From: Tsuneonella suprasediminis
GTDB taxonomy: Bacteria > Pseudomonadota > Alphaproteobacteria > Sphingomonadales > Sphingomonadaceae
NCBI RefSeq assembly: GCF_003605755.1
Contig: NZ_RAHJ01000021.1
Coordinates: 48,662 to 112,661, forward strand
Reading direction: 5' to 3'
Length of the DNA stretch: 64,000 nt
A model generated the notes under the pieces. It saw nothing but the letters and a program-made list of their open reading frames with translations, made no database searches and was not told the DNA's origin. Position numbers and translations under genes: made by a program. Below are positions 1 to 64,000 of the stretch, piece by piece. How positions within the stretch are numbered: position 1 is the stretch's first letter; each line of letters begins with the position of its first letter.

Positions 1-22
1 AGCCTCGCCCCACCTCGCCATC

Positions 23-510
23 CGTCATCGCGAGAAGCCGCAGGCGACGTGGCAGTCCATCGACCGCACCTCGCCCCTCTCACGACCGCCGTGATGGGCA
101 GCACCATCGCGCCATAGCTTGCGGAGAAGCCTGACCACCCCACAAGGTCGCCCCGGACCTGATCCGGGGCCCCGCTATTCTTCCTGCGCGGCACTGGCAG
201 AAGCTGGACCCCGGCTCAAAGGCCGGGGTGACGGAACCGGTGCGGCGGCGAGAGGGGGCGGGCAAGAACGTAGCCTCACCCGATCCATCCCCGCCCCTCG
301 TCATTGCGAGGAGCCGAAGGCGACGTGGCAATCCAAGGACCGTACCTCGCCCCTCTTACAACCGCCGTGATGGGCACCACCGTCGCGCCATAGCTTGCGG
401 AGAAGCCTGACCACCCCACAAGGTCGCCCCGGACCTGATCCGGGGCCCCGCTATTCTTCCTGCGCGACACTGGCAGATGCTGCCCCCCGGCTCGAAGGCC
501 GGGGTGACGA
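23..510. repeat. Duplicated 212-bp palindromic repeat unit (two direct copies)
   Basis: Bases 23-234 and 299-510 are near-identical direct copies with a 276-bp period. Each copy joins two dispersed repeat types seen elsewhere in the window: a left part beginning CGTCAT(T/C)GCGAG and a right part with the palindrome CCCCGGACCTGATCCGGGG followed by GGCCGGGGTGACG. The first 572 bases hold nothing else I can support. The short ORFs here are read-throughs of the repeat. Confidence 0.8.
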
Positions 511-572
511 GTGTGATAATCGGACGGAGCGAAAGACGCGCGGGGGAACGGATCAACCTCTCCCCCTCAGCC

Positions 573-1897
<1,325 letters not shown>

Positions 1898-1899
<2 letters not shown>

Positions 1900-2527
1900 A
1901 AATCAGCATCATTTGCGCGACCGGGGCGAAGCTGCGGCGATGCAGCGGGCACGGGCCGTATTCGCGCAGCGCCGCGATGTGATCTTTGGTGCCGTACCCC
2001 TTGTTTCGTTCCCAGCCATAATGCGGATATTGCCGGGCGGCATCCAGCATCAGCCGGTCGCGCCATTCCTTCGCAACAATGCTGGCCGCACCAATGGCCG
2101 GTTCCAGCCCGTCGCCCCCCACAATCGCGCGTGCGGGCCAGCGCCATTCGGCCTGCCGCCCTGCCGGGGTCTTGTTGCCATCGATCAGCACTTCGCCCGG
2201 ATCGCGCCCCAGCGCCTCCGCCAGTCGCGCAGTGGCGAGCGTCATCGCCAGCATCGTTGCCGCGAAGATATTGATCCGGTCGATCTCTTCCGGGGAGACG
2301 ATACCCACCCCCCATGCACAGCGTTCGCGCACCACCGGATCGAGCCGCGCGCGAGCCTTCGCGCTCAGTTTCTTGGAATCTCCGATCCCTTCGGGACATG
2401 GCTCGCACAGGACGACGGCCGCTGCTACCACTGGGCCGGCCAATGGTCCGCGACCGGCCTCGTCCACCCCGGCGATCAGCGATGCGGACCCGAATCCGGG
2501 ATGAGGAGTTCCTGATAGTATGACCAT
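1898..2527 (-). CDS. rnhB: Ribonuclease HII
   Basis: This 209-aa protein removes RNA from RNA-DNA hybrids, including single ribonucleotides in DNA. The hallmark GVDEAGRGPLAGPV with the first catalytic acidic residues lies near residues 24-37, and further conserved stretches (GDSKKLS, KEWRDRLM) follow as usual for type 2 RNase H. The ATG at 2527 leaves about 22 residues before the hallmark. The reading frame stays open upstream, but those residues resemble no family member. Its start codon overlaps the divergent start region of the sugar dehydrogenase at 2520, so its promoter must lie inside that gene. ccrM follows after 185 bp. Confidence 0.93.
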
Positions 2528-3689
2528 GACCAAATTCCTTGCCGCCTTCCTATTCACTGCCGCTCTGCCGCTCGCAAGTTGCGGCGCGCAGACCGTGGGG
2601 GACAGCGCGGCCACTGCCGCCAGCGATGCCGCCGAACGCCCGTTTGCGGTGACCGCGCATGGCAGCTTCAACGAACCGTGGGCCGCCGCCTTTGCGCCGG
2701 GCACCAGCGTTCTGTTCGTGACCGAAAAACCGGGGACGATGCAATTCGTCGATGTCTCCACTGGCAAACGCGGCACTGTCAGCGGCCTGCCCACAGTCGA
2801 TTATGGCGGTCAGGGCGGTCTGGGCGATGTCGCGTTCCTTCCCGGCGAAAGTGCCGCCACCGTTGGCCAGCGGACAATCTACCTGACATGGGCAAAGGCA
2901 GGCCCCGGCGATACCCGTGGCGCGGCGCTCGGCAAAGGAACGCTGGTTTGCGACAAACCGGAAAGCTGCCGCATCGACGGGTTGAAGGTGATTTGGGAAC
3001 AGAAACCGAAAGTCACCGGGCGCGGACATTATTCGCACCGCATCGCGATTGCCCCCAATGGCCAGACGATGTTCGTCGCCAGCGGCGAACGGCAGAAAGG
3101 CGAACCGGCGCAAGACCCGCAGAGCGATCTGGGCAAGATCGTCCACCTCAACCTCGACGGGACACCGGCGGCGGTCAATCCGTTAGCGGAAGACAACGTC
3201 GCCCGGCCAGAGATATGGTCTTTAGGCCATCGCAATATTCTGGGCCTGCAATTCGATGCCAGCGGGCAGTTGTGGGATCTGGAACACGGCCCGGCAGGTG
3301 GGGACGAGCTCAACCGGGTGGTCGCGGGCAAGAACTATGGCTGGCCGGTGGTATCGAACGGAGACCATTACAACGGGACACCGATCCCACGCCACGACAC
3401 CCGCCCCGAATTCGCTGCCCCGGCGATAAGCTGGAACCCGGTGATCGCGCCCGGCGATTTCATCTTCTATTCCGGAGACCTGTTCCCACAGTGGAAAGGG
3501 GCCGCCGTGATCGCGGCGATGAAGCCCGCCGGGCTGGTAGTAGTCCAGACCGAAGGCGATACCGCGAAAGAAGTCGCCCGCTACCCCTTTGACAAGCGTA
3601 TCCGCGAAGTCGTGCAGGGACCGGACGGCGCGATCTGGCTGCTGGAGGACAAGGCGGGTGGCCGCCTGCTGGAACTGCGCCCGCGATAG
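2520..3689 (+). CDS. PQQ-dependent sugar dehydrogenase-like lipoprotein
   Basis: This 389-aa protein is probably an exported quinoprotein of the glucose/sorbosone dehydrogenase (beta-propeller) family that oxidises a sugar in the periplasm using PQQ. An N-terminal hydrophobic segment ends in the lipobox LASC, so Cys21 is likely lipidated. Family signatures are GGQGGLGDVAF, HRNILGLQFD, LEHGPAGGDELN and GKNYGWP. Start is ATG 2520. ATG 2526 is an equally good alternative. Either lies within the first codons of divergent rnhB. Substrate and electron acceptor cannot be told, and many soluble homologues in this family are uncharacterised. Confidence 0.88.
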   Translation: MTMTKFLAAFLFTAALPLASCGAQTVGDSAATAASDAAERPFAVTAHGSFNEPWAAAFAPGTSVLFVTEKPGTMQFVDVSTGKRGTVSGLPTVDYGGQGGLGDVAFLPGESAATVGQRTIYLTWAKAGPGDTRGAALGKGTLVCDKPESCRIDGLKVIWEQKPKVTGRGHYSHRIAIAPNGQTMFVASGERQKGEPAQDPQSDLGKIVHLNLDGTPAAVNPLAEDNVARPEIWSLGHRNILGLQFDASGQLWDLEHGPAGGDELNRVVAGKNYGWPVVSNGDHYNGTPIPRHDTRPEFAAPAISWNPVIAPGDFIFYSGDLFPQWKGAAVIAAMKPAGLVVVQTEGDTAKEVARYPFDKRIREVVQGPDGAIWLLEDKAGGRLLELRPR

Positions 3690-3725
3690 GTGGCGGTGAT
3701 CGGGCCACTCATCCCGACCACCACC

Positions 3726-5225
3726 CTAAGAAGCTTGTTCGCGTAACGGTTCGAGCGACGCGGTGCTGGCTTTGGCTCCAGCGCCCGATCGCACGCGCAT
3801 GGCCAGCAACCCGACAGCGGCAGCCATCGCCAGCAGAATGATATCCAGCGCCAGCACAGCCGGTTGCGCCGGGCGGAACAGGACCACGTGCGCCACCGCC
3901 GTAACCGCGAGACTTCCCGCCAGAGCGATTTTCAGCCAGCGATCCCCGATCAGTGTGGGCCGTAACGCGGCCACCGCGATGCCCGCCAGCAACGCCAGCC
4001 AGAAGATCGCCGCCAGCAGAGCCTCAGGCCCGAACAGCCAGCGCACCCACACCGCCAGCACTATCGCCAGCGGAGTGCCCCAGATCACCACGCTCCACCC
4101 CGCCGAAAGCCGCGAGGTGTCGATCCCCTTCCGCCGCCGTTTCAGCAGCCACAAGGTCGTGCCGGTGGAGGTAATGACGCACATCGCCAGCCCCATCGCG
4201 ATATAGGCCAGTTCGACCGGCAGCCCCGCATAATTCCCGAAATGGAGGTTGTAAGTCGATGCCGCGGCCTGCTTGCCGAGTTCGCCATCCGACAGGCCCA
4301 CTTTGCCCAGATAGTCGCCTGCGCCGTTGAACCTGTATGACTCGCCATAGATCAATCGACGCGGATGTTCGGCCAGGATCATCACCAGCTGGCTGCGTGT
4401 GCCCGGATGTTCGACAATCGCATAGATCGGCTCGACATCGGGGAAACGCGATTGCACGGTGGCCAGCGCACGGGCGACATTCGCCAGCGGGGCCGGGGCC
4501 GGATCGGCCTCTGGCTCTCCGCCGAATATCGTTCCGTACACCGCCTCCATATCGCCATTCGCGTCGGTCTGCGCGAGCAAGGCCGCCCCGGCAAAGCTCA
4601 GCCCGATAAACGCCCCGGTCAATGCGATGACCAGTGCGAACGGCAATGACCACGCACCCAGCCTGTTGTGCCAGTCCGCCCGCGCAATCTGCGGATCGTG
4701 GCGCGACCGCAGACGGAACGCGTCCTTGAATATCTTGGGCAAGGCCAGCACGCCAGTCAGCGTGATCGCCGCCAGCGCCACCCCGATGACGCCCACCAGC
4801 AACATGCCCCAGAGCACCGGCAGCGTCAGATTGATATGCAGCGCGAGGAGAAATTCGGTCCAGCTATGCGCTTCCCGCGCGACCGGCTTGCCCGCCTGAT
4901 CGACATACCACGCGGCATTGTCGGTCGTCACAACCGCGCGCGGCAGATCTTCGCTCGGCATACGGACATAGAGGTGTTCGGTGGGGGCCTTGCCCTTTTC
5001 CAGCGCCAGCGTCGCCACCATCGCGTTTTGTACCGCCGACGGAGCGATAGCGTCGTATTCGGCAACATTGGGCTGTTCCCACCGCTGCCAGCGCTCCGCT
5101 ACCACCACGATCGTGCCGCTTATCGCGATGATATAGATCAGCGCGCAGGCCAGCAGGGCAATCGAGCCGTGCCCGGCCAGCGCCCGCTTCACCAGTCCGG
5201 GCTGTTCGGTGCGCGTCTGGCTCAT
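3726..5225 (-). CDS. PepSY-associated membrane protein, iron-uptake locus
   Basis: This 499-aa inner-membrane protein belongs to the PepSY-associated TM (PiuB-like) family, members of which sit beside siderophore receptors and are thought to help reduce or release iron in the periplasm. TM segments are near residues 20-40 (ALLACALIYIIAISGTIVVV), about 140-165 and 195-220, with further segments in the C-terminal third. Long periplasmic stretches lie between them. The start ATG (5225) overlaps the stop of the upstream gene as ATGA, so the two are translationally coupled. A longer open frame to 5708 is only a shadow of the upstream gene. Confidence 0.85.
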   Translation of the reverse strand: MSQTRTEQPGLVKRALAGHGSIALLACALIYIIAISGTIVVVAERWQRWEQPNVAEYDAIAPSAVQNAMVATLALEKGKAPTEHLYVRMPSEDLPRAVVTTDNAAWYVDQAGKPVAREAHSWTEFLLALHINLTLPVLWGMLLVGVIGVALAAITLTGVLALPKIFKDAFRLRSRHDPQIARADWHNRLGAWSLPFALVIALTGAFIGLSFAGAALLAQTDANGDMEAVYGTIFGGEPEADPAPAPLANVARALATVQSRFPDVEPIYAIVEHPGTRSQLVMILAEHPRRLIYGESYRFNGAGDYLGKVGLSDGELGKQAAASTYNLHFGNYAGLPVELAYIAMGLAMCVITSTGTTLWLLKRRRKGIDTSRLSAGWSVVIWGTPLAIVLAVWVRWLFGPEALLAAIFWLALLAGIAVAALRPTLIGDRWLKIALAGSLAVTAVAHVVLFRPAQPAVLALDIILLAMAAAVGLLAMRVRSGAGAKASTASLEPLREQAS

Positions 5226-5773
5226 GACAGCCCCCATGCCAGCGCGCCCAGAACGGCAGCAATCAAGGGTGGGCCAATCATCCGAACCGGGTTGGAAAGG
5301 GTCATCTGCCAGGTCATCAATATAGTCCAGATCACAGGTTGCAGTATCAGCATCAGTGCAAAGCTGTTGGCATCGAGCGGTGCCCCGCCCCGCACATATG
5401 CCTGAATCGCAAATGCCAGCCATTGGGCAGCGGCGAAGGCCACCGGCACCACCAGCACAAACACCGCGAAGCGACGCCCCAGATGGGCGGAACCGGGTAA
5501 TACCACGGCGGCATCCACTTGCCTGCCGACCCGGCGCAGCTTCGCGGGGGAACGCCAGGCGGCATAGAGAACGATCAGCAGCGCCACGATCATCCCGACG
5601 GTGAAACCCGTCGCCATTCCCCATGCCCCCGCCTGCCGCGCCAGCAGCACCAGAGAGACAACAGCAAGCGCCCAGCCCGCCCCGGCAACGGACCGTCGAG
5701 CGCCCCAACCCATACGGATCAGTACGACCGACAGGCCCGCCAGTATCCAGCCAGTGATAATTGCCTCAGTCAT
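5222..5773 (-). CDS. Small membrane protein of the iron-uptake operon
   Basis: This 183-aa protein has about five hydrophobic helices (starting ITGWILAGLSVVLIRMG; others near 30-45, 55-70, 105-130 and 145-180) and no catalytic motif. I do not recognise a named family with certainty. Position and topology match the small DUF3325/DUF3649-like proteins that accompany TonB siderophore receptors and PepSY proteins. It starts 24 bp after the receptor gene ends and overlaps the PepSY gene by ATGA, so all three are probably one transcript. Confidence 0.75.
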   Translation of the reverse strand: MTEAIITGWILAGLSVVLIRMGWGARRSVAGAGWALAVVSLVLLARQAGAWGMATGFTVGMIVALLIVLYAAWRSPAKLRRVGRQVDAAVVLPGSAHLGRRFAVFVLVVPVAFAAAQWLAFAIQAYVRGGAPLDANSFALMLILQPVIWTILMTWQMTLSNPVRMIGPPLIAAVLGALAWGLS

Positions 5774-5797
5774 GAATGCCCCTTCAGTGTCGGATTA

Positions 5798-7954
5798 TCA
5801 GTATTTGACAGTCAGGGTGCCCAGCACAGTCCGCGGGGCGGCATAGAAACTCTGGTCGAAAGTGAGCGACGAGAGATACTTCGCATTGGTCACGTTCCGC
5901 AGATTGGCGCTGAGCGACACGTTCGGCGTGATGTCGTAACTCGCCAACAGATCGACCACGGCATAGTCCCCTTGCCTCAGCACGATGGGATCACCACTCA
6001 CCGGCGAAAGCGCGCCGGTAACGACATAGAAATCGCTGTTGTACTGCACCGAAGCGCCAATGGTGAACGCCTTCAGGGATGGCGGCGAGTATGTCGCGTT
6101 GAGCTTGGCCGTCGTGCGCGGCACGAATGTCCGCGCGGGATCGCCATTCTCGTCACGAATACGCATCGTTGTGAAACCAGCGATCACTTGCAGCCCATCG
6201 GCGGGGGAGCCGGCCAGTTCGAGTTCCACCCCTTCCGAATGCGAATCCACGCCTACGTAAATCGTCCGGCCCAGCGTTGTGTCGAAGCCAGCCGACTGAG
6301 CTGTATTGTTCTGCCGCGCCCGGAAGATTGCCGCTGTCGCCAGCAGTTGCCCGTTGAACAATTCCCCCTTCACGCCCGCTTCGATATTATCCCCCTCGAT
6401 CGGGTCGAGCAGGCGATTGTCCGCGTCGAACTGGGTCTGCGGATTGAAGATCGATGCATAGCTGGCGTACATCGTCACATTGGGCGTGACATCGAACGTC
6501 ACCCCGACAAACGGCAGGAATTTCTTGCGGTCATAATTCTGGATGTCGCCGTAAGACGTGCCATCGCTGCGCGCGCGGGTGTAATTGCCGCCCAGCATGA
6601 TCTTGAACGGATCGGCGGGGTTAAGCCGGATCAGGCCATACGCCGTCTCCTGCTTGCGCGTGATATTCAGGCTTTCCGTAAAGGCCGGGAAATCCGGTTC
6701 GGGAAAGGTGCCTGCGAACAGATCGTCAAGCGACACCGGCACACCAATTGCGCTATTGTCGTACGACGAATTCTGGATGTAGCGTTCCGCACTGCGGACA
6801 ACGCCGAACATCACATCGTGGGTGCGGCCTCCGACTGACAGCTTTCCTTCGACATGTGCGTCGATGGTCAGATTTCGCGTGGCCCCCTGAAACGCGCCGG
6901 GATAGCTGAAGATGCCATCCCCCGTCGCCCGATCAGGGTTGCCATAGACATAAAACAGCTTGTCGTTTTCATCGTTGGCACGACGCAGCACTGTCAGCGT
7001 GGCGCTCCAGTCGGGGCTGAAATGATGCGTCATATCTCCGAAGATCTGGCGCTCGGTCACGCCCCATCCCGCCCATTCGGGGCCGGTATTATCCGAACGG
7101 CCGAAATCGATCCGCGTACCATCGGTATAGTAAAGCGGCACCGCCCCCCATTGCGCGCCCCGGCTCTGGTGATTCTGGTGGGCGTAGCCTGCACTCACCA
7201 CCGTGTCCGGCCCCAGATCGGCTTCGACAATGCCATATCCGGTCCACCGGTCGAGTTCGTACCGGTCGAGATAGCTGTCGGCATTAAGGTATGCCCCCAC
7301 CGCACGGGCCCGCACGGCACCATCCGATGTCAGCGGAACGCTCACGTCTCCATCGAGGCGGAGGTGGTTGTACGATCCATATTGCGCGGAAACGGTGGCC
7401 TGCATGTCGCGATAGGGCCGCTTGCGGACAAAGTTCACGAGTGCCGATGGATTACCCGTAGGCGAGAGCAGACCCGGCGCGCCGCGCACCACTTCGATCC
7501 GGTCGTAAATCGCCGTGTCGAGCGAACCCGTCTGGATGCCGAAAGCAAACGGCATACCCACGCCATCGAGCTGGAACGTCTGAATGTCATATCCCCGCGC
7601 GGAGAAATACACGCGGTCGGTTTCGGCCGTGAGCACGCTGATCCCGGGCACCGCCGCCAGCAGCTGATTCACATCGTTGAGCTGAAAATCTTCGATCACT
7701 GCGCGCGGGATCACGCTGACCGATTGAGGCGTTTCTTTCTGGCTCAACGGCAGGCGTGTAGCGGTGCGTTGTTCCTTTACACCGTAATCGTCGCTCCCTT
7801 CGGTGCGCTTGCCCGTCACGACAATCGTCGGATCACGCGCCTGATCCTCGCCAGCGTCGGCCGCCGCAGCGGCAGCCACCAAAGGCATTCCGGCTGACGG
7901 GGACACAACGTTCGCTGCAGCAGCAGTGAGAAGGAGCGGGGCAATAGCGGCCAT
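5798..7954 (-). CDS. TonB-dependent siderophore receptor
   Basis: This is a 718-aa outer-membrane receptor for a ferric siderophore. A signal peptide of about 30 residues is followed by a mature N-terminus and the plug domain, whose signatures ETPQSVSVIPRAVIEDF and RIEVVRGAPGLL place it with the FpvA/FhuE type. A 22-strand barrel ends in aromatic-rich FYAAPRTVLGTLTVKY. No N-terminal secretin/STN signalling domain is visible, so no direct cell-surface signalling is expected. The ATG at 7954 is the only normal start near the signal peptide. A Fur-like box lies about 60 bp upstream. Ligand unknown. Confidence 0.93.
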   Translation of the reverse strand: MAAIAPLLLTAAAANVVSPSAGMPLVAAAAAADAGEDQARDPTIVVTGKRTEGSDDYGVKEQRTATRLPLSQKETPQSVSVIPRAVIEDFQLNDVNQLLAAVPGISVLTAETDRVYFSARGYDIQTFQLDGVGMPFAFGIQTGSLDTAIYDRIEVVRGAPGLLSPTGNPSALVNFVRKRPYRDMQATVSAQYGSYNHLRLDGDVSVPLTSDGAVRARAVGAYLNADSYLDRYELDRWTGYGIVEADLGPDTVVSAGYAHQNHQSRGAQWGAVPLYYTDGTRIDFGRSDNTGPEWAGWGVTERQIFGDMTHHFSPDWSATLTVLRRANDENDKLFYVYGNPDRATGDGIFSYPGAFQGATRNLTIDAHVEGKLSVGGRTHDVMFGVVRSAERYIQNSSYDNSAIGVPVSLDDLFAGTFPEPDFPAFTESLNITRKQETAYGLIRLNPADPFKIMLGGNYTRARSDGTSYGDIQNYDRKKFLPFVGVTFDVTPNVTMYASYASIFNPQTQFDADNRLLDPIEGDNIEAGVKGELFNGQLLATAAIFRARQNNTAQSAGFDTTLGRTIYVGVDSHSEGVELELAGSPADGLQVIAGFTTMRIRDENGDPARTFVPRTTAKLNATYSPPSLKAFTIGASVQYNSDFYVVTGALSPVSGDPIVLRQGDYAVVDLLASYDITPNVSLSANLRNVTNAKYLSSLTFDQSFYAAPRTVLGTLTVKY

Positions 7955-8010
7955 CGATAATATCTTTCGTATCGGCGTTATGGAGAGAAGTATGTTGATG
8001 CGAATCGCTC

Positions 8011-8033
8011 GCTAATGAGAATAAGTCGCATTT
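8011..8033 (-). promoter_or_regulatory. Fur-like iron box
   Basis: The sequence GCTAATGAGAATAAGTCGCA, about 60 bp upstream of the siderophore receptor start, fits the GATAAT-repeat pattern of Fur sites (reverse complement contains TTATTCTCATTAGC). Repression of the three-gene iron operon when iron is plentiful is inferred. Confidence 0.55.
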
Positions 8034-8185
8034 ACAAGAATGTTTTGGGGCAATGTTATATTTCCATGAATGGTGATGCGCGTCAGTATCAGTGGGAGAG
8101 GAATGAAGCGGCCGTGTTGCCTGGCACACTCGCCCCCGGACTGTCGCAGCGCGGCGAAAGCACAACCCCGCTCAACCACCACCTT

Positions 8186-8302
8186 CGTCATTGCGAGGAG
8201 CCGCAGGCGACGTGGCAACCCATGGCCCGCCCTCGCCCGGCCACAACCGCCGCGATGGACAGAACCGTCAGTCCAGGGATTGCTTCACTCCGTTCAATGA
8301 CG
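8186..8302. repeat. Dispersed palindromic repeat, GTCATTGCGAGG type
   Basis: A single copy of the ~120-bp element: it opens with CGTCATTGCGAGGAGCC and closes with the inverted end TCAATGACG. The gap 7955-8419 contains the Fur-like box, this element, and a second partial arm near 8353. No gene is supported. Confidence 0.75.
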
Positions 8303-8419
8303 AACAGGGAGGCAGGCACCGGAGCGGCCCGTGCGCCCCACCACCCGCCACCTTCGTCATTGCAAGGCCCGTAATCAGAAACCGAAACTCAGCCGGACGC
8401 GCCCTCTTCGCGTGGCCGC

Positions 8420-8827
8420 CTAGTGCTCCAGCACCCGGCGAAGCGGGCGGGCATTACCTTCGCGATAGGAGTGTATCTCGCAAAGCTGATCGCCGTGAAA
8501 CGTCACCTTCCAAAGCCCTTCCACGCACTCGGCAGGATCGTCGGATACGATCCGTCCGCGGCAGAGGACGTCACTGCCCTTGGGCGTGACGGAATCGAAC
8601 ACGATTTTCATGTCCGGTACAATTTCAAATATCCGCCGCAGCGCTTCCAGATAGCGGTCACGCGGGCCGATCGGATAATTGGCTGTGTCACGATAGGTCA
8701 TCGTGGGCGTGAGCATACGCTCCACCGCAGCGAAGTCGCGTGCGTTGAGCGCATCGACAAACGCACGCGTCAGCGCGACTTTCGAGGGCTTTCGCTCGAA
8801 AAACGGGAGAAGGCGCAAGCGGCGCAT
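8420..8827 (-). CDS. NTF2-like / SnoaL-like family protein
   Basis: This 135-aa protein has the cone-shaped NTF2-like fold pattern: an N-terminal helix pair (VALTRAFVDALNARDFAAVERML), then an aromatic/acidic beta sheet ending in DQLCEIHSYREG. Members include isomerases, hydrolases and non-enzymatic binders, so no reaction can be assigned. It stands alone between a repeat element and ndk. Confidence 0.75.
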   Translation of the reverse strand: MRRLRLLPFFERKPSKVALTRAFVDALNARDFAAVERMLTPTMTYRDTANYPIGPRDRYLEALRRIFEIVPDMKIVFDSVTPKGSDVLCRGRIVSDDPAECVEGLWKVTFHGDQLCEIHSYREGNARPLRRVLEH

Positions 8828-8902
8828 TCCCCCGTTCTAGCCCCCTTTCAGGGGAATTGATATTGTCACAGGTTAAATTGGATCGAACCAACCTGTTAAA
8901 AA

Positions 8903-9325
8903 TCAGCCAACGATTTCAGACTCGTCGAAGAAGAATGCGATTTCGATTTTCGCGTTCTCGTCGCTGTCCGAACCGTGGACCGAATTGGCTTCGATGCTTT
9001 CGGCAAACGCCTTGCGGATCGTGCCTTCGGCGGCGTCGGCGGGGTTGGTCGCGCCCATCACGTCGCGATTGCGCTTCACGGCATCTTCGCCTTCGAGCAC
9101 CTGCACCACGACCGGGCCGCTAATCATGAAATCGACCAGTTCACCGAAGAAAGGGCGTTCCTTGTGAACGGCGTAGAATCCTTCGGCCTGTTCCTTGCTC
9201 ATCTGGATGCGCTTGGACGCGACGACGCGCAGGCCGGCTTCTTCCAGCATTTTGGTGACCGCGCCGGTCAGGTTGCGGCGGGTGGCATCGGGCTTAATAA
9301 TCGAAAAGGTACGGGTAACCGCCAT
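8903..9325 (-). CDS. ndk: Nucleoside diphosphate kinase
   Basis: This 140-aa enzyme transfers the gamma phosphate of ATP to nucleoside diphosphates. It shows the N-terminal TFSIIKPDA signature, the [11 protein letters not shown] strand, and the catalytic NSVHGSDS loop with phosphohistidine His117. Length is standard. It lies 85 bp downstream of holC on the same strand and may be read with it. Confidence 0.98.
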
Positions 9326-9410
9326 TGTCTGGGTTCCTTGCGAACATTTTTAGAGTGGAAGTGGGATTGTTGCGCGCGCCCCTAGCGCCGGGTTGCACGC
9401 GGCGCAAGTG

Positions 9411-9848
9411 TCACGCTTTCTTCGCCCATTTCCCGTTTTCCTGCGCGTAATAGCTGCGCGTTACGTCGTCGCGACCATCAAACTGCCGCCACGTCGCGCG
9501 CGCGGCCTGAATGTCCGCATCGCCAAACAACAGAAACACGCGCGCAAACCCCTCTGCCTCCGCCCGCCATTCGCCATCGGCGATCACGCAATAGCGTGCG
9601 TCGTTGGGCGCAGCACAGTCGGCGGAGAGCAGAATAGGCTGGCGCGCGGCGTGTGGGGCGCTGGCTTCCCCATTGGCGAGGAAGGCCTGCGGATCGCCTT
9701 CCCACATCGCCCGGCTCAAACCGACGCGGCGATCGGCGTCGCTGTCGATCACCAGCAGCCGTTCGCCCGCCTGCCGTGTGCGCGCGGCGATCAGTGCCAC
9801 GACGTGTTCGACAGGGTCGCGCGAAAGCTGCCAGAAATCGAGTTGCAT
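9411..9848 (-). CDS. holC: DNA polymerase III chi subunit
   Basis: This 145-aa protein is the HolC/chi clamp-loader accessory subunit that links the replisome to SSB. It shows the family pattern of a short N-terminal strand-helix (FWQLSRDPVEHVVALIAART), then VLLFGDAD near the C-terminus. Its ATG shares one base with the pepA stop (TGATG), so it is translationally coupled. The pepA-holC order is conserved in proteobacteria. Confidence 0.92.
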   Translation of the reverse strand: MQLDFWQLSRDPVEHVVALIAARTRQAGERLLVIDSDADRRVGLSRAMWEGDPQAFLANGEASAPHAARQPILLSADCAAPNDARYCVIADGEWRAEAEGFARVFLLFGDADIQAARATWRQFDGRDDVTRSYYAQENGKWAKKA

Positions 9849-11302
9849 CAGCTCTCTGCAGTGGCTTTCACAAACCGGTCGAGCAGACGCACGCCGAAGC
9901 CGGTTGCGCCCTTGTCCCAGCTATGCCCCGGCTTTTCGGACCAGACCATGCCCGCAATGTCGAGATGCGCCCAAGGGGTGTCGTTTTCAATATAGCGTTG
10001 CAGGAACTGCGCGGCGGTGATCGAACCGGCGAACCGCGGGCCGATGTTTTTCATATCGGCAATCGGGCTGTCCAGCAGCTTGTCGTATGCCGGTGCCAGC
10101 GGGAAGCGCCACAGCTTGTCGCCGGTCGCCTTGCCCGCACCGATCAGATCGTCGGCCAGTTCGTCGGAGTTGGAGAAGCAGCCGCCGTGTTCGGTGCCCA
10201 GCGCAATCATCATCGCCCCGGTCAGCGTGGCCAGATCGACGATTTTGGCGGGCTTGAACTGTTTCTGCGTCCACGTCAGCGCATCGGCCAGCACCAGCCG
10301 CCCTTCGGCATCGGTGTTGAGCACTTCCACCGTCTGTCCCGACATCGTCGTGACGACATCGCCCGGACGCTGCGCGTTGCCATCGGGCATGTTTTCGACC
10401 AGCCCGATAACGCCGACGACGTTGACCGGTGCCTTGCGTGTGACCAGCGTCATCATCGCACCAACCACTGCGGCCGATCCGCCCATGTCCCACTTCATAT
10501 CTTCCATGCCCGGTCCGGGCTTGAGCGATATACCGCCGGTATCGAACGTCACCCCTTTGCCGACAAATGCGATAGGTGCATCGTCGGGGTTGCCGCCCAT
10601 CCATTTGATGGCAAGCACCCGCGATTCGCGGATCGAGCCCTGCCCGACGCCGAGCAGAGCGCCCATGCCAAGGTTCTTCATCGTCGCTTCGTCGAGTACG
10701 ATCAGTTCCGCACCGGTATCGGCAAAGCGTTCGGTGCACCGCGCGACGTAGCTTTCCGGGTAGAGGATATTGGCGGGCTCTGTGACCAGTTCGCGCGCCA
10801 GTTCCACGCCCTTCGCCACCGCAGCAGCCTCTTCCCACGCTTCCTTCGCACCATCAGCCACGCCAACGACGACGACGGAATCGAGTGTCGCCTTCTGATC
10901 GTCTTTCAGCTTGGTGCGATAGATATCGTAGCGCCAGGAACGCAGGCGGAATCCCAACAGCACCGACGCCGCCTCTTCCGCTGTCAGATCGGTCAGTTCG
11001 ATAGCAATCGATTCAGCGCCCGAACGCAGATATTTGGCGGCCAGAGCGGCCCCTGCCTTCTCACAATTTGCAAGACGTTCGGCATCGTCGGCCTTACCCG
11101 CGCCGGCAAGCGCGACCCGCACGACATGGCCCTTTCTGTCGGCGAACACTTCGAATATCTGCCCCGCACTTCCTTTGAACCGGGCGACCGATGCGCCCTG
11201 TGCGATCATCGGTTCGAGGCTGGCGAGGTCATCACCCTGATCGATGATACGAGCGACGAGCCGTGCATCGTCAGGAAGCGAGGGGGCGAATTCGATCTGC
11301 AT
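9848..11302 (-). CDS. pepA: Leucyl aminopeptidase (M17)
   Basis: This 484-aa cytosolic di-metal aminopeptidase has the M17 signature [14 protein letters not shown] and the metal/active-site stretch [30 protein letters not shown]. An N-terminal regulatory domain of ~150 residues precedes it. It removes N-terminal residues from peptides. Some PepA proteins also bind DNA, which cannot be judged here. It is divergent from lptD (about 100 bp between starts) and coupled to holC. Confidence 0.96.
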   Translation of the reverse strand: [484 protein letters not shown]

Positions 11303-11406
11303 GAAAGCTCCGGAAAGTAATCGTTATTTGGGGCCAGAACCGGGAAAGCCCGGCTGGCACGCTGATGGCGATTGCGATTAGGCCGCGACGATGCGATAGG
11401 CAAGGG

Positions 11407-13707
11407 ATGCCCCCCATTCCGACAGCATTTGTGCAAGCTGCGGCGCCTCGCTTGCCCTACCGATTTGCCGGCGCATCCGCGCTTGTTTTCGCTTTGCTGG
11501 CTGCACCGGCCAGCGCGCAGGATGCGACAGGGGAAACAGCCGAAGCCCTCGAATCGGCGGCAAAAACTACGCCCCCGCCCACCAATGCTCCGCTGACAGG
11601 AGTGGAGCGGGTGGTGCAATTCGAAGCGGACGAGGTCGCATACGATTCCAACGGCGAAAACGCGACCGCCACCGGCAATGTCGTGCTCCGCAGCGAACAG
11701 CGATCGGTCCGCGCCGACACGGTGACATGGAACCGCAAGAGCGGGCTGATCGTGGCCAACGGCAATGTCCGTCTGGTCGATGAAAACGGAAACCAGCTTT
11801 ACACCGACAAGCTCGAACTGACCGACACATTCGAAGCCGGATCGATGGAAGATGTCCTGCTCGCACTGCGCGAAGGGGGCCGTCTGGCGGCGGTTCGCGG
11901 CGAACGAATGGCCGATGGCACGGTCGAGCTGGACAAGGCCGCCTATAGCGGATGCCCTGTCGAAACCACAGATGGCTGCCCGAAAAAACCCAGCTGGCGG
12001 ATCACTTCGGAAAAAGTTCTCTACGATCCGAAGACCAGCAATGTCCGGTTCAAGGGGGCATACCTCGAACTGTTCGGGATGCGTCTGCTGCCTATGCCGG
12101 GCCTCAGTGTCCGCACCGATGGCAGCGCGGTGTCCGGTTTCCTGATCCCCGAAATCCAGTTTTCGGAAAACAACGGGGTTCAGGTCAGCGGCAAATACTA
12201 TTTCCGGGTGGACGATAACAAGGATCTGGAACTGACCGGGCATCTGTTCACCGATGCACCGCCGATGATTTCGGGCCAATGGCGCCATCTGACCGATATC
12301 GGCGCCTATCAGATTACCGGCTACCTCACGACCAGCCGCCGCAGCACCGATGTGACAACCGGCTCGACAGAGCGTGACGTGCGCGGATATCTGTTCACCA
12401 ATGGCCGGTTCCAGTTCGACCCTAACTGGAGCCTCGATTACTCGATCCGCCGGGCCAGCGACCGCACATTCCTGCGCCGCTACGACATCAGTTACGATGA
12501 TCGCCTGCGTTCGCTCATCAAGCTGGAGCGGGTGGGCGATACCAGTTATTTCCAGCTGGCCGGTTATGCCACGCAAACGCTGCAGCTGAATGCCGATCAG
12601 GGGCAAGTCCCTGTTGCCTTGCCGCTGATCGACTGGCGCAAGCGGATCGACGACCCCGTTCTGGGCGGCAAGATCGAATTTCAGGCCAACTCGCTGGCCC
12701 TGATGCGCGACACCGGGCAGGATACCCAGCGCGCATTTGCCGGCGCCCGGTGGGATCTGCGCCGGGTGACCGGAATGGGCCAGCTCGTCACGCTGACCGG
12801 TCTGGTACGCGGCGACGTCTATCATTCGTCGGACAATGGACTGACCGACACGGCGATATACCGCGGCAATCCCGGCTGGGAAACGCGCGGGGTCGCGCTG
12901 GCTGCGCTCGATATCCAGTGGCCGTTCGTCGGTCGGGCGTTCGGTGGCACGCAAGTGATTACGCCCCGTGTGCAATTCGTCGCCAGCCCGCCGATCCGCA
13001 ATCTGGCCGTGCCGAACGAAGATGCCCGCGCGGTGGATCTGGAAGATTCCAACCTGTTCGCACTCAACCGCTTTCCCGGATACGATCGGGTGGAAGACGG
13101 GGCGCGTGTTACTTACGGCGTCGATTACGATTTACAGTTTCCCGACTGGCGCATCCGCAGCACAGTGGGGCAATCCTATCGCCTGTCGGATCAGCGTTCG
13201 ATTCTGCCCGACGGCACCGGCCTTGCCGAACAGGTGTCCGATTTCGTGGGTCGCACGGAAGTGCGCTATAAAGATTTCCTCAAGCTGACCCACCGTTTCC
13301 GGCTGGATAAAGACAATCTGGGCGTTCGACGCAACGAACTGGATGCGACGATCGGTTCGAGCAAGACATATGCGGAAATCGGCTATCTACGCCTGAACCG
13401 CAATATTTCCAGCACGATAGAGGATTTGCGCGACCGCGAAGAACTGCGCGCGGCGACGCGTATCGCATTCGCCCGATATTGGTCGGTATTCGGTTCGGGT
13501 GTGTTCAACCTGACCGATCGGGAGGAGGACCCGACACTGACGTCCAGCGGATTCGACCCGGTTCGCACCCGGCTAGGCGTCGCTTACGAAGACGAATGCC
13601 TCGAACTCGGGCTGACCTGGCGGCGCGACTATGTCGATACCGGCGATGCCCGGCGCGGCAATACTTTCCAGATATATTTCGCGCTACGTAATCTGGGATT
13701 CCGCTGA
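11407..13707 (+). CDS. lptD: LPS-assembly outer-membrane protein LptD
   Basis: This 766-aa protein inserts lipopolysaccharide into the outer leaflet of the outer membrane. A signal peptide (cleaved after LAAPASAQ) is followed by an OstA/LptA-like beta-jellyroll (VVQFEADEVAYDSNGE, ATGNVVLRS, at about 55-190) and a large beta-barrel (VSGFLIPEIQFSENNG onward). It ends in FALRNLGF with C-terminal Phe-Arg-type strand. I chose the ATG at 11407 because it starts a normal signal peptide. An in-frame start at 11365 adds 14 unlikely residues. It heads the classical lptD-surA-pdxA-rsmA series. Confidence 0.95.
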   Translation: MPPIPTAFVQAAAPRLPYRFAGASALVFALLAAPASAQDATGETAEALESAAKTTPPPTNAPLTGVERVVQFEADEVAYDSNGENATATGNVVLRSEQRSVRADTVTWNRKSGLIVANGNVRLVDENGNQLYTDKLELTDTFEAGSMEDVLLALREGGRLAAVRGERMADGTVELDKAAYSGCPVETTDGCPKKPSWRITSEKVLYDPKTSNVRFKGAYLELFGMRLLPMPGLSVRTDGSAVSGFLIPEIQFSENNGVQVSGKYYFRVDDNKDLELTGHLFTDAPPMISGQWRHLTDIGAYQITGYLTTSRRSTDVTTGSTERDVRGYLFTNGRFQFDPNWSLDYSIRRASDRTFLRRYDISYDDRLRSLIKLERVGDTSYFQLAGYATQTLQLNADQGQVPVALPLIDWRKRIDDPVLGGKIEFQANSLALMRDTGQDTQRAFAGARWDLRRVTGMGQLVTLTGLVRGDVYHSSDNGLTDTAIYRGNPGWETRGVALAALDIQWPFVGRAFGGTQVITPRVQFVASPPIRNLAVPNEDARAVDLEDSNLFALNRFPGYDRVEDGARVTYGVDYDLQFPDWRIRSTVGQSYRLSDQRSILPDGTGLAEQVSDFVGRTEVRYKDFLKLTHRFRLDKDNLGVRRNELDATIGSSKTYAEIGYLRLNRNISSTIEDLRDREELRAATRIAFARYWSVFGSGVFNLTDREEDPTLTSSGFDPVRTRLGVAYEDECLELGLTWRRDYVDTGDARRGNTFQIYFALRNLGFR

Positions 13708-13865
13708 TTACTTTTGCCGGTTGCGGGGATTGGTTGCACGGCGGGCGTTGGCAGCACGGGGCAAAACCGCTATCCGGCTGCACTCAGCTTGGGTTAAGCC
13801 GTCTGGCCGCACTGGCTCATTATTACGAAGTAGCCGAAAACCGGCGCTGCAATCGGACTTTACGC

Positions 13866-15227
13866 GTGATCGAAAAGACTGTTTCCAAACTGATTTGCGG
13901 CATCGCCGCGTTCGGCCTGATCGCCGCCCCCATCACCGCGACTGCACAGCAGGCACAGGCGATGGACGAAGCGAACAACGATACGAGCGGGCTCGATCTG
14001 CCGGCAAACATATCGCTGCTGGGGAACAGCAACCCGAACGAACGCAAGCCAACCGCCGTGGTCAATGGACAGGTTATCACAGGCACAGACGTGGACCAGC
14101 GTGTCGCTCTCGTAGTCGCGGCGAACAAGGGCAAGATTTCCGAGGAAGAAATGCAGCGCCTGCGGGCGCAGGTCCTGCGGAACCTGATCGACGAAACGCT
14201 GGAAATTCAGGCGGCCAAGGCGCAGGAAATCGAAGTCAGCGCCGCTCAGGTCGATGAAACGTACAAACGCGTCGCACAACAGAATTTTGGGCAATCGCCC
14301 GCAGCGCTGGACGCACATCTGGAATCGATCGGTTCCTCTCCCGCTTCGCTGAAACGCCAGATCCTGGGCGAAATGGCGTGGCAGCAACTGCTGCGTCGCA
14401 ATGTGTCGCCGTTCGTCAACGTGTCGAGCGAAGAAGTGAACGAAATGCTCGCGCGCCTGAATGCTTCGCGCGGGACGGAAGAGTATCGCCTCGGCGAAAT
14501 TTACATGGCAGCCACTCCGACAACGCAGGCGCAAGTCGAAGCGAACATGCGTAAAATCATCGAGCAACTGCGTTCGGGCGGCAGCTTCGTCGCCTATGCG
14601 CGCCAGTTTTCGGAGGCATCGACCGCCGCAGTGGGTGGCGACCTTGGCTTTGTCCGTCTCGAAACCCTGCCCGCCGAACTGGCGGCTGCGGCGCGCGAAA
14701 TGCAACCGGGGCAGGTGATCGGTCCGATTGCCAACTCTGGCGGATATTCGATCCTTTACCTGATCGACAAGAAGGCGATCCTTTCGGCCGACCCGCGCGA
14801 CGCGACGCTCAGCCTCAAGCAGATTTCGCTCAATTTCCCCAAGGGGACCAGCAAGGCCGACGCGACCAAGCGGCTGGAAACTTTCACGCAGCAGGTTCAG
14901 GCGATCAAGGGTTGCGGCGATGCCGAAGCCAGTGCCGCCAAAATCGGTGCCGATATCGTCAGCAACGACAACATCCGTGTGCGCGCCTTGCCGGAACAAT
15001 TGCAACAGATCATGCTGAACCTGCAAATCGGGCAGTCCACTCCGCCGTTTGGTTCGGTGGAAGAAGGCGTGCGTGTGCTAATGCTGTGCGGGCGTGACGA
15101 TCCGCAGACCGGCGATGCACCGTCGTTCGATCAGGTGATGAGCCAGCTCGAAAACGAACGCATCGACAAGCGTGCTCAGCGTTACCTGCGCGACCTGCGT
15201 AACGACGCTTACATCGTTTACAACTGA
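13866..15227 (+). CDS. surA: Periplasmic peptidyl-prolyl isomerase/chaperone, SurA-like
   Basis: This 453-aa protein is an outer-membrane-protein chaperone with parvulin activity. A signal peptide (cleaved after ITATAQ) precedes a SurA N-terminal domain (VVNGQVITGTDVDQRV), and a parvulin domain includes the GGDLGFVRLETLPAEL and VIGPIANSGGYSILYL motifs. A second, more degenerate parvulin region follows. I chose the GTG at 13866 because it directly precedes the signal peptide. The open frame extends to 13734 but that part does not look coding. It follows lptD, whose assembly depends on SurA in other bacteria. Confidence 0.92.
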   Translation: MIEKTVSKLICGIAAFGLIAAPITATAQQAQAMDEANNDTSGLDLPANISLLGNSNPNERKPTAVVNGQVITGTDVDQRVALVVAANKGKISEEEMQRLRAQVLRNLIDETLEIQAAKAQEIEVSAAQVDETYKRVAQQNFGQSPAALDAHLESIGSSPASLKRQILGEMAWQQLLRRNVSPFVNVSSEEVNEMLARLNASRGTEEYRLGEIYMAATPTTQAQVEANMRKIIEQLRSGGSFVAYARQFSEASTAAVGGDLGFVRLETLPAELAAAAREMQPGQVIGPIANSGGYSILYLIDKKAILSADPRDATLSLKQISLNFPKGTSKADATKRLETFTQQVQAIKGCGDAEASAAKIGADIVSNDNIRVRALPEQLQQIMLNLQIGQSTPPFGSVEEGVRVLMLCGRDDPQTGDAPSFDQVMSQLENERIDKRAQRYLRDLRNDAYIVYN

Positions 15228-15232
15228 TCGCG

Positions 15233-16258
15233 ATGCCCGCCCCCCTCGCCCTGTCGCTGGGGGATCCGGCTGGCATTGGCCCTGAACTGATCGCCGCAAG
15301 CTGGGAGCAACGCGACGCCGCTGTGCTACCGCCGTTCTTCGCTGTCGGGGGTGCCAGTCTGCTGGCCAGCGCCGCCAAAGCGCGCGGGCTGGATATTCCG
15401 GTAGAGCGGATCGACAGCCCGGCGCAGGCGGCAGACGTATTTCCCCATGCCCTGCCCGTGCTGGGAGAGATCGATGCAGCGTGGAACCCCGGCAATCCCG
15501 ACAGGGACGGCGCGCGACTGGCCCTTGCCTCTCTCCGCACAGCCGCCGAACTGACCGTTTCGGGGGCCGCAGCGGCCATCGTGACCGGCCCGATTGCCAA
15601 GGCTCTGCTGGCCGAAGTCGGCTTCGATTATCCGGGGCAGACCGAATTCGTCGCTGCCGCGAGCGGTGTTGCCGCGGGTGACGCGGTGATGATGCTGGCG
15701 GGCCCCCAGTTGCGGACTATCCCGCTTACCGTGCACGTCGCACTGTCGCAAGTGCCCGCGCTGATCACCGCCGATCTGATCCGGCGCCGCACCCGGATCG
15801 CTGCTGCCGCCTTGCAACGCGATTTCGGCCTTGCCAGCCCGCGCATCGCGATTGCCGCGCTCAACCCACATGCCGGGGAACACGGGCGCATGGGCCATGA
15901 AGACAGCGCAGTCATCGCCCCCGCGATTGCCGCGCTGGTGGCGGAAGGGTTCGCTGTGACTGGCCCGCATCCTGCCGACGCGCTGTTCGCTCCACATGCG
16001 CGCGGTGATTATGACGTGGCGCTGTGTATGTATCACGATCAGGCACTGATCCCGATCAAGGCGCTGGATTTCGATGCCGGGGTCAATGTGACGCTCGGCC
16101 TGCCGATTATCCGCACCAGCCCCGATCACGGCACCGCATTCGCCATCGCGGGCACCGGCAAGGCCGATCCCGGCGCCACCATTGCCGCGATCCGCATGGC
16201 AGGCGAATGCGCCACGCGACGGGCAAGTTATAAAGTAGAAGCGAAGTTCGCCTCATAA
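15233..16258 (+). CDS. pdxA: 4-hydroxythreonine-4-phosphate dehydrogenase
   Basis: This 341-aa NAD-dependent enzyme of pyridoxal 5'-phosphate synthesis starts 5 bp after surA. Signatures are [14 protein letters not shown] at the N-terminus, [11 protein letters not shown] in the middle, and [38 protein letters not shown], which carries the conserved metal-binding His and Asp residues. Length is standard. The C-terminus is followed directly by repeat DNA. Confidence 0.96.
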   Translation: [341 protein letters not shown]

Positions 16259-16299
16259 TACATGCCTCAGGCGCACAACGGCACCCAACCGTCTCTTCC

Positions 16300-16690
16300 T
16301 TCGTCATTGCGAGTAGCCACAGGCGACGTGGCAATCCATGAACCATACCTCGCCTCAACCACAGCCGATGCGATGGGCGGAAACGTCAGGTCATGGATTG
16401 CTTCACTGCGTTCGCAATGACGAGTGGGGAGAAGCGCATCCATCCCCCGGACCTGATCCGGGGCCCCCGCTTTTCTTCGACGGCGCGATGCAGGGGGAAG
16501 TTGGCCCCCGGCTCGGAGGCCGGAGTGACGGGGTAACGAGGTAATGGAGGTAGCCAAGCTGTTGGCCTTAACCCCACCATCTCCCCTCGTCATTGCGAGG
16601 AGCCGCAGGCGACGTGGCAATCCATGGACCGCACCTCGCCTCACCAACAACCGATGCGACAGGCGGAACCGTCGCATCATGGGTTACTTC
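16300..16690. repeat. Repeat cluster between pdxA and rsmA
   Basis: Two copies of the CGTCATTGCGAG element (from about 16302 and 16588) flank one copy of the CCCCGGACCTGATCCGGGG palindrome at about 16450 with its GGCCGGAGTGACG tail. The 588-bp gap between pdxA and rsmA holds these and, from about 16700, unremarkable DNA leading to the rsmA start. The ORFs seen here are repeat read-throughs. Confidence 0.75.
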
Positions 16691-16846
16691 GCTGCGCGGG
16701 CAATGTCGCAATGGTAAGTGAGCGCTGGACGCAGCGCTCCCGCATAGGACTCAATATGACCAGCTACTCCCACTCCATTCCCTTCACCCCCTGAAAATTC
16801 CCGCCCGCGACTTCGCATCGTCCGCAATCGCGCGTAAGACAGTCAG

Positions 16847-17683
16847 GTGAATCCAAACCCACCCCTGCCCCCCATTCGCGACGTCATCAATCGCCACGGC
16901 CTGAGCGCAAGCAAAGCACTGGGGCAGAACTTCCTGCTCGACGAACAACTGCTTGACCGGATCGCCGCGATTCCCGGCGATCTGGCAGGCCACCCCGTGC
17001 TGGAGGTCGGCCCCGGTCCTGGCGGGCTGACCCGCGCCATCTTGCGCGCCGGAGGCAAAGTCACCGCCATCGAAATGGATCGCCGCTGCCTGCCCGCGCT
17101 GGAGGAACTGAGCGCAGCGTTCCCCGGCCAGCTTTCCGTGATCGAAGGCGACGCGATGAAGATCGATCACGCGCAGACGATGGGCGCGCCTTATGCTGTG
17201 ATTGCCAACCTGCCTTATAACGTGGGCACCGCGCTGTTCGTCCGCTGGCTGAGCGGGGAACAGTGGCCACCGCAGTGGACTTCGCTAACGCTGATGTTCC
17301 AGCTCGAAGTGGCGCAGCGGATTGTCGCCCAGCCCGGCACCGGCGCATACGGCAGGCTGGCCGTGCTGGCGCAGTGGCGGTCCGATGCAAAGCTGGCGAT
17401 GAAGGTCCATCGCAGTGCCTTCACCCCTCCCCCCAAAGTGATGAGCGCGATCGTCCACGTAACGCCGAAGGCTCAGCCCGAAGGCGTATCGGCCCGTTTG
17501 CTGGAGCGTGTGACCGAAGCCGCCTTCGGCCAGCGGCGCAAGATGCTGCGGCAGAGCCTGAAAGGCGTGCCACACGCGCTCGATGCGCTGGATATCGTGG
17601 GAATCGATCCGCAGCGCCGCGCCGAAACTCTTTCGGTCGACGAGTTTGTCGTGCTCGCCCGTACACTTGGCACGCTGGGGTAG
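16847..17683 (+). CDS. rsmA: 16S rRNA (A1518/A1519) dimethyltransferase
   Basis: This 278-aa KsgA/RsmA enzyme dimethylates two adenines in helix 45 of 16S rRNA. Visible motifs are KALGQNFL, the SAM-binding VGPGPGGLT, and the catalytic NLPYNVG. The C-terminal helical domain ([14 protein letters not shown]) is intact. The start is GTG at 16847, preceded by a weak CAG/AGG-rich stretch. No ATG fits the conserved N-terminus. In many bacteria rsmA is directly linked to pdxA; here repeats separate them. Confidence 0.95.
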
Positions 17684-17716
17684 ACAGCCAAGCCTATCCC
17701 TCTAGAGAAGTTGCCG

Positions 17717-18919
17717 ATGAAACAACTTGCCGAAACCCTCGCAGAGCAGATCGATCAGTCAGCAATGCTGGCGCAAGTGCAAGCGTGGGCTTCAGTAAAC
17801 ACCGGCACCGCCAACCTCGACGGTCTGGCAACGCAGGCTGCGATGCTGGCCGATGCATTCTCTGCGCTGCCCGGGGCTGTCGAACTGGTCGATCCCGCAC
17901 CAGTGACCGCCATCGCCGCAGACGGGCGCGAATTCGAAAAGGCGCACGGTCGGCATATGGTGCTGCGGGTGCGCCCCGACGCCCCGCGGCGTTTCCTGCT
18001 CACCGGGCACATGGACACGGTGTTCCCCGCCGACCACCCGTTTCAGAATCAGACGTGGATCGACGACGATACTCTGAATGGCCCCGGTCTTGCCGATATG
18101 AAGGGTGGCCTGTCGGTCATCCTCCACGCGCTGACCGCGTTCGAAACTTTGCCCGATGCGGCACAGGTGGGCTATGATGTGCTGATCAATTCGGATGAAG
18201 AAACCGGCTCGCTTTCCTCCGCCCCACTGATCGACGCGCTGGCGCAGGGCAAATATGCCGCGCTGACCTACGAACCGAGCGCTCTGCCCGATGGCACGCT
18301 GGCCCATGCGCGCGGGGGCAGCGGCAATTATTCCCTCACCGTCACGGGAAAATCGGCCCATGCCGGCCGCAATCCGCTTGACGGGCGCAATGCGATTGTC
18401 GCTGCCGCGACGCTGGCGGTACGGCTGAAGGAATTGCAGCGCAGCGATATCAGCGTGAACCCGGCCAAGATCGAAGGCGGTGCGGCCAACAACGTCGTGC
18501 CCGATCACGCGATCCTGCGGTTCAACATCCGCCCCAAGGCACCCGATGCCGCCGAACGCTTCGTGGCCGAAATGAACGCCCTGCTGGGCGAAGTGCGCCA
18601 GTCGCAGGAAGTGGACATATCTGTCCACGGCGGCATCACCCGCCCGCCCAAACCCGTCGGTGCACGGGCGCAAAAGCTGTTCGATCTTGTGCGCGACTGC
18701 GGTGCCGTGCTGGGCCAGCATATCGACTGGCAAGCCAGCGGCGGGGTGTGCGACGGCAACAATATCGCCGCCACCGGCGTTCCCGTGGTCGATACGATGG
18801 GCGTGCGCGGCGGCAAGATTCATTCGCCGGACGAATTTATGATCGTCCCATCCCTATCCGGACGTGCGGCGCTGTCCGCGCTCGTCCTGTCCCGTCTTTC
18901 CAGTGGAGATACGCTGTGA
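17717..18919 (+). CDS. M20-family metallohydrolase of the arginine succinyltransferase cluster
   Basis: This 400-aa protein is a zinc-dependent M20 peptidase/deacylase. Metal-binding motifs are LTGHMDTVFP, GPGLADMKGG and NSDEETGS with the catalytic Glu. The dimerisation domain contains TGKSAHAGRNPLDGRNAI. The start ATG at 17717 has GAGAAG upstream. Its GTGA overlap with astA indicates co-translation. M20 enzymes include acetylornithine and succinyl-diaminopimelate deacylases. Because the neighbours make and open N-succinylarginine, I infer it may remove a succinyl group from a pathway product, but the substrate is not proven. Confidence 0.85.
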   Translation: MKQLAETLAEQIDQSAMLAQVQAWASVNTGTANLDGLATQAAMLADAFSALPGAVELVDPAPVTAIAADGREFEKAHGRHMVLRVRPDAPRRFLLTGHMDTVFPADHPFQNQTWIDDDTLNGPGLADMKGGLSVILHALTAFETLPDAAQVGYDVLINSDEETGSLSSAPLIDALAQGKYAALTYEPSALPDGTLAHARGGSGNYSLTVTGKSAHAGRNPLDGRNAIVAAATLAVRLKELQRSDISVNPAKIEGGAANNVVPDHAILRFNIRPKAPDAAERFVAEMNALLGEVRQSQEVDISVHGGITRPPKPVGARAQKLFDLVRDCGAVLGQHIDWQASGGVCDGNNIAATGVPVVDTMGVRGGKIHSPDEFMIVPSLSGRAALSALVLSRLSSGDTL

Positions 18920-19932
18920 GCTTCCTCCTGCGCGCCGCGCGCCCCGCCGATCTCGAACCGCTGTATGAAATGGCCAAACTGACCGGCGGCGGTTTCACCA
19001 ACTTACCGCCCGACCGCAATGCGTTGACCACCAAGCTCGAACGCGCCGCCGATGCCTTTGCCCGCCCGGAAGACGACTTGCGCGACGAACAGTTCGTGCT
19101 GGTGCTGGAAAATGGTGAGACCGGCGCGGTCCGCGGCACGTGCCAGTTGATGACGCAGGTCGGCCAGCGCTGGCCGTTCTATTCCTATCGCCTGACCACC
19201 CTGACTCAGCACTCGAAAGAGCTGGACCGCACGGTGCGGGCCGAAATGCTCAGCCTCGTCACCGATCTGGAAGGCGCCAGCGAAGTCGGCGGCCTGTTCC
19301 TCCATCCGGGGGAACGTGCAGGTGGGCTTGGCCTGTTGCTGGCGCGCAGCCGCTATCTGTTCATTGCCATGCACCGGGCGCGCTTTGCCGATCGCATTCT
19401 GGCCGAACTGCGCGGGATTATCGACGAACGCGGCGGCAGCCCGTTCTGGGATGGTGTCGCGGGCCGCTTCTTCGGCATGAGTTTTCAGGATGCGGATTAT
19501 TTCAACGCAATTCACGGCAATCAGTTCATCGCTGACCTGATGCCCAAGCACCCGGTCTATATCGCGATGCTGGACGACGATGCGCGCACCGCTATCGGCG
19601 TGCCACACCCCACCGGACGGGCCGCCATGCGGATGCTGGAAAACGAAGGTTTCCGCGCCGCAGGCTACGTCGACATTTTCGACGGTGGCCCAACGATGAC
19701 CGCGCAGACCGACGATGTCGTATCGATCAGGGATGCGAAGGCAGCGAAAGTGACCGGGTTCGATCTCGACAAAGGCGAGAAGGCAATCCTCGCTTCGGGG
19801 CGCCTGCAGGAATTCCGTAGTTGTTACGGCATCCGCGCATTCGACGACAACGGCAATCTGCGGATCGACGCACAGGCGGCCGATCTGCTCGACGTAAGCG
19901 AAGGCGATACGGTGTGGAGCGTGGCGCGGTGA
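18916..19932 (+). CDS. astA: Arginine N-succinyltransferase
   Basis: This 338-aa enzyme transfers succinyl from succinyl-CoA to the alpha-amino group of arginine, the first step of the AST catabolic pathway. Signatures are FLLRAARPADLEPLYEMA, the LTGGGFTNLPPD loop, EVGGLFLHPGERAGGLGLLL, and FWDGVAGRFFGMSFQDADYF. GTG start at 18916 overlaps the M20 stop; its own stop overlaps astB by GTGA. Length is normal. Only one subunit type is present. Confidence 0.95.
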   Translation: MSFLLRAARPADLEPLYEMAKLTGGGFTNLPPDRNALTTKLERAADAFARPEDDLRDEQFVLVLENGETGAVRGTCQLMTQVGQRWPFYSYRLTTLTQHSKELDRTVRAEMLSLVTDLEGASEVGGLFLHPGERAGGLGLLLARSRYLFIAMHRARFADRILAELRGIIDERGGSPFWDGVAGRFFGMSFQDADYFNAIHGNQFIADLMPKHPVYIAMLDDDARTAIGVPHPTGRAAMRMLENEGFRAAGYVDIFDGGPTMTAQTDDVVSIRDAKAAKVTGFDLDKGEKAILASGRLQEFRSCYGIRAFDDNGNLRIDAQAADLLDVSEGDTVWSVAR

Positions 19933-21179
19933 GCTGTGTAGAGATCAATTTCGATGGAATTGTCGGGCCAAGTCACAACTATGCCGGATTGAGCCTCGGC
20001 AACCTTGCCGCCACTCGCCATGCGGGCGATGCCAGCTATCCGCGCGCAGCCGCCCTGCAAGGGATAGCGAAGATGCGGCACAATATGGCGCTGGGGCTGG
20101 CGCAGGGATTTCTACTGCCGTTGCCGCGCCCCAATGCAGGCTATCTTGCGGCGTTGGGCGCCGACAACACGACCGATCCGGTGCTGACCGCGCAAGCATG
20201 GTCGGCCAGTTCGATGTGGACCGCCAATGCCGCCACGGTCTCGCCCGCTGGCGATACGGCGGATGGGCGATGCCATCTGACTCCGGCCAATCTGGTAACG
20301 ATGCCGCACCGGGCGCAGGAATGGCCCGATACCGCACGCCAACTGGCACTGGCATTTGCCGACCGCACGCATTTCGCGCTGCACGATCCGGTGCCGCCGA
20401 CTTTCGGGGATGAAGGCGCGGCCAATCATATGCGACTGTGCGAACGGCACGATACCGCCGGGGTGGAAGTGTTCGTATATGGCCGCAGCGGCGGTGCGTT
20501 CCCTGCACGGCAGCACGAACAGGCCAGCCGCGCCATCGCCCGCCTGCATGGGCTGGACCTGGAGCGCACGGTATTTATCGAACAGGCGCCCAAGGCCATC
20601 GCGGCGGGCGCGTTTCATAACGATGTCGTTGCCGTTGCGAACGAACGGGTGCTGTTCACCCATGCAGAGGCATTCGCGGATCAGCAGGGCGCATACAATG
20701 CGATCCGGGACAAATTTCCCGGACTGGAAGTGGTCGAAGTCCCCGCCGATGCGGTATCATTGAACGAAGCGATTGCGACATACCTGTTCAACGCGCAACT
20801 GCTGACTTTGCCGACCGGCGAAATGGCATTGGTCGTGCCGACCGAATGCACCGATAGCCCGGCGGTCAGTGCATGGCTGGACAGGATGGTCGCCAGCAAC
20901 GGGCCGATCCGGCAGGTTCTGCCGGTCGATGTCCGTCAGTCGATGGCCAACGGCGGCGGCCCGGCCTGCCTGCGCCTGCGGGTGGTGGCCGATCCGGCGA
21001 CGGTCGATCCCCGCTTCATGCTTAGCGAGGCAAAGGCCGATCTTCTCGAAAACACGATAGCGGCGCATTGGCCCGAACAGATCGATCCCGCCGATGTCGG
21101 CAGCGAATCGCTCGCTCAAGATGTTATCGCCGCACGACTGTCCCTTCTCGAAACACTCGGCCTCGCAGAACTTGGTTAA
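19929..21179 (+). CDS. astB: N-succinylarginine dihydrolase
   Basis: This 416-aa enzyme of the pentein (guanidino-group modifying) superfamily hydrolyses N2-succinylarginine to succinylornithine, CO2 and ammonia. Signatures are EINFDGIVGPSHNYAGLSLG at the N-terminus, TPANLVTMPHRAQEW, and RQSMANGGGPACLRLRVV with the catalytic Cys near the C-terminus. Start is GTG 19929, overlapping the astA stop. astC, astD and astE do not follow: the gene ends the visible cluster. Confidence 0.95.
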   Translation: MSCVEINFDGIVGPSHNYAGLSLGNLAATRHAGDASYPRAAALQGIAKMRHNMALGLAQGFLLPLPRPNAGYLAALGADNTTDPVLTAQAWSASSMWTANAATVSPAGDTADGRCHLTPANLVTMPHRAQEWPDTARQLALAFADRTHFALHDPVPPTFGDEGAANHMRLCERHDTAGVEVFVYGRSGGAFPARQHEQASRAIARLHGLDLERTVFIEQAPKAIAAGAFHNDVVAVANERVLFTHAEAFADQQGAYNAIRDKFPGLEVVEVPADAVSLNEAIATYLFNAQLLTLPTGEMALVVPTECTDSPAVSAWLDRMVASNGPIRQVLPVDVRQSMANGGGPACLRLRVVADPATVDPRFMLSEAKADLLENTIAAHWPEQIDPADVGSESLAQDVIAARLSLLETLGLAELG

Positions 21180-21298
21180 CGCGCTGGACCGCCTGTCGAC
21201 ACACCTTACAATGCAGAACACGTTAACCGTCGTAACCCGCGGCAATTAGCCATTGGCACGGGATTTGCTGTTGTCGTGTTAAGCATTTCGGGGAAGGT

Positions 21299-21535
21299 AT
21301 GTTTCGCAAGCTCCGCCGCCTGTTTGTGATCAAGACACGCTTCGAAGCGTGCCTGATCATTTACGCGCTGGCGCTGGGGGCTTGCGAACGCGGCATGGCC
21401 TATGTGCACCAGTTTCCCGGATATGGCGGAAAGCTGCTGTTTCTTGCCGCGACAGGTTCGGTGTTTCTGGCTGGGGCCAAGATTTTCGACTGTTTGCGGA
21501 TGGAGCAGGAGCGGCGGGTTTCGGCTGGGGAGTAG
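21299..21535 (+). CDS. Small hypothetical protein with two hydrophobic helices
   Basis: This 78-aa protein begins with a basic segment (MFRKLRRLFVIKTRFEA), followed by two likely TM helices (about 20-33 and 45-60) and a polar tail. A GGGGAAGG ribosome-binding site sits immediately before ATG. I do not recognise a family with assigned function. The upstream gap (21180-21298) has several TTAA motifs but no well-spaced regulator site. Confidence 0.6.
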   Translation: MFRKLRRLFVIKTRFEACLIIYALALGACERGMAYVHQFPGYGGKLLFLAATGSVFLAGAKIFDCLRMEQERRVSAGE

Positions 21536-21558
21536 TTTTTTTGGGGTTGGTGTTTTTG

Positions 21559-21737
21559 TTCACACGAAGACACGAAGGCACAAAGTGGTCTTTTGGTGAA
21601 TGTGGGTACTGCGCCACGGTTGCTGTTCAATACCCCCGCGCTTGCGCGGAATAATATTATGATTCTGCGCGTGCGGATAAGTCACCAACAGATCATTCAG
21701 GCACCAACATCTTTGTGCCTTCGTGTCTTCGTGTGAA
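21559..21737. repeat. Inverted-repeat element with perfect 27-bp arms
   Basis: The left arm 21559-21585 (TTCACACGAAGACACGAAGG... ) is the exact reverse complement of 21711-21737, with 125 bp between. Single diverged arms recur at about 29310 and 29592. The element has no ORF of its own and resembles a small non-autonomous palindromic element. It lies just beyond the 3' end of ssrA. Confidence 0.8.
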
Positions 21738-21789
21738 TCAAACCCACCACGCACAAACATGCGGCAAACCACACAGCAATAAAGGAAGT

Positions 21790-22125
21790 GGGGGATTCTG
21801 TTGCTAGGCTCCCCCGGGCCCCCGGTTTCCGATTCTGTTACCCGGTTCGGTCCGAACCGTGCTCAAAGCTTTGTAAGATCAGGCCGTTAGGCCGTCAGGT
21901 TACGCAGCGAGAGCAAGTGCTTCGTTGTCGTTGGCACTTATAAGTTTTGAGCCTTGAACGGGTTACTCAGCCCGAGCGAAAACGATGCTTTTCAACACAC
22001 GTCGATCCTAGTTCGGCCCCGTCATCGTGCCCCCTGTGGGGAGCGGTGGTGGAGCCGCCGGGTACTGCCCCCGGGTCCGCTGTGCCTATTGCACACCGCA
22101 ATTTATCGCCATAGCCAGCAAAAAC
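21790..22125 (-). ncRNA. ssrA: Transfer-messenger RNA, circularly permuted two-piece type
   Basis: On the minus strand the order is acceptor piece first, coding piece second, as in alphaproteobacterial split tmRNA. The acceptor half ends GGCTCCACCA with the CCA at 22049-22047. A short intervening loop follows (about 22046-22021), then the coding half starts GGGGCCGAAC at 22020. The tag frame GCC AAC GAC ... GCG TAA runs 21935-21900 and encodes ANDNEALALAA. The tag ends in the Ala-Ala that directs ClpXP degradation. Ends of both pieces are estimates. A weak TTCACA-N16-TATATC lies upstream near 22157. Role: rescue of stalled ribosomes with SmpB. Confidence 0.93.
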
Positions 22126-22202
22126 CGGCAGTCCCGATATAGGGAATGCGGGCTTAATGTGAAGTGACTACGGAAAAATTCCGCAGGATGAGTATCTTGC
22201 GA

Positions 22203-22625
22203 TCACTTTTTCAGTGCGTCGCGAATTTCCGCCAGCAATTCCACTTCGGTCGGGCCTGCCGGAGCGGCTTCTTCCGCTTCCTTCTCGAACCGCGCCATCA
22301 CCTTGTTGGTATAGCGGACCAGCAGGAAGATGACGAAGGCCAGGATCAGGAAATTGATCCCGATCGAAATGAAGTTGCCCCAGGCCAGCACATTGGCCCC
22401 CGCCTCGCGCGCAGCGGCCAGCGAAGTGCCCGGTGCGACTTCACCCGAAAGGACCACATACTTGTTCGAAAAATCGACATCGCCCACCAGCGCACCGATC
22501 AGCGGCATAATCAGATCGTCGGTCATCGACGTGACGATCTTGCCGAACGCTGCCCCGATAATGACCGCCACGGCCAGTTGCATGACATTGCCCTTGGCAA
22601 TGAATTCCTTGAATTCCGAAAGCAC
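22203..22625 (-). CDS. mscL: Large-conductance mechanosensitive channel, copy 1
   Basis: This 140-aa inner-membrane protein forms the pentameric osmotic safety valve. It shows the N-terminal amphipathic helix ([16 protein letters not shown]), TM1 with the constriction sequence [15 protein letters not shown], a periplasmic loop ([13 protein letters not shown]), TM2 ([19 protein letters not shown]) and a C-terminal helix ([14 protein letters not shown]). It lies about 125 bp downstream of a second mscL on the same strand. Confidence 0.97.
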
Positions 22626-22750
22626 GACGCCCCCCGTTTAACCTATGCTGCAAATCCGGTGGTTTCTGGCAGCGCGATGCCGGGCTGCCAAGTACCTTTC
22701 CCGCTCAGGATCGCTCAGTGCCAGCGCGGAACCATCAGACATACTGCTGA

Positions 22751-23233
22751 TTAATCGGAGGACGCCTCTCGCATCGCCTGCAATTCGGCGCGGATATCGC
22801 GCAAAACATCCAGTTGCGGATCGGTCGGTAGTGCATCGCTTTTCGAAGTGTCGGTGACTTTTTTCTTCTCCTCCTCAATAGCATCGAGCACCCGGTTCAC
22901 CGCTTTCACCAACAAAAACAATGCGAAAGCAAGGATCAGGAAATTGACCACCTGAGTCAGAAAATCGCCATACCCGATCATCGCCACCCCGGCCTGTTGC
23001 AGTCTTTCGTAATTATCCGGCGAACCCTCGTAAGAGGGCGGGATCGGTCCAAGGCGGATAAACCAGTTGCTGAAGTCCACACTTCCAAACAGCCAGCCGA
23101 TGGTCGGCATCAGAATCGCTTCGGTGAGCGAAGTGGTGATTTTGCCGAAAGCCGCACCGATCACCACGCCAACCGCAAGGTCCAGCACGTTGCCACGAGC
23201 GATGAATTTGCGGAATTCGCCAAACAGGTTCAT
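22751..23233 (-). CDS. mscL: Large-conductance mechanosensitive channel, copy 2
   Basis: This 160-aa MscL paralogue has the same plan: FGEFRKFIARGNVLDLA, TM1 [15 protein letters not shown], a longer periplasmic loop containing PPSYEGSPDNYERLQQ, TM2 VVNFLILAFALFLLV, and an acidic C-terminal bundle. The loop and tail differ clearly from copy 1, so this is an old rather than recent duplication. A GGAAC-N17-GTT stress-type promoter precedes it. Confidence 0.96.
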   Translation of the reverse strand: MNLFGEFRKFIARGNVLDLAVGVVIGAAFGKITTSLTEAILMPTIGWLFGSVDFSNWFIRLGPIPPSYEGSPDNYERLQQAGVAMIGYGDFLTQVVNFLILAFALFLLVKAVNRVLDAIEEEKKKVTDTSKSDALPTDPQLDVLRDIRAELQAMREASSD

Positions 23234-23265
23234 CCAAATGTCTCCGTCAAAAGGGTCTTTCTCCG

Positions 23266-23290
23266 AACCGGAAAAGCAGTGGGCAGTTCC
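23266..23290 (-). promoter_or_regulatory. Candidate EcfG (general stress sigma) promoter of mscL copy 2
   Basis: Minus-strand GGAAC (23290-23286), 17 bases, then GTT (23268-23266), 32 bp upstream of the mscL start. Alphaproteobacterial EcfG promoters are GGAAC-N16/17-(C)GTT. The base before GTT is G rather than C, so the match is good but imperfect. Confidence 0.45.
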
Positions 23291-23318
23291 TTGAAACGCC
23301 CAGTCGGTGTGCTATGTT
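23291..23318 (+). promoter_or_regulatory. Possible housekeeping promoter of the lemA operon
   Basis: TTGAAA (23291-23296), 16 bases, TATGTT (23313-23318), 55 bp upstream of the lemA ATG. It is back to back with the mscL promoter candidate. Pattern only; unproven. Confidence 0.35.
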
Positions 23319-23373
23319 AGCAATACAGATTGCGCGCGCAAAGGGCGTGCGACCAGAGGAGTGTGTTCGACAA

Positions 23374-24051
23374 ATGAATATCCGTTCTTTCGGCCGCTAC
23401 GCGATTGTCGCGCTGGCTTCGCTCGGTCTCGCCGCATGCGGGATCAACTCGGTCCCGACCAAGGAAGAAGCTGCCAAGGCCAAGTGGGCCGATGTGCAGG
23501 CCGCGTTCCAGGAACGCGCCAATCTCGTGCCCAATCTGGCCGAAGTGGCCAAAGGTGCGGCGGAACAGGAAAAAGCAATCCTGACCGGCGTGGTGGAAGC
23601 CCGCGCGAAAGCGACCAGCATTCAGCTGAGTGCCGATGATCTGAACGATCCCGCCAAGATGGCCCAGTTCCAGCAGGCGCAGGAACAGCTCGGTGCCGGA
23701 CTGGGCCGCCTGCTCGCCAATTTCGAGCGTTATCCCGATCTCAAGTCGATCGCCAATTACCAGATGCTGCAAAGCCAGCTCGAAGGGCAGGAAAACCGCA
23801 TTCGCATCGCCATTCGCGACTATAACGAAGCGGTGCGCGATTATAACACCACGATCCGCACGTTCCCGGATATCATCGGTGCCAAGATCATTCATGGCGC
23901 GAAACCGATGGTGCCTTATGAAGCGGTAACGCCCGGTGCCGAAGTCGCGCCGACGCTGGACATGACCCCGAACGGTTCGGCAACCGCCGCACCGGCAACG
24001 GGCGCAAACGACAACACTCCCGCTCCGGCGGCCACCGCCGCGACCAACTGA
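23374..24051 (+). CDS. lemA: LemA family lipoprotein
   Basis: This 225-aa LemA-family protein has an N-terminal segment ending in lipobox LAAC (MNIRSFGRYAIVALASLG...), then a long helical domain with the family sequence ERANLVPNLAEVAKGAAEQEK and IANYQMLQSQLEGQENRI. The tail is Ala/Pro/Thr-rich. ATG 23374 is chosen because it begins the signal peptide, with GAGGAG about 12 nt upstream. LemA proteins commonly pair with TPM-domain proteins, as here. Exact function is unknown; envelope maintenance is suspected. Confidence 0.9.
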   Translation: MNIRSFGRYAIVALASLGLAACGINSVPTKEEAAKAKWADVQAAFQERANLVPNLAEVAKGAAEQEKAILTGVVEARAKATSIQLSADDLNDPAKMAQFQQAQEQLGAGLGRLLANFERYPDLKSIANYQMLQSQLEGQENRIRIAIRDYNEAVRDYNTTIRTFPDIIGAKIIHGAKPMVPYEAVTPGAEVAPTLDMTPNGSATAAPATGANDNTPAPAATAATN

Positions 24052-24058
24052 CGCTGCG

Positions 24059-24592
24059 ATGCGCGCGCTGGCGCATGTCTGCCTGAGGGCTGCCGCGCTT
24101 GCGCTCTCAGTTGCTCCCGCCGCCGCCTGTCGCGGCGATACGGCAGACCATGCGGAGCGCGCCGCTCCTGCGATTGCACTTACCGGGCGGGTCGTCGACG
24201 ATGCCAATCTCTTCGACCCCGCCACGGAAAAGGCGTTAACGGACAAACTGGCCGCAGTCGAAAGCGATACCCAGGCCCAGTTTGTCGTTGTCTCGACCCG
24301 TTCGCTCAACGGGCAACCGATAAAAGCCTACAGCATGGCATTGGCGAACAACTGGGGAATTGGCAGCGCCGAACGCAACGACGGAGTGATGATCCTGATC
24401 GCACCCAACGAACGGCAAGCCCGGATAGAAGTCGGGACCGGGCTGGAGAAAGCGCTGCCCAACCCGTTTTGCGAACAGATCATGCGAGAAATGGTCGCCC
24501 GATACAGAACCGGCGATATAGCCGCAGGCACGATAGTCGGCGTCGATCGTATCGCGGCACAATTGCGCGCTACAGCGAGACAAACCACATGA
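24059..24592 (+). CDS. TPM-domain exported protein, short
   Basis: This 177-aa protein has a signal sequence ending in PAAAC (possible lipobox), then one TPM (YgcG/psb32) domain: LTGRVVDDANLFDPATEKAL, STRSLNGQPIKAYS, GSAERNDGVMILIAPNERQARIEVG. It starts 7 bp after lemA and overlaps the next gene by ATGA. It lacks the C-terminal membrane anchor of the next protein, so it is periplasmic or lipid-anchored. Confidence 0.85.
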   Translation: MRALAHVCLRAAALALSVAPAAACRGDTADHAERAAPAIALTGRVVDDANLFDPATEKALTDKLAAVESDTQAQFVVVSTRSLNGQPIKAYSMALANNWGIGSAERNDGVMILIAPNERQARIEVGTGLEKALPNPFCEQIMREMVARYRTGDIAAGTIVGVDRIAAQLRATARQTT

Positions 24593-25392
24593 CGTTTCTT
24601 CGCACTATCTTTGCCGCACTGATGCTTGCGCTGTTCGCGCTGCCGGCATCGGCGCAGGAGTTTCCGCCGCTCACCGGCCGGGTGGTCGATGCGGCCAATA
24701 TTCTGCCGCCTGAGGTCGAGGCGCAGTTGACCCAGAAGCTGGCTGCGCTCGAAACCCAGTCGCAGCGGCAACTGGTGGTTGCCACAGTGCCCAGCCTGAA
24801 TGGCTACGAAATTTCGGATTATGGGTATCAGCTCGGGCGACACTGGGGATTGGGCGATAAAGGGCGCAACGATGGGGCGATCCTGTTGGTCGCGCCCAAC
24901 GAACGCAAAGTGCGGATCGAAGTGGGTTACGGGCTGGAACCGGTGCTGACCGACGGGCTTTCCAGCCTGATTATCCAGAACGATATTCTGCCCCGCTTCA
25001 AAGCAGGGGATATGCCCGGCGGGATCGGGGCCGGGACCGATGCAATCATCAAACAACTGCAATTACCCGCAGATCAGGCGCAGCAGATCGCCGCAGAGGC
25101 GGACAAGCGCCAGAGCAGCAAAGACATCCCCCCCAGCACAATCGTGTGGGTGATCTTCGTCCTGATATTCTTCGTCCTGCCGCTGTTCCGCCGTCGCGGC
25201 GGGCGGCGATACAATGGATCGCTCACGGGCAGCACGATGGGCGATATCCTGTTGTGGGAAGCGGGCAAGGCTGCGGCGCGCGGGTTCGATAGCGACTCCG
25301 GCTGGGGCGGCGGTGGCGGCTTCGGCGGTGGTGGCGGATTTTCTGGCGGCGGCGGCAGCTTCGGCGGCGGCGGCGCATCGGGGGGCTGGTAA
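24589..25392 (+). CDS. TPM-domain membrane protein with glycine-rich tail (YgcG-like)
   Basis: This 267-aa protein has a signal peptide (cleaved after LPASAQ), a periplasmic TPM domain (LTGRVVDAANILPPEVE, GDKGRNDGAILLVAPNERKVRIEVGYGLE), one TM helix (TIVWVIFVLIFFVLPLF at about 187-203), and a C-terminal tail of repeated GGGGFGGGGG/SGGGG runs ending in SGGW. This is the standard YgcG architecture. The start ATG overlaps the preceding stop. The stop overlaps the next start as TAATG. Confidence 0.9.
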   Translation: MTFLRTIFAALMLALFALPASAQEFPPLTGRVVDAANILPPEVEAQLTQKLAALETQSQRQLVVATVPSLNGYEISDYGYQLGRHWGLGDKGRNDGAILLVAPNERKVRIEVGYGLEPVLTDGLSSLIIQNDILPRFKAGDMPGGIGAGTDAIIKQLQLPADQAQQIAAEADKRQSSKDIPPSTIVWVIFVLIFFVLPLFRRRGGRRYNGSLTGSTMGDILLWEAGKAAARGFDSDSGWGGGGGFGGGGGFSGGGGSFGGGGASGGW

Positions 25393-26066
25393 TGGGTGCG
25401 ATGACCGACAGCGAACGTGAACTGATTACGCAGGCGGTCGCCGCAGCGGAATCGGAAACGGCAGGCGAAATAGTGACCGTGCTGGCCAACCGGTCTGATG
25501 GGTATAGCGACATTCAGCTGGGCTGGGCAATTCTGGCCGCGATCACCGCACTGGCGGTGGTGGCGATGTTCCCCGATTTCTATCTGCCTAAGGTCGATTG
25601 GCTGCTCGGCGGATGGAACCATGAATGGACCCCGCGCGCGCTGCTGACGCTGGCGGCGATCATCGCCATCGCCAAATTCGTCTCCGTCTGGCTGATATTG
25701 CTGTGGCAACCATTGCGGATGCTGCTGGTCCCCTCCCCTGTAAAAAGTGCACGGGTGCGCGAACGGGCGGTGGCTCTGTTCAAGGTCGGCGCGGAACGGC
25801 GCACCCACGGCCGCACGGGCATTCTTATCTACCTGTCGATGCAGGAACACCGCGCCGAAATCGTCGCTGACGAAGCTATCGCCGCGATCGTCCCGGCAGA
25901 GGTATGGGGCGAAGCGATGGCCGATATGCTGGCGGAAATTAAGCAGGGCCGCGTGGCCCACGGGCTGGCGGCAGGCATCCGCGATGTCGGGATCGTGCTG
26001 GCGGAACATTTTCCGCGCGCAGACGACGATGTCAATGAATTGCCCGACCGTCTGATCGAAGTCTGA
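25392..26066 (+). CDS. TPM-domain membrane protein, cytoplasmic type
   Basis: This 224-aa protein lacks a signal peptide. An N-terminal TPM-like segment (SERELITQAVAAAESETAGEIV) precedes two TM helices (about 42-62 and 80-105). The conserved C-terminal half reads RERAVALFKVGAERRTHGRTGILIYLS and HGLAAGIRDVGIVLAEHF. It is the fourth gene of the lemA operon, and these four products probably act together at the inner membrane. No catalytic role is known. Confidence 0.87.
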   Translation: MGAMTDSERELITQAVAAAESETAGEIVTVLANRSDGYSDIQLGWAILAAITALAVVAMFPDFYLPKVDWLLGGWNHEWTPRALLTLAAIIAIAKFVSVWLILLWQPLRMLLVPSPVKSARVRERAVALFKVGAERRTHGRTGILIYLSMQEHRAEIVADEAIAAIVPAEVWGEAMADMLAEIKQGRVAHGLAAGIRDVGIVLAEHFPRADDDVNELPDRLIEV

Positions 26067-26125
26067 TCGGCGGGCAGCGGCACGCCGTCCGCAGGTTCTG
26101 ACCCACCCCAAACCAAGGACATACG

Positions 26126-26665
26126 ATGGACGACCGCAATGCCCCCGAACAGATCGTGTGGCAGGGGAAATACATTACCGCCAAAACGCGGGGGAAATGG
26201 GAATATGTCGGGCGGCCCAACAATATCCGCGCCGCAGTAATACTGGCGGTGCAGGATGGGCATATCCTGCTGGTCGAACAGTATCGCGTGCCGCTGGGCA
26301 AACCCTGCCTCGAACTACCCGCCGGGCTGGTGGGCGATGACGAGAGCTTCGCCGGGGAAGGCCCGCTGGCCGCTGCCGGTCGCGAACTGGAGGAAGAGAC
26401 TGGCTGGCGCGCCGCCACGCTCGAATCGCTGGGCGAATTCTATTCCTCCCCCGGCATGGTCAGCGAAAGCTTCACGCTGGTGCGGGCGAGCGATCTGACA
26501 CAGGTCGGCCCCGGTGGCGGAACCGAAAGCGAAGATATCACTGTCCACCGCATCCCCCTTGCCGAAATACCCGGTTTCGTTGAAAAGCGCAGGAAAGCGG
26601 GCGTTGGGATCGACGTTCGAATAATGGGTCTGCTGATGGCAGGCGCGCTGAATGCGGGAGAATGA
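26126..26665 (+). CDS. NUDIX hydrolase, ADP-ribose pyrophosphatase-like
   Basis: This 179-aa protein has the order QYRVPLGKPCLELPAGLVGD followed by the NUDIX helix GRELEEETGW, with the RExxEE metal-binding residues intact. PAG before the box and the PGMVSESFTLV loop are typical of NudF/ADP-sugar pyrophosphatases. It is followed at once by an SDR gene whose start lies 1 bp after its stop. Confidence 0.87.
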   Translation: MDDRNAPEQIVWQGKYITAKTRGKWEYVGRPNNIRAAVILAVQDGHILLVEQYRVPLGKPCLELPAGLVGDDESFAGEGPLAAAGRELEEETGWRAATLESLGEFYSSPGMVSESFTLVRASDLTQVGPGGGTESEDITVHRIPLAEIPGFVEKRRKAGVGIDVRIMGLLMAGALNAGE

Positions 26666-26666
26666 A

Positions 26667-27449
26667 ATGGCAGGACGGGTAGCGGGCAAGCTGGCGCTGG
26701 TGACAGGCGCGGCGCAAGGGCTCGGCGCAGCACACGCGCACACGCTGGCACGCGAAGGGGCGCGGGTTCTGTGCACCGATATCAACGGCTCTGGCGCCGT
26801 GGAAACGGCCGCTGCGATCGATGCCGAATATGGCGCGGGCACCGCCTATGCCATCGAACACGATGTGACCGACCCCGCCCAGTGGGACGCAGCGATAGAG
26901 GCGGCGCGCGATTTTCTGGGCGGGCTGTCGGTGCTGGTCAACAATGCCGGGGTCGGTGTGCGTGGCAATATCGAAACCTGCACGCTGGAAGAATGGCGGC
27001 GCGGCTTCGCGATTAACGTCGATTCGGTATTCCTTGGCTGTCAGAAGGCATTGCCGCTGATGAAGGATCATCAGCCCGGATCGATCGTCAATATCAGTTC
27101 CATTGCCGGGCTGATCGCCAGCGATACCATGCCGGGCTATAACGCCAGCAAGGCGGCGGTGTGGATGCTGTCGAAATCGGTCGCGCTCTATTGCGCCAAA
27201 ATGGGGTGGAATATCCGCTGCAATTCAGTCCACCCGACATTCGTGGACACCCCCATCCTCGACGGAATATCGAAGAACGCAGGTATCGAAAAAGACGTGG
27301 TGATGGGCAAACTGGCGCGTCAAATTCCGCTCAAGCGGGTGGGTGCGCCACAGGAAATCGCCGATGGGGTACTGTTCCTCGCCAGTGACGAAAGCAGCTT
27401 CATGACCGCTGCCGAACTGAAGCTGGACGGCGGCATCAGCGCGATGTGA
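26667..27449 (+). CDS. Short-chain dehydrogenase/reductase
   Basis: This 260-aa classical SDR shows the NAD(P)-binding TGAAQGLG (residues 13-20), NNAG (92-95), and the catalytic Ser144, Tyr158 and Lys162 (YNASK). Asp38 after the second strand (LCTDIN) suggests preference for NAD(H). Closest in pattern to 3-alpha/20-beta-hydroxysteroid and cyclohexanol-type dehydrogenases. Substrate unknown. The ATG at 26667 has GGGAGA upstream; the frame extends five codons further into the NUDIX gene. Confidence 0.88.
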   Translation: MAGRVAGKLALVTGAAQGLGAAHAHTLAREGARVLCTDINGSGAVETAAAIDAEYGAGTAYAIEHDVTDPAQWDAAIEAARDFLGGLSVLVNNAGVGVRGNIETCTLEEWRRGFAINVDSVFLGCQKALPLMKDHQPGSIVNISSIAGLIASDTMPGYNASKAAVWMLSKSVALYCAKMGWNIRCNSVHPTFVDTPILDGISKNAGIEKDVVMGKLARQIPLKRVGAPQEIADGVLFLASDESSFMTAAELKLDGGISAM

Positions 27450-27458
27450 TGCGGCTGT

Positions 27459-27480
27459 GAGGGAGCCTGCGGGCTCCCTC
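27459..27480. terminator. Bidirectional hairpin between SDR and pspC
   Basis: GAGGGAGCC-TGCG-GGCTCCCTC: a 9-bp perfect stem with a 4-base loop between two convergent genes. It lies 9 bp after the SDR stop and reaches into the pspC stop codon. No long T-run on either side. Confidence 0.6.
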
Positions 27481-27697
27481 AGTCGGCAATCAGGGCAATC
27501 CCCAGATAGACCAGCAGCAGCGAACCGAAGCCAAGGATCGTGCCTGCAACAAACACGATGCGGACGATCAGCGGATCGATCCCGAAGTAATTGGCGATCC
27601 CGCCGCAGACCCCGAAAACCTTGCTGTGTTGCCGGTCCAGCGCGAAGCCCTTGCGAGAAGGCTGGACCATCGGCTTGTCGGTGTCGAAGCGGCTCAT
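27479..27697 (-). CDS. pspC: PspC-domain membrane protein
   Basis: This 72-aa protein is essentially a single PspC domain: a short basic/polar start, then KVFGVCGGIANYFGIDPLIVRI and a C-terminal TM helix (IVFVAGTILGFGSLLLVYLGIALI). PspC proteins respond to envelope stress; the stand-alone short form is common in sphingomonads. Its start overlaps the stop of the 43-codon gene upstream (ATGA). Confidence 0.9.
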   Translation of the reverse strand: MSRFDTDKPMVQPSRKGFALDRQHSKVFGVCGGIANYFGIDPLIVRIVFVAGTILGFGSLLLVYLGIALIAD

Positions 27698-27825
27698 ACC
27701 AGCACCGCCGAGGTCAGCACCGGGTTCACCGTCGGCACGATAGCGAATGCGAATACGGCAACGGTCAGACCGAGCGACATCACGGCGGCGGCGGCTTTGT
27801 CGCTGAGGCGGTTGAAGATTTGCAT
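27694..27825 (-). CDS. Small membrane protein co-transcribed with pspC
   Basis: This 43-aa protein begins MQIFNRLSDKAAAAVMSLGL and has one hydrophobic helix (about 17-42). A strong GAAAGGG ribosome-binding site precedes ATG 27825. Overlap of its stop with the pspC start implies coupling. No family recognised. It is too small for most gene finders but the ribosome-binding site and coupling make it credible. Confidence 0.7.
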   Translation of the reverse strand: MQIFNRLSDKAAAAVMSLGLTVAVFAFAIVPTVNPVLTSAVLV

Positions 27826-28052
27826 GATATTTTCCCTTTCAATGTGATGCCGAACACCGTGTCCGGCTGATGCCACAATGATTGCAGGGGCCGTGCCAGT
27901 TTTGAAAAATGGCGGAATTCCGCGCTTTTTGCTTTCTGGTTAGCTGACAGACCATTCATCAACCGCTCATGTTCTGGAAATTTCACCAACTATTGGGATC
28001 GCACTTTCCGGGTGGCCTGCCCCGCCCGCCCCGGCTATCGCTCCTCGTCCCG

Positions 28053-29150
28053 ATGGCGCTCGACCGCATCTCCCTCTCCGGCTTCCGCAACCACCGCGCG
28101 ACCACGCTCGACGGTACGGCGCGGTTCAATCTGCTGGTGGGCGAAAACGGCGCAGGGAAAACCAATGTACTGGAAGCGATATCGCTATTCGCGCCCGGCC
28201 GCGGCCTGCGCCGCGCACCGCTGGCCGAAATGGCGGGCAGCGATGGGCCGGGCGGATTCTCCGTGGGTGCCTCGCTGATCGCACAGGGCGAAGAACCCGT
28301 GCGGCTTGGCACTCTGGCCGAAGCGGCGCGCCCCGGCCGGCGGCTGGTGCGGGTCAACGGCGCGGAAGCGAGCGCGGTGTCATTAGGCGAATGGCTGGCG
28401 ATATCCTGGCTGACCCCGGCGATGGACCGCCTGTTTGCCGACAGTGCGGGCGCGCGGCGGCGCTATATGGACCGGCTGACGGTGGCGCTCGACGCCAGCC
28501 ATGCGCGCAACGCAGCCCGCTACGAAAATGCGCTGCGCGAACGCAATCGCCTGCTTTCCGGCAACGATGCGCCCGATCCGACGTGGCTGGAAGGGATCGA
28601 GTCTCAAATGGCGGAGTATGGCGCGGCGCTGGCCAGCGGGCGGGAACGGTTGATCGCTGCCTTACGCGCCGAACTGGCACGGTTGCCCAGCGAACCTTTC
28701 GCCCGGCCCGAACTGACCTATCAACCCGGCGGCCCGACCGCGTCCGACGCCTTGCGCGAGGCACTGCGTGCCGCTCGCCCGCGCGAACGCGCCGCAGGGC
28801 GCACTCTGACCGGCCCGCATCGTGACGAACTGGCGGTGCGGATGGCGGGCAAGCAACAACCCGCCGATCGCTGCTCGACCGGCGAACAGAAAGCGATGCT
28901 GATCGCCATCACGCTGGCCCACGCCGGGCTGGCGGCCCAAGGGCGCGCCAGCTTGCTGCTGCTGGACGAAGTGGCCGCCCACCTCGACCCCGTGCGGCGC
29001 GAGGCGTTGTTTGCGCGGCTGGCGGATTCGGGCGCGCAAGTGTGGTTCACCGGCACCGAGAGCGCACCGTTCGCGGCGCTGGGCGCGGATGCGGCGGTGT
29101 GGCGCGTGAATGGCGGGATCGTGCAGCACGAGGGGTGGGTTGCGAGGTGA
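28053..29150 (+). CDS. recF: DNA replication and repair protein RecF
   Basis: This 365-aa SMC-like ATPase loads RecA at gaps. The N-terminal strand LDRISLSGFRNH is followed by Walker A GENGAGKTN (30-38), the signature CSTGEQKAML, and Walker B LLLLDEVAAHLD. I chose the ATG at 28053 because it begins the conserved start of RecF; the frame is open back to 27969 but with no family similarity. It stands apart from dnaA/dnaN. Confidence 0.95.
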   Translation: MALDRISLSGFRNHRATTLDGTARFNLLVGENGAGKTNVLEAISLFAPGRGLRRAPLAEMAGSDGPGGFSVGASLIAQGEEPVRLGTLAEAARPGRRLVRVNGAEASAVSLGEWLAISWLTPAMDRLFADSAGARRRYMDRLTVALDASHARNAARYENALRERNRLLSGNDAPDPTWLEGIESQMAEYGAALASGRERLIAALRAELARLPSEPFARPELTYQPGGPTASDALREALRAARPRERAAGRTLTGPHRDELAVRMAGKQQPADRCSTGEQKAMLIAITLAHAGLAAQGRASLLLLDEVAAHLDPVRREALFARLADSGAQVWFTGTESAPFAALGADAAVWRVNGGIVQHEGWVAR

Positions 29151-29175
29151 CGCTGGCCAGACATGACCACCCTGC

Positions 29176-29620
29176 CCCTCGTCATTGCGAGGAGCCGCAG
29201 GCGACAGGGCAACCGATGCGCTGGGCAGAAGCGCCGCCCCGACGGATTGCTTCGCTTCGTACGCAAGGACAAGCAGAGAGGTGAGTGTCGTTGGTGGCCG
29301 TTTTGATTCACACGAAGACACTAAGACACGAGGTGGCCCTGGTTGGTGGGCTCGTGTGGCACCGCAAACGCTTGCTCAACACCACCGCGCTTGCGCAGAA
29401 TTGTGACAAGGGCACCCTCTCCCCTCGTCATTGCGAGGAGCGTAGCGACGTGGCAATCCATGGGCGGCACTGCGCCTCCATCGCAACCGATGCATTAGGC
29501 AGAAACGTCGCCTCATCGATTTCTAACTTGCGTTCGCAAGGATGACGAGGTGGGTGTCCGCTGAACTTGTATTTCTGCGGGTATGTCTGGTTCACACGAA
29601 GACACTAAGGCACGAGGTTA
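29176..29620. repeat. Alternating dispersed repeats downstream of recF
   Basis: Two copies of the CGTCATTGCGAGGAGC element (about 29180 and 29429) alternate with two single arms of the TTCACACGAAGACACTAAG repeat (about 29310 and 29592). The 708-bp gap 29151-29858 holds these plus an 11-bp inverted repeat, GGTCCATGTCT (29750-29760) and AGACATGGACC (29798-29808), just beyond the ubiK 3' end. No gene supported. Confidence 0.75.
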
Positions 29621-29858
29621 GCCTGTCCTACACGCCCCCGCTTTGCCATCTTGGGCTGCATGGCTACCCTGATCTTCCGTGCTGACAGCCGCCTTGTGCC
29701 AGCCCTTTGCCGGAAGGTGACTTTTTTCGCTCAGGACAGTGTAACATGTGGTCCATGTCTCTCACTCCGGCAGGCGGAAACGGCCCGCGAAAGCGCAAGA
29801 CATGGACCGCATTCCGGCAATGGGAAACGCGCCGCGCCGCTGCACGGGCCGCGCTGGC

Positions 29859-30107
29859 TTATGCCTTCAGTTTGGCTTCCAGCGCGGCGATACGTTCGGC
29901 CAGCTTCTCGTTCTCTTCCCGTGCGCGGGAGGCCATTTCCTTGACTGTGTCGAACTCTTCCCGGCTCACGAAGTCGAGGCCGCCCAGCGCCTCCTTCATC
30001 CGGTCGCGCGCGCCTTCGCGCGCCTCACGCGTCATCCCGGCGAACGTACCGGCGGCGGCATTGGCCATTTTCACGAAATCGGCGATCAGTGGGTTTTCGC
30101 TTTGCAT
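29859..30107 (-). CDS. ubiK: Ubiquinone biosynthesis accessory factor UbiK (BMFP domain)
   Basis: This 82-aa protein matches the BMFP/UbiK family: N-terminal ENPLIADFVKMANAAAGTFAGM amphipathic helix, then a long coiled coil (FDTVKEMASRAREENEKLAERIAALEAKL). UbiK helps the aerobic ubiquinone assembly complex. It lies 36 bp after tspO on the same strand. Confidence 0.88.
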   Translation of the reverse strand: MQSENPLIADFVKMANAAAGTFAGMTREAREGARDRMKEALGGLDFVSREEFDTVKEMASRAREENEKLAERIAALEAKLKA

Positions 30108-30143
30108 GGGTGCTATTTGCGCCCAGCCGACGCGCTCGGCAAG

Positions 30144-30701
30144 TCAGATATTCATCCGCTGTACCGCCGCCCCGCCGTGCTCGGTAATCCCACCGTCGGG
30201 GTTAAGCTGCAGAAACTGCCAGTTCAGCAAGGTGGCAAAGGCGATCCATGCCAGATACGGCAGCAACAGCAGTGCCGCCATCCGGCGTACGCGCCAGAAC
30301 AGCACGATGGTCAGCACCACCAGCACATCGAGCACAGCGATCACCACCAGCGCAGTGTCGATCCGATGATACAGGAAGAACACCGGCGACCACGCCAGAT
30401 TGACGATCAGTTGCACGATAAACACCGCAATCGCTGCGGCGCGCCAGCGCGCGCCCCACGCAGTGCAGACGACCGCCAGCGAAAGCCCCATCAACACATA
30501 AAGCACGGTCCACACGATACCGAACCAGATCGGATCGGGGAAAGTGGCGGGCACATCCAGCGATTGAAACCAGATACTGTCGGCACCGCTGCCCGACAAT
30601 CGACCCGAAAGGAAACCGAGCAGCATGACGAGCGGAACAGTGAACAACGTCCAGCGGATGAAGCTGGCGCGCAATTGTCCGCGCGATGCAATGCCGGTCA
30701 T
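30144..30701 (-). CDS. tspO: TspO/MBR family tryptophan-rich sensory protein
   Basis: This 185-aa five-TM membrane protein binds porphyrins and related ligands in characterised members. Family residues are present: PDPIWFGIVWTVLYVLMG in helix 2, VQLIVNLAWSPVFFLYH in helix 3, and LLLPYLAWIAFATLLNW in helix 5. The ~15-residue C-terminal tail is soluble. In alphaproteobacteria TspO links to tetrapyrrole and stress regulation. Confidence 0.93.
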   Translation of the reverse strand: MTGIASRGQLRASFIRWTLFTVPLVMLLGFLSGRLSGSGADSIWFQSLDVPATFPDPIWFGIVWTVLYVLMGLSLAVVCTAWGARWRAAAIAVFIVQLIVNLAWSPVFFLYHRIDTALVVIAVLDVLVVLTIVLFWRVRRMAALLLLPYLAWIAFATLLNWQFLQLNPDGGITEHGGAAVQRMNI

Positions 30702-30778
30702 GTGTCCTCCCGGTTAGTGATTCGTTCATCCGATATTGGCCGCAGCCTTACTGCACCGCAACATGCGGGGCGCACATT

Positions 30779-31516
30779 TCATCCACGGTGTGCCGAGATG
30801 AGAAACTCCACATTGCCTTCCGGCCCGGTGATCGGGCTTTCGACAATGCCCTGTACTGTCCAGCCCAGCCCTTCGATCCATGCCCGCACTTCATCGCACA
30901 CGCGCTGGCGCAAGGCAGGGTCGCGCACTACGCCGCCCTTGCCCACCTCTTCGCGCCCCACTTCGAATTGCGGCTTGATAAGCGCCACGAGGCCACATTG
31001 CGGAGCGGCAAGCTGGAGCGGATTCTCCAGCACTTTGGCAAGGCCGATAAAGCTGGCATCGCACACCACCCAGTTGCACGGCGCGTCGATCATCTCCGGC
31101 GTAAGGATTCGCGCGCTGGTCTGCTCCAGCACCGTCACCCGCGGATCCTGCCGCAGTTTCCACGCCAGCTGGTTGGTGCCCGAATCGACCGCGAACACCC
31201 GCTCCGCCCCGTTCTGCAGCAAGACGTCGGTAAACCCGCCGGTCGAACTGCCGATATCCATCGCCACTGCCCCTGTCGGATCGAGCGCGAAGTGTTCGAT
31301 GGCATGGGCCAGCTTGATCCCGCCGCGCGAAACCCACGGGTGGTCGCGCCCGCGCACATCGAGCGCGGCATCCTCGGCGATCTGGTGCCCCGGTTTTACC
31401 AGCTTGGTTTCCCCGGAAAATACGAGGCCGGCCATCACCAGCGCCTGTGCACGGGTGCGGCTTTCGGCCAGCCCGCGTTCCACGAGCAACTGGTCAAGGC
31501 GGCGTTTCTTCGTCAT
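30779..31516 (-). CDS. tlyA: TlyA family rRNA 2'-O-methyltransferase
   Basis: This 245-aa protein has an N-terminal S4 RNA-binding domain (RLDQLLVERGLAESRTRAQAL) and a FtsJ-like Rossmann methyltransferase domain (AMDIGSSTGGFTDVLLQNGA as the SAM site, LVALIKPQFEVGREEVGKGG). TlyA methylates 16S and 23S rRNA; older hemolysin names are misleading. The start at 31516 faces a divergent lipoprotein gene 51 bp away. Confidence 0.92.
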   Translation of the reverse strand: MTKKRRLDQLLVERGLAESRTRAQALVMAGLVFSGETKLVKPGHQIAEDAALDVRGRDHPWVSRGGIKLAHAIEHFALDPTGAVAMDIGSSTGGFTDVLLQNGAERVFAVDSGTNQLAWKLRQDPRVTVLEQTSARILTPEMIDAPCNWVVCDASFIGLAKVLENPLQLAAPQCGLVALIKPQFEVGREEVGKGGVVRDPALRQRVCDEVRAWIEGLGWTVQGIVESPITGPEGNVEFLISAHRG

Positions 31517-31567
31517 GGACCCAAAACGCCTAGCGTGCGTTGCGCCAGAGTGAAACCAGGAGAGACG

Positions 31568-32122
31568 ATGATTCGCCCAATCCGCCTGACATTTCGTTCT
31601 TCAATCGCCGTTGCGTGCCTGGTTGTGGCCGGTTGCAGCGCGCCCCGCATCGTGCCCACACCGGCACCGAAACCGGTGGAGCAGGCACCCGCGCCGACTC
31701 CGGCGCCAGCCCCTGCGCCCAAATTCGAAAACTGGATGGATGCTCCCGCAACGCCAGGGGACTGGAGCTATCGCCCGCTGGCGAACGGCGGACTGGCGCA
31801 ATTCGGGGAGAAAGGCGCTGCACCTGTGGTGTGGATGCAATGCGACCGCAGCGCGCGCTCCGTCACCATCTATCGCGAAGGTGCCGCCAGCGCCGCGCTC
31901 CCCGTCCGTATTCGTACGGAAACGGCGGATCGTGTGTTCAGCGGAACCCCGGTGAACGCCGGTGGCCGCGGTGCGGTTGCTGTCGCTCTGCCTACTGCAT
32001 CGCCGTTCCTCGATGCGATTGCTATTTCCAAAGGTCGCTTCGCCATCGAAACCGCAGGCCTTGCGCCACTCTATGTGCCGAGTTGGCCCGAAATAACGCG
32101 GGTGATCGAAGATTGCCGCTGA
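31568..32122 (+). CDS. Proline-rich lipoprotein of unknown function
   Basis: This 184-aa protein starts with a signal sequence and lipobox VAGC, followed by a Pro/Ala linker (PTPAPKPVEQAPAPTPAPAP) that would span from the membrane, and a ~130-residue globular domain (WSYRPLANGGLAQFGE..., ending PSWPEITRVIEDC). A GGAGAG ribosome-binding site precedes ATG. No family with known function is recognised. Confidence 0.82.
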   Translation: MIRPIRLTFRSSIAVACLVVAGCSAPRIVPTPAPKPVEQAPAPTPAPAPAPKFENWMDAPATPGDWSYRPLANGGLAQFGEKGAAPVVWMQCDRSARSVTIYREGAASAALPVRIRTETADRVFSGTPVNAGGRGAVAVALPTASPFLDAIAISKGRFAIETAGLAPLYVPSWPEITRVIEDCR

Positions 32123-32333
32123 ATGCAGCCAAGCATTTGTCGCAGAAATGAAATATCCGGCACATTCGAATGCCGGAACAAACGATACTGACGTGGAAAA
32201 AGATTATTGCAAGGCTTGTGTTGTGATCGATTTCGACTCACATTGCCAAGCAGAGACTGACGGTGAACGCAGTTCTCTACCCGGCGGTGAAACGCGAAGG
32301 GTTTGGCTTTCTAGCGCGAAAGGAGGTGATCCG

Positions 32334-32390
32334 ATGTCTCATGGTTCAGCAGGGAGGTCGGTGACGACCCGCGCGGAGCACTATCGGTAG
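32334..32390 (+). CDS. 18-codon leader ORF with an exceptionally strong Shine-Dalgarno
   Basis: The ORF encodes MSHGSAGRSVTTRAEHYR and stops at TAG. Directly upstream, GAAAGGAGGTGATCC (32318-32332) is complementary to 15 consecutive bases of the standard 3' end of 16S rRNA; ordinary sites pair over 4-7. The end of the ORF, CTATCGG, can pair with CCGATAG at 32403-32409, and a second stem AGCGGC/GCCGCT follows, then a terminator-like hairpin. It lies about 200 bp before ilvE. The peptide has no run of Ile, Leu or Val codons, so simple branched-chain attenuation is unlikely. Function unknown. Confidence 0.6.
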   Translation: MSHGSAGRSVTTRAEHYR

Positions 32391-32446
32391 TCTTCATTTC
32401 GCCGATAGAGGCTTCGTGAGCGGCTTCACTGGCCGCTGACCATGCG

Positions 32447-32480
32447 AAGGGCAGTTCCCGACGGGCGGAGCTGCCCTTCT
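32447..32480 (+). terminator. Terminator-like hairpin in the ilvE leader
   Basis: GAAGGGCAG (32447-32455) pairs with CTGCCCTTC (32472-32480), with an inner CCC/GGG stem, followed by TCATTTATC. It lies between the 18-codon ORF and ilvE, so it could end a short leader RNA or act as an attenuator. Confidence 0.5.
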
Positions 32481-32594
32481 CATTTATCGGCTTTCCTACA
32501 TCGCTTCTTCGGTGCATCGGCGCTCACTCAGACTTGAAACGGGCAAACATCCTCTCCTCTTGCCCTGAATCGCCGGTGGCACTAGGCGCAATTT

Positions 32595-33671
32595 ATGGAA
32601 TTTACGCAGCTTCCCCACCCCTCGCCCACTCCCGCCGATGTTCGTGAACAGGCGATTGCCGATCCGGGGTTCGGCACGGTCTTCACCGACCACATGATTT
32701 CAATCGATTACGAGGAAGAGCGCGGCTGGCACAACGCAGTGATCGGCCCGCGCGAACCCATCGCGCTCGATCCGGCGACCAGTGTGCTGCATTATGCTCA
32801 GGAAATCTTCGAAGGCCTGAAGGCCTACAAGCACCCCGATGGCAATCTCGGCCTGTTCCGGCCAGAGGCGAACGCACGGCGTTTCAACATTTCGGCCGAC
32901 CGGATGGCGATGCCGCATCTGCCGGAGGATGTGTTTGTCCAGTCGGTGCGCGAACTGGTCCGCAAGGATGCCGACTGGTTTCCCACCGTTGAGGGCGGGT
33001 CGCTCTATCTGCGCCCCTTCATGTTCGCATCGGAAGCCTTTTTGGGCGTGCGTCCGGCAAAGAAATACAAGTATCTCGTGATCGCCAGCCCGGCGGGCAA
33101 TTACTTTAAATCGGGCGTTCCGGCGGTCAGCATCTGGGTCAGCCGCGATTATGTCCGCGCGGCACCGGGCGGCACCGGCGCGGCCAAGACCGGAGGCAAC
33201 TATGCCGCCAGTCTGGTGCCGCAGGCAGAGGCCATCGCCAAAGGGCACGATCAGGTCGTGTTCCTCGACGCGGTGGAGCGGAAATGGATCGAAGAACTGG
33301 GTGGGATGAACCTGTTCTTCGTGATGGACGATGGCACTGTCATCACCCCGCCGCTGACCGGCACGATCCTGCCCGGAATCACCCGCAACAGCCTGATTCA
33401 ATTACTGAAAGAACAGGGGCTGACGATCCGCGAGGAACGTTACTCGATCGATCAGTGGCGCGCCGATGCCGAAAGCGGAAAGCTGGTGGAAACGATGGCC
33501 TGCGGAACTGCGGCCGTCGTCACTCCGGTCGGCAAAGTCGAAGGCCCCGATGGTGCCTTCACCATCGGCAGCGGTGGCCCCGGCCAGCTCACCCAGAAAC
33601 TGCGCGAAACGCTGGTCGGCATTCAGCGCGGCACAGTGCCCGACCCGCACGGCTGGGTCAGCACCATCTGA
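32595..33671 (+). CDS. ilvE: Branched-chain amino acid aminotransferase
   Basis: This 358-aa PLP enzyme interconverts Leu, Ile and Val with their 2-oxo acids. The PLP lysine is K198 (GAAKTGGNYAASL), with SVLHYAQEIFEGLKAY and GTILPGITRNSLI also conserved. It is the longer bacterial/eukaryotic-like BCAT type rather than the ~300-aa E. coli form. The gene has its own leader region with a short ORF and hairpin upstream. Confidence 0.95.
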   Translation: MEFTQLPHPSPTPADVREQAIADPGFGTVFTDHMISIDYEEERGWHNAVIGPREPIALDPATSVLHYAQEIFEGLKAYKHPDGNLGLFRPEANARRFNISADRMAMPHLPEDVFVQSVRELVRKDADWFPTVEGGSLYLRPFMFASEAFLGVRPAKKYKYLVIASPAGNYFKSGVPAVSIWVSRDYVRAAPGGTGAAKTGGNYAASLVPQAEAIAKGHDQVVFLDAVERKWIEELGGMNLFFVMDDGTVITPPLTGTILPGITRNSLIQLLKEQGLTIREERYSIDQWRADAESGKLVETMACGTAAVVTPVGKVEGPDGAFTIGSGGPGQLTQKLRETLVGIQRGTVPDPHGWVSTI

Positions 33672-33713
33672 GCGAACGCCCCCCCGGGTTACAGAGAGGG
33701 GCGGCAGGATCGA

Positions 33714-34619
33714 CTACAACCGGCTCCGCACCAGATAGCGTTTGGCGAAAGTCGTGCTCGGCCGCAGGACGATCACCGACACGCCTGTAATCGCGATGCC
33801 CGCACCGATCAGCAGGCGTGCGCCGATGGGATCGCCCGTCAGCCATGCCCCCAGCGCAATGGTGAACAGCGGCGTCAGCAGAGTGAGCGGGACGACCTCG
33901 TTCGTCTCATGCCGCTGCAACATCTGATAGTAAGCGGTGTGTGCGCCCACCGACACCAGCAGCGAAGCGAAAATCAGGCATCCGATCAGCTCCACCGGAT
34001 GGGCCGCGATCGGTGCCCACTGGTTGCTCTCAGTCGCGAGTGATAGCGGCGCCAACAGAACCGTCGAACCAAGCCCCGCCCACGCCTGCAACCGGATAGA
34101 GCTGATCTCCAGCGGCTTAATGAACACAGCGCCCAGCGCGCCAACCACCGCTGACAGGAACACCAGCCACAGCCCGTCGGCGCTCTCCACACCCGCTGGC
34201 GATGATACTGCCACGATCACGCCGAGGAATGTCAGCGCGATACCCAACGCGCGCTTCCACCGCACCCGCTCGCCCAGAAACAGGATAGCGAACAGCACCG
34301 TCAGCGGCGCGCCCGAGAGGCTGACGATACCCGATGCCGACGGGCTGGCATCGCGCAGGCCGACCGACAGCAAGGCAAACGAGCCGCCACTGATGGCGAT
34401 GCCGATGGCCAGCACTTTCCACAATTGCTTGGGTACGGGGCGCAACAGAGGCAGCAAAAACAGCGTCACCAGCAGCGAACGCCCGAATGCATACGCCAGC
34501 GGCGGCATACCCAGATCGCCCACCGCGATCTTGCTGACGACGACGTTAAGCGCCCAGACCACGTTGCACAGCACCAGTACTGCGACCGTGCCCAATCCAA
34601 TACCCTTGTGTTCACTCAT
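33714..34619 (-). CDS. EamA/DMT-family permease
   Basis: This 301-aa membrane protein has ten predicted TM helices in two EamA halves (AVLVLCNVVWALNVVVSKIA opens the first; SVVGALGAVFIKPLE lies at the second). It is probably an efflux or uptake carrier for small metabolites; substrate unknown. I use ATG 34619, giving MSEHKGIGLG. The start overlaps the end of the NAD synthetase gene by 8 bp. Confidence 0.87.
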   Translation of the reverse strand: MSEHKGIGLGTVAVLVLCNVVWALNVVVSKIAVGDLGMPPLAYAFGRSLLVTLFLLPLLRPVPKQLWKVLAIGIAISGGSFALLSVGLRDASPSASGIVSLSGAPLTVLFAILFLGERVRWKRALGIALTFLGVIVAVSSPAGVESADGLWLVFLSAVVGALGAVFIKPLEISSIRLQAWAGLGSTVLLAPLSLATESNQWAPIAAHPVELIGCLIFASLLVSVGAHTAYYQMLQRHETNEVVPLTLLTPLFTIALGAWLTGDPIGARLLIGAGIAITGVSVIVLRPSTTFAKRYLVRSRL

Positions 34620-36924
34620 CGGGCACATTCCCACGTAATTCATCGAGCCAGACATCGGCCACAGAATCGCTCGGCGCACGCCAGTCGCTACGCGGGCTGA
34701 GCGCACCGCCAGCGCTCACCTTGGGCCCGTTGGGCAAGGCACTGCGCTTGAACTGGCTGAAACCGAAGAACCGGCGGAGGAAATTCTCCAGCCAATGCCG
34801 GATCGTGGGCAGATCGTAAGCGTGTTTGGCGGCATCGGGAAACGCCAGCGGCCAATGCCCCCGCTTCGCATCGCGCCATGCGTGATAGGCCAGAAACGCC
34901 ACTTTACTTGGCTTCTGCCCCCAACGGATAACGTGATGGAGGAAGAAGTCGTTGAGTTCGTAAGGGCCGATAATGCTCTCTGTACTCTGGATTGCACCGT
35001 CTGCGCCGGGCGGCACCAGTTCGGGGCTGATCTCGGTCGAAACGATATCTTCCAGCACGGCATTGCAACCGGCATCGAACTGTTCGGTTCGCACGGTCCA
35101 GCGGATCAGATACTGGATCAAGGTCTTGGGCACGCCTGCGTTGACGCCATAATGACTCATCTGATCGCCAACGCCATATGTGCACCAGCCCAGCGCCAGC
35201 TCGCTCAGATCGCCAGTGCCGATGACCCATCCGCCATGCTGCCCCGCCAGCCGGAAGAGGTAATCGGTTCGCAAACCCGCCTGCACGTTCTCAAACGTGG
35301 TGTCGTACACCGGCTGACCATCGGAGAACGGGTGGCCGATATCTTCCAACATCCGGGTTGCCGCCGGGCGGATATCGATCTCCGCTGCGGTAATGCCCAG
35401 CGTTTCCATCAGCCGCCAGGCGTTGGCCTTGGTGCCGTCGGAAGTCGCGAAGCCGGGCATGGTATAGCCCCGGATCGTCGTGCGCGGCAGACCCAGCCGA
35501 TCACACGCCTTCGCCGCCACGACCAGTGCGTGGGTCGAATCGAGGCCGCCGGAAATGCCGATCACCAGCGATTTCGGACTCGTCGCTTCGATCCGCCGCA
35601 TGATCCCGTCGACCTGAATATTGAACGCCTCGAAACAATCGGCATCGAGCATGTCGGGCCGGTTGGGGACAAAAGGGAACCGCCGCACAGGCCGGATCAG
35701 GCCGATATCGTGCTGGGGCACCGGATGATCGAACGCGATCGTGCGGAAGCGATCCTCTGGCCGCCCGTGCTGCTCCGCCGCGTCGTTGAAGGTCTGCATC
35801 CGCATCCGTTCGGACAGGATGCGCGCGCAATCGACATCGGCAATGCACAGTTCGGGTTCGAGGCTGAAACGCTCGCTTTCCGCCATCAGTTCGCCCAGTT
35901 CATATATCATCCCCTGCCCGTCCCACGCCATATCGGTGGTGCTTTCCCCGTGGCCAGCGGCGGAATAGACATAGGCGGCAACGGCGCGGCTGGCATGCGC
36001 GCTACACAGCATGTGACGTTCGTCGGATTTGCCGATAGTGATGTTGGAGGCGGACAGGTTCGCCAGCACGGTCGCCCCGGCCAGCGCGGCATAAGTCGAT
36101 GGCGGGATCGGTGCCCAGAAATCTTCGCAGATTTCCATCGCCACCCGGAAACCGGGAATATCGTTGGCAGCGAAGATCAGATCGGTCCCGAATGGCACCG
36201 TCTCGCCGTTGATCTGCGTTTCCAACCCGACAATCGAACGCCCGTTCGCAAACCAGCGCTTTTCATAGAATTCGCGATAGTTCGGCAGGTAACTCTTCGG
36301 CACCGCGCCCAGGATGCGGCCGCGATGGATTGCCAGCGCGCAGTTATAGATTCGCCCGTTGTGCCGCAGCGGCGCACCGATCAGCAACATGGGCTGAATA
36401 TCCGCGCTGGCGCTGACAATTACCGCCAAAGCGGCCTCGACCGCCTCGTGCAAGGCCGTTTGCAAGTGCAGATCGTCAAGCGCATAAGACGACAGGCACA
36501 TTTCGGGATAGACCACCAGATCGACATGGGCATCGTGCGCCCGCCGCGCTTCACCCAGAATGGCGTCGCGATTGAAGGTAACGTCCGCCGTCCGCACCTT
36601 GGGCGTGGATGTGGCAATTCGCACCAACCCATGTGTGTGCAGCGCGAAAAACGGATGAGTCTGATCGGTCATGTCGGGGATATTCTCCGGCGAATGCGCG
36701 GGGTGTTGAAAAGGTTCCAGCCAGTCTGCGGGATTGGCAATCCCAAGTTCCGCCAGCTTACGCTGAACTGCGGCGCGAGGGATTTTGCCCTTGGTTTCCC
36801 AGCCATACACGGTGCGACTGGGCCAGGGTTGCGGGTCGCCATAAATACGCCCGAACTCCTCCGCCGTTAGCGGGGGATCGTGACATTCACGCCATGCGCG
36901 GATTTTTCGACCTGCTTCGTGCAT
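34612..36924 (-). CDS. nadE: Glutamine-dependent NAD synthetase with in-frame N-terminal HTH domain
   Basis: The enzyme makes NAD from deamido-NAD with glutamine as nitrogen donor. The nitrilase-like glutaminase triad is Glu141, Lys210 and Cys266, and the synthetase P-loop is SGGLDS at 458-463. The usual protein would begin at Met85 (36672). The frame continues 84 codons upstream without a stop and encodes an XRE-like DNA-binding segment (SRTVYGWETKGKIPRAAVQRKLAELG, about residues 36-61). Either a real regulator-enzyme fusion of 770 aa, or an HTH peptide read through; a weak GGAGA precedes Met85. A perfect palindrome lies directly upstream of the long start. Confidence 0.88.
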   Translation of the reverse strand: MHEAGRKIRAWRECHDPPLTAEEFGRIYGDPQPWPSRTVYGWETKGKIPRAAVQRKLAELGIANPADWLEPFQHPAHSPENIPDMTDQTHPFFALHTHGLVRIATSTPKVRTADVTFNRDAILGEARRAHDAHVDLVVYPEMCLSSYALDDLHLQTALHEAVEAALAVIVSASADIQPMLLIGAPLRHNGRIYNCALAIHRGRILGAVPKSYLPNYREFYEKRWFANGRSIVGLETQINGETVPFGTDLIFAANDIPGFRVAMEICEDFWAPIPPSTYAALAGATVLANLSASNITIGKSDERHMLCSAHASRAVAAYVYSAAGHGESTTDMAWDGQGMIYELGELMAESERFSLEPELCIADVDCARILSERMRMQTFNDAAEQHGRPEDRFRTIAFDHPVPQHDIGLIRPVRRFPFVPNRPDMLDADCFEAFNIQVDGIMRRIEATSPKSLVIGISGGLDSTHALVVAAKACDRLGLPRTTIRGYTMPGFATSDGTKANAWRLMETLGITAAEIDIRPAATRMLEDIGHPFSDGQPVYDTTFENVQAGLRTDYLFRLAGQHGGWVIGTGDLSELALGWCTYGVGDQMSHYGVNAGVPKTLIQYLIRWTVRTEQFDAGCNAVLEDIVSTEISPELVPPGADGAIQSTESIIGPYELNDFFLHHVIRWGQKPSKVAFLAYHAWRDAKRGHWPLAFPDAAKHAYDLPTIRHWLENFLRRFFGFSQFKRSALPNGPKVSAGGALSPRSDWRAPSDSVADVWLDELRGNVPDE

Positions 36925-36927
36925 AAA

Positions 36928-36956
36928 CAGTCAGTATCCCTTTCGGATACTGACTG
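36928..36956 (-). promoter_or_regulatory. Perfect 29-bp palindrome abutting the HTH-nadE start
   Basis: CAGTCAGTATCC (36928-36939), five bases, GGATACTGACTG (36945-36956): a perfect 12-bp inverted repeat ending 3 bp before the ATG at 36924. It may be an operator for the HTH domain (half-sites TATCC/GGATA are like those of XRE protein HipB) or the terminator of topoisomerase IB (minus-strand order TTT follows the stem). Confidence 0.65.
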
Positions 36957-36963
36957 CAAGCAA

Positions 36964-37968
36964 TCACGCGGCCGACAACAATTCGGCCGCGCTTGGCCCG
37001 GTTTCGAGCAAGGAAAGCAGCGCCCGTTCTTCCCGCGAAAGCCATTTAGTCGCTCTTGGCATGTCCAGTGACCGTCGCCATTCCTCCTGTCGTTCGATCA
37101 GCGCGATAACGCCGGGATGAACATAACTGCGCCGCACCACAGCGGGGGTATTGCCAAGGTGCTCGGAAACGATACCAAGCAATTCCTTCATGGTCAAAGT
37201 ATCTTGTGCCGCCGCCAGTTCGGCCAGCGCCATCGCACTGGCGTGCCATGTGCGGAAATTCTTGGCCGTAAAATGTTCCCCCATCGTTTCAGAGAGGTAG
37301 GCATTGACGTCGCTCGACGAAACAGCGTGATGATCCCCATCATCGTCGAGATACTGGAACAAACGCTGCCCCGGCAGGTCTTCCATCGCCCGCACCACTT
37401 TGGCCAGGCTGGCATCCGACAGCACCACTTCGCGATCCTTGCCGCCCTTGCCCTTATAACGCAGCTTGAGCGTTTTACCGGTCAGCTCGGCATGGCGGCG
37501 GCGCAGGGTGGTCGCGCCGAAAGACTTGTTCCGCCGCGCATAACTGTCATTCCCCACCCGAACCGCCCCGAGATCGAGCAGGCGGACCACGCTGGCCACG
37601 GCGCGTTCGCGGGTCAGCTGGCGGGATGCCAGATCTTCCTCCACCCGCTTGCGGACAAGGGGAAGCAGATTGCCGAATGTGACGCAGCCATCGAATTTGT
37701 CGCTTTCGCGCGCGGTGCGGAATTCAGGATGGTAGCGGTATTGCTTGCGCCCCCGCGCATCGATCCCGGTCGCCAGAATATGGCCATTGGGCGCGGGGCA
37801 GAACCACGCATCGCGATAGGCCGGTGGCAGCGCGACGGCATTGAGCCGACGCTTTTCCTCCTTATCACGGATCAGCCGACCTTCGGGATCGTAGTATGCC
37901 CAGCCAGTGCCGCACCGCTTGCGGGATATGCCCGGCAAATCATCGTCCACATAGATCAGCTTCGTCAT
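36964..37968 (-). CDS. DNA topoisomerase IB (poxvirus type)
   Basis: This 334-aa enzyme relaxes supercoils through a 3'-phosphotyrosine. It shows the N-terminal beta domain (YVDDDLPGISRKRCGTGWAY, RKQYRYHPEF), the conserved RVGNDSYARRNKSFGATTLR with Arg137, FRTWHAS with Arg239, and the nucleophile Tyr282 in SYVHPGVI. ATG 37968 begins the conserved N-terminus; longer frames to 38859 are shadows of the GST gene. Divergent from the GST gene, 87 bp between starts. Confidence 0.93.
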   Translation of the reverse strand: MTKLIYVDDDLPGISRKRCGTGWAYYDPEGRLIRDKEEKRRLNAVALPPAYRDAWFCPAPNGHILATGIDARGRKQYRYHPEFRTARESDKFDGCVTFGNLLPLVRKRVEEDLASRQLTRERAVASVVRLLDLGAVRVGNDSYARRNKSFGATTLRRRHAELTGKTLKLRYKGKGGKDREVVLSDASLAKVVRAMEDLPGQRLFQYLDDDGDHHAVSSSDVNAYLSETMGEHFTAKNFRTWHASAMALAELAAAQDTLTMKELLGIVSEHLGNTPAVVRRSYVHPGVIALIERQEEWRRSLDMPRATKWLSREERALLSLLETGPSAAELLSAA

Positions 37969-38055
37969 CGCGAAGCAGGAAACGGCGGGCATTGCCTTGC
38001 GGTTCCTTACTATCGCCCCACCTCTCTGGCAGAAAACGAAAAACGGAGACCCGCG

Positions 38056-38901
38056 ATGGCCGATCCCACTTACACCCCGCCCAAAGTCTGGACCCACGAT
38101 GCCGAAAACGGCGGTCGCTTCGGCGGGATCAACCGTCCCACCGCAGGCGCACGGTTCGACAAGGAACTGCCGGTGGGGGAACACCCGTTTCAGCTCTACT
38201 CGCTCGGCACCCCCAATGGGCAGAAAGCGACGATCATGTTCGAAGAACTGCTCGTCGCCGGTCATTCGGACGCGGAATACGATGCGTGGATGATCGACAT
38301 CATGAATCAGGATCAGTTCGGATCGGGTTTCACCGCACTCAACCCCAATGGCAAAATCCCCGCATTGGAAGACCGCAGCGGCCCCACCCCGTTCCGCGTA
38401 TTCGAAAGCGGCGCGATCCTGTTGCATCTGGCGGAAAAGTTCGACTTCCTGCTCCCGCGCGAAAGCCCGGCCCGTGCCGAAGTATTCAGCTGGCTGATGT
38501 GGCAAGTGGGCACCGCACCATTCATCGGCGGCGGGTTTGGCCATTTCTATGCCTACGCGCCGGAGAAATACGAATATCCCATCAACCGCTACGCAATGGA
38601 AACCAAGCGCATCCTGTCGGTCGCGGATCAACGACTTAGGGAAACCCGTTATCTGGGTGGAGACGATTATTCGATTGCCGACATTGCCGCCTATCCCTGG
38701 CTGGGCGCGCTGGTTCATGGGGAGGCATACAACGATGCCGCTACATTCCTGTCGGTCGATGAATACGCGAACCTTGGCCGCTGGGTGGCCGAACTCGATG
38801 CGCGACCGGCGGTCCGACGGGGGCGCATCGTCAACCGCGATCCCCTGCGCGAACGCCATGCGGCGAGCGATTTCGACAGCGTCGATCCCGCATTCCTCTG
38901 A
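38056..38901 (+). CDS. yghU: Glutathione S-transferase, YghU-like
   Basis: This 281-aa GST of the Nu/YghU class has the extended N-terminus (TYTPPKVWTHDAENGGRFGGINRPTAG), a thioredoxin-like domain with LYSLGTPNGQKATIM and NPNGKIPALED, FESGAILLHLAEK for glutathione binding, and a helical C-terminal domain (YSIADIAAYPWLG). YghU-class enzymes use two glutathiones and show disulfide-bond reductase activity. GGAGA lies upstream of ATG. Confidence 0.92.
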   Translation: MADPTYTPPKVWTHDAENGGRFGGINRPTAGARFDKELPVGEHPFQLYSLGTPNGQKATIMFEELLVAGHSDAEYDAWMIDIMNQDQFGSGFTALNPNGKIPALEDRSGPTPFRVFESGAILLHLAEKFDFLLPRESPARAEVFSWLMWQVGTAPFIGGGFGHFYAYAPEKYEYPINRYAMETKRILSVADQRLRETRYLGGDDYSIADIAAYPWLGALVHGEAYNDAATFLSVDEYANLGRWVAELDARPAVRRGRIVNRDPLRERHAASDFDSVDPAFL

Positions 38902-38927
38902 TCGCCAATAAATGTCCGGTGGAGCTA

Positions 38928-38962
38928 CCCGGCGAGGCTAAGGGGAAGCCCGCCTCGCCGGG
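38928..38962 (+). terminator. Hairpin downstream of the GST gene
   Basis: CCCGGCGAGGC (38928-38938) pairs perfectly with GCCTCGCCGGG (38952-38962) across a 13-base loop, 26 bp after the GST stop. No T-run follows. Confidence 0.5.
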
Positions 38963-39387
38963 ATGCACCATGATACGATTCGGTGTCGCGGGCGAAGGGG
39001 CAGCCGCCTGGCGACAATCGTGGTGCCGACCATACCTCCCCGATCGATCACGCTTTCCGCTAACCAGCGACAGCGGGCGTGTTCCAACGGGTAAGTCAGT
39101 GTTCTGGTTATCGCCCCCATGCCCCTCGTCAAGAGGGGCAACGCGAACAGCAAATCATCCGATTTTAAACACCTGATTGACGTAAACCGTTGAATTTCAG
39201 GGTTAGAGATTTGTCGGACCCGCTTTGCCACTTCGCATGACTTATCCCGTCAATAGAGGTGCTTAGCCGGTTAATCCGCGCCCGGCGCAAACCCATGAAA
39301 AATTATCGATAAATCGACCAACGACATGAAATGGCGTGCGAAATGCCCCGTATTGCGCCCCAACCCGTAGATTGAATGCGAATCACG
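38963..39387. other. Non-coding gap with a perfect small hairpin
   Basis: No credible gene lies here. A perfect hairpin GCCCCTC-GTCAA-GAGGGGC sits at 39121-39139 without a T-run. The stretch from about 39155 is more AT-rich than its surroundings and is not covered by known repeats. It could hold a small RNA, but nothing else supports one. Confidence 0.4.
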
Positions 39388-41040
39388 TCAGTTCTGCCGC
39401 CCGATCAAACCGCGCCCCACGACATGCGCCTGAATCTCTCCGGCCCCTTCGAAGATATTGAGAATGCGCGCGTCGCACAGCACCCGGCTGACTTCGTATT
39501 CCAGCGCATAGCCATTGCCGCCGTGGATCTGCACCGCCTGATCGGCATTGCTCCACGCGACACGGGCAGCCAGCAGCTTGGCCATTCCCGCTTCGATATC
39601 GCAGCGCTTGCCCTGATCCTTTGAACGGGCGGCGGCGTAGCTCAACTCGCGCGCCAGCAGCAATTCGGCCACCATCAGCGCCAGCTTGTCCGCCACGCGG
39701 GGGAAGGCGATCAGCGGCTTCGCGAACTGGCGCCGCTCCAGCGCGTAGCTGAGGGCAAGGTCATAGGCATTCCATGCCACCCCGATGGCGCGGGCCGCGG
39801 TCTGGATGCGTGCACCTTCGAATGTCCGCATCAACTGCTTGAACCCCTGCCCCTCCTCACCGCCGAGCAGACCATTTTCCGCCACCGCGAAACCATCGAA
39901 GCCGATCGCGTATTCCTTCATCCCGCGATAGCCGAGCACTTCGATTTCGGAGCCGTCGATGCCATCATCGGGGAACGGGACATCATCGGTTCCACGGGTC
40001 TTCGTGGCGAGCAACATCGACAGGCCAGCATAGCCCGGCGTATCGGGATCGGTACGGCACAGCACGGTCATCAGATCGGCGCGAGCGGCGTGGGTGATCC
40101 AGTTCTTCGCCCCATCGATCCGCCAGCTCCCATCGGCCTGACGCGTTGCGCGGGTACGGACGGAGGCGAGGTCGGAGCCGGTGTCAGGCTCTGTAAAAAC
40201 CGCAGTCGGCAGAACTTCCCCGCTCGCCAGCCGGGGTAGCCAGTGCGCCTTTTGCGCCTGCGTACCGCCTGCGCCGATCAGTTCACCCGCGATCTCCGAC
40301 CGGGTGCCGAGCGAGCCGGCGCAAATCCATCCGCGCGAAAGCTCCTCCGAAACGAGGCACATCGCCAGCTTGCCAAGGCCAAGGCCACCGTATTGTTCCG
40401 CAATGCAGACCCCGAACACACCGAGGTCGGCCATTTCCCGCACCACCTCTATCGGGATCAGTGTGTCGGCCAGATGCCATTTGTGCGCGTGTGACGCGAT
40501 CCGTTCACGTGCGAAAGTGCGAAACTGGGTGCGGATCATGTCCATCGTATCGTCACCCAGACCTTCGTCGGGAACGGCACCCTCGGCCAACAGAGCCGCA
40601 AGCGCCGCCCGCGTATCGGGCGTGTTGCCATCGGCCATAAAGCGCGCGATCGCGGGACTGGCCGCGAACCGGGCCGCATCATCGGCCACGCCCAGCGCGG
40701 CGGGGCGGGCAAATTCGCTCTGGCTCATTGGAACGCCGCCGATCAGTTGTGCGCAATATTCCCCGAAACCCACGCGCAGCGCCAGTTGCTCCACTGTGCC
40801 GAACTGCCCCGCCTCGCCACATCGCCGCGCCCATGCGGAGACAGCCGCCAGCGCCTCTGCCGTGGTTGCGATCCACGCGAAGCCATGCAGGATATGCTGG
40901 TGGCGGTCGGCCAGCGCCGGATCGATTTTGTCCGCCGGAGCCACCACCGCCGCGACCTTCGCCTGCACTGCGCCGACATAACTGCGTGCCGCCAGCGCCG
41001 CCGCTTCGGACAGGCCGATCCATTCGTTCATCGTCGTCAT
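39388..41040 (-). CDS. Acyl-CoA dehydrogenase, methylsuccinyl-CoA dehydrogenase-like
   Basis: This 550-aa flavoprotein is longer than ordinary acyl-CoA dehydrogenases (~380 aa). Its first ~160 residues include [19 protein letters not shown] and [19 protein letters not shown], features of the N-terminal extension of (2S)-methylsuccinyl-CoA dehydrogenase. The catalytic core follows: [42 protein letters not shown], and the Glu in [16 protein letters not shown]. Start ATG 41040 overlaps the CoA-transferase stop (ATGA). Ethylmalonyl-CoA-pathway genes are not seen nearby, so the exact substrate is open. Confidence 0.85.
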
Positions 41041-42242
41041 CCCCCGGACCTTGCCGCAATACCCCGATCGATCAGGTCGCCAATTGCGCCGCTCGGAAGG
41101 CCGAGCACTTCGGCCAGCACCTGTTCGGTATGTTCGCCGTTGCGCGGAGCAGCCTGCGCAGGTTGCCGTTCTGCATCGGGAACCGTCGCGAACGCCCCCG
41201 CTGCCGGATAGGCAACCCCCGATGGATTGGCGGCGAAAGCGCTGAAGATCGGGTTGTCCGCTACCAGACGCGGATCGTTCGCCGCATCCAGCATCGTGCG
41301 ATAGGGAGAATGGACGATCCCGTTCGCATCGAACGCCGCCGCCAGATCGGCATGATCGCGCATCGCAATCGCCCGTTCGAACAGCGGGTAAAGCGCATCG
41401 CGGTGGGTAAACCGTGCGCCATCGTCGGTCGCGAAAGAGGTGCCCCGCGCCTGTTCGATCCGCGCCACCTCTGTCGCAAGGCCCAGCACATCGAGCAAGT
41501 TGCGCCACTGGCGTGGTGTCACCACCACGATCATCGTCCGCATGCCGTCGGCTGTCACGAAATCGCGACCGAACAGACCATAGACCGAATTGCCAAGCCG
41601 TTCGCGGTTGGCCCCGTTATACAGCACCTCTGCGATACCGCCGAGATTGGCCGCCGTTCCGATCGCCACATCGGACAGCGGAATACGCACTTCGCCGCCC
41701 TGCCCGGTCTGTTCACGCCGCCGCATCGCCGCGAGCAACGCGAACGCCGCATAGGCACCGGACAGCAGATCCCACGTGGGCAGGACATGGTTGACCGGTT
41801 CCGGCCCTGGCCCCGTCATCATCGGATATCCGACCGCGTTGTTGACCGTATAATCGAGCGCGGGCGAGCCATCGGCCCAACCCATCACCCGCACCGTCAC
41901 CAGATCGGGGCGCCTCTGCGCCAGTCGTTCGTGAGACAGGAAGCCGTCAGCAGGAAAGTTCGTGATGAACTGGCCTGTCGCGCGCACCAGTTCCCGCAGG
42001 ATCGCCCGCCCTTCCTCGCTACCGAGATCGAGCGCAACCGACCGTTTCGCCCGGTTGAGGTTTTCCCAATACAGCGAATCCCCGCCATCGGTCACCGGCC
42101 AGCGATGAAAATCCGGCCCACCGCCAATCTGGTCCACCCGGATCACATCGGCACCCATCTGCGCGCAATAAAGACCGGCGCTGGGCGACGCGATGAAGCT
42201 GGACGCTTCGATCACGCTAAGGCCACTGAGGAACTGATACAT
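41037..42242 (-). CDS. Family III CoA-transferase (CaiB/BaiF)
   Basis: This 401-aa protein fits family III CoA-transferases: [30 protein letters not shown] at the N-terminus and [18 protein letters not shown] carrying the usual substrate-binding elements. Members move CoA between acids, or in mesaconyl-CoA transferase between two carboxyls of one molecule. The usual catalytic Asp of the family lies near residue 165-170 ([15 protein letters not shown]). Coupled to the downstream dehydrogenase. Confidence 0.88.
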
Positions 42243-42394
42243 CGCGCTATCGCCGGATCATGGCGGGCGGTGCGGGGCAAATCATCGTCAGGCTGCTCTC
42301 TCTATAATCGCTATCATGACCGACCGTAGCGCGATTTTCGCCAGCGGGTCCACCAGGATCGGTATATGGATCGCAACTTGTTCAGCTGCGCCCA

Positions 42395-43546
42395 TCAGGC
42401 AAAATGCAACCGGCGATACTTCCCGCGGAAATAGAGCAAGGGATCGCGGCGCGCATCGAATTGCGCCCGCTTCACTTCGCCCACCAGAATGAAGTGATCG
42501 CCGCCTTCGTGAACGGCATGGCGGCGGCATTCGAACGCGCTGAGCGATCCGGCCAGCACCGGGGCACCGTTTTCCCCTGCGCTCCAGTCCGATGCGGCAA
42601 AGCGATCTTCGCCCTTGCCGGCAAAGCGATTGGAGACCGGCTGCTGCCCGATTTGCAGGACATTGACCGCGAAGTGCTCTGCCTGCTGCAGGATCGGGCC
42701 GCTGCTGGCGGTGTTCGCGATACAGACGAGCAGCAGAGGCGGATCGAGTGAGACGGAGGTAAAACTGTTGGCGGTCAACCCGATCGGCGTGCCATCGGGC
42801 GACATCGCAGTGACGACCGTGATCCCCGTGGCGAAACACCCCAGCGCATCGCGCAAAGTCCGCGCATCCGACCCGGCGCGAAATTCAGATGGGCCGCGCG
42901 GTTGCTTGCGTTCGAGAAAATCGACCAGCAACGCGTTGAAATCATCGGTCTGATCGGCGGCCAGCAATTGATCGACTTCGCTCACTTCCACCATTTCGCA
43001 ATCGGGCAATGCCCGTGCGAACTGTTCGGCATCGCCCGAACTGTCATGCGGGCTCAATGCCCCGCGCACGAACAAAGTGGGTAAGGCCAGCTTGGGCGCT
43101 GCGGCCTCTATCTGCGATGCCATGCCGGCCGACAGCGGGCCGCCAAACGGCTCCCCTTCAAAACGAGTGGGCATGTCGACCAGCACCAGTGCGGCCGCCA
43201 GCGAAGCGGCATCCTCCGCCAGCGCCCGCGTCGCGATCCAGCCCGCCTGCATGGCCGCGACAACCACCGGCCGGGTGCCCACTTGCGCCAGAACCGCGCG
43301 CAGGTCGCCAACATGGGCATCGAAATCGAAGCGTCCGTCGCCCTGCGCCCCGCTGCCGCCATGTCCGCGCAGATCGAGTGCGATCACCCGGCGACCAGCG
43401 CGGACCAGCGCGTCGGAAACATCGCGCCATACCACGCGACTCTGACCGATCCCGTGGATCAGCAGGATCGCCGGGTCGTTCCCATCGCCAACGACGTCGG
43501 CTTGCAGCGTCACGCCACCGAAGCCGTTGAAAGTCGTAATGGTCAT
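42395..43546 (-). CDS. Degenerate alpha/beta hydrolase fused to a flavin reductase domain
   Basis: This 383-aa protein is one continuous frame. Residues 1-212 have the alpha/beta-hydrolase pattern (LLIHGIGQSRVVW, LDLRGHGGSG), but the nucleophile elbow reads AMQAG at 98-102, with Gln where Ser is needed, and the His region reads VDQLLA with no His. Residues 225-383 form a flavin-reductase-like FMN-binding domain (LGCFATGITVVTAMSPDG, LTANSFTSVSLDPPLLLVCI, GDHFILVGEVKRAQFD, LLYFRGKYRRL). The reductase half is probably active, supplying reduced flavin; the hydrolase half probably binds but does not cleave. It lies 152 bp upstream of the CoA-transferase on the same strand. Confidence 0.85.
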   Translation of the reverse strand: MTITTFNGFGGVTLQADVVGDGNDPAILLIHGIGQSRVVWRDVSDALVRAGRRVIALDLRGHGGSGAQGDGRFDFDAHVGDLRAVLAQVGTRPVVVAAMQAGWIATRALAEDAASLAAALVLVDMPTRFEGEPFGGPLSAGMASQIEAAAPKLALPTLFVRGALSPHDSSGDAEQFARALPDCEMVEVSEVDQLLAADQTDDFNALLVDFLERKQPRGPSEFRAGSDARTLRDALGCFATGITVVTAMSPDGTPIGLTANSFTSVSLDPPLLLVCIANTASSGPILQQAEHFAVNVLQIGQQPVSNRFAGKGEDRFAASDWSAGENGAPVLAGSLSAFECRRHAVHEGGDHFILVGEVKRAQFDARRDPLLYFRGKYRRLHFA

Positions 43547-43903
43547 TGTTGTTTCCCGTTCGAATCCGCTGCCATGCAGGTGCGTGCAAGCCGCCCCGCC
43601 GGGGCCCTATCGCATGTAAACCGCGCGGAATGCCAGCCACTCCTTGCGGCAGATCGCCCGCATAGATGCCCCGCCGCAGCCAGTTCAGCGCATTATCAAC
43701 GGGTGGCTAAAATATATTCCACTATGGAGTTATCACTCCAACTTTGCCCAGACGATACTTCCAAAACCCGCCAGAACAATGCACCAAATGGCCCAAAATA
43801 TTAATTTATTAATTGAAAATAAACATCCAATTTGGTTAAATTGTTTCAACATTACCGATAGATGAAAATTGATTTTTTGATATAATGCCCACCGGATGGG
43901 TTT
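43547..43903. other. AT-rich gap upstream of a small membrane ORF
   Basis: From about 43700 composition shifts sharply to AT-rich (runs such as AATTTATTAATTGAAAATAA near 43805), unlike the rest of the window. No repeat or gene is recognised within it. It leads into the AT-rich ORF at 43904, and the shift is a sign of foreign DNA. Confidence 0.55.
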
Positions 43904-44377
43904 ATGAATTCTCCATCCACTATCGATGCACGCTTGTGTGGCACGAAGGGATGGTCAGTGGTTCAGTTATCATATGGCGTGATCGCAGACGCCTCTTCTA
44001 CAACATTGCCCTATATAATAATAACATATATCGTGGCAGCCCTTGCCGTTCCCATTATTACAGTGCGCGCACTGCCCAAATCCCGCGCATCAAAGATATT
44101 CAGAAAGAATATCTGGTATGTTATTTTCAGTCCATTTATTATTTTCGCAAGAATTATCGTTAATATTTTTTATTATGCATCAAAGATGTTATTAATAATT
44201 AAAATAATATTTATTCGACTTCTTGAGGCAGCGATGGGCCGCAAAATGTACAAACGCGTACGATGGTACGGGTATTTCGGCTATTACTCTAACGACAAGT
44301 CGGGATACTCCAGCCCCCCTGCCCACACCAAGCCTCACCAACCGGAGGAAGAGCTTGTGGGCGAACACCAGCGCTGA
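43904..44377 (+). CDS. Hypothetical AT-rich membrane protein
   Basis: This 157-aa ORF has likely TM segments at about 36-55 (LPYIIITYIVAALAVPIITV) and 70-110 (WYVIFSPFIIFARIIVNIFY, MLLIIKIIFIRLL), then a basic/tyrosine-rich soluble tail. Codon use is AT-rich and unlike its neighbours. No family recognised and no clear ribosome-binding site, so it may be a decayed or foreign gene. Confidence 0.45.
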   Translation: MNSPSTIDARLCGTKGWSVVQLSYGVIADASSTTLPYIIITYIVAALAVPIITVRALPKSRASKIFRKNIWYVIFSPFIIFARIIVNIFYYASKMLLIIKIIFIRLLEAAMGRKMYKRVRWYGYFGYYSNDKSGYSSPPAHTKPHQPEEELVGEHQR

Positions 44378-44481
44378 ATTGCCACGGGCCTGTCTTTTCG
44401 CCCTGTCATTGCCGAACTGCTCCCTCTCACAAGATTTTCTCCATCGACTTGACGCATTGCTGGCCTTAACGGCGCGCCATT

Positions 44482-44988
44482 ATGGCGACTATCGTTCCAC
44501 TTGAAGCGGTCGATCCGCAGCTGACCGAAGAATTGCTCGACGCGGCATTCGGGCCGGATCGTTTTGCGCGCACCGCATATCGCATCCGCACCGGAATGGA
44601 CTGGCTGCCCGGCCTCAGCTTCGCGGCAATGGACGACGACGATTTTCTTGTCGGCACGATCCAGCTCTGGCCAGTGGCGCTGACCGATCCGCAAGGGCGC
44701 GCGCACCCAATGCTGATGGTCGGCCCGGTGGCGGTGATGCCCGGCCATCAGGGCGAGGGGTACGGCAAGGCACTGATGGCCGCGGCGCTTGGCGCAATCG
44801 ATCCGCAGGCGCCATTGCCCCAAGTTTTGATCGGTGACGCCGAATATTACGGCCAGTGGGACTTCTCCGCCCGGATGACCGGCGGCTGGAACTGCCCCGG
44901 CCCCTATGAGAAACACCGCCTGCTCGCCCGGGCCAGCAGCGATGCTGTTCTGCCCGAACAGGGGATGCTCGGCCCGTGGATGGGATAA
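44482..44988 (+). CDS. GNAT family N-acetyltransferase
   Basis: This 168-aa protein has the acetyl-CoA-binding motif VAVMPGHQGEGYGKALMAAAL (Q/RxxGxG/A type) in the middle and a C-terminal GDAEYYGQWDFSARMTGGW strand-helix, typical of the YhbS-like GNAT subgroup. Acceptor unknown. Ordinary GC-rich composition resumes here. Confidence 0.88.
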   Translation: MATIVPLEAVDPQLTEELLDAAFGPDRFARTAYRIRTGMDWLPGLSFAAMDDDDFLVGTIQLWPVALTDPQGRAHPMLMVGPVAVMPGHQGEGYGKALMAAALGAIDPQAPLPQVLIGDAEYYGQWDFSARMTGGWNCPGPYEKHRLLARASSDAVLPEQGMLGPWMG

Positions 44989-45162
44989 ATAGCTGACCGG
45001 CTGAATCCCGGCGGCATTGATAACCAGAGCAACGGCACCGGATCAACGTGCAGGGGCCACACCAATACTCGCCGCACCCGCCGACGCGCCCGCCGCAAAA
45101 TAAAAACTCTGGCCGCGCAACCACCTAACCTCCCGCGATATTTTCGTCCTCACTTTCCAGAC

Positions 45163-45189
45163 TGGCGGACTTCGCCGTCCGGCTGCGTT
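45163..45189 (+). promoter_or_regulatory. Shared ECF-type promoter motif, upstream of the OmpA-family gene
   Basis: TGGCGG (45163-45168), 17 bases, CGTT (45186-45189), 48 bp before the ATG. One of five copies at identical spacing in this region; context at the -10 is GGCTGCGTTG, the same ten bases seen before the trimeric autotransporter gene. Confidence 0.65.
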
Positions 45190-45237
45190 GATCCTGATGC
45201 ACGGAGATTTTCCATCCGACGGAGGGGATACGACAAC

Positions 45238-46347
45238 ATGGCTATTCGAATATTCAACCACCACGCACGCATCATCGCAGCAAGCACAGCGCTGGCAATC
45301 ATCGCAATGGCACCCGGCCATGCATCGGCTCAGGGGCTGTTCGGACAGATAACCAAGAGAGTGAAGCAGGCGGTCCAGTCCGAAGTTACCAACAAGGCGG
45401 AAAAGGAAACGCGCAAGGCAACCCGGTGTGTTTTGGGGGAAGCCGACTGCGCCGCTCAGCAACGCCAGCGCAACAACAATGGATCAGCGAACGGCAGTTC
45501 CGCTTCGGCAGACCTCACCTCAGGGCCAAGCGCCTTGATTTCGCCCTACCCCGGCTCTGTAGAGCAAAGCCGGGAATATCAGGACTATACAGACTATCCA
45601 CGTGTCATCGGCATGGACCGGAGCCGCCATGCCGAAACGCAGGTACTCGAAGGCGCATTGACCCGCCTGCTGTATAACAACCCCAAAGGCCGCTCGACCC
45701 TCGAATTGATCCGCAACTATCGTAATGCTCTGGAAGCGCGGGGCTTCAAGGTCGATTACGAAGTTCCCAATGCCAAAAGCTGGATTCTCAATATTCGCGA
45801 GGCCAACGGCATGATCGCCTATGGCACGGATGTGCGCTATTTTACCGGCAAGCTGCGGTATAACGATGGCACCGCATACGTTTCCATTCTGGTCTATCGC
45901 GAAGCCAGCGGGTTTGGCCGGACCAATATCCATATCCTGCAAACCAACGAGATGGATGCCGGCATGGTCGGAGTCGATCCTTCAGCAATGGCCGCCGAGC
46001 TGGAGCGTAGTGGCGAAGTCAACCTCAAAGGGGTGTTCTTCGACACCGGGCGCGCCACATTGCGCCCCGAATCCAGCGCGGAACTGGATACCGTGGCATC
46101 CCTTATGGCGTCACAACCCCAACTGACGATGAAAATCGTAGGTCATACCGACAGCACCGGCAGTATGGCGAACAATCAGGCGCTCTCCCTTCGACGCGCC
46201 GCAGCTGTGCGGGATGCACTGATAGCGCGTGGCGTGGATGGTCAGCGATTGCACGCGATCGGCATGGGAAGCCGCGATCCAATCGCCAGCAATGCGACTG
46301 ATGAAGGCAGAGCTCAAAACCGCCGTGTCATGCTTGTGCGGCAATGA
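45238..46347 (+). CDS. OmpA-family outer-membrane/periplasmic protein
   Basis: This 369-aa protein has a signal peptide (cleaved after GHASAQ), a basic/Asn-rich low-complexity part to about residue 100, a ~130-residue middle domain (PGSVEQSREYQDYTDYPRV..., FGRTNIHILQTNEMD) and a C-terminal OmpA peptidoglycan-binding domain (VFFDTGRATLRPESSAEL, KIVGHTDSTGSMANNQALS RRAAAVRDAL, NRRVMLVRQ). It likely anchors the envelope to peptidoglycan. A strong GGAGGGG ribosome-binding site and a shared promoter motif precede it. Confidence 0.88.
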   Translation: MAIRIFNHHARIIAASTALAIIAMAPGHASAQGLFGQITKRVKQAVQSEVTNKAEKETRKATRCVLGEADCAAQQRQRNNNGSANGSSASADLTSGPSALISPYPGSVEQSREYQDYTDYPRVIGMDRSRHAETQVLEGALTRLLYNNPKGRSTLELIRNYRNALEARGFKVDYEVPNAKSWILNIREANGMIAYGTDVRYFTGKLRYNDGTAYVSILVYREASGFGRTNIHILQTNEMDAGMVGVDPSAMAAELERSGEVNLKGVFFDTGRATLRPESSAELDTVASLMASQPQLTMKIVGHTDSTGSMANNQALSLRRAAAVRDALIARGVDGQRLHAIGMGSRDPIASNATDEGRAQNRRVMLVRQ

Positions 46348-46516
46348 CAGTGACCACGGCTGTGGTGAGCCTGTGAAAAGAGCCTGGTGCAGAATGAACG
46401 CTTTGAACCGGCTGTCTCCGGTAATCTGCGTCACTCGCTATCGGATATAGATCATGCTGCGTCGTTCGCGGGTTTGATATAGCAACCAAAGCGGCCCCAA
46501 AACGACATCGCCCGAC

Positions 46517-46570
46517 AGGAATACCTGATGATGGCACTCTGACATCGGGGTGCTGCTGTCAGGTATTCCT
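46517..46570 (+). promoter_or_regulatory. 12-bp inverted repeat upstream of the sigma factor gene
   Basis: AGGAATACCTGA (46517-46528) and its exact reverse complement TCAGGTATTCCT (46559-46570), 30 bases apart, ending 37 bp before the sigma gene. Each arm is itself nearly palindromic (AGGAATACCT). It could be a two-site operator or a long stem. The sigma gene lacks a convincing copy of the TGGCGG-N17-CGTT motif, so control may act through this repeat. Confidence 0.55.
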
Positions 46571-46606
46571 TGAAACGGATACAAATTCCGCAATAAACAT
46601 AGGGTG

Positions 46607-47158
46607 ATGACCAGTCGTGCAAACCCGCTTCCGGCAAGGGACGGCCAACTCAGCCTGTCGGAGGAGTTGCTTGCCGAAACGTATGATGCGCTACGCAGGA
46701 TCGCGTCGCGCCAGTTGTCGCGGCAATCCGGTACGCCATCGCTCAACACAACCCTGATCGTCCACGAGGCATGGCTGAAGCTGGCCGGAGATGAACAGCG
46801 GCGGTTCAACGACCGAAATCACTACCTTGCTACCGCTGCCAGAGCGATGCGGCAAATTCTGGTGGATCATGCCCGGCGCAAGGCGACCGACAAGCGCGGC
46901 GCTGGCGCGGTGCACCTTGATATCGACGATTGCTTTGTCGCGGACGCAACCCCGATGAATGCCGTACTCACCGTGGATGAGGCGTTGGAGGCGTTGTCTG
47001 CCCATGCGCCTGAGCTGGAGTCGGTGGTCGAATGCCGTTTCTTTGGTGGACTGACCACTCAGGAAACCGCCGATGCGCTGGGCCGATCGGTCCGTACCGT
47101 TGAACGGCAATGGGCCCGCGCGCGCGCTTATCTGAGCGAGGAATTCCAGCCGGAATAA
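46607..47158 (+). CDS. ECF sigma factor, kinase-associated type (ECF43-like)
   Basis: This 183-aa sigma-70-family factor has region 2 (LAETYDALRRIASRQLSRQS ... LIVHEAWLKLA, FNDRNHYLATAARAMRQILVDHARR) and region 4 with an HTH (LTTQETADALGRSVRTVERQWARARAYL). The pattern is that of the TIGR02999/ECF43 group, which has no anti-sigma factor but sits beside Ser/Thr kinases. The segment equivalent to the acidic DAED of ordinary ECF factors reads LNTT; Thr49 aligns with the phosphorylated Thr of Vibrio EcfP. Start ATG 46607 (the GTG one codon earlier is also possible). The kinase lies 1.6 kb downstream. Confidence 0.9.
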   Translation: MTSRANPLPARDGQLSLSEELLAETYDALRRIASRQLSRQSGTPSLNTTLIVHEAWLKLAGDEQRRFNDRNHYLATAARAMRQILVDHARRKATDKRGAGAVHLDIDDCFVADATPMNAVLTVDEALEALSAHAPELESVVECRFFGGLTTQETADALGRSVRTVERQWARARAYLSEEFQPE

Positions 47159-47345
47159 ACGGCCCACGCCGACATACCGCTACAGGCAGGATGGGGTATC
47201 GGGCCATTCCTGCCCTGAATAAGTCGCGGCCCGTCCCTCCATAAATCACGATACGCACGGCATTTGCGTCGAGCGACAGAATGTTGCCGCGCGGTTGACC
47301 TGGGCGTGCGCTGGTTCGGTCGCGCCATGCTTCGCCCCGCTCTGG

Positions 47346-47372
47346 TGGCGGGAATGGCAGCCAGGCTGCGTT
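47346..47372 (+). promoter_or_regulatory. Shared ECF-type promoter motif, upstream of the trimeric autotransporter gene
   Basis: TGGCGG (47346-47351), 17 bases, CGTT (47369-47372), 104 bp before the ATG. It is in the 318-bp gap between the sigma gene and the adhesin gene; nothing else is recognised in that gap. Confidence 0.65.
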
Positions 47373-47476
47373 GTTCCTTGCATGACACTCGCTCCTCCCA
47401 CGCGCTGAACACCGGCGCGCCGCCACTCTCGGCAATCGCAATTCATCTTTCACGCAGTAACTAAAGGACTTCATTC

Positions 47477-48493
47477 ATGGCGAAATACGAACTGTCTGTA
47501 GGCTCACGGCCTACGCTTGCCATCACTCTGATGAGCAGCATGTTATGCTTGCTTCCTGCCTCTCCGGCCCATGCCGATAGCACTGTCGAATGCAATGTCG
47601 GGCCCGGGATCAACTCTAGCGAATGTGGTGCTGTCAGTGTTGCCAGCGGCCTTGCTTCCACTGCCGTCGGCGCATTCACCAAGGCAACGGGAGACAAATC
47701 AACTGCAGTCGGTGTTGCAGCTGACGCTGGTGGCGATGGTTCGACCGCCATCGGCCAGACTGCCTTGGCTACCGCTAACAATGCCATCGCAGTTGGCAGA
47801 GCGTCCACGGCGACCTTCGGCAATGGCATTGCTTTGGGCGCCGGTTCCGCTGCTCTGGCCACCAATTCGGTGGCGATCGGTTATGGTTCTCTGGCGGGGG
47901 AGAACAATACTGTCTCTGTCGGCAGGGAGGACGCCGAGCGGCGGATCGTCAATGTTGCTGACGGCATCAACAGCACCGACAGTGCCAATATGGGCCAACT
48001 CAACAAGGAGACGACCCAGCGCACCGCCGCAGATGCAGCGTTGCAGGGCAATATAGACACCAACACCGCCGGGATCGCTGCCAATGCCACTGCGATCTCT
48101 GGCAACACAGCGGGCATTGCTGCCAACACAACGGCCATCGCGACCAATACGACGGATATTGCCGCCAGTATGGCCGCAGTCGCCAGCAACATCGCCGGGA
48201 TTTCAGCCAATACCGCACGGATCGACGATCTCTATGCGATCACGGACCACGACCGGCGTCAGGCGCAGCGTGGAACCGCTGTCGCCCTGGCGTTGACGGC
48301 AGCACCGATGCCCTCGCAAACCGGCCGAACAAGCTACACCTTTAACCTCGCAACCTATCGCGGGGCGCAGGCTGCGGGTCTGTCTCTCGCGCACCGCGTC
48401 GACAGCGACAATCCCTTTGCCATAACCGCTGGGGCTTCGTTTGCGGGTAAAGGGGACATCGCCGCGCGGATCGGTGTTGCCGGCGAGTTCTGA
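47477..48493 (+). CDS. Small YadA-like trimeric autotransporter
   Basis: This 338-aa protein has a signal peptide (cleaved after SPAHA), a YadA-type head of repeated AxGxxAxAxGxxS units (about residues 45-150: STAVGAFTKATGDKSTAVGV, NNAIAVGRAS, NSVAIGYGS), a neck (NTVSVGREDAERRIVNVADG, DSANMGQLN), a coiled-coil stalk of repeated NTAGIAANATAI-like units, and a four-strand YadA anchor ending in F (AARIGVAGEF). Three chains would form one outer-membrane barrel displaying a short lollipop adhesin. Unusually small for the family. GGAC before ATG. Confidence 0.9.
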   Translation: MAKYELSVGSRPTLAITLMSSMLCLLPASPAHADSTVECNVGPGINSSECGAVSVASGLASTAVGAFTKATGDKSTAVGVAADAGGDGSTAIGQTALATANNAIAVGRASTATFGNGIALGAGSAALATNSVAIGYGSLAGENNTVSVGREDAERRIVNVADGINSTDSANMGQLNKETTQRTAADAALQGNIDTNTAGIAANATAISGNTAGIAANTTAIATNTTDIAASMAAVASNIAGISANTARIDDLYAITDHDRRQAQRGTAVALALTAAPMPSQTGRTSYTFNLATYRGAQAAGLSLAHRVDSDNPFAITAGASFAGKGDIAARIGVAGEF

Positions 48494-48547
48494 TTCCATT
48501 GGCGGGGCGTACAATCGGCCAGATTGTCTGGTTGCCGATACGCGACG

Positions 48548-48575
48548 GGCGCGCAACGCAATCGCGTTGCGCGCC
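48548..48575 (+). terminator. Strong hairpin downstream of the trimeric autotransporter
   Basis: GGCGCGCAACGC (48548-48559), loop AATC, GCGTTGCGCGCC (48564-48575): a perfect 12-bp stem 54 bp after the stop, followed by GCCCTTCTTC. It separates the adhesin transcript from the kinase promoter motif at 48625. Confidence 0.65.
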
Positions 48576-48624
48576 GCCCTTCTTCGCGGGGGGAGCGCGA
48601 CAAGCTAGCCCCCCGCCCCCCGTA

Positions 48625-48651
48625 TGGCGGGAATGAGCCATCCTCTGCGTT
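48625..48651 (+). promoter_or_regulatory. Shared ECF-type promoter motif, upstream of the kinase gene
   Basis: TGGCGG (48625-48630), 17 bases, CGTT (48648-48651), 96 bp before the kinase ATG. GGGAATG and CTGCGTTG are shared with the adhesin copy at the same nine-base distance although the bases between differ. Confidence 0.65.
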
Positions 48652-48747
48652 GAAGAATCAGGATGCACTTGGTTGGCGCTCGCATTTGAGCCATGATCGC
48701 GAGCGGAGAGCGCGCGGGTTTTCGATAGTGGGAGAACGGCTTCGGCA

Positions 48748-51240
48748 ATGCCGCACAACACAGGGTCTCAACCGGGCGCGGATGCCCGACAGCGTGTCGA
48801 TAGCGCGTTCGAGGCAGTGCTCGATCTGCCCGATGGCGACCGTGCGGCATGGGTTGACCGTCATTTTGCCGATGCCCCCGAACTGGCCCGCCGCACCCAC
48901 CGGCTGATCTCGGCGGAACGGCGCAGTCGAAAACTGTTCGCAAATCTGCAATTCGAACGCGATTGCATGTTGGAAACCGCCGTTCCCGACATCGCCGGTG
49001 CACCGGGCGACGACCCACGGATCGGCCGCCGCTATGGGCCGTGGCGCGTCATGCGGCATCTGGGATCGGGCGGGCTTTCCGAGGTTTACGCAGTGGTCCG
49101 CGACGATGGCCGCTATCAGCAGGATGCCGCGCTGAAAATTTTGCGTAGCGGCCATTTCGGCACCGATGCCAAGGCGTTGTTCATGCGCGAACGCCGCACG
49201 CTGGCAAGCCTCAGCCATCCGGCGCTGGTGCGGATCATCGATGGTGGCGAAACCGCGACCGGATCGCCGTGGTTGGTGATGGAGCAGGTCGAAGGACAGC
49301 CGATCACCACATATGCCCGTGAACAGGCACTGCCGTTGCAGGAACGGCTCGACCTCGTCGCGCAATGCGCCGATGCATTGCAGGCCGCGCATGAACGCGG
49401 TGTGTTGCATGGTGATATCAAGCCCGATCACCTGATCCTGCAAAGCGATGGGATGGTCCGGCTGCTCGATTTCGGGATCGCGCAATTGCTGGGGGAAGAT
49501 GGTGCGGCGGATGATGTCGTCGCCCTGACCCCGGCCAGCGCTTCGCCTGAACAATATGAAGGGCAGCGACTGACGACCGCAAGCGACATATTTCAGCTCG
49601 GCAAGATATTGGACGAGATCACAGCGGGTAAGCGGGTTGGCCCTGAACTTGCCGCCATCATCGCGCGTGCGACTGCCCCCGATCCCACCAGCCGCTATCG
49701 TTCGGCGGCCGCGCTGGCCACCGATTTGCGCCGTTTGTTGCAAGGTCAGGCAACCGAGGCGCTGCCTGACACCGCGCCGCGCGCGCTGAAGCGGATCATG
49801 CGGCAGAATCGGTTGGCGAGCGCGCTGGGGGCCCTCGTCCTTGTGGCGCTGGCCGGGTGGGGTGCCACGGCAACGGTCGGCGCCTGGCGCATCGATCGCG
49901 CGCGGCAGACTGCCGAGATCGCCGCCGATCGCGCGGAACGTGGGAGGCAAGCCTTGCTTGACCTGTTCCGCCGTGTCGATCCGCTCGAACTCGATGCGAC
50001 CGGGCCGGTTTCGTCGAACAGTATTACAATTATCGATGAAGCGCTGGCCGATGCCAGGAAACGGCTGGCGGACGACCCGGCCCTGCTGGGACGGCTCAGT
50101 GGATGGGCGGCGCGGTTGCATCAGCGCGCCGGACAGGATGGCCGGGCCGCCGCGCTGGCCGCGGACGCGGAAGCGTTTGCGCGACAGGCTGATGGGACGC
50201 AAAGCAGCGAATATGCCGCTGCGCTCGCCTATCGTGCGCGGCTGGCGATTGAGCGCGGGTCAACGGTGCCCGGCAATGCAGACATGGTGCGCGCGCTTGA
50301 AATCATCGATCGCGCCGGCGCCAGCGACGAGGCATCGCTCGACACCCTGTTACTGGCAGCCTGGTCGAAAGAGGGGGACTGGCAAGCGCAACTGCCGCTG
50401 TTCCGTCGTGCCGCCGCACTGGCGGAAACGCTCGATATCGATAACGCGCGGATCGAAGCGGGATCGGGCATTGGCCGTGCGCTGGATGGGCTGGGACAAC
50501 TGGACGAAGCCGAACGGCACGTGCGGTTCGTGCTCAATCTGGCGGAAAAGCGATATGGCCCAGACCATCCGCGCCTGACGCTGCCGTTGTCCGATCTGGG
50601 GCGTATCGCGCAGCATCGCGGCCAGCCGCAAGATGCGGCCCGATGGCACCGGCGCGCGCGCGACATCGCCATTGCCGCCTATGGGCCCAATACACCGGCG
50701 GTTCTGTCCCATCGCAACAACCTCGCAATGGCATTGCAATCGGCAGGCGACCTGACGAGCGCGACGGGCGAACTGCGTGCGATCTACGCCTTGCGCGTTC
50801 GTCAGGACGGAGCGGATGCGCTGGCCACCGGCGAAGTCGCTCAAAATCTGGCGTCCGCGCTGGTCCGAGCACACAAATATGACGAAGCGGAAAAGTATCT
50901 CGCGATTGCCGAACGGGTGTTCGCCCGCAATCTGCCGGCGGGCCACCCGCGGCGCATGTTCCCCGCGCTCACGCGATCGGAAATGCGGATGGCACAACAT
51001 CGCTGGCGTGAGGCGGAGGCCGAAGCAGCGCGGGCGCTGGGCGGTTTGCGGAACGCACTGCCTGCCGGCCATTTTGCCATCGCCACCGCCCAATGCCGGG
51101 TGGCCACAGCACGGCTGGAACAGGGCGACAGCAAAGCCCTGCCGACTTTGCGCGAAGCGGTTTCCGCGTTGGGCGCCGACGGCACGCCCGATATCTATCG
51201 CACCCCTTGCCAGGCCGCCCTGCAGCGCTTTTCTTCCTGA
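48748..51240 (+). CDS. Membrane serine/threonine protein kinase with TPR-type C-terminal domain
   Basis: This 830-aa protein has an N-terminal ~95-residue helical segment, a Hanks-type kinase domain (about 100-335), one TM helix (about 357-379) and a long helical C-terminal part with TPR-like pairs (RALDGLGQLDEAERHVRFVL, GRIAQHRGQPQDAARWHRRA, LASALVRAHKYDEAEKYLAI) that should be periplasmic. Kinase motifs: P-loop LGSGGLSEVY, Lys130 in AALKIL, HGDIKPDHLI (221-230), DFG at 241-243, SPEQYEG. The catalytic loop has HGD instead of HRD, a non-RD kinase. Likely partner: the ECF sigma factor upstream. It carries its own copy of the shared promoter motif. Confidence 0.92.
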   Translation: MPHNTGSQPGADARQRVDSAFEAVLDLPDGDRAAWVDRHFADAPELARRTHRLISAERRSRKLFANLQFERDCMLETAVPDIAGAPGDDPRIGRRYGPWRVMRHLGSGGLSEVYAVVRDDGRYQQDAALKILRSGHFGTDAKALFMRERRTLASLSHPALVRIIDGGETATGSPWLVMEQVEGQPITTYAREQALPLQERLDLVAQCADALQAAHERGVLHGDIKPDHLILQSDGMVRLLDFGIAQLLGEDGAADDVVALTPASASPEQYEGQRLTTASDIFQLGKILDEITAGKRVGPELAAIIARATAPDPTSRYRSAAALATDLRRLLQGQATEALPDTAPRALKRIMRQNRLASALGALVLVALAGWGATATVGAWRIDRARQTAEIAADRAERGRQALLDLFRRVDPLELDATGPVSSNSITIIDEALADARKRLADDPALLGRLSGWAARLHQRAGQDGRAAALAADAEAFARQADGTQSSEYAAALAYRARLAIERGSTVPGNADMVRALEIIDRAGASDEASLDTLLLAAWSKEGDWQAQLPLFRRAAALAETLDIDNARIEAGSGIGRALDGLGQLDEAERHVRFVLNLAEKRYGPDHPRLTLPLSDLGRIAQHRGQPQDAARWHRRARDIAIAAYGPNTPAVLSHRNNLAMALQSAGDLTSATGELRAIYALRVRQDGADALATGEVAQNLASALVRAHKYDEAEKYLAIAERVFARNLPAGHPRRMFPALTRSEMRMAQHRWREAEAEAARALGGLRNALPAGHFAIATAQCRVATARLEQGDSKALPTLREAVSALGADGTPDIYRTPCQAALQRFSS

Positions 51241-51263
51241 AAAGCGCTGAACCCGCAGATAGT

Positions 51264-51290
51264 GGCGGAATTCCGCCGCGCTTCTCGTGA
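51264..51290 (+). promoter_or_regulatory. Shared ECF-type promoter motif, upstream of the HAF autotransporter
   Basis: TGGCGG (51264-51269), 17 bases, CGTG (51287-51290), 58 bp before the ATG. The last base of the -10 differs from the other four copies. Confidence 0.55.
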
Positions 51291-51348
51291 TGAAAGATGA
51301 CAGGCAGAGCCGTGAGGCCCCGCCACAGCTTCATTCGAGGGGATTTAC

Positions 51349-53544
51349 ATGACAGCCACGCAGACATTCGGGCGGAATGCGAACTTGCGCCTTATCGGTA
51401 TGACCAGCCTGATGGCTTTGAGCGCGGCCTTGGTCCCAACTGGCGTTCAGGCACAGGATATTCCCGAAGAGGAGATGGTCGAGCTTGGCGATTTGGGTGG
51501 GGACCGCTCGATCGCGACCGAGGTTAACAGCGATGGTTCTGTTGTATTCGGATATGCCCAGAACGAAGCGGGCGCCGCGCGGATGGTCCTGTGGCAGAAC
51601 GGTGTGGCGAACGACATCACTTTGCCCGGTATCGTCTATAGCGAGGCTGTGTTGGATATCAGCGGCATCTCTCGCGGGCTGATGAGCCGTGACGGATCGA
51701 CCGTTGTCATTCGCGCCACGGTGGATCTGCCAGAGGGCGGAATCTACCTTTATCGCAATGGCACCGCATCACGCATCGACCAGCCGTCTGCGCCGGGAGA
51801 ACTGGTCATCGAAGCGGTGACCGCGCTCGATCGCGACGGGTCCACCCTCGTGGGCTTTTCCTTCGTCGATGGGGATCAGCACGCTGTCCGCTGGACCGAG
51901 GAGGGCGCACAGGACATCGGCGTGCTTGGCGGTACAACCTCGTCCGCTCTCGCTGTCAGCGGCGATGGCTCGATCGTGGTGGGGATATCCGACGTCGATG
52001 GCGGAAGCCGCGAGGCCTTCCGCTGGTCTGGCGGCACTATGCAGAGCCTGGGCGCATTGACTGGCCAGACGACGGGCGGCGCCAACCTGATCAGCGACGA
52101 TGGCAGTGTCATCGCGGGCTATGCGCGGGTATTGGACGGGTCGGGCGGCGACATTCGTCGCACATTCGTCTGGCAGGATGGCACCATGTCAGACATTGGC
52201 GATCTGGGCGGGTCCAATGTCACGGCCACGGCAATCAGCGCCGACGGGTCCACGATCATCGGTCAAAGTGACCATAGCAATCCCGATGTCTATAATTCAT
52301 CGCAAGCCTTTTACTGGCGCGACGGTGTGATGCGTGAAATCGGCTATCTGCCGACTGACGATCCCAACGGCGCCTACACCGTTGCCAAGGCAGTCAGCGG
52401 CGATGGCGGCGTGATCGTTGGGAGTGCGCGCGGCGAAACGAGCGGGAGCTCCGTTGCCTTTCGCTGGACCGACGATGGCGGCATCGTCGCGTTGGGCACA
52501 CTGGGCGGCAAAAACTCAAGAGCCACCGATGTGAGCGAAGACGGCACCACAATCGTCGGTGTGTCCGACAATGCCGAAGGGCAGAGCCGGGCCTTCATCT
52601 GGCGTTCGGTCATGCAGGATTTCACCAATCTGCTCGCCTCGTTCAGCGGGCTGGCCGAAGAAGGCGAACTGGCGATCGAAGAACAGCAGCAGTTCACCGA
52701 AATAGCCGCCGCACCGGGCTGCGATCCGGCCGGGCGGCGCTTCTGTCTGGGGGTTGAGGGATACGGCTGGACATCGGCAGGCACCGCACCAGTAGGCCGT
52801 CGTGAAGCCATCGGAGCGCGGCTCTTCGCAGGCGTGGGCCTGACAGAGGGGCTCAGCATCGGCGGCGGCTACGCCTGGGCCGATCCGTCGATCAAGGATG
52901 ACCGGACGCATGAAAGTGGCGCCCATGCATGGTCGGTGTCGCTCGATTACAAGGCGGCGACTTCAGGGCCGTTCGCCCGTTTGTGGTATGCCCACGCGCG
53001 CGAAAGCCTGTCGCTTGTCCGCGGCGAAGGCTTTGCCGACGTACAACCGATGAACGGAACCGCAGCGCTTGGCAGCGACAGCTTCGGCCTGCGCGCTGGA
53101 TATGGCTTCGCCTTACCGGGCGGCATGAATTTGCGCCCGTGGGCGGCGTTTGAGCGGCGCAATAGCGAGCGCGATGCATTTCTCGAAGCAGGCGGCGATT
53201 TCCCGGCGCACTTCGCCGCCATCGAAGCGAAACGCACAGTTGCCCGTGCCGGAATCGATATGGAACTGCCTGTCGGGCAAAATCTCTTGCGCCTCGGCTT
53301 TTCGCTGGAAACCGACCTGACCGACGATCCGATCATGATCGCCGGAACCTCCGACATTCCGGGTATGGAGTCATTCACCCTGACATCGAGCCTGCACCGC
53401 AAGGATCTGCGCGCACGCTTTGGGGCGGGATACGACGTACCGCTTGGGCCGTTGACGATCGGGATCGGCGCAAGCGCGAACAGCCCGGTTTATGGCAGTA
53501 GCTGGCAGATCGGCGGCGCAGTGCGCGTGTCAGCATCCTTCTGA
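51349..53544 (+). CDS. HAF-repeat autotransporter
   Basis: This 731-aa protein has a signal peptide (cleaved after GVQAQ), a passenger of about seven HAF repeats (~50 residues each, residues 35-425; pattern LGDLGG-S-A--VS-DGS-IVG, with a following W--G), a short linker, and an autotransporter-type beta-barrel (about 460-731: GARLFAGVGLTEGLSIGGGYA ... GGAVRVSASF) ending in Phe. The repeats probably form a beta-propeller on the cell surface. Ligand unknown. Its stop overlaps the next gene (TGATG). One transcript with the lipoprotein gene is expected. Confidence 0.85.
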   Translation: MTATQTFGRNANLRLIGMTSLMALSAALVPTGVQAQDIPEEEMVELGDLGGDRSIATEVNSDGSVVFGYAQNEAGAARMVLWQNGVANDITLPGIVYSEAVLDISGISRGLMSRDGSTVVIRATVDLPEGGIYLYRNGTASRIDQPSAPGELVIEAVTALDRDGSTLVGFSFVDGDQHAVRWTEEGAQDIGVLGGTTSSALAVSGDGSIVVGISDVDGGSREAFRWSGGTMQSLGALTGQTTGGANLISDDGSVIAGYARVLDGSGGDIRRTFVWQDGTMSDIGDLGGSNVTATAISADGSTIIGQSDHSNPDVYNSSQAFYWRDGVMREIGYLPTDDPNGAYTVAKAVSGDGGVIVGSARGETSGSSVAFRWTDDGGIVALGTLGGKNSRATDVSEDGTTIVGVSDNAEGQSRAFIWRSVMQDFTNLLASFSGLAEEGELAIEEQQQFTEIAAAPGCDPAGRRFCLGVEGYGWTSAGTAPVGRREAIGARLFAGVGLTEGLSIGGGYAWADPSIKDDRTHESGAHAWSVSLDYKAATSGPFARLWYAHARESLSLVRGEGFADVQPMNGTAALGSDSFGLRAGYGFALPGGMNLRPWAAFERRNSERDAFLEAGGDFPAHFAAIEAKRTVARAGIDMELPVGQNLLRLGFSLETDLTDDPIMIAGTSDIPGMESFTLTSSLHRKDLRARFGAGYDVPLGPLTIGIGASANSPVYGSSWQIGGAVRVSASF

Positions 53545-54011
53545 TGCGCCGTTTCGCCATCGCGGCCGCCACGTTGCTTGCCGCAGCGTGTTCTGCGACC
53601 CCGCCCGCTGCACCAATGGCCGATATGCCCGATATGCCCGATATGACATCGGGCACACCCTATTGCGCTGGCATGGCTGTGTGGGAAGTGCCCGATTATC
53701 CGGTCCGCCTTGCCGCGCCATCGGGGGCGATCGTGACGGCCAGTGGCATCGCAGATGGTGTAGATGCCTCCGGCATGATTGACGTGACCCTTAAGACACT
53801 CGGCACCCCGGACGAAATTGCTGCATTCTACGCATGCGCCCTGCCCTATATCGGGCGCGACAATGTCGCCCCGTTGCCCGGCGGAGCGCACGGTTTTTCT
53901 TATACCGGGCCGGGCGGCAGGCGGGGCCGCGTTGTCTTACGAGTTTACGATCTCCCCTTTCCCGACGACGGCTGGGACACATTCATCAGGATTACCGAAA
54001 CGCAGCGCTAA
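53544..54011 (+). CDS. Small lipoprotein coupled to the HAF autotransporter
   Basis: This 155-aa protein has a signal sequence with lipobox AAAC, then an unusual Met-rich tandem MADMPDMPDMTSG at about residues 26-38 (encoded by repeats of GATATGCCC), and a compact domain (VPDYPVRLAAPSGAIVTASG, IAAFYACALPYIGRD). The DVTLKTLGTPDEIAAFYA segment resembles the small domain of the two lipoproteins encoded opposite. Start shares a base with the preceding stop. Function unknown; Met/Asp-rich segments can bind copper, which is speculation. Confidence 0.75.
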   Translation: MRRFAIAAATLLAAACSATPPAAPMADMPDMPDMTSGTPYCAGMAVWEVPDYPVRLAAPSGAIVTASGIADGVDASGMIDVTLKTLGTPDEIAAFYACALPYIGRDNVAPLPGGAHGFSYTGPGGRRGRVVLRVYDLPFPDDGWDTFIRITETQR

Positions 54012-54025
54012 GCTGCTGAGCCAGA

Positions 54026-54526
54026 TTATAGCGGTCCGGCAAATGTGATGATGATATCGCGATATCCATCGCGAGAGATGACTTGCGTCATGGCTGGCGA
54101 ATCCCCCGCTCCGGTAAAACCGACAAGCTTTGTCTTCGCCCCTGGTTTGTCGTTCAGTTCGGGATTGAGGTTCCTGTTTTTTGCCCAGTCAAAAAAGGCA
54201 TCGGCATAAGCTTTTGCATCTACCAGAGATTTGGCTTGCACCATGTACAGGTCCGGTTCGCCGTTACGCGGGATATGCGTTGCCAGATAGATATGCGCGT
54301 CTTGCGGAAGCGGCATGTCCTGCGGCATCCAGTCGGGTCTGGGCAGATTGACGCTGCCGAGCAAGCTTTCGTCGCCATCCTCAATCGTGAGAACGCCCTC
54401 GACCTGATTGCCGGTGGCGCCTTTTTCGGAAACATCGCCACCGCCTGCTCCATCGCTGCATCCGGCCAGCGACATTGCCAGAGCGAGCATCAGCGCGTTC
54501 CGTGTCACGCGAGGTCCCGACATCAC
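54026..54526 (-). CDS. Hypothetical lipoprotein, paralogue A
   Basis: This 166-aa protein has a signal sequence with lipobox LAGC and a Gly/Ser-rich linker, then LPRPDWMPQDMPLPQDAHIYLA and SLVDAKAYADAFFDWAKNRN. The layout matches the preceding gene's product: an LP-D-P-D--LP-D start, a central AxAxxxxFxxxL helix, and a final GF/DG--D--IT-strand. Its start overlaps the stop of that gene (ATGA). Convergent with the HAF operon, 14 bp apart. Function unknown. Confidence 0.75.
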   Translation of the reverse strand: MMSGPRVTRNALMLALAMSLAGCSDGAGGGDVSEKGATGNQVEGVLTIEDGDESLLGSVNLPRPDWMPQDMPLPQDAHIYLATHIPRNGEPDLYMVQAKSLVDAKAYADAFFDWAKNRNLNPELNDKPGAKTKLVGFTGAGDSPAMTQVISRDGYRDIIITFAGPL

Positions 54527-54951
54527 TGCCCCGCCTTCGTATAAGTGAGCATGAAATCGCGATCCGCGCCGTCGTCGCGGACGCGGATATTGCCGCCTTG
54601 CACCTGTTTGCCCTCGAAATAGATTTCAAGTGGGTCGGTAATCTCGGCACGGTCCGTCAGAACATAACCGGCATCGGAGAGACGCTTTGTGAAACCTTCG
54701 ATGATCGCCTCCGCGCTTTGTCGGCTGCGGCCTTCGATGAAGACATCTCCCGGCACTGGCGTGCTTGCAAGAACCAGCCGGGTATCCTCCGGCAGCGCGA
54801 TATCGGATGGAAAATCAGCGGGTAGCTTGACAGTCTGCCCGCCAGCTTGCGTTTCCACCTGCGGTGCGGTCGCGGATTGATCCGCCGATGATCCGCACCC
54901 TGTCAAAATGCTGGCACCGACAAGCCCGACGAGCGTCGCATATTTTCGCAT
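54523..54951 (-). CDS. Hypothetical lipoprotein, paralogue B
   Basis: This 142-aa protein has a signal sequence with lipobox LTGC, then VKLPADFPSDIALPEDTRLV and SRQSAEAIIEGFTKRLSDAGY, with a C-terminal IRVRDDGADRDFMLTYTKAG strand pair. I chose ATG 54951, which has AGGAGG upstream and begins the signal sequence; the open frame to 55146 is not coding-like. A copy of the shared promoter motif lies 37 bp upstream, so the A/B pair probably belongs to the same regulon although transcribed in the opposite direction. Confidence 0.8.
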   Translation of the reverse strand: MRKYATLVGLVGASILTGCGSSADQSATAPQVETQAGGQTVKLPADFPSDIALPEDTRLVLASTPVPGDVFIEGRSRQSAEAIIEGFTKRLSDAGYVLTDRAEITDPLEIYFEGKQVQGGNIRVRDDGADRDFMLTYTKAGQ

Positions 54952-54987
54952 TGGCCACCTCCTGAATAATACCGTTCCACCCTGACA

Positions 54988-55014
54988 AACGGGAGATGCA
55001 CGCGAAATCCGCCA
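54988..55014 (-). promoter_or_regulatory. Shared ECF-type promoter motif, upstream of the lipoprotein pair (minus strand)
   Basis: On the minus strand TGGCGG (55014-55009), 17 bases, CGTT (54991-54988), 37 bp before the ATG at 54951. An exact match on the opposite strand to the other four. Confidence 0.65.
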
Positions 55015-55217
55015 GAACTGCCTGTCGCTTGCCGGTCTGTTCGGACCACCGGATTGCATGCTGAATGCGGCGGGGGGCGGATGAGGCATGAGTTCCACAG
55101 TGGGTGCGATGGTCGCTTCTGCCGTCAATCCGGCAGCTCGATTCAACGATAACGGCGGGTTATCGCCCGCCCCCGGTTGAAGCGTTCGGCTTCCTCTGGC
55201 ATCGGGTGCCAGACACC

Positions 55218-55766
55218 ATGCCTTACGAACCGCCCCCGGAAATCGCCGGACTGTCGCTGGCAGAGCTGGCCGAAGCAGTGGCCGCGCGCAAATTGCCGCC
55301 GGTCGAACAATGGGCGCCGCAGACGACGGGCGACAGCGGGATGGCGATCCGCGCCGACGGCAGCTGGACCCACGATGGCAGTGCGATCACCCGCCCGGCG
55401 ATGGTGCGCGCATTCGCCTCGCTGCTGATGTGCGATGATACGGGGCAGCACTGGCTGGTCACTCCGGTGCAGAAGCTGTCGATCGCGGTCGAAGATGCCG
55501 CCTTTATCGCTACCGATATGACAGTGAAGGACGGTGCGCTGGCCTTTCGCCTGAATACCGACGAGATTGTGATTGCCGGGCCGGATCACCCGTTGATCGC
55601 TCGCGGCGATGCGGAAACCCCTGCGCTCTATCTCGCGGCGCGGCGCGGGTGCGAGGCGCGGCTGAACCGTTCGACATATACGCAGCTGGCCGAACACGCT
55701 CTGTCACTGGGCGATAGCTGGGAAGTCACCAGCCAAGGGGCGACATTCTCGCTGGTGCCGGCATGA
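55218..55766 (+). CDS. DUF1285 family protein
   Basis: This 182-aa soluble protein fits DUF1285: SGMAIRADGSWTHDGSAITRPAMVRAFASLL followed by LVTPVQKLSIAVEDAAFIATDM. No enzyme motif. ATG 55218 is chosen from the conserved start (MPYEPPPEI). It is the first gene of a tight DUF1285-NUDIX-cca series: the next gene overlaps by ATGA. That linkage is common in alphaproteobacteria and suggests a housekeeping role not yet defined. Confidence 0.88.
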   Translation: MPYEPPPEIAGLSLAELAEAVAARKLPPVEQWAPQTTGDSGMAIRADGSWTHDGSAITRPAMVRAFASLLMCDDTGQHWLVTPVQKLSIAVEDAAFIATDMTVKDGALAFRLNTDEIVIAGPDHPLIARGDAETPALYLAARRGCEARLNRSTYTQLAEHALSLGDSWEVTSQGATFSLVPA

Positions 55767-56362
55767 GCGAACTTCTCGACCGGCTGACCCGCGTGTTCGA
55801 AGCGGGCCACGCGCGCGACATTGATCTGCTGGAAGATGCGATGGCCGCGCCACGCAATCTGCGCCCGGCGGCGGTGCTGATCGCCGTGACCGACCGGCCC
55901 GATCCGGGCGTGATCCTGACGCACCGCCCGCTGACGATGCGCCAGCACGCGGGGCAGGCCGCCTTCCCCGGTGGCAAGCTCGACCCCGGCGAAGACGCCA
56001 TTCAGGCCGCTTTGCGTGAGGCGCACGAGGAAATCGCGCTCGACCCGCGCAATGTGCAGATCATCGGCACGTCCGACCCGTTCCGCACCCGCACCGGCTA
56101 CGATATTACCCCGGTCCTGGCCGTGGTGCCGCCCGATCTGCCGCTGACGCCCAATCCGGCGGAAGTCAGCGAATGGTTCGAACCCCCGCTCGGCTACGTG
56201 CTCGACCCTGTCAATCAGGTGAAGCGCACGGTCGAATGGGAGGGCGCGCCGCGCGAATATTTCGAAATCATGTGGCACCGGCACCGCATCTGGGGTGTTA
56301 CCGCCGCGATTATTGGCAACCTTTCCCGCCGGATAGAACTGACGGAGCTTTTCAATGGTTGA
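55763..56362 (+). CDS. NUDIX hydrolase, CoA pyrophosphatase-like
   Basis: This 199-aa enzyme has the UPF0035 segment LTHRPLTMRQHAGQAAFPGGKLD leading into the NUDIX box GGKLDPGEDAIQAALREA HEEIAL with REAHEE intact. That combination marks NudL-type CoA/ADP-sugar pyrophosphatases. Overlaps the DUF1285 stop by 4 bp and cca by 8 bp. Confidence 0.9.
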   Translation: MSELLDRLTRVFEAGHARDIDLLEDAMAAPRNLRPAAVLIAVTDRPDPGVILTHRPLTMRQHAGQAAFPGGKLDPGEDAIQAALREAHEEIALDPRNVQIIGTSDPFRTRTGYDITPVLAVVPPDLPLTPNPAEVSEWFEPPLGYVLDPVNQVKRTVEWEGAPREYFEIMWHRHRIWGVTAAIIGNLSRRIELTELFNG

Positions 56363-57530
56363 ACTGCCCAAGGCCGCATGGACCGGGCGCGAGGATCTGG
56401 CTGCGCTTGTCGCCGCACTGGGCGAAGGCACAGTGCGCTGGGTCGGCGGCGCGGTGCGCGACACTCTGCTGGGCGAACCGGTGCACGATATCGACGCGGC
56501 CACCACTCTGCCCCCCGAAACCGTGATCGAACGCCTGAAGAAAGCGGGCATCCGCGTTGTCCCCACCGGGATCGAACACGGCACAGTCACCGCCGTGCTG
56601 GATGGCGGGCCGGTGGAAGTGACCACTTTACGCAAGGATGTCAGCACCGATGGCCGCCGCGCGACGGTGGAATATGCCAGCGAGTGGCAAGACGATGCCG
56701 CGCGCCGCGATTTTACGATCAACGCGCTCTATGCCGATCCGCAAACGCTGGAGATTTACGATTACTTCGGCGGCCTGTCCGATCTGACGCTGCGCCGGGT
56801 GCGCTTTATCGGCGATGCCCGTGCGCGCATCCGCGAAGATCACTTGCGTATCCTGCGCTACTATCGGTTTCAGGCGCGTTTCGGCGCGGAACTGGATGCC
56901 GAGGCAGAGGACGCCTGCGCCGAACTGGCTGAAACGCTGATGGGGTTGAGCCGCGAACGGGTCGGCTGGGAATTGCTCACCCTGCTGGGCCTGCGCGATC
57001 CATCCCCCACGCTGGCACGGATGGAGGCACGCGGAGTGCTGCCAGTCGTCCTGCCCGAAGCGGGCGGGCGCGAGATCGAACACATGGAAATCATGATCGA
57101 GACCGAACAGATGTACGGCATCGCGCCCAATGCCGTGCGCCGCCTTGCCGCGCTGATTCCGCCGGTGCCGTCGATTGCGGAAACCGTCGCGGCGCGCCTG
57201 CGGCTGTCGAGGGCGCAGCGCGAACGGCTGGTCTGCGCGGCGGGCCGCAATCCGATGGACGGGCGCGATGCCCATGCGCTGGCATACGAACTGGGCACCG
57301 ATTGCGCGATCGACCGGATCGTGATGCTGGGCGGCGATCCCACTCCGCTGGCCGGGTGGGACGTGCCGGACTTCCCGCTGAAAGGGGGCGAAATCGTCAG
57401 CCGCGGGGTCACCGCCGGACCGGAAGTCGCCCGCATCCTGCGCGAAGTCGAACGCCGTTGGATCAGCGAAGGTTTTCCGTCGGAACGGCGGGTACACCAG
57501 TTGCTGGACGACGAACTGGCCGCGCGCTGA
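56355..57530 (+). CDS. cca: CCA tRNA nucleotidyltransferase / poly(A) polymerase family
   Basis: This 391-aa enzyme adds or repairs the 3' CCA of tRNA. Class II signatures are VRWVGGAVRDTLLG with the DxD-like EPVHDIDAATT, RRDFTINALYADP, and DARARIREDHLRILRYYRF. The C-terminal helical part ends in RVHQLLDDELAAR. Poly(A) polymerases share the fold, but the N-terminal motifs and length fit a CCA enzyme. Translationally coupled to the NUDIX gene. Confidence 0.93.
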   Translation: MVELPKAAWTGREDLAALVAALGEGTVRWVGGAVRDTLLGEPVHDIDAATTLPPETVIERLKKAGIRVVPTGIEHGTVTAVLDGGPVEVTTLRKDVSTDGRRATVEYASEWQDDAARRDFTINALYADPQTLEIYDYFGGLSDLTLRRVRFIGDARARIREDHLRILRYYRFQARFGAELDAEAEDACAELAETLMGLSRERVGWELLTLLGLRDPSPTLARMEARGVLPVVLPEAGGREIEHMEIMIETEQMYGIAPNAVRRLAALIPPVPSIAETVAARLRLSRAQRERLVCAAGRNPMDGRDAHALAYELGTDCAIDRIVMLGGDPTPLAGWDVPDFPLKGGEIVSRGVTAGPEVARILREVERRWISEGFPSERRVHQLLDDELAAR

Positions 57531-57613
57531 TTCCGGGCCAGTGTGTCGGCTTCAGGGCGAATTCAGCTTCGCCGCCTTATACGATTAGACGGTTGCCTAT
57601 TCCGTTCTGAGAT

Positions 57614-57638
57614 GGAACTAGAGCGTTTATCTGCCGTT
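57614..57638 (+). promoter_or_regulatory. EcfG (general stress sigma) promoter
   Basis: GGAAC (57614-57618), 16 bases, CGTT (57635-57638): an exact match to the alphaproteobacterial EcfG consensus, 168 bp upstream of the periplasmic repeat-protein gene and after cca. No other gene start lies between, giving a long 5' leader. Confidence 0.6.
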
Positions 57639-57806
57639 TACTGGCAGAACATTGCGCGCTTGCAATCGCTCCGGCGGTTGCCGCTTCGCCTGGCGAAGCA
57701 TTTGCAGGGCCCCGTGCCCTGCCGTGTGTGCATTTACAGTTTTGCCGGTTGAAGCGGGGTAACCCGTGTGCCCGGCATCGTGATTGAAGTGTAACGGAGT
57801 ACCCAT

Positions 57807-58349
57807 ATGAAATTTGCCAAGCTGGCCTTTGCCGCCGCCCTTGCCACCGCCGCCCTGCCGGGTGCGGCCTTCGCTCAGGAAGTTGCCGCCGGGGCGACTG
57901 TCTATGGCCCCGAAGGTAACGTCGTCGGCACAGTGACGAGCGTTTCGGGCGGCGTCGTGGTGCTCGATACCGGCACACACAAGGCCCCCCTGCCCGCCAA
58001 TGCTTTCGGCAAAAGCGACAAGGGCCCGACCATCACTGTGACCAAGCAGCAGCTCGATGAAATGGTCTCCGCTCAGCTCGCAGCGGCGGCACAGGCACGC
58101 GATACTGCGCTGATCGCCGGTGCCGCGGTCAATTCCGCCGACGGCAAGCCCGCCGGTACGGTCAAATCGGTGGAAGGCGACGATGTCGTGCTGGAAACCA
58201 CCGATGGACCGGTGGCTCTCAAGCGCGATACTTTCGCGGTCGATGCCAATGGCGCGCTGATGGCCCGCTATACCGCAGAACAGCTTACCGCCGCGGCGAA
58301 GGGTGGCGCCGGTGCCGAAGCGGCCGCCGATACGGGCACAGCTGAATAA
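57807..58349 (+). CDS. Periplasmic protein with two internal PRC-like repeats
   Basis: This 180-aa protein has a clear signal peptide (cleaved after GAAFAQ) and two homologous segments: residues ~37-70 (GNVVGTVTSVSGGVVVLDTG) and ~113-147 (GKPAGTVKSVEGDDVVLETT), separated by a Gln/Ala-rich helix. The G-x-x-x-G-T-V-x-S-V pattern is like a minimal PRC-barrel. Exported, no catalytic motif. An EcfG promoter suggests induction by general stress. A GGAG-like ACGGAG precedes ATG. Confidence 0.8.
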   Translation: MKFAKLAFAAALATAALPGAAFAQEVAAGATVYGPEGNVVGTVTSVSGGVVVLDTGTHKAPLPANAFGKSDKGPTITVTKQQLDEMVSAQLAAAAQARDTALIAGAAVNSADGKPAGTVKSVEGDDVVLETTDGPVALKRDTFAVDANGALMARYTAEQLTAAAKGGAGAEAAADTGTAE

Positions 58350-58372
58350 CGCAGGCATTCAGCGACAAACAG

Positions 58373-58406
58373 CGGGCCGGATGCGAATGCGCGTCCGGCC
58401 CGTTTT
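58373..58406 (+). terminator. Rho-independent terminator
   Basis: CGGGCCGGA (58373-58381) pairs with TCCGGCCCG (58394-58402), followed by TTTTG, 24 bp after the stop of the periplasmic repeat-protein gene. Confidence 0.75.
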
Positions 58407-58439
58407 GTATGGCGGAAGCCGCATTGCGATACCCCGCCC

Positions 58440-59215
58440 AACGTCACCCCGGCCCACGAGCCGGGGGCCCACTTCTGCCAGTGCCGCGCCAGAAGAAAAG
58501 CGGCCCCCGGATCAAGTCCGGGGCGACGGGGAGAGCGGGCGTAATGCCATCCACACCCCCCTCGTCATTGCGAGGAGCCGCAGGCGACATGGCAATCCAG
58601 GGAGCGCCATCGCCCCCACCACAACCGCCGCGATGGGCAGAACCGTCGGGCCATGGATTGCTTCACTCCGTTTGCAATGACGAAGTGGTAGGTGAGTGCC
58701 GGGGCGGCGGGAGAGCGGGCGCAGTGCCATCCACCCCCCCTCGTCATTGCGAGGAGCCGCAGGCGACGTGGCAATCCAGGGAGCGCCATCGCCCCCAGCC
58801 ACAACCGCCGCGATGGGCAGAACCGTCGGGCCATGGATTGCTTCACTGCGTTCGCAATGACGAACGGAGAGGTGGGTGCGAAACCCCCCAGCGAGAACGT
58901 GCCTTCACCCCTCCTCGTCATTGCGAGGAGCCGCAGGCGACGTGGCAATCCATGGACCGCCGTCAGCCCCCACCACAACCGCCGCGATGGGCAGAACCGT
59001 CGGGCCATGGATTGCTTCACTGCGTTCGCAATGACGAACGGAGAGGTGGGTGCGCCCCCCCCCCAGCGAGAACGTGCCTTCACCCCTCCTCGTCATTGCG
59101 AGGAGCCGGAGGCGACGTGGCAATCCATGGACCGCCGTCAGCCCCCACCACAACCGGCGCGATGGGCGGAACGCCCGGCCATGGATTGCTTCACTGCGTT
59201 CGCAATGACGAGTGG
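58440..59215. repeat. Four-unit array of a ~120-bp palindromic repeat
   Basis: After one copy of the CCCGG-rich type (58440-58535), four copies of the CGTCATTGCGAGGAGCC element begin at 58563, 58742, 58916 and 59091 (periods 180, 174 and 175 bp) and each ends in TTCGCAATGACG or a close variant about 120 bp on. The end of each unit is the inverted form of its start. The 900-bp gap 58350-59251 holds only the terminator and this array. Overlapping long ORFs here are read-throughs of the repeats. Confidence 0.85.
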
Positions 59216-59251
59216 GAGCGGGTTGCCGGAAGCGCCCCCACTGCCCAGCAA

Positions 59252-61540
59252 TCAGAAGCGGTTGTCTTTCGGGAAACCGCGTGGCGGCATCCGGCCGGCG
59301 GCGCCGCGCGCCACTTTCCATTGCCACACTTCCTCTTCGGTGCGGGTGCGGCCGGTTTCGCCGCCCATTGCCCAGCTTAGCCCGTCTTCCAGCCGGAAAG
59401 TGATCGCGTCGCTCAACCCGCCATCGCGATAGCGTTGCAGCGTCACCCCCTGCCCGCGCGACAGCACCGGCAGTTCTTCCAGGTTGAACACCACCAGCTT
59501 GCGGTTGTCACCCACCACCGCGACGTGATCGTGCGGCCCCTCTATCTCGCGCACGACGCGCAGTTTCACACCGGGTTTGAGGTTGACCACCTGCCGCCCC
59601 TTGCGGGTTTCGGCCAGCAATTCGTCCATCTCGGCAGCAAAGCCCTTGCCGTTGGTCGCCGCCAGCAGCAATTGCCCCTTCGGCTTGTAAACCAGCGCGG
59701 CGACAATGTGCGCCTCCGGGTCGATATCGACCATGCCGCGCACCGGTTCACCGAACCCGCGCGCGCCGGGCAATTTATCCGCCCCCAGCGTGAAAAACCG
59801 CCCGTCGTCGCCTGCGATCAGCAGCTTGTCCGTCGTCTGCGCGTGGAGAGCGAAGGCCGGGCCGTCGCCTTCCTTGAATTTCCATTCCTGATCCAGCGCC
59901 ACGTGCCCCTTGGCCGCGCGGACCCAGCCGCGTTGCGACAGGATGATCGTGACCGGTTCTTTCTCGATCATCGCGTCGGGGTTGAACTCCACCGTCGGCG
60001 CGGCCTCCGCAATCGTCGTGCGGCGGCGGCCCAGCGCGGTGTCTTCGGCATAATCCTTGCGCAGATCGGCCAGATCGCGTTTCAGCCGGGTGCGTTGCCG
60101 GGCGGGCGATGCCAGCAGTTTTTCCAGATCGTCCTGCTCTTTCAGCAAATCGTCGCGTTCGCCGCGAAGCTGCATTTCCTCCAGCTTACGCAAGCTACGC
60201 AGCCGCATGTTCAGGATCGCTTCGGCCTGCCGGTCGGTCAGGTTGAATTCGGCCATCATCACCGGCTTCGGCTCGTCCTCTGTGCGGATGATTTCGATCA
60301 CCCGGTCGAGGTTGAGGAACGCGATGATATAGCCTTCGACCAGTTCCAGCCGCCGCGCAATCGCCTCCATCCGGTGCTGGGCACGGCGCTGGAGGATATC
60401 GATCTGGCTGGCGACCCAGTTGCCCAGCAGTTCCTTCAAACCCATCACCAGCGGTGTGCGGGTGGCGTCGAGCACGTTGAGGTTAAGCCCGAAACGGGTT
60501 TCCAGATCGGTCAGTTTATAGAGCGATTCCTTCAGCAGTTCGGGATCGACATTGCGGTTGCGCGGCACGATCACGATGCGGATCTGTTCGTCGCTTTCGT
60601 CGCGCACGTCTTCCAGAATCGGCAGCTTCTTGTCCGCGATCAGTTGGGCGATCTGTTCGATCAACTTGCCCTTGGGCACCTGATAGGGGATTTCGCTGAT
60701 GACGAGCTGATACTGCCCGCCGCCCAGCCGCTCTATCCCGGCAGTGCGATCTTCTTCCTTCTCGGCCTCCGCCGCGTGGAAACGGCCCCGAATGCGGAAA
60801 CTGCCGCGCCCGGTTTCGTAAGCCCTGGAAATAATGTCCGGGCTGTCGACGATCAGGCCGCCGGTCGGCAGATCCGGCCCGTGGAACAGTTCCATCAACC
60901 GGCTGTGCTCGACCGTAGGGTTGTCGATCAGCTCCAGCGTGGCATCGATGATTTCCGCGACATTGTGGCTGGGGATATTGGTCGCCATGCCCACCGCAAT
61001 CCCGCTCGCCCCGTTGGCCAGCAGGTTGGGGAACAGGCCCGGCATCAGCTCCGGCTCGTGCTCTTCCCCGTTGTAGGTGGGGATGAAATCGACCGTGCCT
61101 TCGTCCAGCCCGGCCATCAGTTGCATCGCCGTTTTGGTCAGGCGCGCTTCGGTATAACGGTACGCGGCCGCATTATCGCCGTCGATATTGCCGAAGTTCC
61201 CCTGCCCCTCCACCAGCGGATAACGCAGGCTGAAATCCTGCGCCAGACGCACCATCGCATCGTAAGCCGCGGTGTCGCCGTGGGGGTGATACTTGCCGAT
61301 CACTTCGCCCACCACGCGGGCGGATTTCTTGAACCCGTTGGTCGGGTCCAGCTTCAACTGGCGCATGGTCCACAGCAGGCGGCGATGCACCGGCTTCAAC
61401 CCGTCGCGCAGATCGGGCAGCGACCGCGCGGTGATGGTGGACAGGGCATAGACCAGATATCGTTCGCTCAGCGCGGAATCGAACGGAGCGTCGACGATCG
61501 CGTCGAACGGGTCTTTATCGGTATCGAGAATATCGGCCAT
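59252..61540 (-). CDS. parC: DNA topoisomerase IV subunit A
   Basis: This 762-aa protein is the DNA-breaking subunit that decatenates daughter chromosomes. The winged-helix domain has [30 protein letters not shown], and the catalytic Tyr lies in [12 protein letters not shown]. The C-terminal beta-propeller is the shorter, ParC-like form with no GyrA box (Q-R-R-G-G-R-G), so I call ParC, not GyrA. The quinolone-site residue after HPHGD is Thr. Divergent from the DJ-1/PfpI gene. Confidence 0.94.
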
Positions 61541-61644
61541 GACACTCGCCCTATCACCGCCACGGCGTATCGCTCAACGCGGAACGTGCAGCTTATCCCA
61601 CGCATTGATTGGGCAATAGCGAACAAATGAAACGGAGAGCACAC

Positions 61645-62190
61645 ATGCCCCAACGCGTAATGATTGTCGCCACCAACGGTTTCGAACAGTCGGAACTGGA
61701 AAAACCCAAGGCCAGTCTGGAACAGGCGGGCTTCGAAACCGTCGTCGTCAGCCCCGAAGACGGGGAGATCAAAGGCTGGGATAACAAGGACTGGGGCGCG
61801 CCGGTGAAGGTGGACCTCAACGTCAGCGAAGTATCCGCCGCCGATTACGACGCGCTGCTGCTGCCCGGCGGACAGATGAACCCCGATATCCTGCGGATGG
61901 ACGATCGCGTGGTGCAACTGGTGAAGGATTTCGACGACGCGCGCAAACCGATCGCCGCGATCTGCCACGGCCCCTGGCTGCTGGCCGAAGCAGGGATCGT
62001 GAAAGGCCGCACTGTCACCAGCTGGCCATCGATCCGCACCGACCTGCGCAACGCCGGCGCCACGGTCGTCGACACCGAAGTATCGAGCGACGGCAACCTG
62101 ATCACCAGCCGCAACCCGGACGACATCCCCGCCTTCAGCCAGGCCCTGATCGCCGCCCTGAACGAAGCGAAAGTGACCGAAGCGGCGTAG
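61645..62190 (+). CDS. DJ-1/PfpI family protein
   Basis: This 181-aa protein has the type 1 glutamine amidotransferase-like fold: RVMIVATNGFEQSELEKPKA, DYDALLLPGGQMNPD, and the nucleophile elbow AICHGPWLL with Cys107-His108. This is the YhbO/YraA/PfpI subgroup, linked to stress and glyoxal/deglycase activity in reports on relatives. ATG 61645 has GGAGAG upstream. Confidence 0.93.
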   Translation: MPQRVMIVATNGFEQSELEKPKASLEQAGFETVVVSPEDGEIKGWDNKDWGAPVKVDLNVSEVSAADYDALLLPGGQMNPDILRMDDRVVQLVKDFDDARKPIAAICHGPWLLAEAGIVKGRTVTSWPSIRTDLRNAGATVVDTEVSSDGNLITSRNPDDIPAFSQALIAALNEAKVTEAA

Positions 62191-62208
62191 GCCTCAGCCC
62201 CCCGCCCC

Positions 62209-62541
62209 CTACAGCCGCCGCATATCGTGGCTTTCCGCCGGAATGCGGACTTCGAGTCCGTCCATTTCGGCGGTCAGCACGATCTGGCAGGACAGGCGGC
62301 TGGTGCGGGCGACTCCGGCGGCGAGGTCGAGCATGTCTTCTTCGTCCTCGCTCGCCGGGGGCAGTTTGTCGAACCAGTCGGGGCGGACGACCACATGGCA
62401 GGTGGAGCAGGCCATCTGCCCTTCGCATGTCCCCTCCAGCGGCATCCCGGCGGCCTGTGCCACGCGCAGCAGTTCTTCGCCCGGTTCGCCGTCTGCCGCA
62501 ACTTTATCGCCCAGAGCGGTGACGAAAGTGACCTTGACCAT
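62209..62541 (-). CDS. [2Fe-2S] ferredoxin, ISC/adrenodoxin type
   Basis: This 110-aa electron carrier has ligand cysteines Cys39, Cys45, Cys48 and Cys85 (GTCEGQMACSTCH, RLSCQIVL). Typical acidic segment PASEDEEDMLDLA between them. ATG 62541 shares one base with the stop of the desulfurase (TGATG), so the pair is coupled. It probably supplies electrons for Fe-S assembly or monooxygenases. Confidence 0.94.
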   Translation of the reverse strand: MVKVTFVTALGDKVAADGEPGEELLRVAQAAGMPLEGTCEGQMACSTCHVVVRPDWFDKLPPASEDEEDMLDLAAGVARTSRLSCQIVLTAEMDGLEVRIPAESHDMRRL

Positions 62542-63623
62542 CAGATATCCTGTGCTTTCGCCGCCGCCCCGATCAGTTCGGCGGCCTGTTCGATCTCTGC
62601 CATCGTCGTATAGCGCCCAAAGCCCAGCCGGATCGAGCTTTTTGCAGCGGCATCGCTCAATCCGATGGCTTTCAACACATGGCTGGGCCGCCCCGATCCG
62701 CTGGCGCAGGCCGATCCGGCGCTGAACATCACGTTGCGGCAATCGCTCATCAGCCGGGCGACATCCAGCCTGTCGCGCCGGATATTGAGGTTGCCGTGCC
62801 AGCGCGCATCGGCGCTGCCGTTCAATTGCCAGTCGGCAAACAGATCGCGCGCGCGGTGCCACAGCGCGGCGATATGCGCGGCATCCTCCTCCATCCGTTC
62901 GCGCGCGAGCTGCGCCGCTGCGCCCATCCCGGCAATCAATGCCGGGCTGAGCGTGCCCGAACGCAGCCCGAATTCCTGCCCGCCGCCGGTCTGCACTTCG
63001 GCCAGATCGACCCCGTCGCGCAGCCACAGCGCGCCGACGCCCTTCGGCCCGTGGAACTTGTGCGCGCTGATCGCGATCATATCGGCGGCGGCAAGCGGCA
63101 CTTTGCCATAGGCCTGCACCGCATCGCACAGACAGAGCGCGCCTGCCGCCCGCGCCCGTACATACCAGTCGGCGGTCGGCTGGATCGTCCCGATTTCGTT
63201 GTTGACCTGCATCACCGCGACCAGCCGGGTGTCGCCGGGCAACGTACCATCGGGATCGCATTGCCCCCGTGCATTCACGCCGAGCACGTGACAGCCACCG
63301 AGATCGCGCGCGGTATCGAGCACGGCGGCATGTTCGATGGCGGAAACCGCCACGCTGCCGCCCAGCCCGCGCCCAGTACCGCGAATGGCGAGATTGAGCG
63401 CCTCGGTCGCGCCGCTGGTGAAGATCACCCGCCCGCCCGGCGGCATCAGCGTGGCGACCTGTTCGCGCGCCAGCTCTATCGCCGCGCGCGCCATGCGGCC
63501 CATGCGGTGCGGGCTGTGCGGATTTCCGAACCCGTCGCCCCCCGGCCCGTCGAGCCAGCGCATCATCGCCTCGCGTGCCTCTGGCGCGAGTGGGGTGGTG
63601 GCCTGATAATCGAGGTAGATCAT
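62541..63623 (-). CDS. Cysteine desulfurase (NifS/IscS-like)
   Basis: This 360-aa PLP enzyme strips sulfur from cysteine. The PLP lysine is Lys189 (ISAHKFHGPKG) and the catalytic cysteine Cys306 lies in MFSAGSACASG, the class I loop. HAA/E at 98-100 and the MQVNNEIGTIQP segment also match. Coupled to the ferredoxin. A second aminotransferase V gene lies about 260 bp upstream beyond a repeat. Confidence 0.92.
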   Translation of the reverse strand: MIYLDYQATTPLAPEAREAMMRWLDGPGGDGFGNPHSPHRMGRMARAAIELAREQVATLMPPGGRVIFTSGATEALNLAIRGTGRGLGGSVAVSAIEHAAVLDTARDLGGCHVLGVNARGQCDPDGTLPGDTRLVAVMQVNNEIGTIQPTADWYVRARAAGALCLCDAVQAYGKVPLAAADMIAISAHKFHGPKGVGALWLRDGVDLAEVQTGGGQEFGLRSGTLSPALIAGMGAAAQLARERMEEDAAHIAALWHRARDLFADWQLNGSADARWHGNLNIRRDRLDVARLMSDCRNVMFSAGSACASGSGRPSHVLKAIGLSDAAAKSSIRLGFGRYTTMAEIEQAAELIGAAAKAQDI

Positions 63624-63659
63624 GTGTCGCCTTCAGGCGTTACGTCGGAGGGAGCTGGA

Positions 63660-63800
63660 TCGGAGGAAGCTGGACCCCGGATCAGGTCCGGGGTGACGGT
63701 GGAGTTTTTGGCAAGCCGTCCACCCCAATTTCCAACGTCACCCCGGACCTGATCCGGGGTCCAGCTATTCTTCGCACCCCCCGCTCGCGGGCCGGGGCGA
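63660..63800. repeat. Palindromic repeats between the two desulfurase genes
   Basis: Two opposed copies of the CCGGATCAGGTCCGGGGTGACG type (near 63672 and 63735) form an imperfect inverted pair, with the GGGCCGGGGCGACG tail near 63795. No gene in 63624-63879. Confidence 0.7.
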
Positions 63801-63879
63801 CGGAGCAAATTCTGCGACGAATCGGAAACCTCCCCCTCCCCGCTGCATTCGAACGCAGCCATTGGCAGCAACAGCACGT

Positions 63880-64000
63880 TCACGCGCGCTGCCCCGTCCG
63901 CGCCATGTCGAGCCACACCTCGCAGAACCGTTCGACTTCGGCGCGGGTGGTGGTCCAGCCGAAACTGATGCGGATCATCCGATCGGCCAGATCGTCTGCC
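63880..64000 (-). CDS. C-terminal end of a second class V aminotransferase/cysteine desulfurase (partial)
   Basis: The minus frame ending at TGA 63882-63880 reads DLADRMIRISFGWTTTRAEV and continues to DMARTGQRA. RISFGWTTTRAEVERF is the typical C-terminal helix of IscS/NifS-type enzymes (compare RLGFGRYTTMAEIEQA in the neighbour). The start is outside the window. Only the last 39 residues are seen. Confidence 0.7.
   Translation of the reverse strand, partial: ADDLADRMIRISFGWTTTRAEVERFCEVWLDMARTGQRA

Follow-up and report, generated by a model that had tools for sequence, protein, structure and literature searches.

What reads the two-box motif TGGCGG-N17-CGTT that recurs in front of the genes of a small chromosomal islet in Tsuneonella suprasediminis, and why should an ECF sigma factor, a kinase and a set of surface proteins be found together behind it? 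To answer this we analyzed a stretch of 64,000 nucleotides, called the window in the following, together with related clusters and genomes. The motif, its spacing, its conservation, its link to a sigma factor clade and the kind of genes behind it were computed directly. Judged from the sequence, the islet's own sigma factor almost certainly reads the motif as its promoter, since many related bacteria have the identical signal, with its exact spacing, near this same sigma factor. The whole scheme, where the motif is the -35/-10 pair of the islet sigma factor and where this factor, activated by the kinase, drives both the kinase gene and the surface protein genes, is in our judgment very probable.

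The islet and its motif sites

The islet (44989..55145; 10.2 kb) lies between a GNAT gene and a DUF1285 gene and is also present in T. flava (G004). In nine congeners without it (L132-L140) the genes GNAT-DUF1285-nudix-pcnB are consecutive in 9/9. Exact direct or inverted repeats of at least 10 bp were absent between the islet ends (300 bp each), the islet showed no G+C contrast (0.617 vs 0.623), and none of 22 candidate relatives among viral contigs was confirmed.

Five transcription units of the islet are preceded by the motif, and the ranks given here are those of each site in the genome-wide profile scan described below. An OmpA-family outer-membrane protein with a signal-peptide-like N-terminus (45238..46347, plus strand; PF00691, E 1.3e-24) follows the site at 45163..45189 (+; predicted start ~45199, rank 1). 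The trimeric autotransporter with YadA head and anchor (47477..48493, +; PF05658, PF03895) follows 47346..47372 (+; predicted start ~47382, rank 2), and the membrane Ser/Thr kinase (48748..51240, +) follows 48625..48651 (+; predicted start ~48661, rank 6). The HAF-repeat autotransporter (51349..53544, +; TIGR02913, PF03797) lies behind a CGTG variant at 51263..51289 (+; predicted start ~51299, rank 4); its stop is overlapped by a small lipoprotein-like gene (53544..54011, +), which is probably in one operon with it, and which has homologues in several clusters, one of them directly behind a motif site (locus L069). On the minus strand, the site at 54988..55014 (predicted start ~54978, rank 3) precedes two lipoprotein genes, the first at 54523..54948, with a lipobox by pattern, and the second at 54026..54526. 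In H. chukchiensis, a homologue of the second gene stands behind the motif on a different contig.

The five sites claimed by the initial annotation were all recovered by pattern search (45163+, 47346+, 48625+, 51263+ and 55014-). Four of its coordinates were right, while the HAF autotransporter site is at 51263 and not at 51264. With genes called from the ORF list all five sites are intergenic and none is inside a gene, as had been claimed, and the distances to the start codons are 48, 104, 96, 59 and 36 nt, i.e. 36-104 nt where 37-104 had been given. In total the window contains seven TGGCGG-N17-CGT matches, compared with a mean of 1.55 in shuffled sequences, and none of 100 shuffles reached seven. 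The sixth (26994+) has neither T nor G as the next base after CGT, and the seventh (47425-, CGTG) lies on the opposite strand in the same intergenic gap as site 47346. When TGGCGG followed by CGTT was counted at spacings of 10-24 nt between positions 43001 and 57000, four occurrences were found at 17 and none at any other spacing, and the remaining 50 kb of the window contained no TGGCGG-N17-CGTT. The remark that other TGGCGG sites lack CGTT at that distance is therefore right. The sigma factor gene itself is not preceded by the motif in the window.

Conservation and reach of the motif

In 14 fresh clusters, from named genomes and MAGs and including Hyphomonas, TGGCGG and CGTT were found 38 times at spacing 17, and the 11 other spacings between 12 and 23 gave only 0-4 occurrences each. 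Among all pairs of a 6-mer and a 4-mer this pair ranked top (p 5.7e-38), and it was present in 13 of the 14 clusters. Thus the conservation check proposed in the initial annotation came out in favor of the motif: both the boxes and the 17-nt spacing are kept in relatives with the same cluster. The sigma factors of the motif-bearing clusters fall on one side of a branch with 99/99 support, separating 20 proteins from 15 distant ones, and the motif tracks this one clade across Erythrobacteraceae, Sphingomonadaceae and Hyphomonadaceae. Around the 15 more distant homologues of the same family there was no peak at spacing 17 (3 CGTT at 17 vs 0-5), nor was any other clear motif found in these ECF43-like clusters, and the matching region of the nine congeners without the islet showed no excess at 17 (1 vs 0-7).

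A profile was built without the window and without T. flava, whose sites nearly duplicate those of the window. The 66 sites of the profile were drawn from 73 N17-CGT matches at 18 loci (16 in L069-L072 and 57 in the 14 fresh clusters), leaving out seven matches (L089 10065 and 20517, L091 14630, L096 16427, L071 4361 and both L094 sites, the latter as close copies of L093). TGGCGG and CGT are invariant in the profile by selection, and the remaining positions, which were free, extend the motif to TGGCGG-R-W-T ... TG-CGTT. A purine stands 10 nt downstream of CGTT in 57/66 sites. Two boxes at a fixed spacing upstream of genes are what an ECF promoter looks like.

When the 3.3-Mb genome was scanned with this profile, the five window sites ranked 1, 2, 3, 4 and 6 among the 14 matches listed; in each genome scanned, 150 out of 1138-2051 first-look candidates were scored, so that weak sites may be missed. 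The rank-5 match was rejected as a regulon member, as it lies within a long frame reading by eye as pyruvate phosphate dikinase and is taken as chance. At rank 9, the site C2:176766 has no long frame across it and precedes a DUF4870 gene present in 2/11 genomes of the genus, namely the two with the islet, and it is a candidate for a further regulon member. Lower-ranked matches were inspected by script alone. The enrichment across the whole genome that the initial annotation had led us to look for was not found, the exact pattern occurring 33 times vs 26 in a reversed control. Six of the 33 matches are one repeated 27-mer close to contig ends, a copy of which adjoins a transposase-like frame in L002 (by eye), and another sits in a tRNA-Leu gene. 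Summed over ten congeners the counts were 139 vs 129, and one of the ten, without the sigma factor, gave 18 vs 7. Given this lack of enrichment of the bare motif, the regulon is local and in T. suprasediminis amounts essentially to the 10-kb islet; the claim rests on how the motif clusters and is conserved, not on its genome-wide count.

Outside the sigma clusters of eight sigma-bearing genomes, 12 profile matches were found among the matches listed. Three, all in H. chukchiensis and away from the contig that carries the sigma gene, precede homologues of genes that are motif-led elsewhere, which points to action in trans. Behind one in H. johnsonii (C12:65105) lies a lipoprotein-like gene that has no motif-led homologue, and the other eight, with no recognisable exported gene behind them, look like chance.

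The genes behind the motif are of a distinct kind. An exported-type N-terminus was found in 50/54 non-kinase genes behind the motif vs 75/220 control long frames. Because the rule for choosing start codons behind sites favors hydrophobic N-termini, controls were put through the same rule, and 34/139 sites at other spacings and 940/6000 random positions came out as exported-type. The hydrophobicity limit of 1.85 was fixed after the values were seen and gives p 8e-16 against the 220 frames; the other limits from 1.5 to 2.2 give p 7e-9 to 3e-15. The motif-bearing gene families differ between lineages.

Two other origins of the motif have to be weighed against these data. It could be bound by a different factor, for instance a second sigma factor like EcfG, a repressor or an activator, with the islet sigma factor a mere neighbor. 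The CGTT box does resemble the -10 of EcfG promoters (GGAAC-N16-17-CGTT), and the genome holds three other, weaker matches to the sigma family model TIGR02999, none above the cut-off; yet GGAAC-N15-18-[CG]GTT is absent from the islet, the tracking of one clade over three families with no excess around the empty site speaks for the islet sigma factor, and a fixed 17-nt spacing with a downstream purine fits a promoter better than a repressor site. We consider such a factor very unlikely. That the sites are alike through recent duplication or shared ancestry of promoter regions rather than through function is hardly credible. It would account for the near-identical sites of T. flava, but in 16 site pairs at orthologous genes, for which the boxes but not the orthologous position had been required in the selection, the boxes are kept while identity is 30% in the upstream flank, 42% in the downstream flank and 45% in the spacer, and different lineages carry the motif on different gene families.

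The sigma factor, the kinase and a possible switch

The sigma factor (46604..47158, +; start GTG 46604 or ATG 46607) is of the ECF43 type, with E values of 2.4e-55 to TIGR02999 and 8.6e-41 to PF07638, a family that we take to cover ECF43 sigma factors. It scores 187 bits with TIGR02999 (cut-off 126), a threshold that no other protein of the genome passes, and the T. flava protein is 98% identical. In all 20 clade members the acidic residues of region 2.2 are replaced by NTTL or NTTM, the window protein having NTTL, and the Thr of NTT is invariant (20/20). Because of NTTL in place of the acidic residues, the sigma factor is probably inactive when made. Its gene probably has a separate promoter of housekeeping type, the sequence TTGAAA-N18-TAAACA (46570..46599, +), seen by eye 7 nt before ATG 46607; five clusters (the window and L088-L091) have an element of this kind, about equally far from the sigma gene. 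Just upstream, a strong hairpin in the gap after the OmpA gene (46517..46570, +; -44.8 kcal/mol for a 131-nt stretch, z -4.1), found in T. flava too, may be a terminator or attenuator.

The kinase (PF00069, PF13424) consists of an N-terminal extension, a Hanks kinase domain, a transmembrane stretch (by eye) and a TPR region, and its best PDB chain, 9eed_A, is PknS, matching residues 11-335, i.e. the extension and the kinase domain. In 20/20 clusters the sigma gene is followed on the same strand, after 0.1-5.2 kb and sometimes with genes between, by a Hanks-type kinase gene, counting an L094 kinase cut by the contig end and an L103 kinase matched in two pieces. The kinase gene is preceded by the motif in 18/20, 14 with CGTT and four with another last base, where L105:10529 was counted because the kinase follows although the script chose a 382-aa frame; T. 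flava and L104 have no motif before the kinase. Together with the clade tracking, the exported products and the off-contig sites in H. chukchiensis, this supports the proposal of the initial annotation that the islet sigma factor has an ECF regulon in which the kinase shares the promoter.

From these data we infer direct recognition, phosphorylation, positive feedback, the start sites and the signal. The islet sigma factor would recognise TGGCGG-N17-CGTT as its -35/-10 pair, with transcription probably starting at the purine 10 nt after CGTT. Produced inactive from its housekeeping-type promoter, it would be phosphorylated by the membrane kinase, whose gene is the second one after the sigma gene and which would sense something via its TPR region, and the best candidate residue is the second Thr of NTTL (codon 46751-46753). 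The active sigma factor would then drive the kinase gene, forming a positive loop, as well as outer-membrane proteins, autotransporters and lipoproteins, within the islet here and, in H. chukchiensis, also homologous genes on other contigs.

The promoter may be right without the kinase activating the sigma factor through the Thr of region 2.2, and control may instead act on the sigma level, through phosphorylation of the linker, or with an impaired kinase. Kinase activity is not certain since His replaces the catalytic-loop Asn in 13/20 clade kinases, and for X. citri EcfK, passages of PMC13147305 state that T51A still restored function in an earlier study and that T106 of the linker matters, although one of its figure legends has T51 and T106 both required in vivo. 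Against this stand the Lys, catalytic Asp and DFG kept in the kinases, six of the same clade having the standard HRDIKPDN loop, the invariant NTT Thr, and the kinase gene accompanying every sigma gene. We therefore regard activation by another route as unlikely, though far from negligible, and prefer the Thr switch.

Relation to known systems

We lean towards reading the islet as a portable signalling cassette with one promoter code, consisting of a kinase-activated sigma factor, a kinase that feeds itself and exchangeable surface proteins. If so, gene families could join, leave or relocate and yet stay wired, and a sensing system could travel with its surface proteins as one unit, which bears on bacterial surface remodelling under envelope or contact signals. 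A handful of kinase-activated ECF sigma factors are known. The motif was not found in the literature searched, the coverage of which is incomplete, so that "undescribed" is provisional, and the passages on these factors in PMC8999054 and PMC13147305 give no target promoter. For a kinase-activated ECF43 clade ours would, if true, be the first; a clear, conserved promoter and a small listed regulon make the class directly testable and its regulons predictable in other genomes.

EcfG (ECF15), the general stress response factor of Alphaproteobacteria, uses promoters in which about 17 nt separate a GGAAC -35 from a CGTT-type -10. The islet motif shares this type of -10 and spacer length and differs in its -35, TGGCGG, and no EcfG-type GGAAC promoter was found in the islet. 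EcfK-PknS of Xanthomonas citri has an ECF sigma gene near the gene of a kinase of 833 aa (830 aa here), and the two kinases share an N-terminal extension, the kinase domain, a membrane helix and a TPR region. According to passages of PMC13147305, however, EcfK has QATE, where the ECF43 consensus with the conserved Thr in region 2.2 is QTTA, and its target is a type VI secretion system; these passages give no promoter motif, the models using DNA of the E. coli sigma-E complex. The same plan is seen in EcfP-PknT of Vibrio parahaemolyticus, which, as described in parts of PMC8999054, combines an ECF sigma factor without the acidic DAED, a Thr motif in region 2.2 and a kinase nearby. That motif is STTA there and NTTL here, the output is polymyxin resistance there and the islet's surface proteins here, and for the islet sigma factor a target promoter can be proposed.

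Spacing of the motif in the islet and in related clusters

In the source genome of the window (3.3 Mb in 22 contigs), a GNAT gene and a DUF1285 gene flank an islet of 10.2 kb (44989..55145). It encodes an OmpA-family protein, an ECF sigma factor, a trimeric autotransporter, a membrane Ser/Thr kinase with TPR repeats, a HAF autotransporter followed by a small gene, and, on the minus strand, a pair of lipoproteins. The two flanking genes adjoin in nine congeners, where no homologues of the islet genes were found in the corresponding stretch, and the islet is present in Tsuneonella flava (family Erythrobacteraceae), the closest to the window in the sigma tree. Since the block occupies the GNAT-DUF1285 gap and is absent in nine congeners, the span 45163-55014 singled out in the initial annotation is almost exactly the islet.

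The five TGGCGG-N17-CGT(T) sites that the initial annotation had placed outside genes (45163+, 47346+, 48625+, 51263+, given there as 51264, and 55014-) were all recovered in a search of the window, and judged by the ORF positions all are intergenic. Within the 14 kb round the islet, with spacings of 10-24 examined, TGGCGG is followed by CGTT at spacing 17 only (4/4); the fifth site ends in CGTG. The gap 5' of the trimeric autotransporter gene also holds a second TGGCGG-N17-CGTG in the opposite orientation (47425-).

Conservation of the motif in the clusters of relatives, named as a test in the initial annotation, is borne out. In five orthologous clusters (L068-L072), among them that of T. 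flava (L068), a near-copy of the window, spacing 17 accounts for 16 occurrences of TGGCGG-CGTT and the other 14 spacings combined for 3. When all pairs of a 6-mer and a 4-mer with gaps of 14-19 were compared, TGGCGG-N17-CGTT came first, and this holds with L069-L072 alone (p ~3e-14, a Poisson estimate ignoring relatedness). A further 19 sigma-bearing loci were gathered from titled records, genomes and MAGs; five were repeats of earlier loci, and in the 14 new ones the pair has 38 occurrences at spacing 17, with 0-4 for any one of 11 other spacings. It is again the top pair and is seen in 13 of the 14 loci, with a p-value of 5.7e-38 that likewise ignores relatedness (L094, for example, is close to L093) and of which the spacing comparison is independent.

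The 66 sites collected from the sigma clusters of relatives point to an extended box. The position after TGGCGG is a purine in 59 of them, followed by a T/A-rich stretch; 5' of CGT comes a T (in 44) and then a G (in 44), and a T stands 3' of it in 50. A purine lies 10 nt past CGTT in 57 sites, and, read from the sequence, the same is true of the five window sites, which are outside the 66. With the start at this purine, TGGCGG would sit at -36 to -31 and CGTT at -13 to -10.

Link to the sigma clade and extent of the regulon

The sigma factor is the sole TIGR02999 member above cut-off in the genome. Among 397 family genomes (the window's own counted) a homologue at E <= 1e-18 is present in 56 and one with >= 64% identity in only six. 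The 20 clade sigmas are split from 15 of the more distant homologues with 99/99 support in a tree whose root is not known, and the 15 more distant clusters show no peak at spacing 17. More distant ECF43-like sigma genes are also found near trimeric autotransporter genes in L073, L075, L076 and L079, with no excess of the motif. In one genome (G389, locus L149) a search did not find the sigma gene and only a remnant of the kinase is left; the OmpA gene there has an in-frame stop, with the motif 5' of it intact, which is what decay after sigma loss would look like.

Run on the whole genome of the window, the profile of the 66 sites, none of them from the window or T. flava, gave 14 matches in which the five window sites rank 1, 2, 3, 4 and 6; the fifth-ranking match was rejected as a regulon member, being inside a coding frame. 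The bare motif is not enriched over the whole genome (33 versus 26 in the reversed control), nor over ten congeners (139 versus 129 summed), one of which, lacking the sigma, has 18 versus 7. The genome-wide count is inflated by a mobile repeat, since a single 27-mer that fits the pattern recurs six times close to contig ends of the window's genome (L002, L004, L010, L023, L026 and L027) and the copy in L002, by eye, adjoins a transposase-like frame. Because the five sites top the profile scan and the bare pattern lacks a genome-wide excess, the regulon in this genome hardly extends beyond the islet. A possible additional member is a DUF4870 membrane-protein gene behind a motif copy kept in T. 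flava (G000:C2:176766-176792; L115, L151); this gene occurs in 2 of 11 genus genomes, those of the window and T. flava, the two with the islet.

The profile was also run on eight sigma-bearing genomes, where 12 matches fall outside the sigma clusters. Three of these, all in Hyphomonas chukchiensis, lie on different contigs from the sigma gene, which is itself ~35 kb away from the closer end of the contig it is on. They precede two lipoproteins and one secreted protein, whose homologues (46.9-56.7% identity to the best match) carry the motif within other clusters. As these genes were found by motif and not picked by kind, no other sequence evidence speaks as strongly for a trans-acting regulator. 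Another match, in H. johnsonii (C12:65105, L188), is also on another contig and lies 5' of a lipoprotein-like gene (209 aa) without resemblance to any gene of the clusters. The remaining eight have no recognisable exported gene behind them and look like chance.

Target genes, kinase and supply of the sigma factor

Taking the 66 profile sites and the five of the window together, 17 of 71 lie 5' of the kinase and 54 5' of other genes. An exported-type N-terminus is found in 50 of these 54, and in 75 of 220 long control frames put through the same procedure, at a hydrophobicity limit (1.85) chosen after the values were seen; the contrast persists at limits from 1.5 to 2.2 (51 to 33 of 54 versus 90 to 42 of 220). 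Of the four genes without one, two belong to a single Yip1-like family; the others encode an autotransporter of 2382 aa and a CxxCxxCC protein, before which the motif is perhaps there by chance. LCCL-domain proteins, which are rarely mentioned in bacteria, stand behind the motif at L071:6429-7353 and L072:5602-6555.

The motif is present 5' of the kinase in 18 of 20 clusters (14 with CGTT, 4 with another last base) but absent in T. flava and L104, so the predicted positive loop through the kinase is the rule in the clade and not essential. The closest solved structure to the kinase (48748-51240) is the PknS domain 9EED; the match spans residues 11-335 and so takes in the N-terminal extension. 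In 13 of 20 clusters, including the window's, the catalytic loop of the kinase reads HGD..H, with His where Asn is usual, and it has the standard HRDIKPDN in six, the Hyphomonas ones and L104 (window and L088-L106 surveyed, L103 unreadable).

According to two reports (PMC8999054, PMC13147305), ECF43 sigmas are without the acidic residues that other ECF sigmas use to hold core polymerase, and a phosphate put on Thr by the kinase stands in for them. All 20 clade members have NTTL or NTTM at the region-2.2 position. The kinase would thus switch on the sigma factor, and active sigma would give more kinase and surface proteins. No TGGCGG-N17-CGTT was found 5' of the sigma gene in the window. By eye, five clusters (window 46570-46607; L088-L091) have a TTGAAA-N17/18-TAGACT-like element ending 7-9 nt 5' of the sigma ATG, and from such a housekeeping-like promoter the mRNA would be leaderless. 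This promoter without the motif suggests that the sigma factor is constitutively supplied and that control acts on its activity rather than its amount. Some Hyphomonas clusters have the sigma gene downstream of a small gene preceded by the motif, and transcription from there may also reach it. Between the OmpA and sigma genes the window has a long near-perfect hairpin (46517-46570), common to T. flava and not found in L089-L091; L091 has a different strong hairpin in that place.

Relation to known ECF43 systems

TGGCGG was not found in the portion of the ECF43/ECF sigma literature searched, and because the ECF re-classification and EcfP papers lie outside that portion, a predicted logo for the promoter may already exist in one of them. 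A kinase-linked ECF43 sigma is a known kind of system; what is new, as far as could be seen, is the promoter, together with the islet regulon of surface proteins and the way it is wired.
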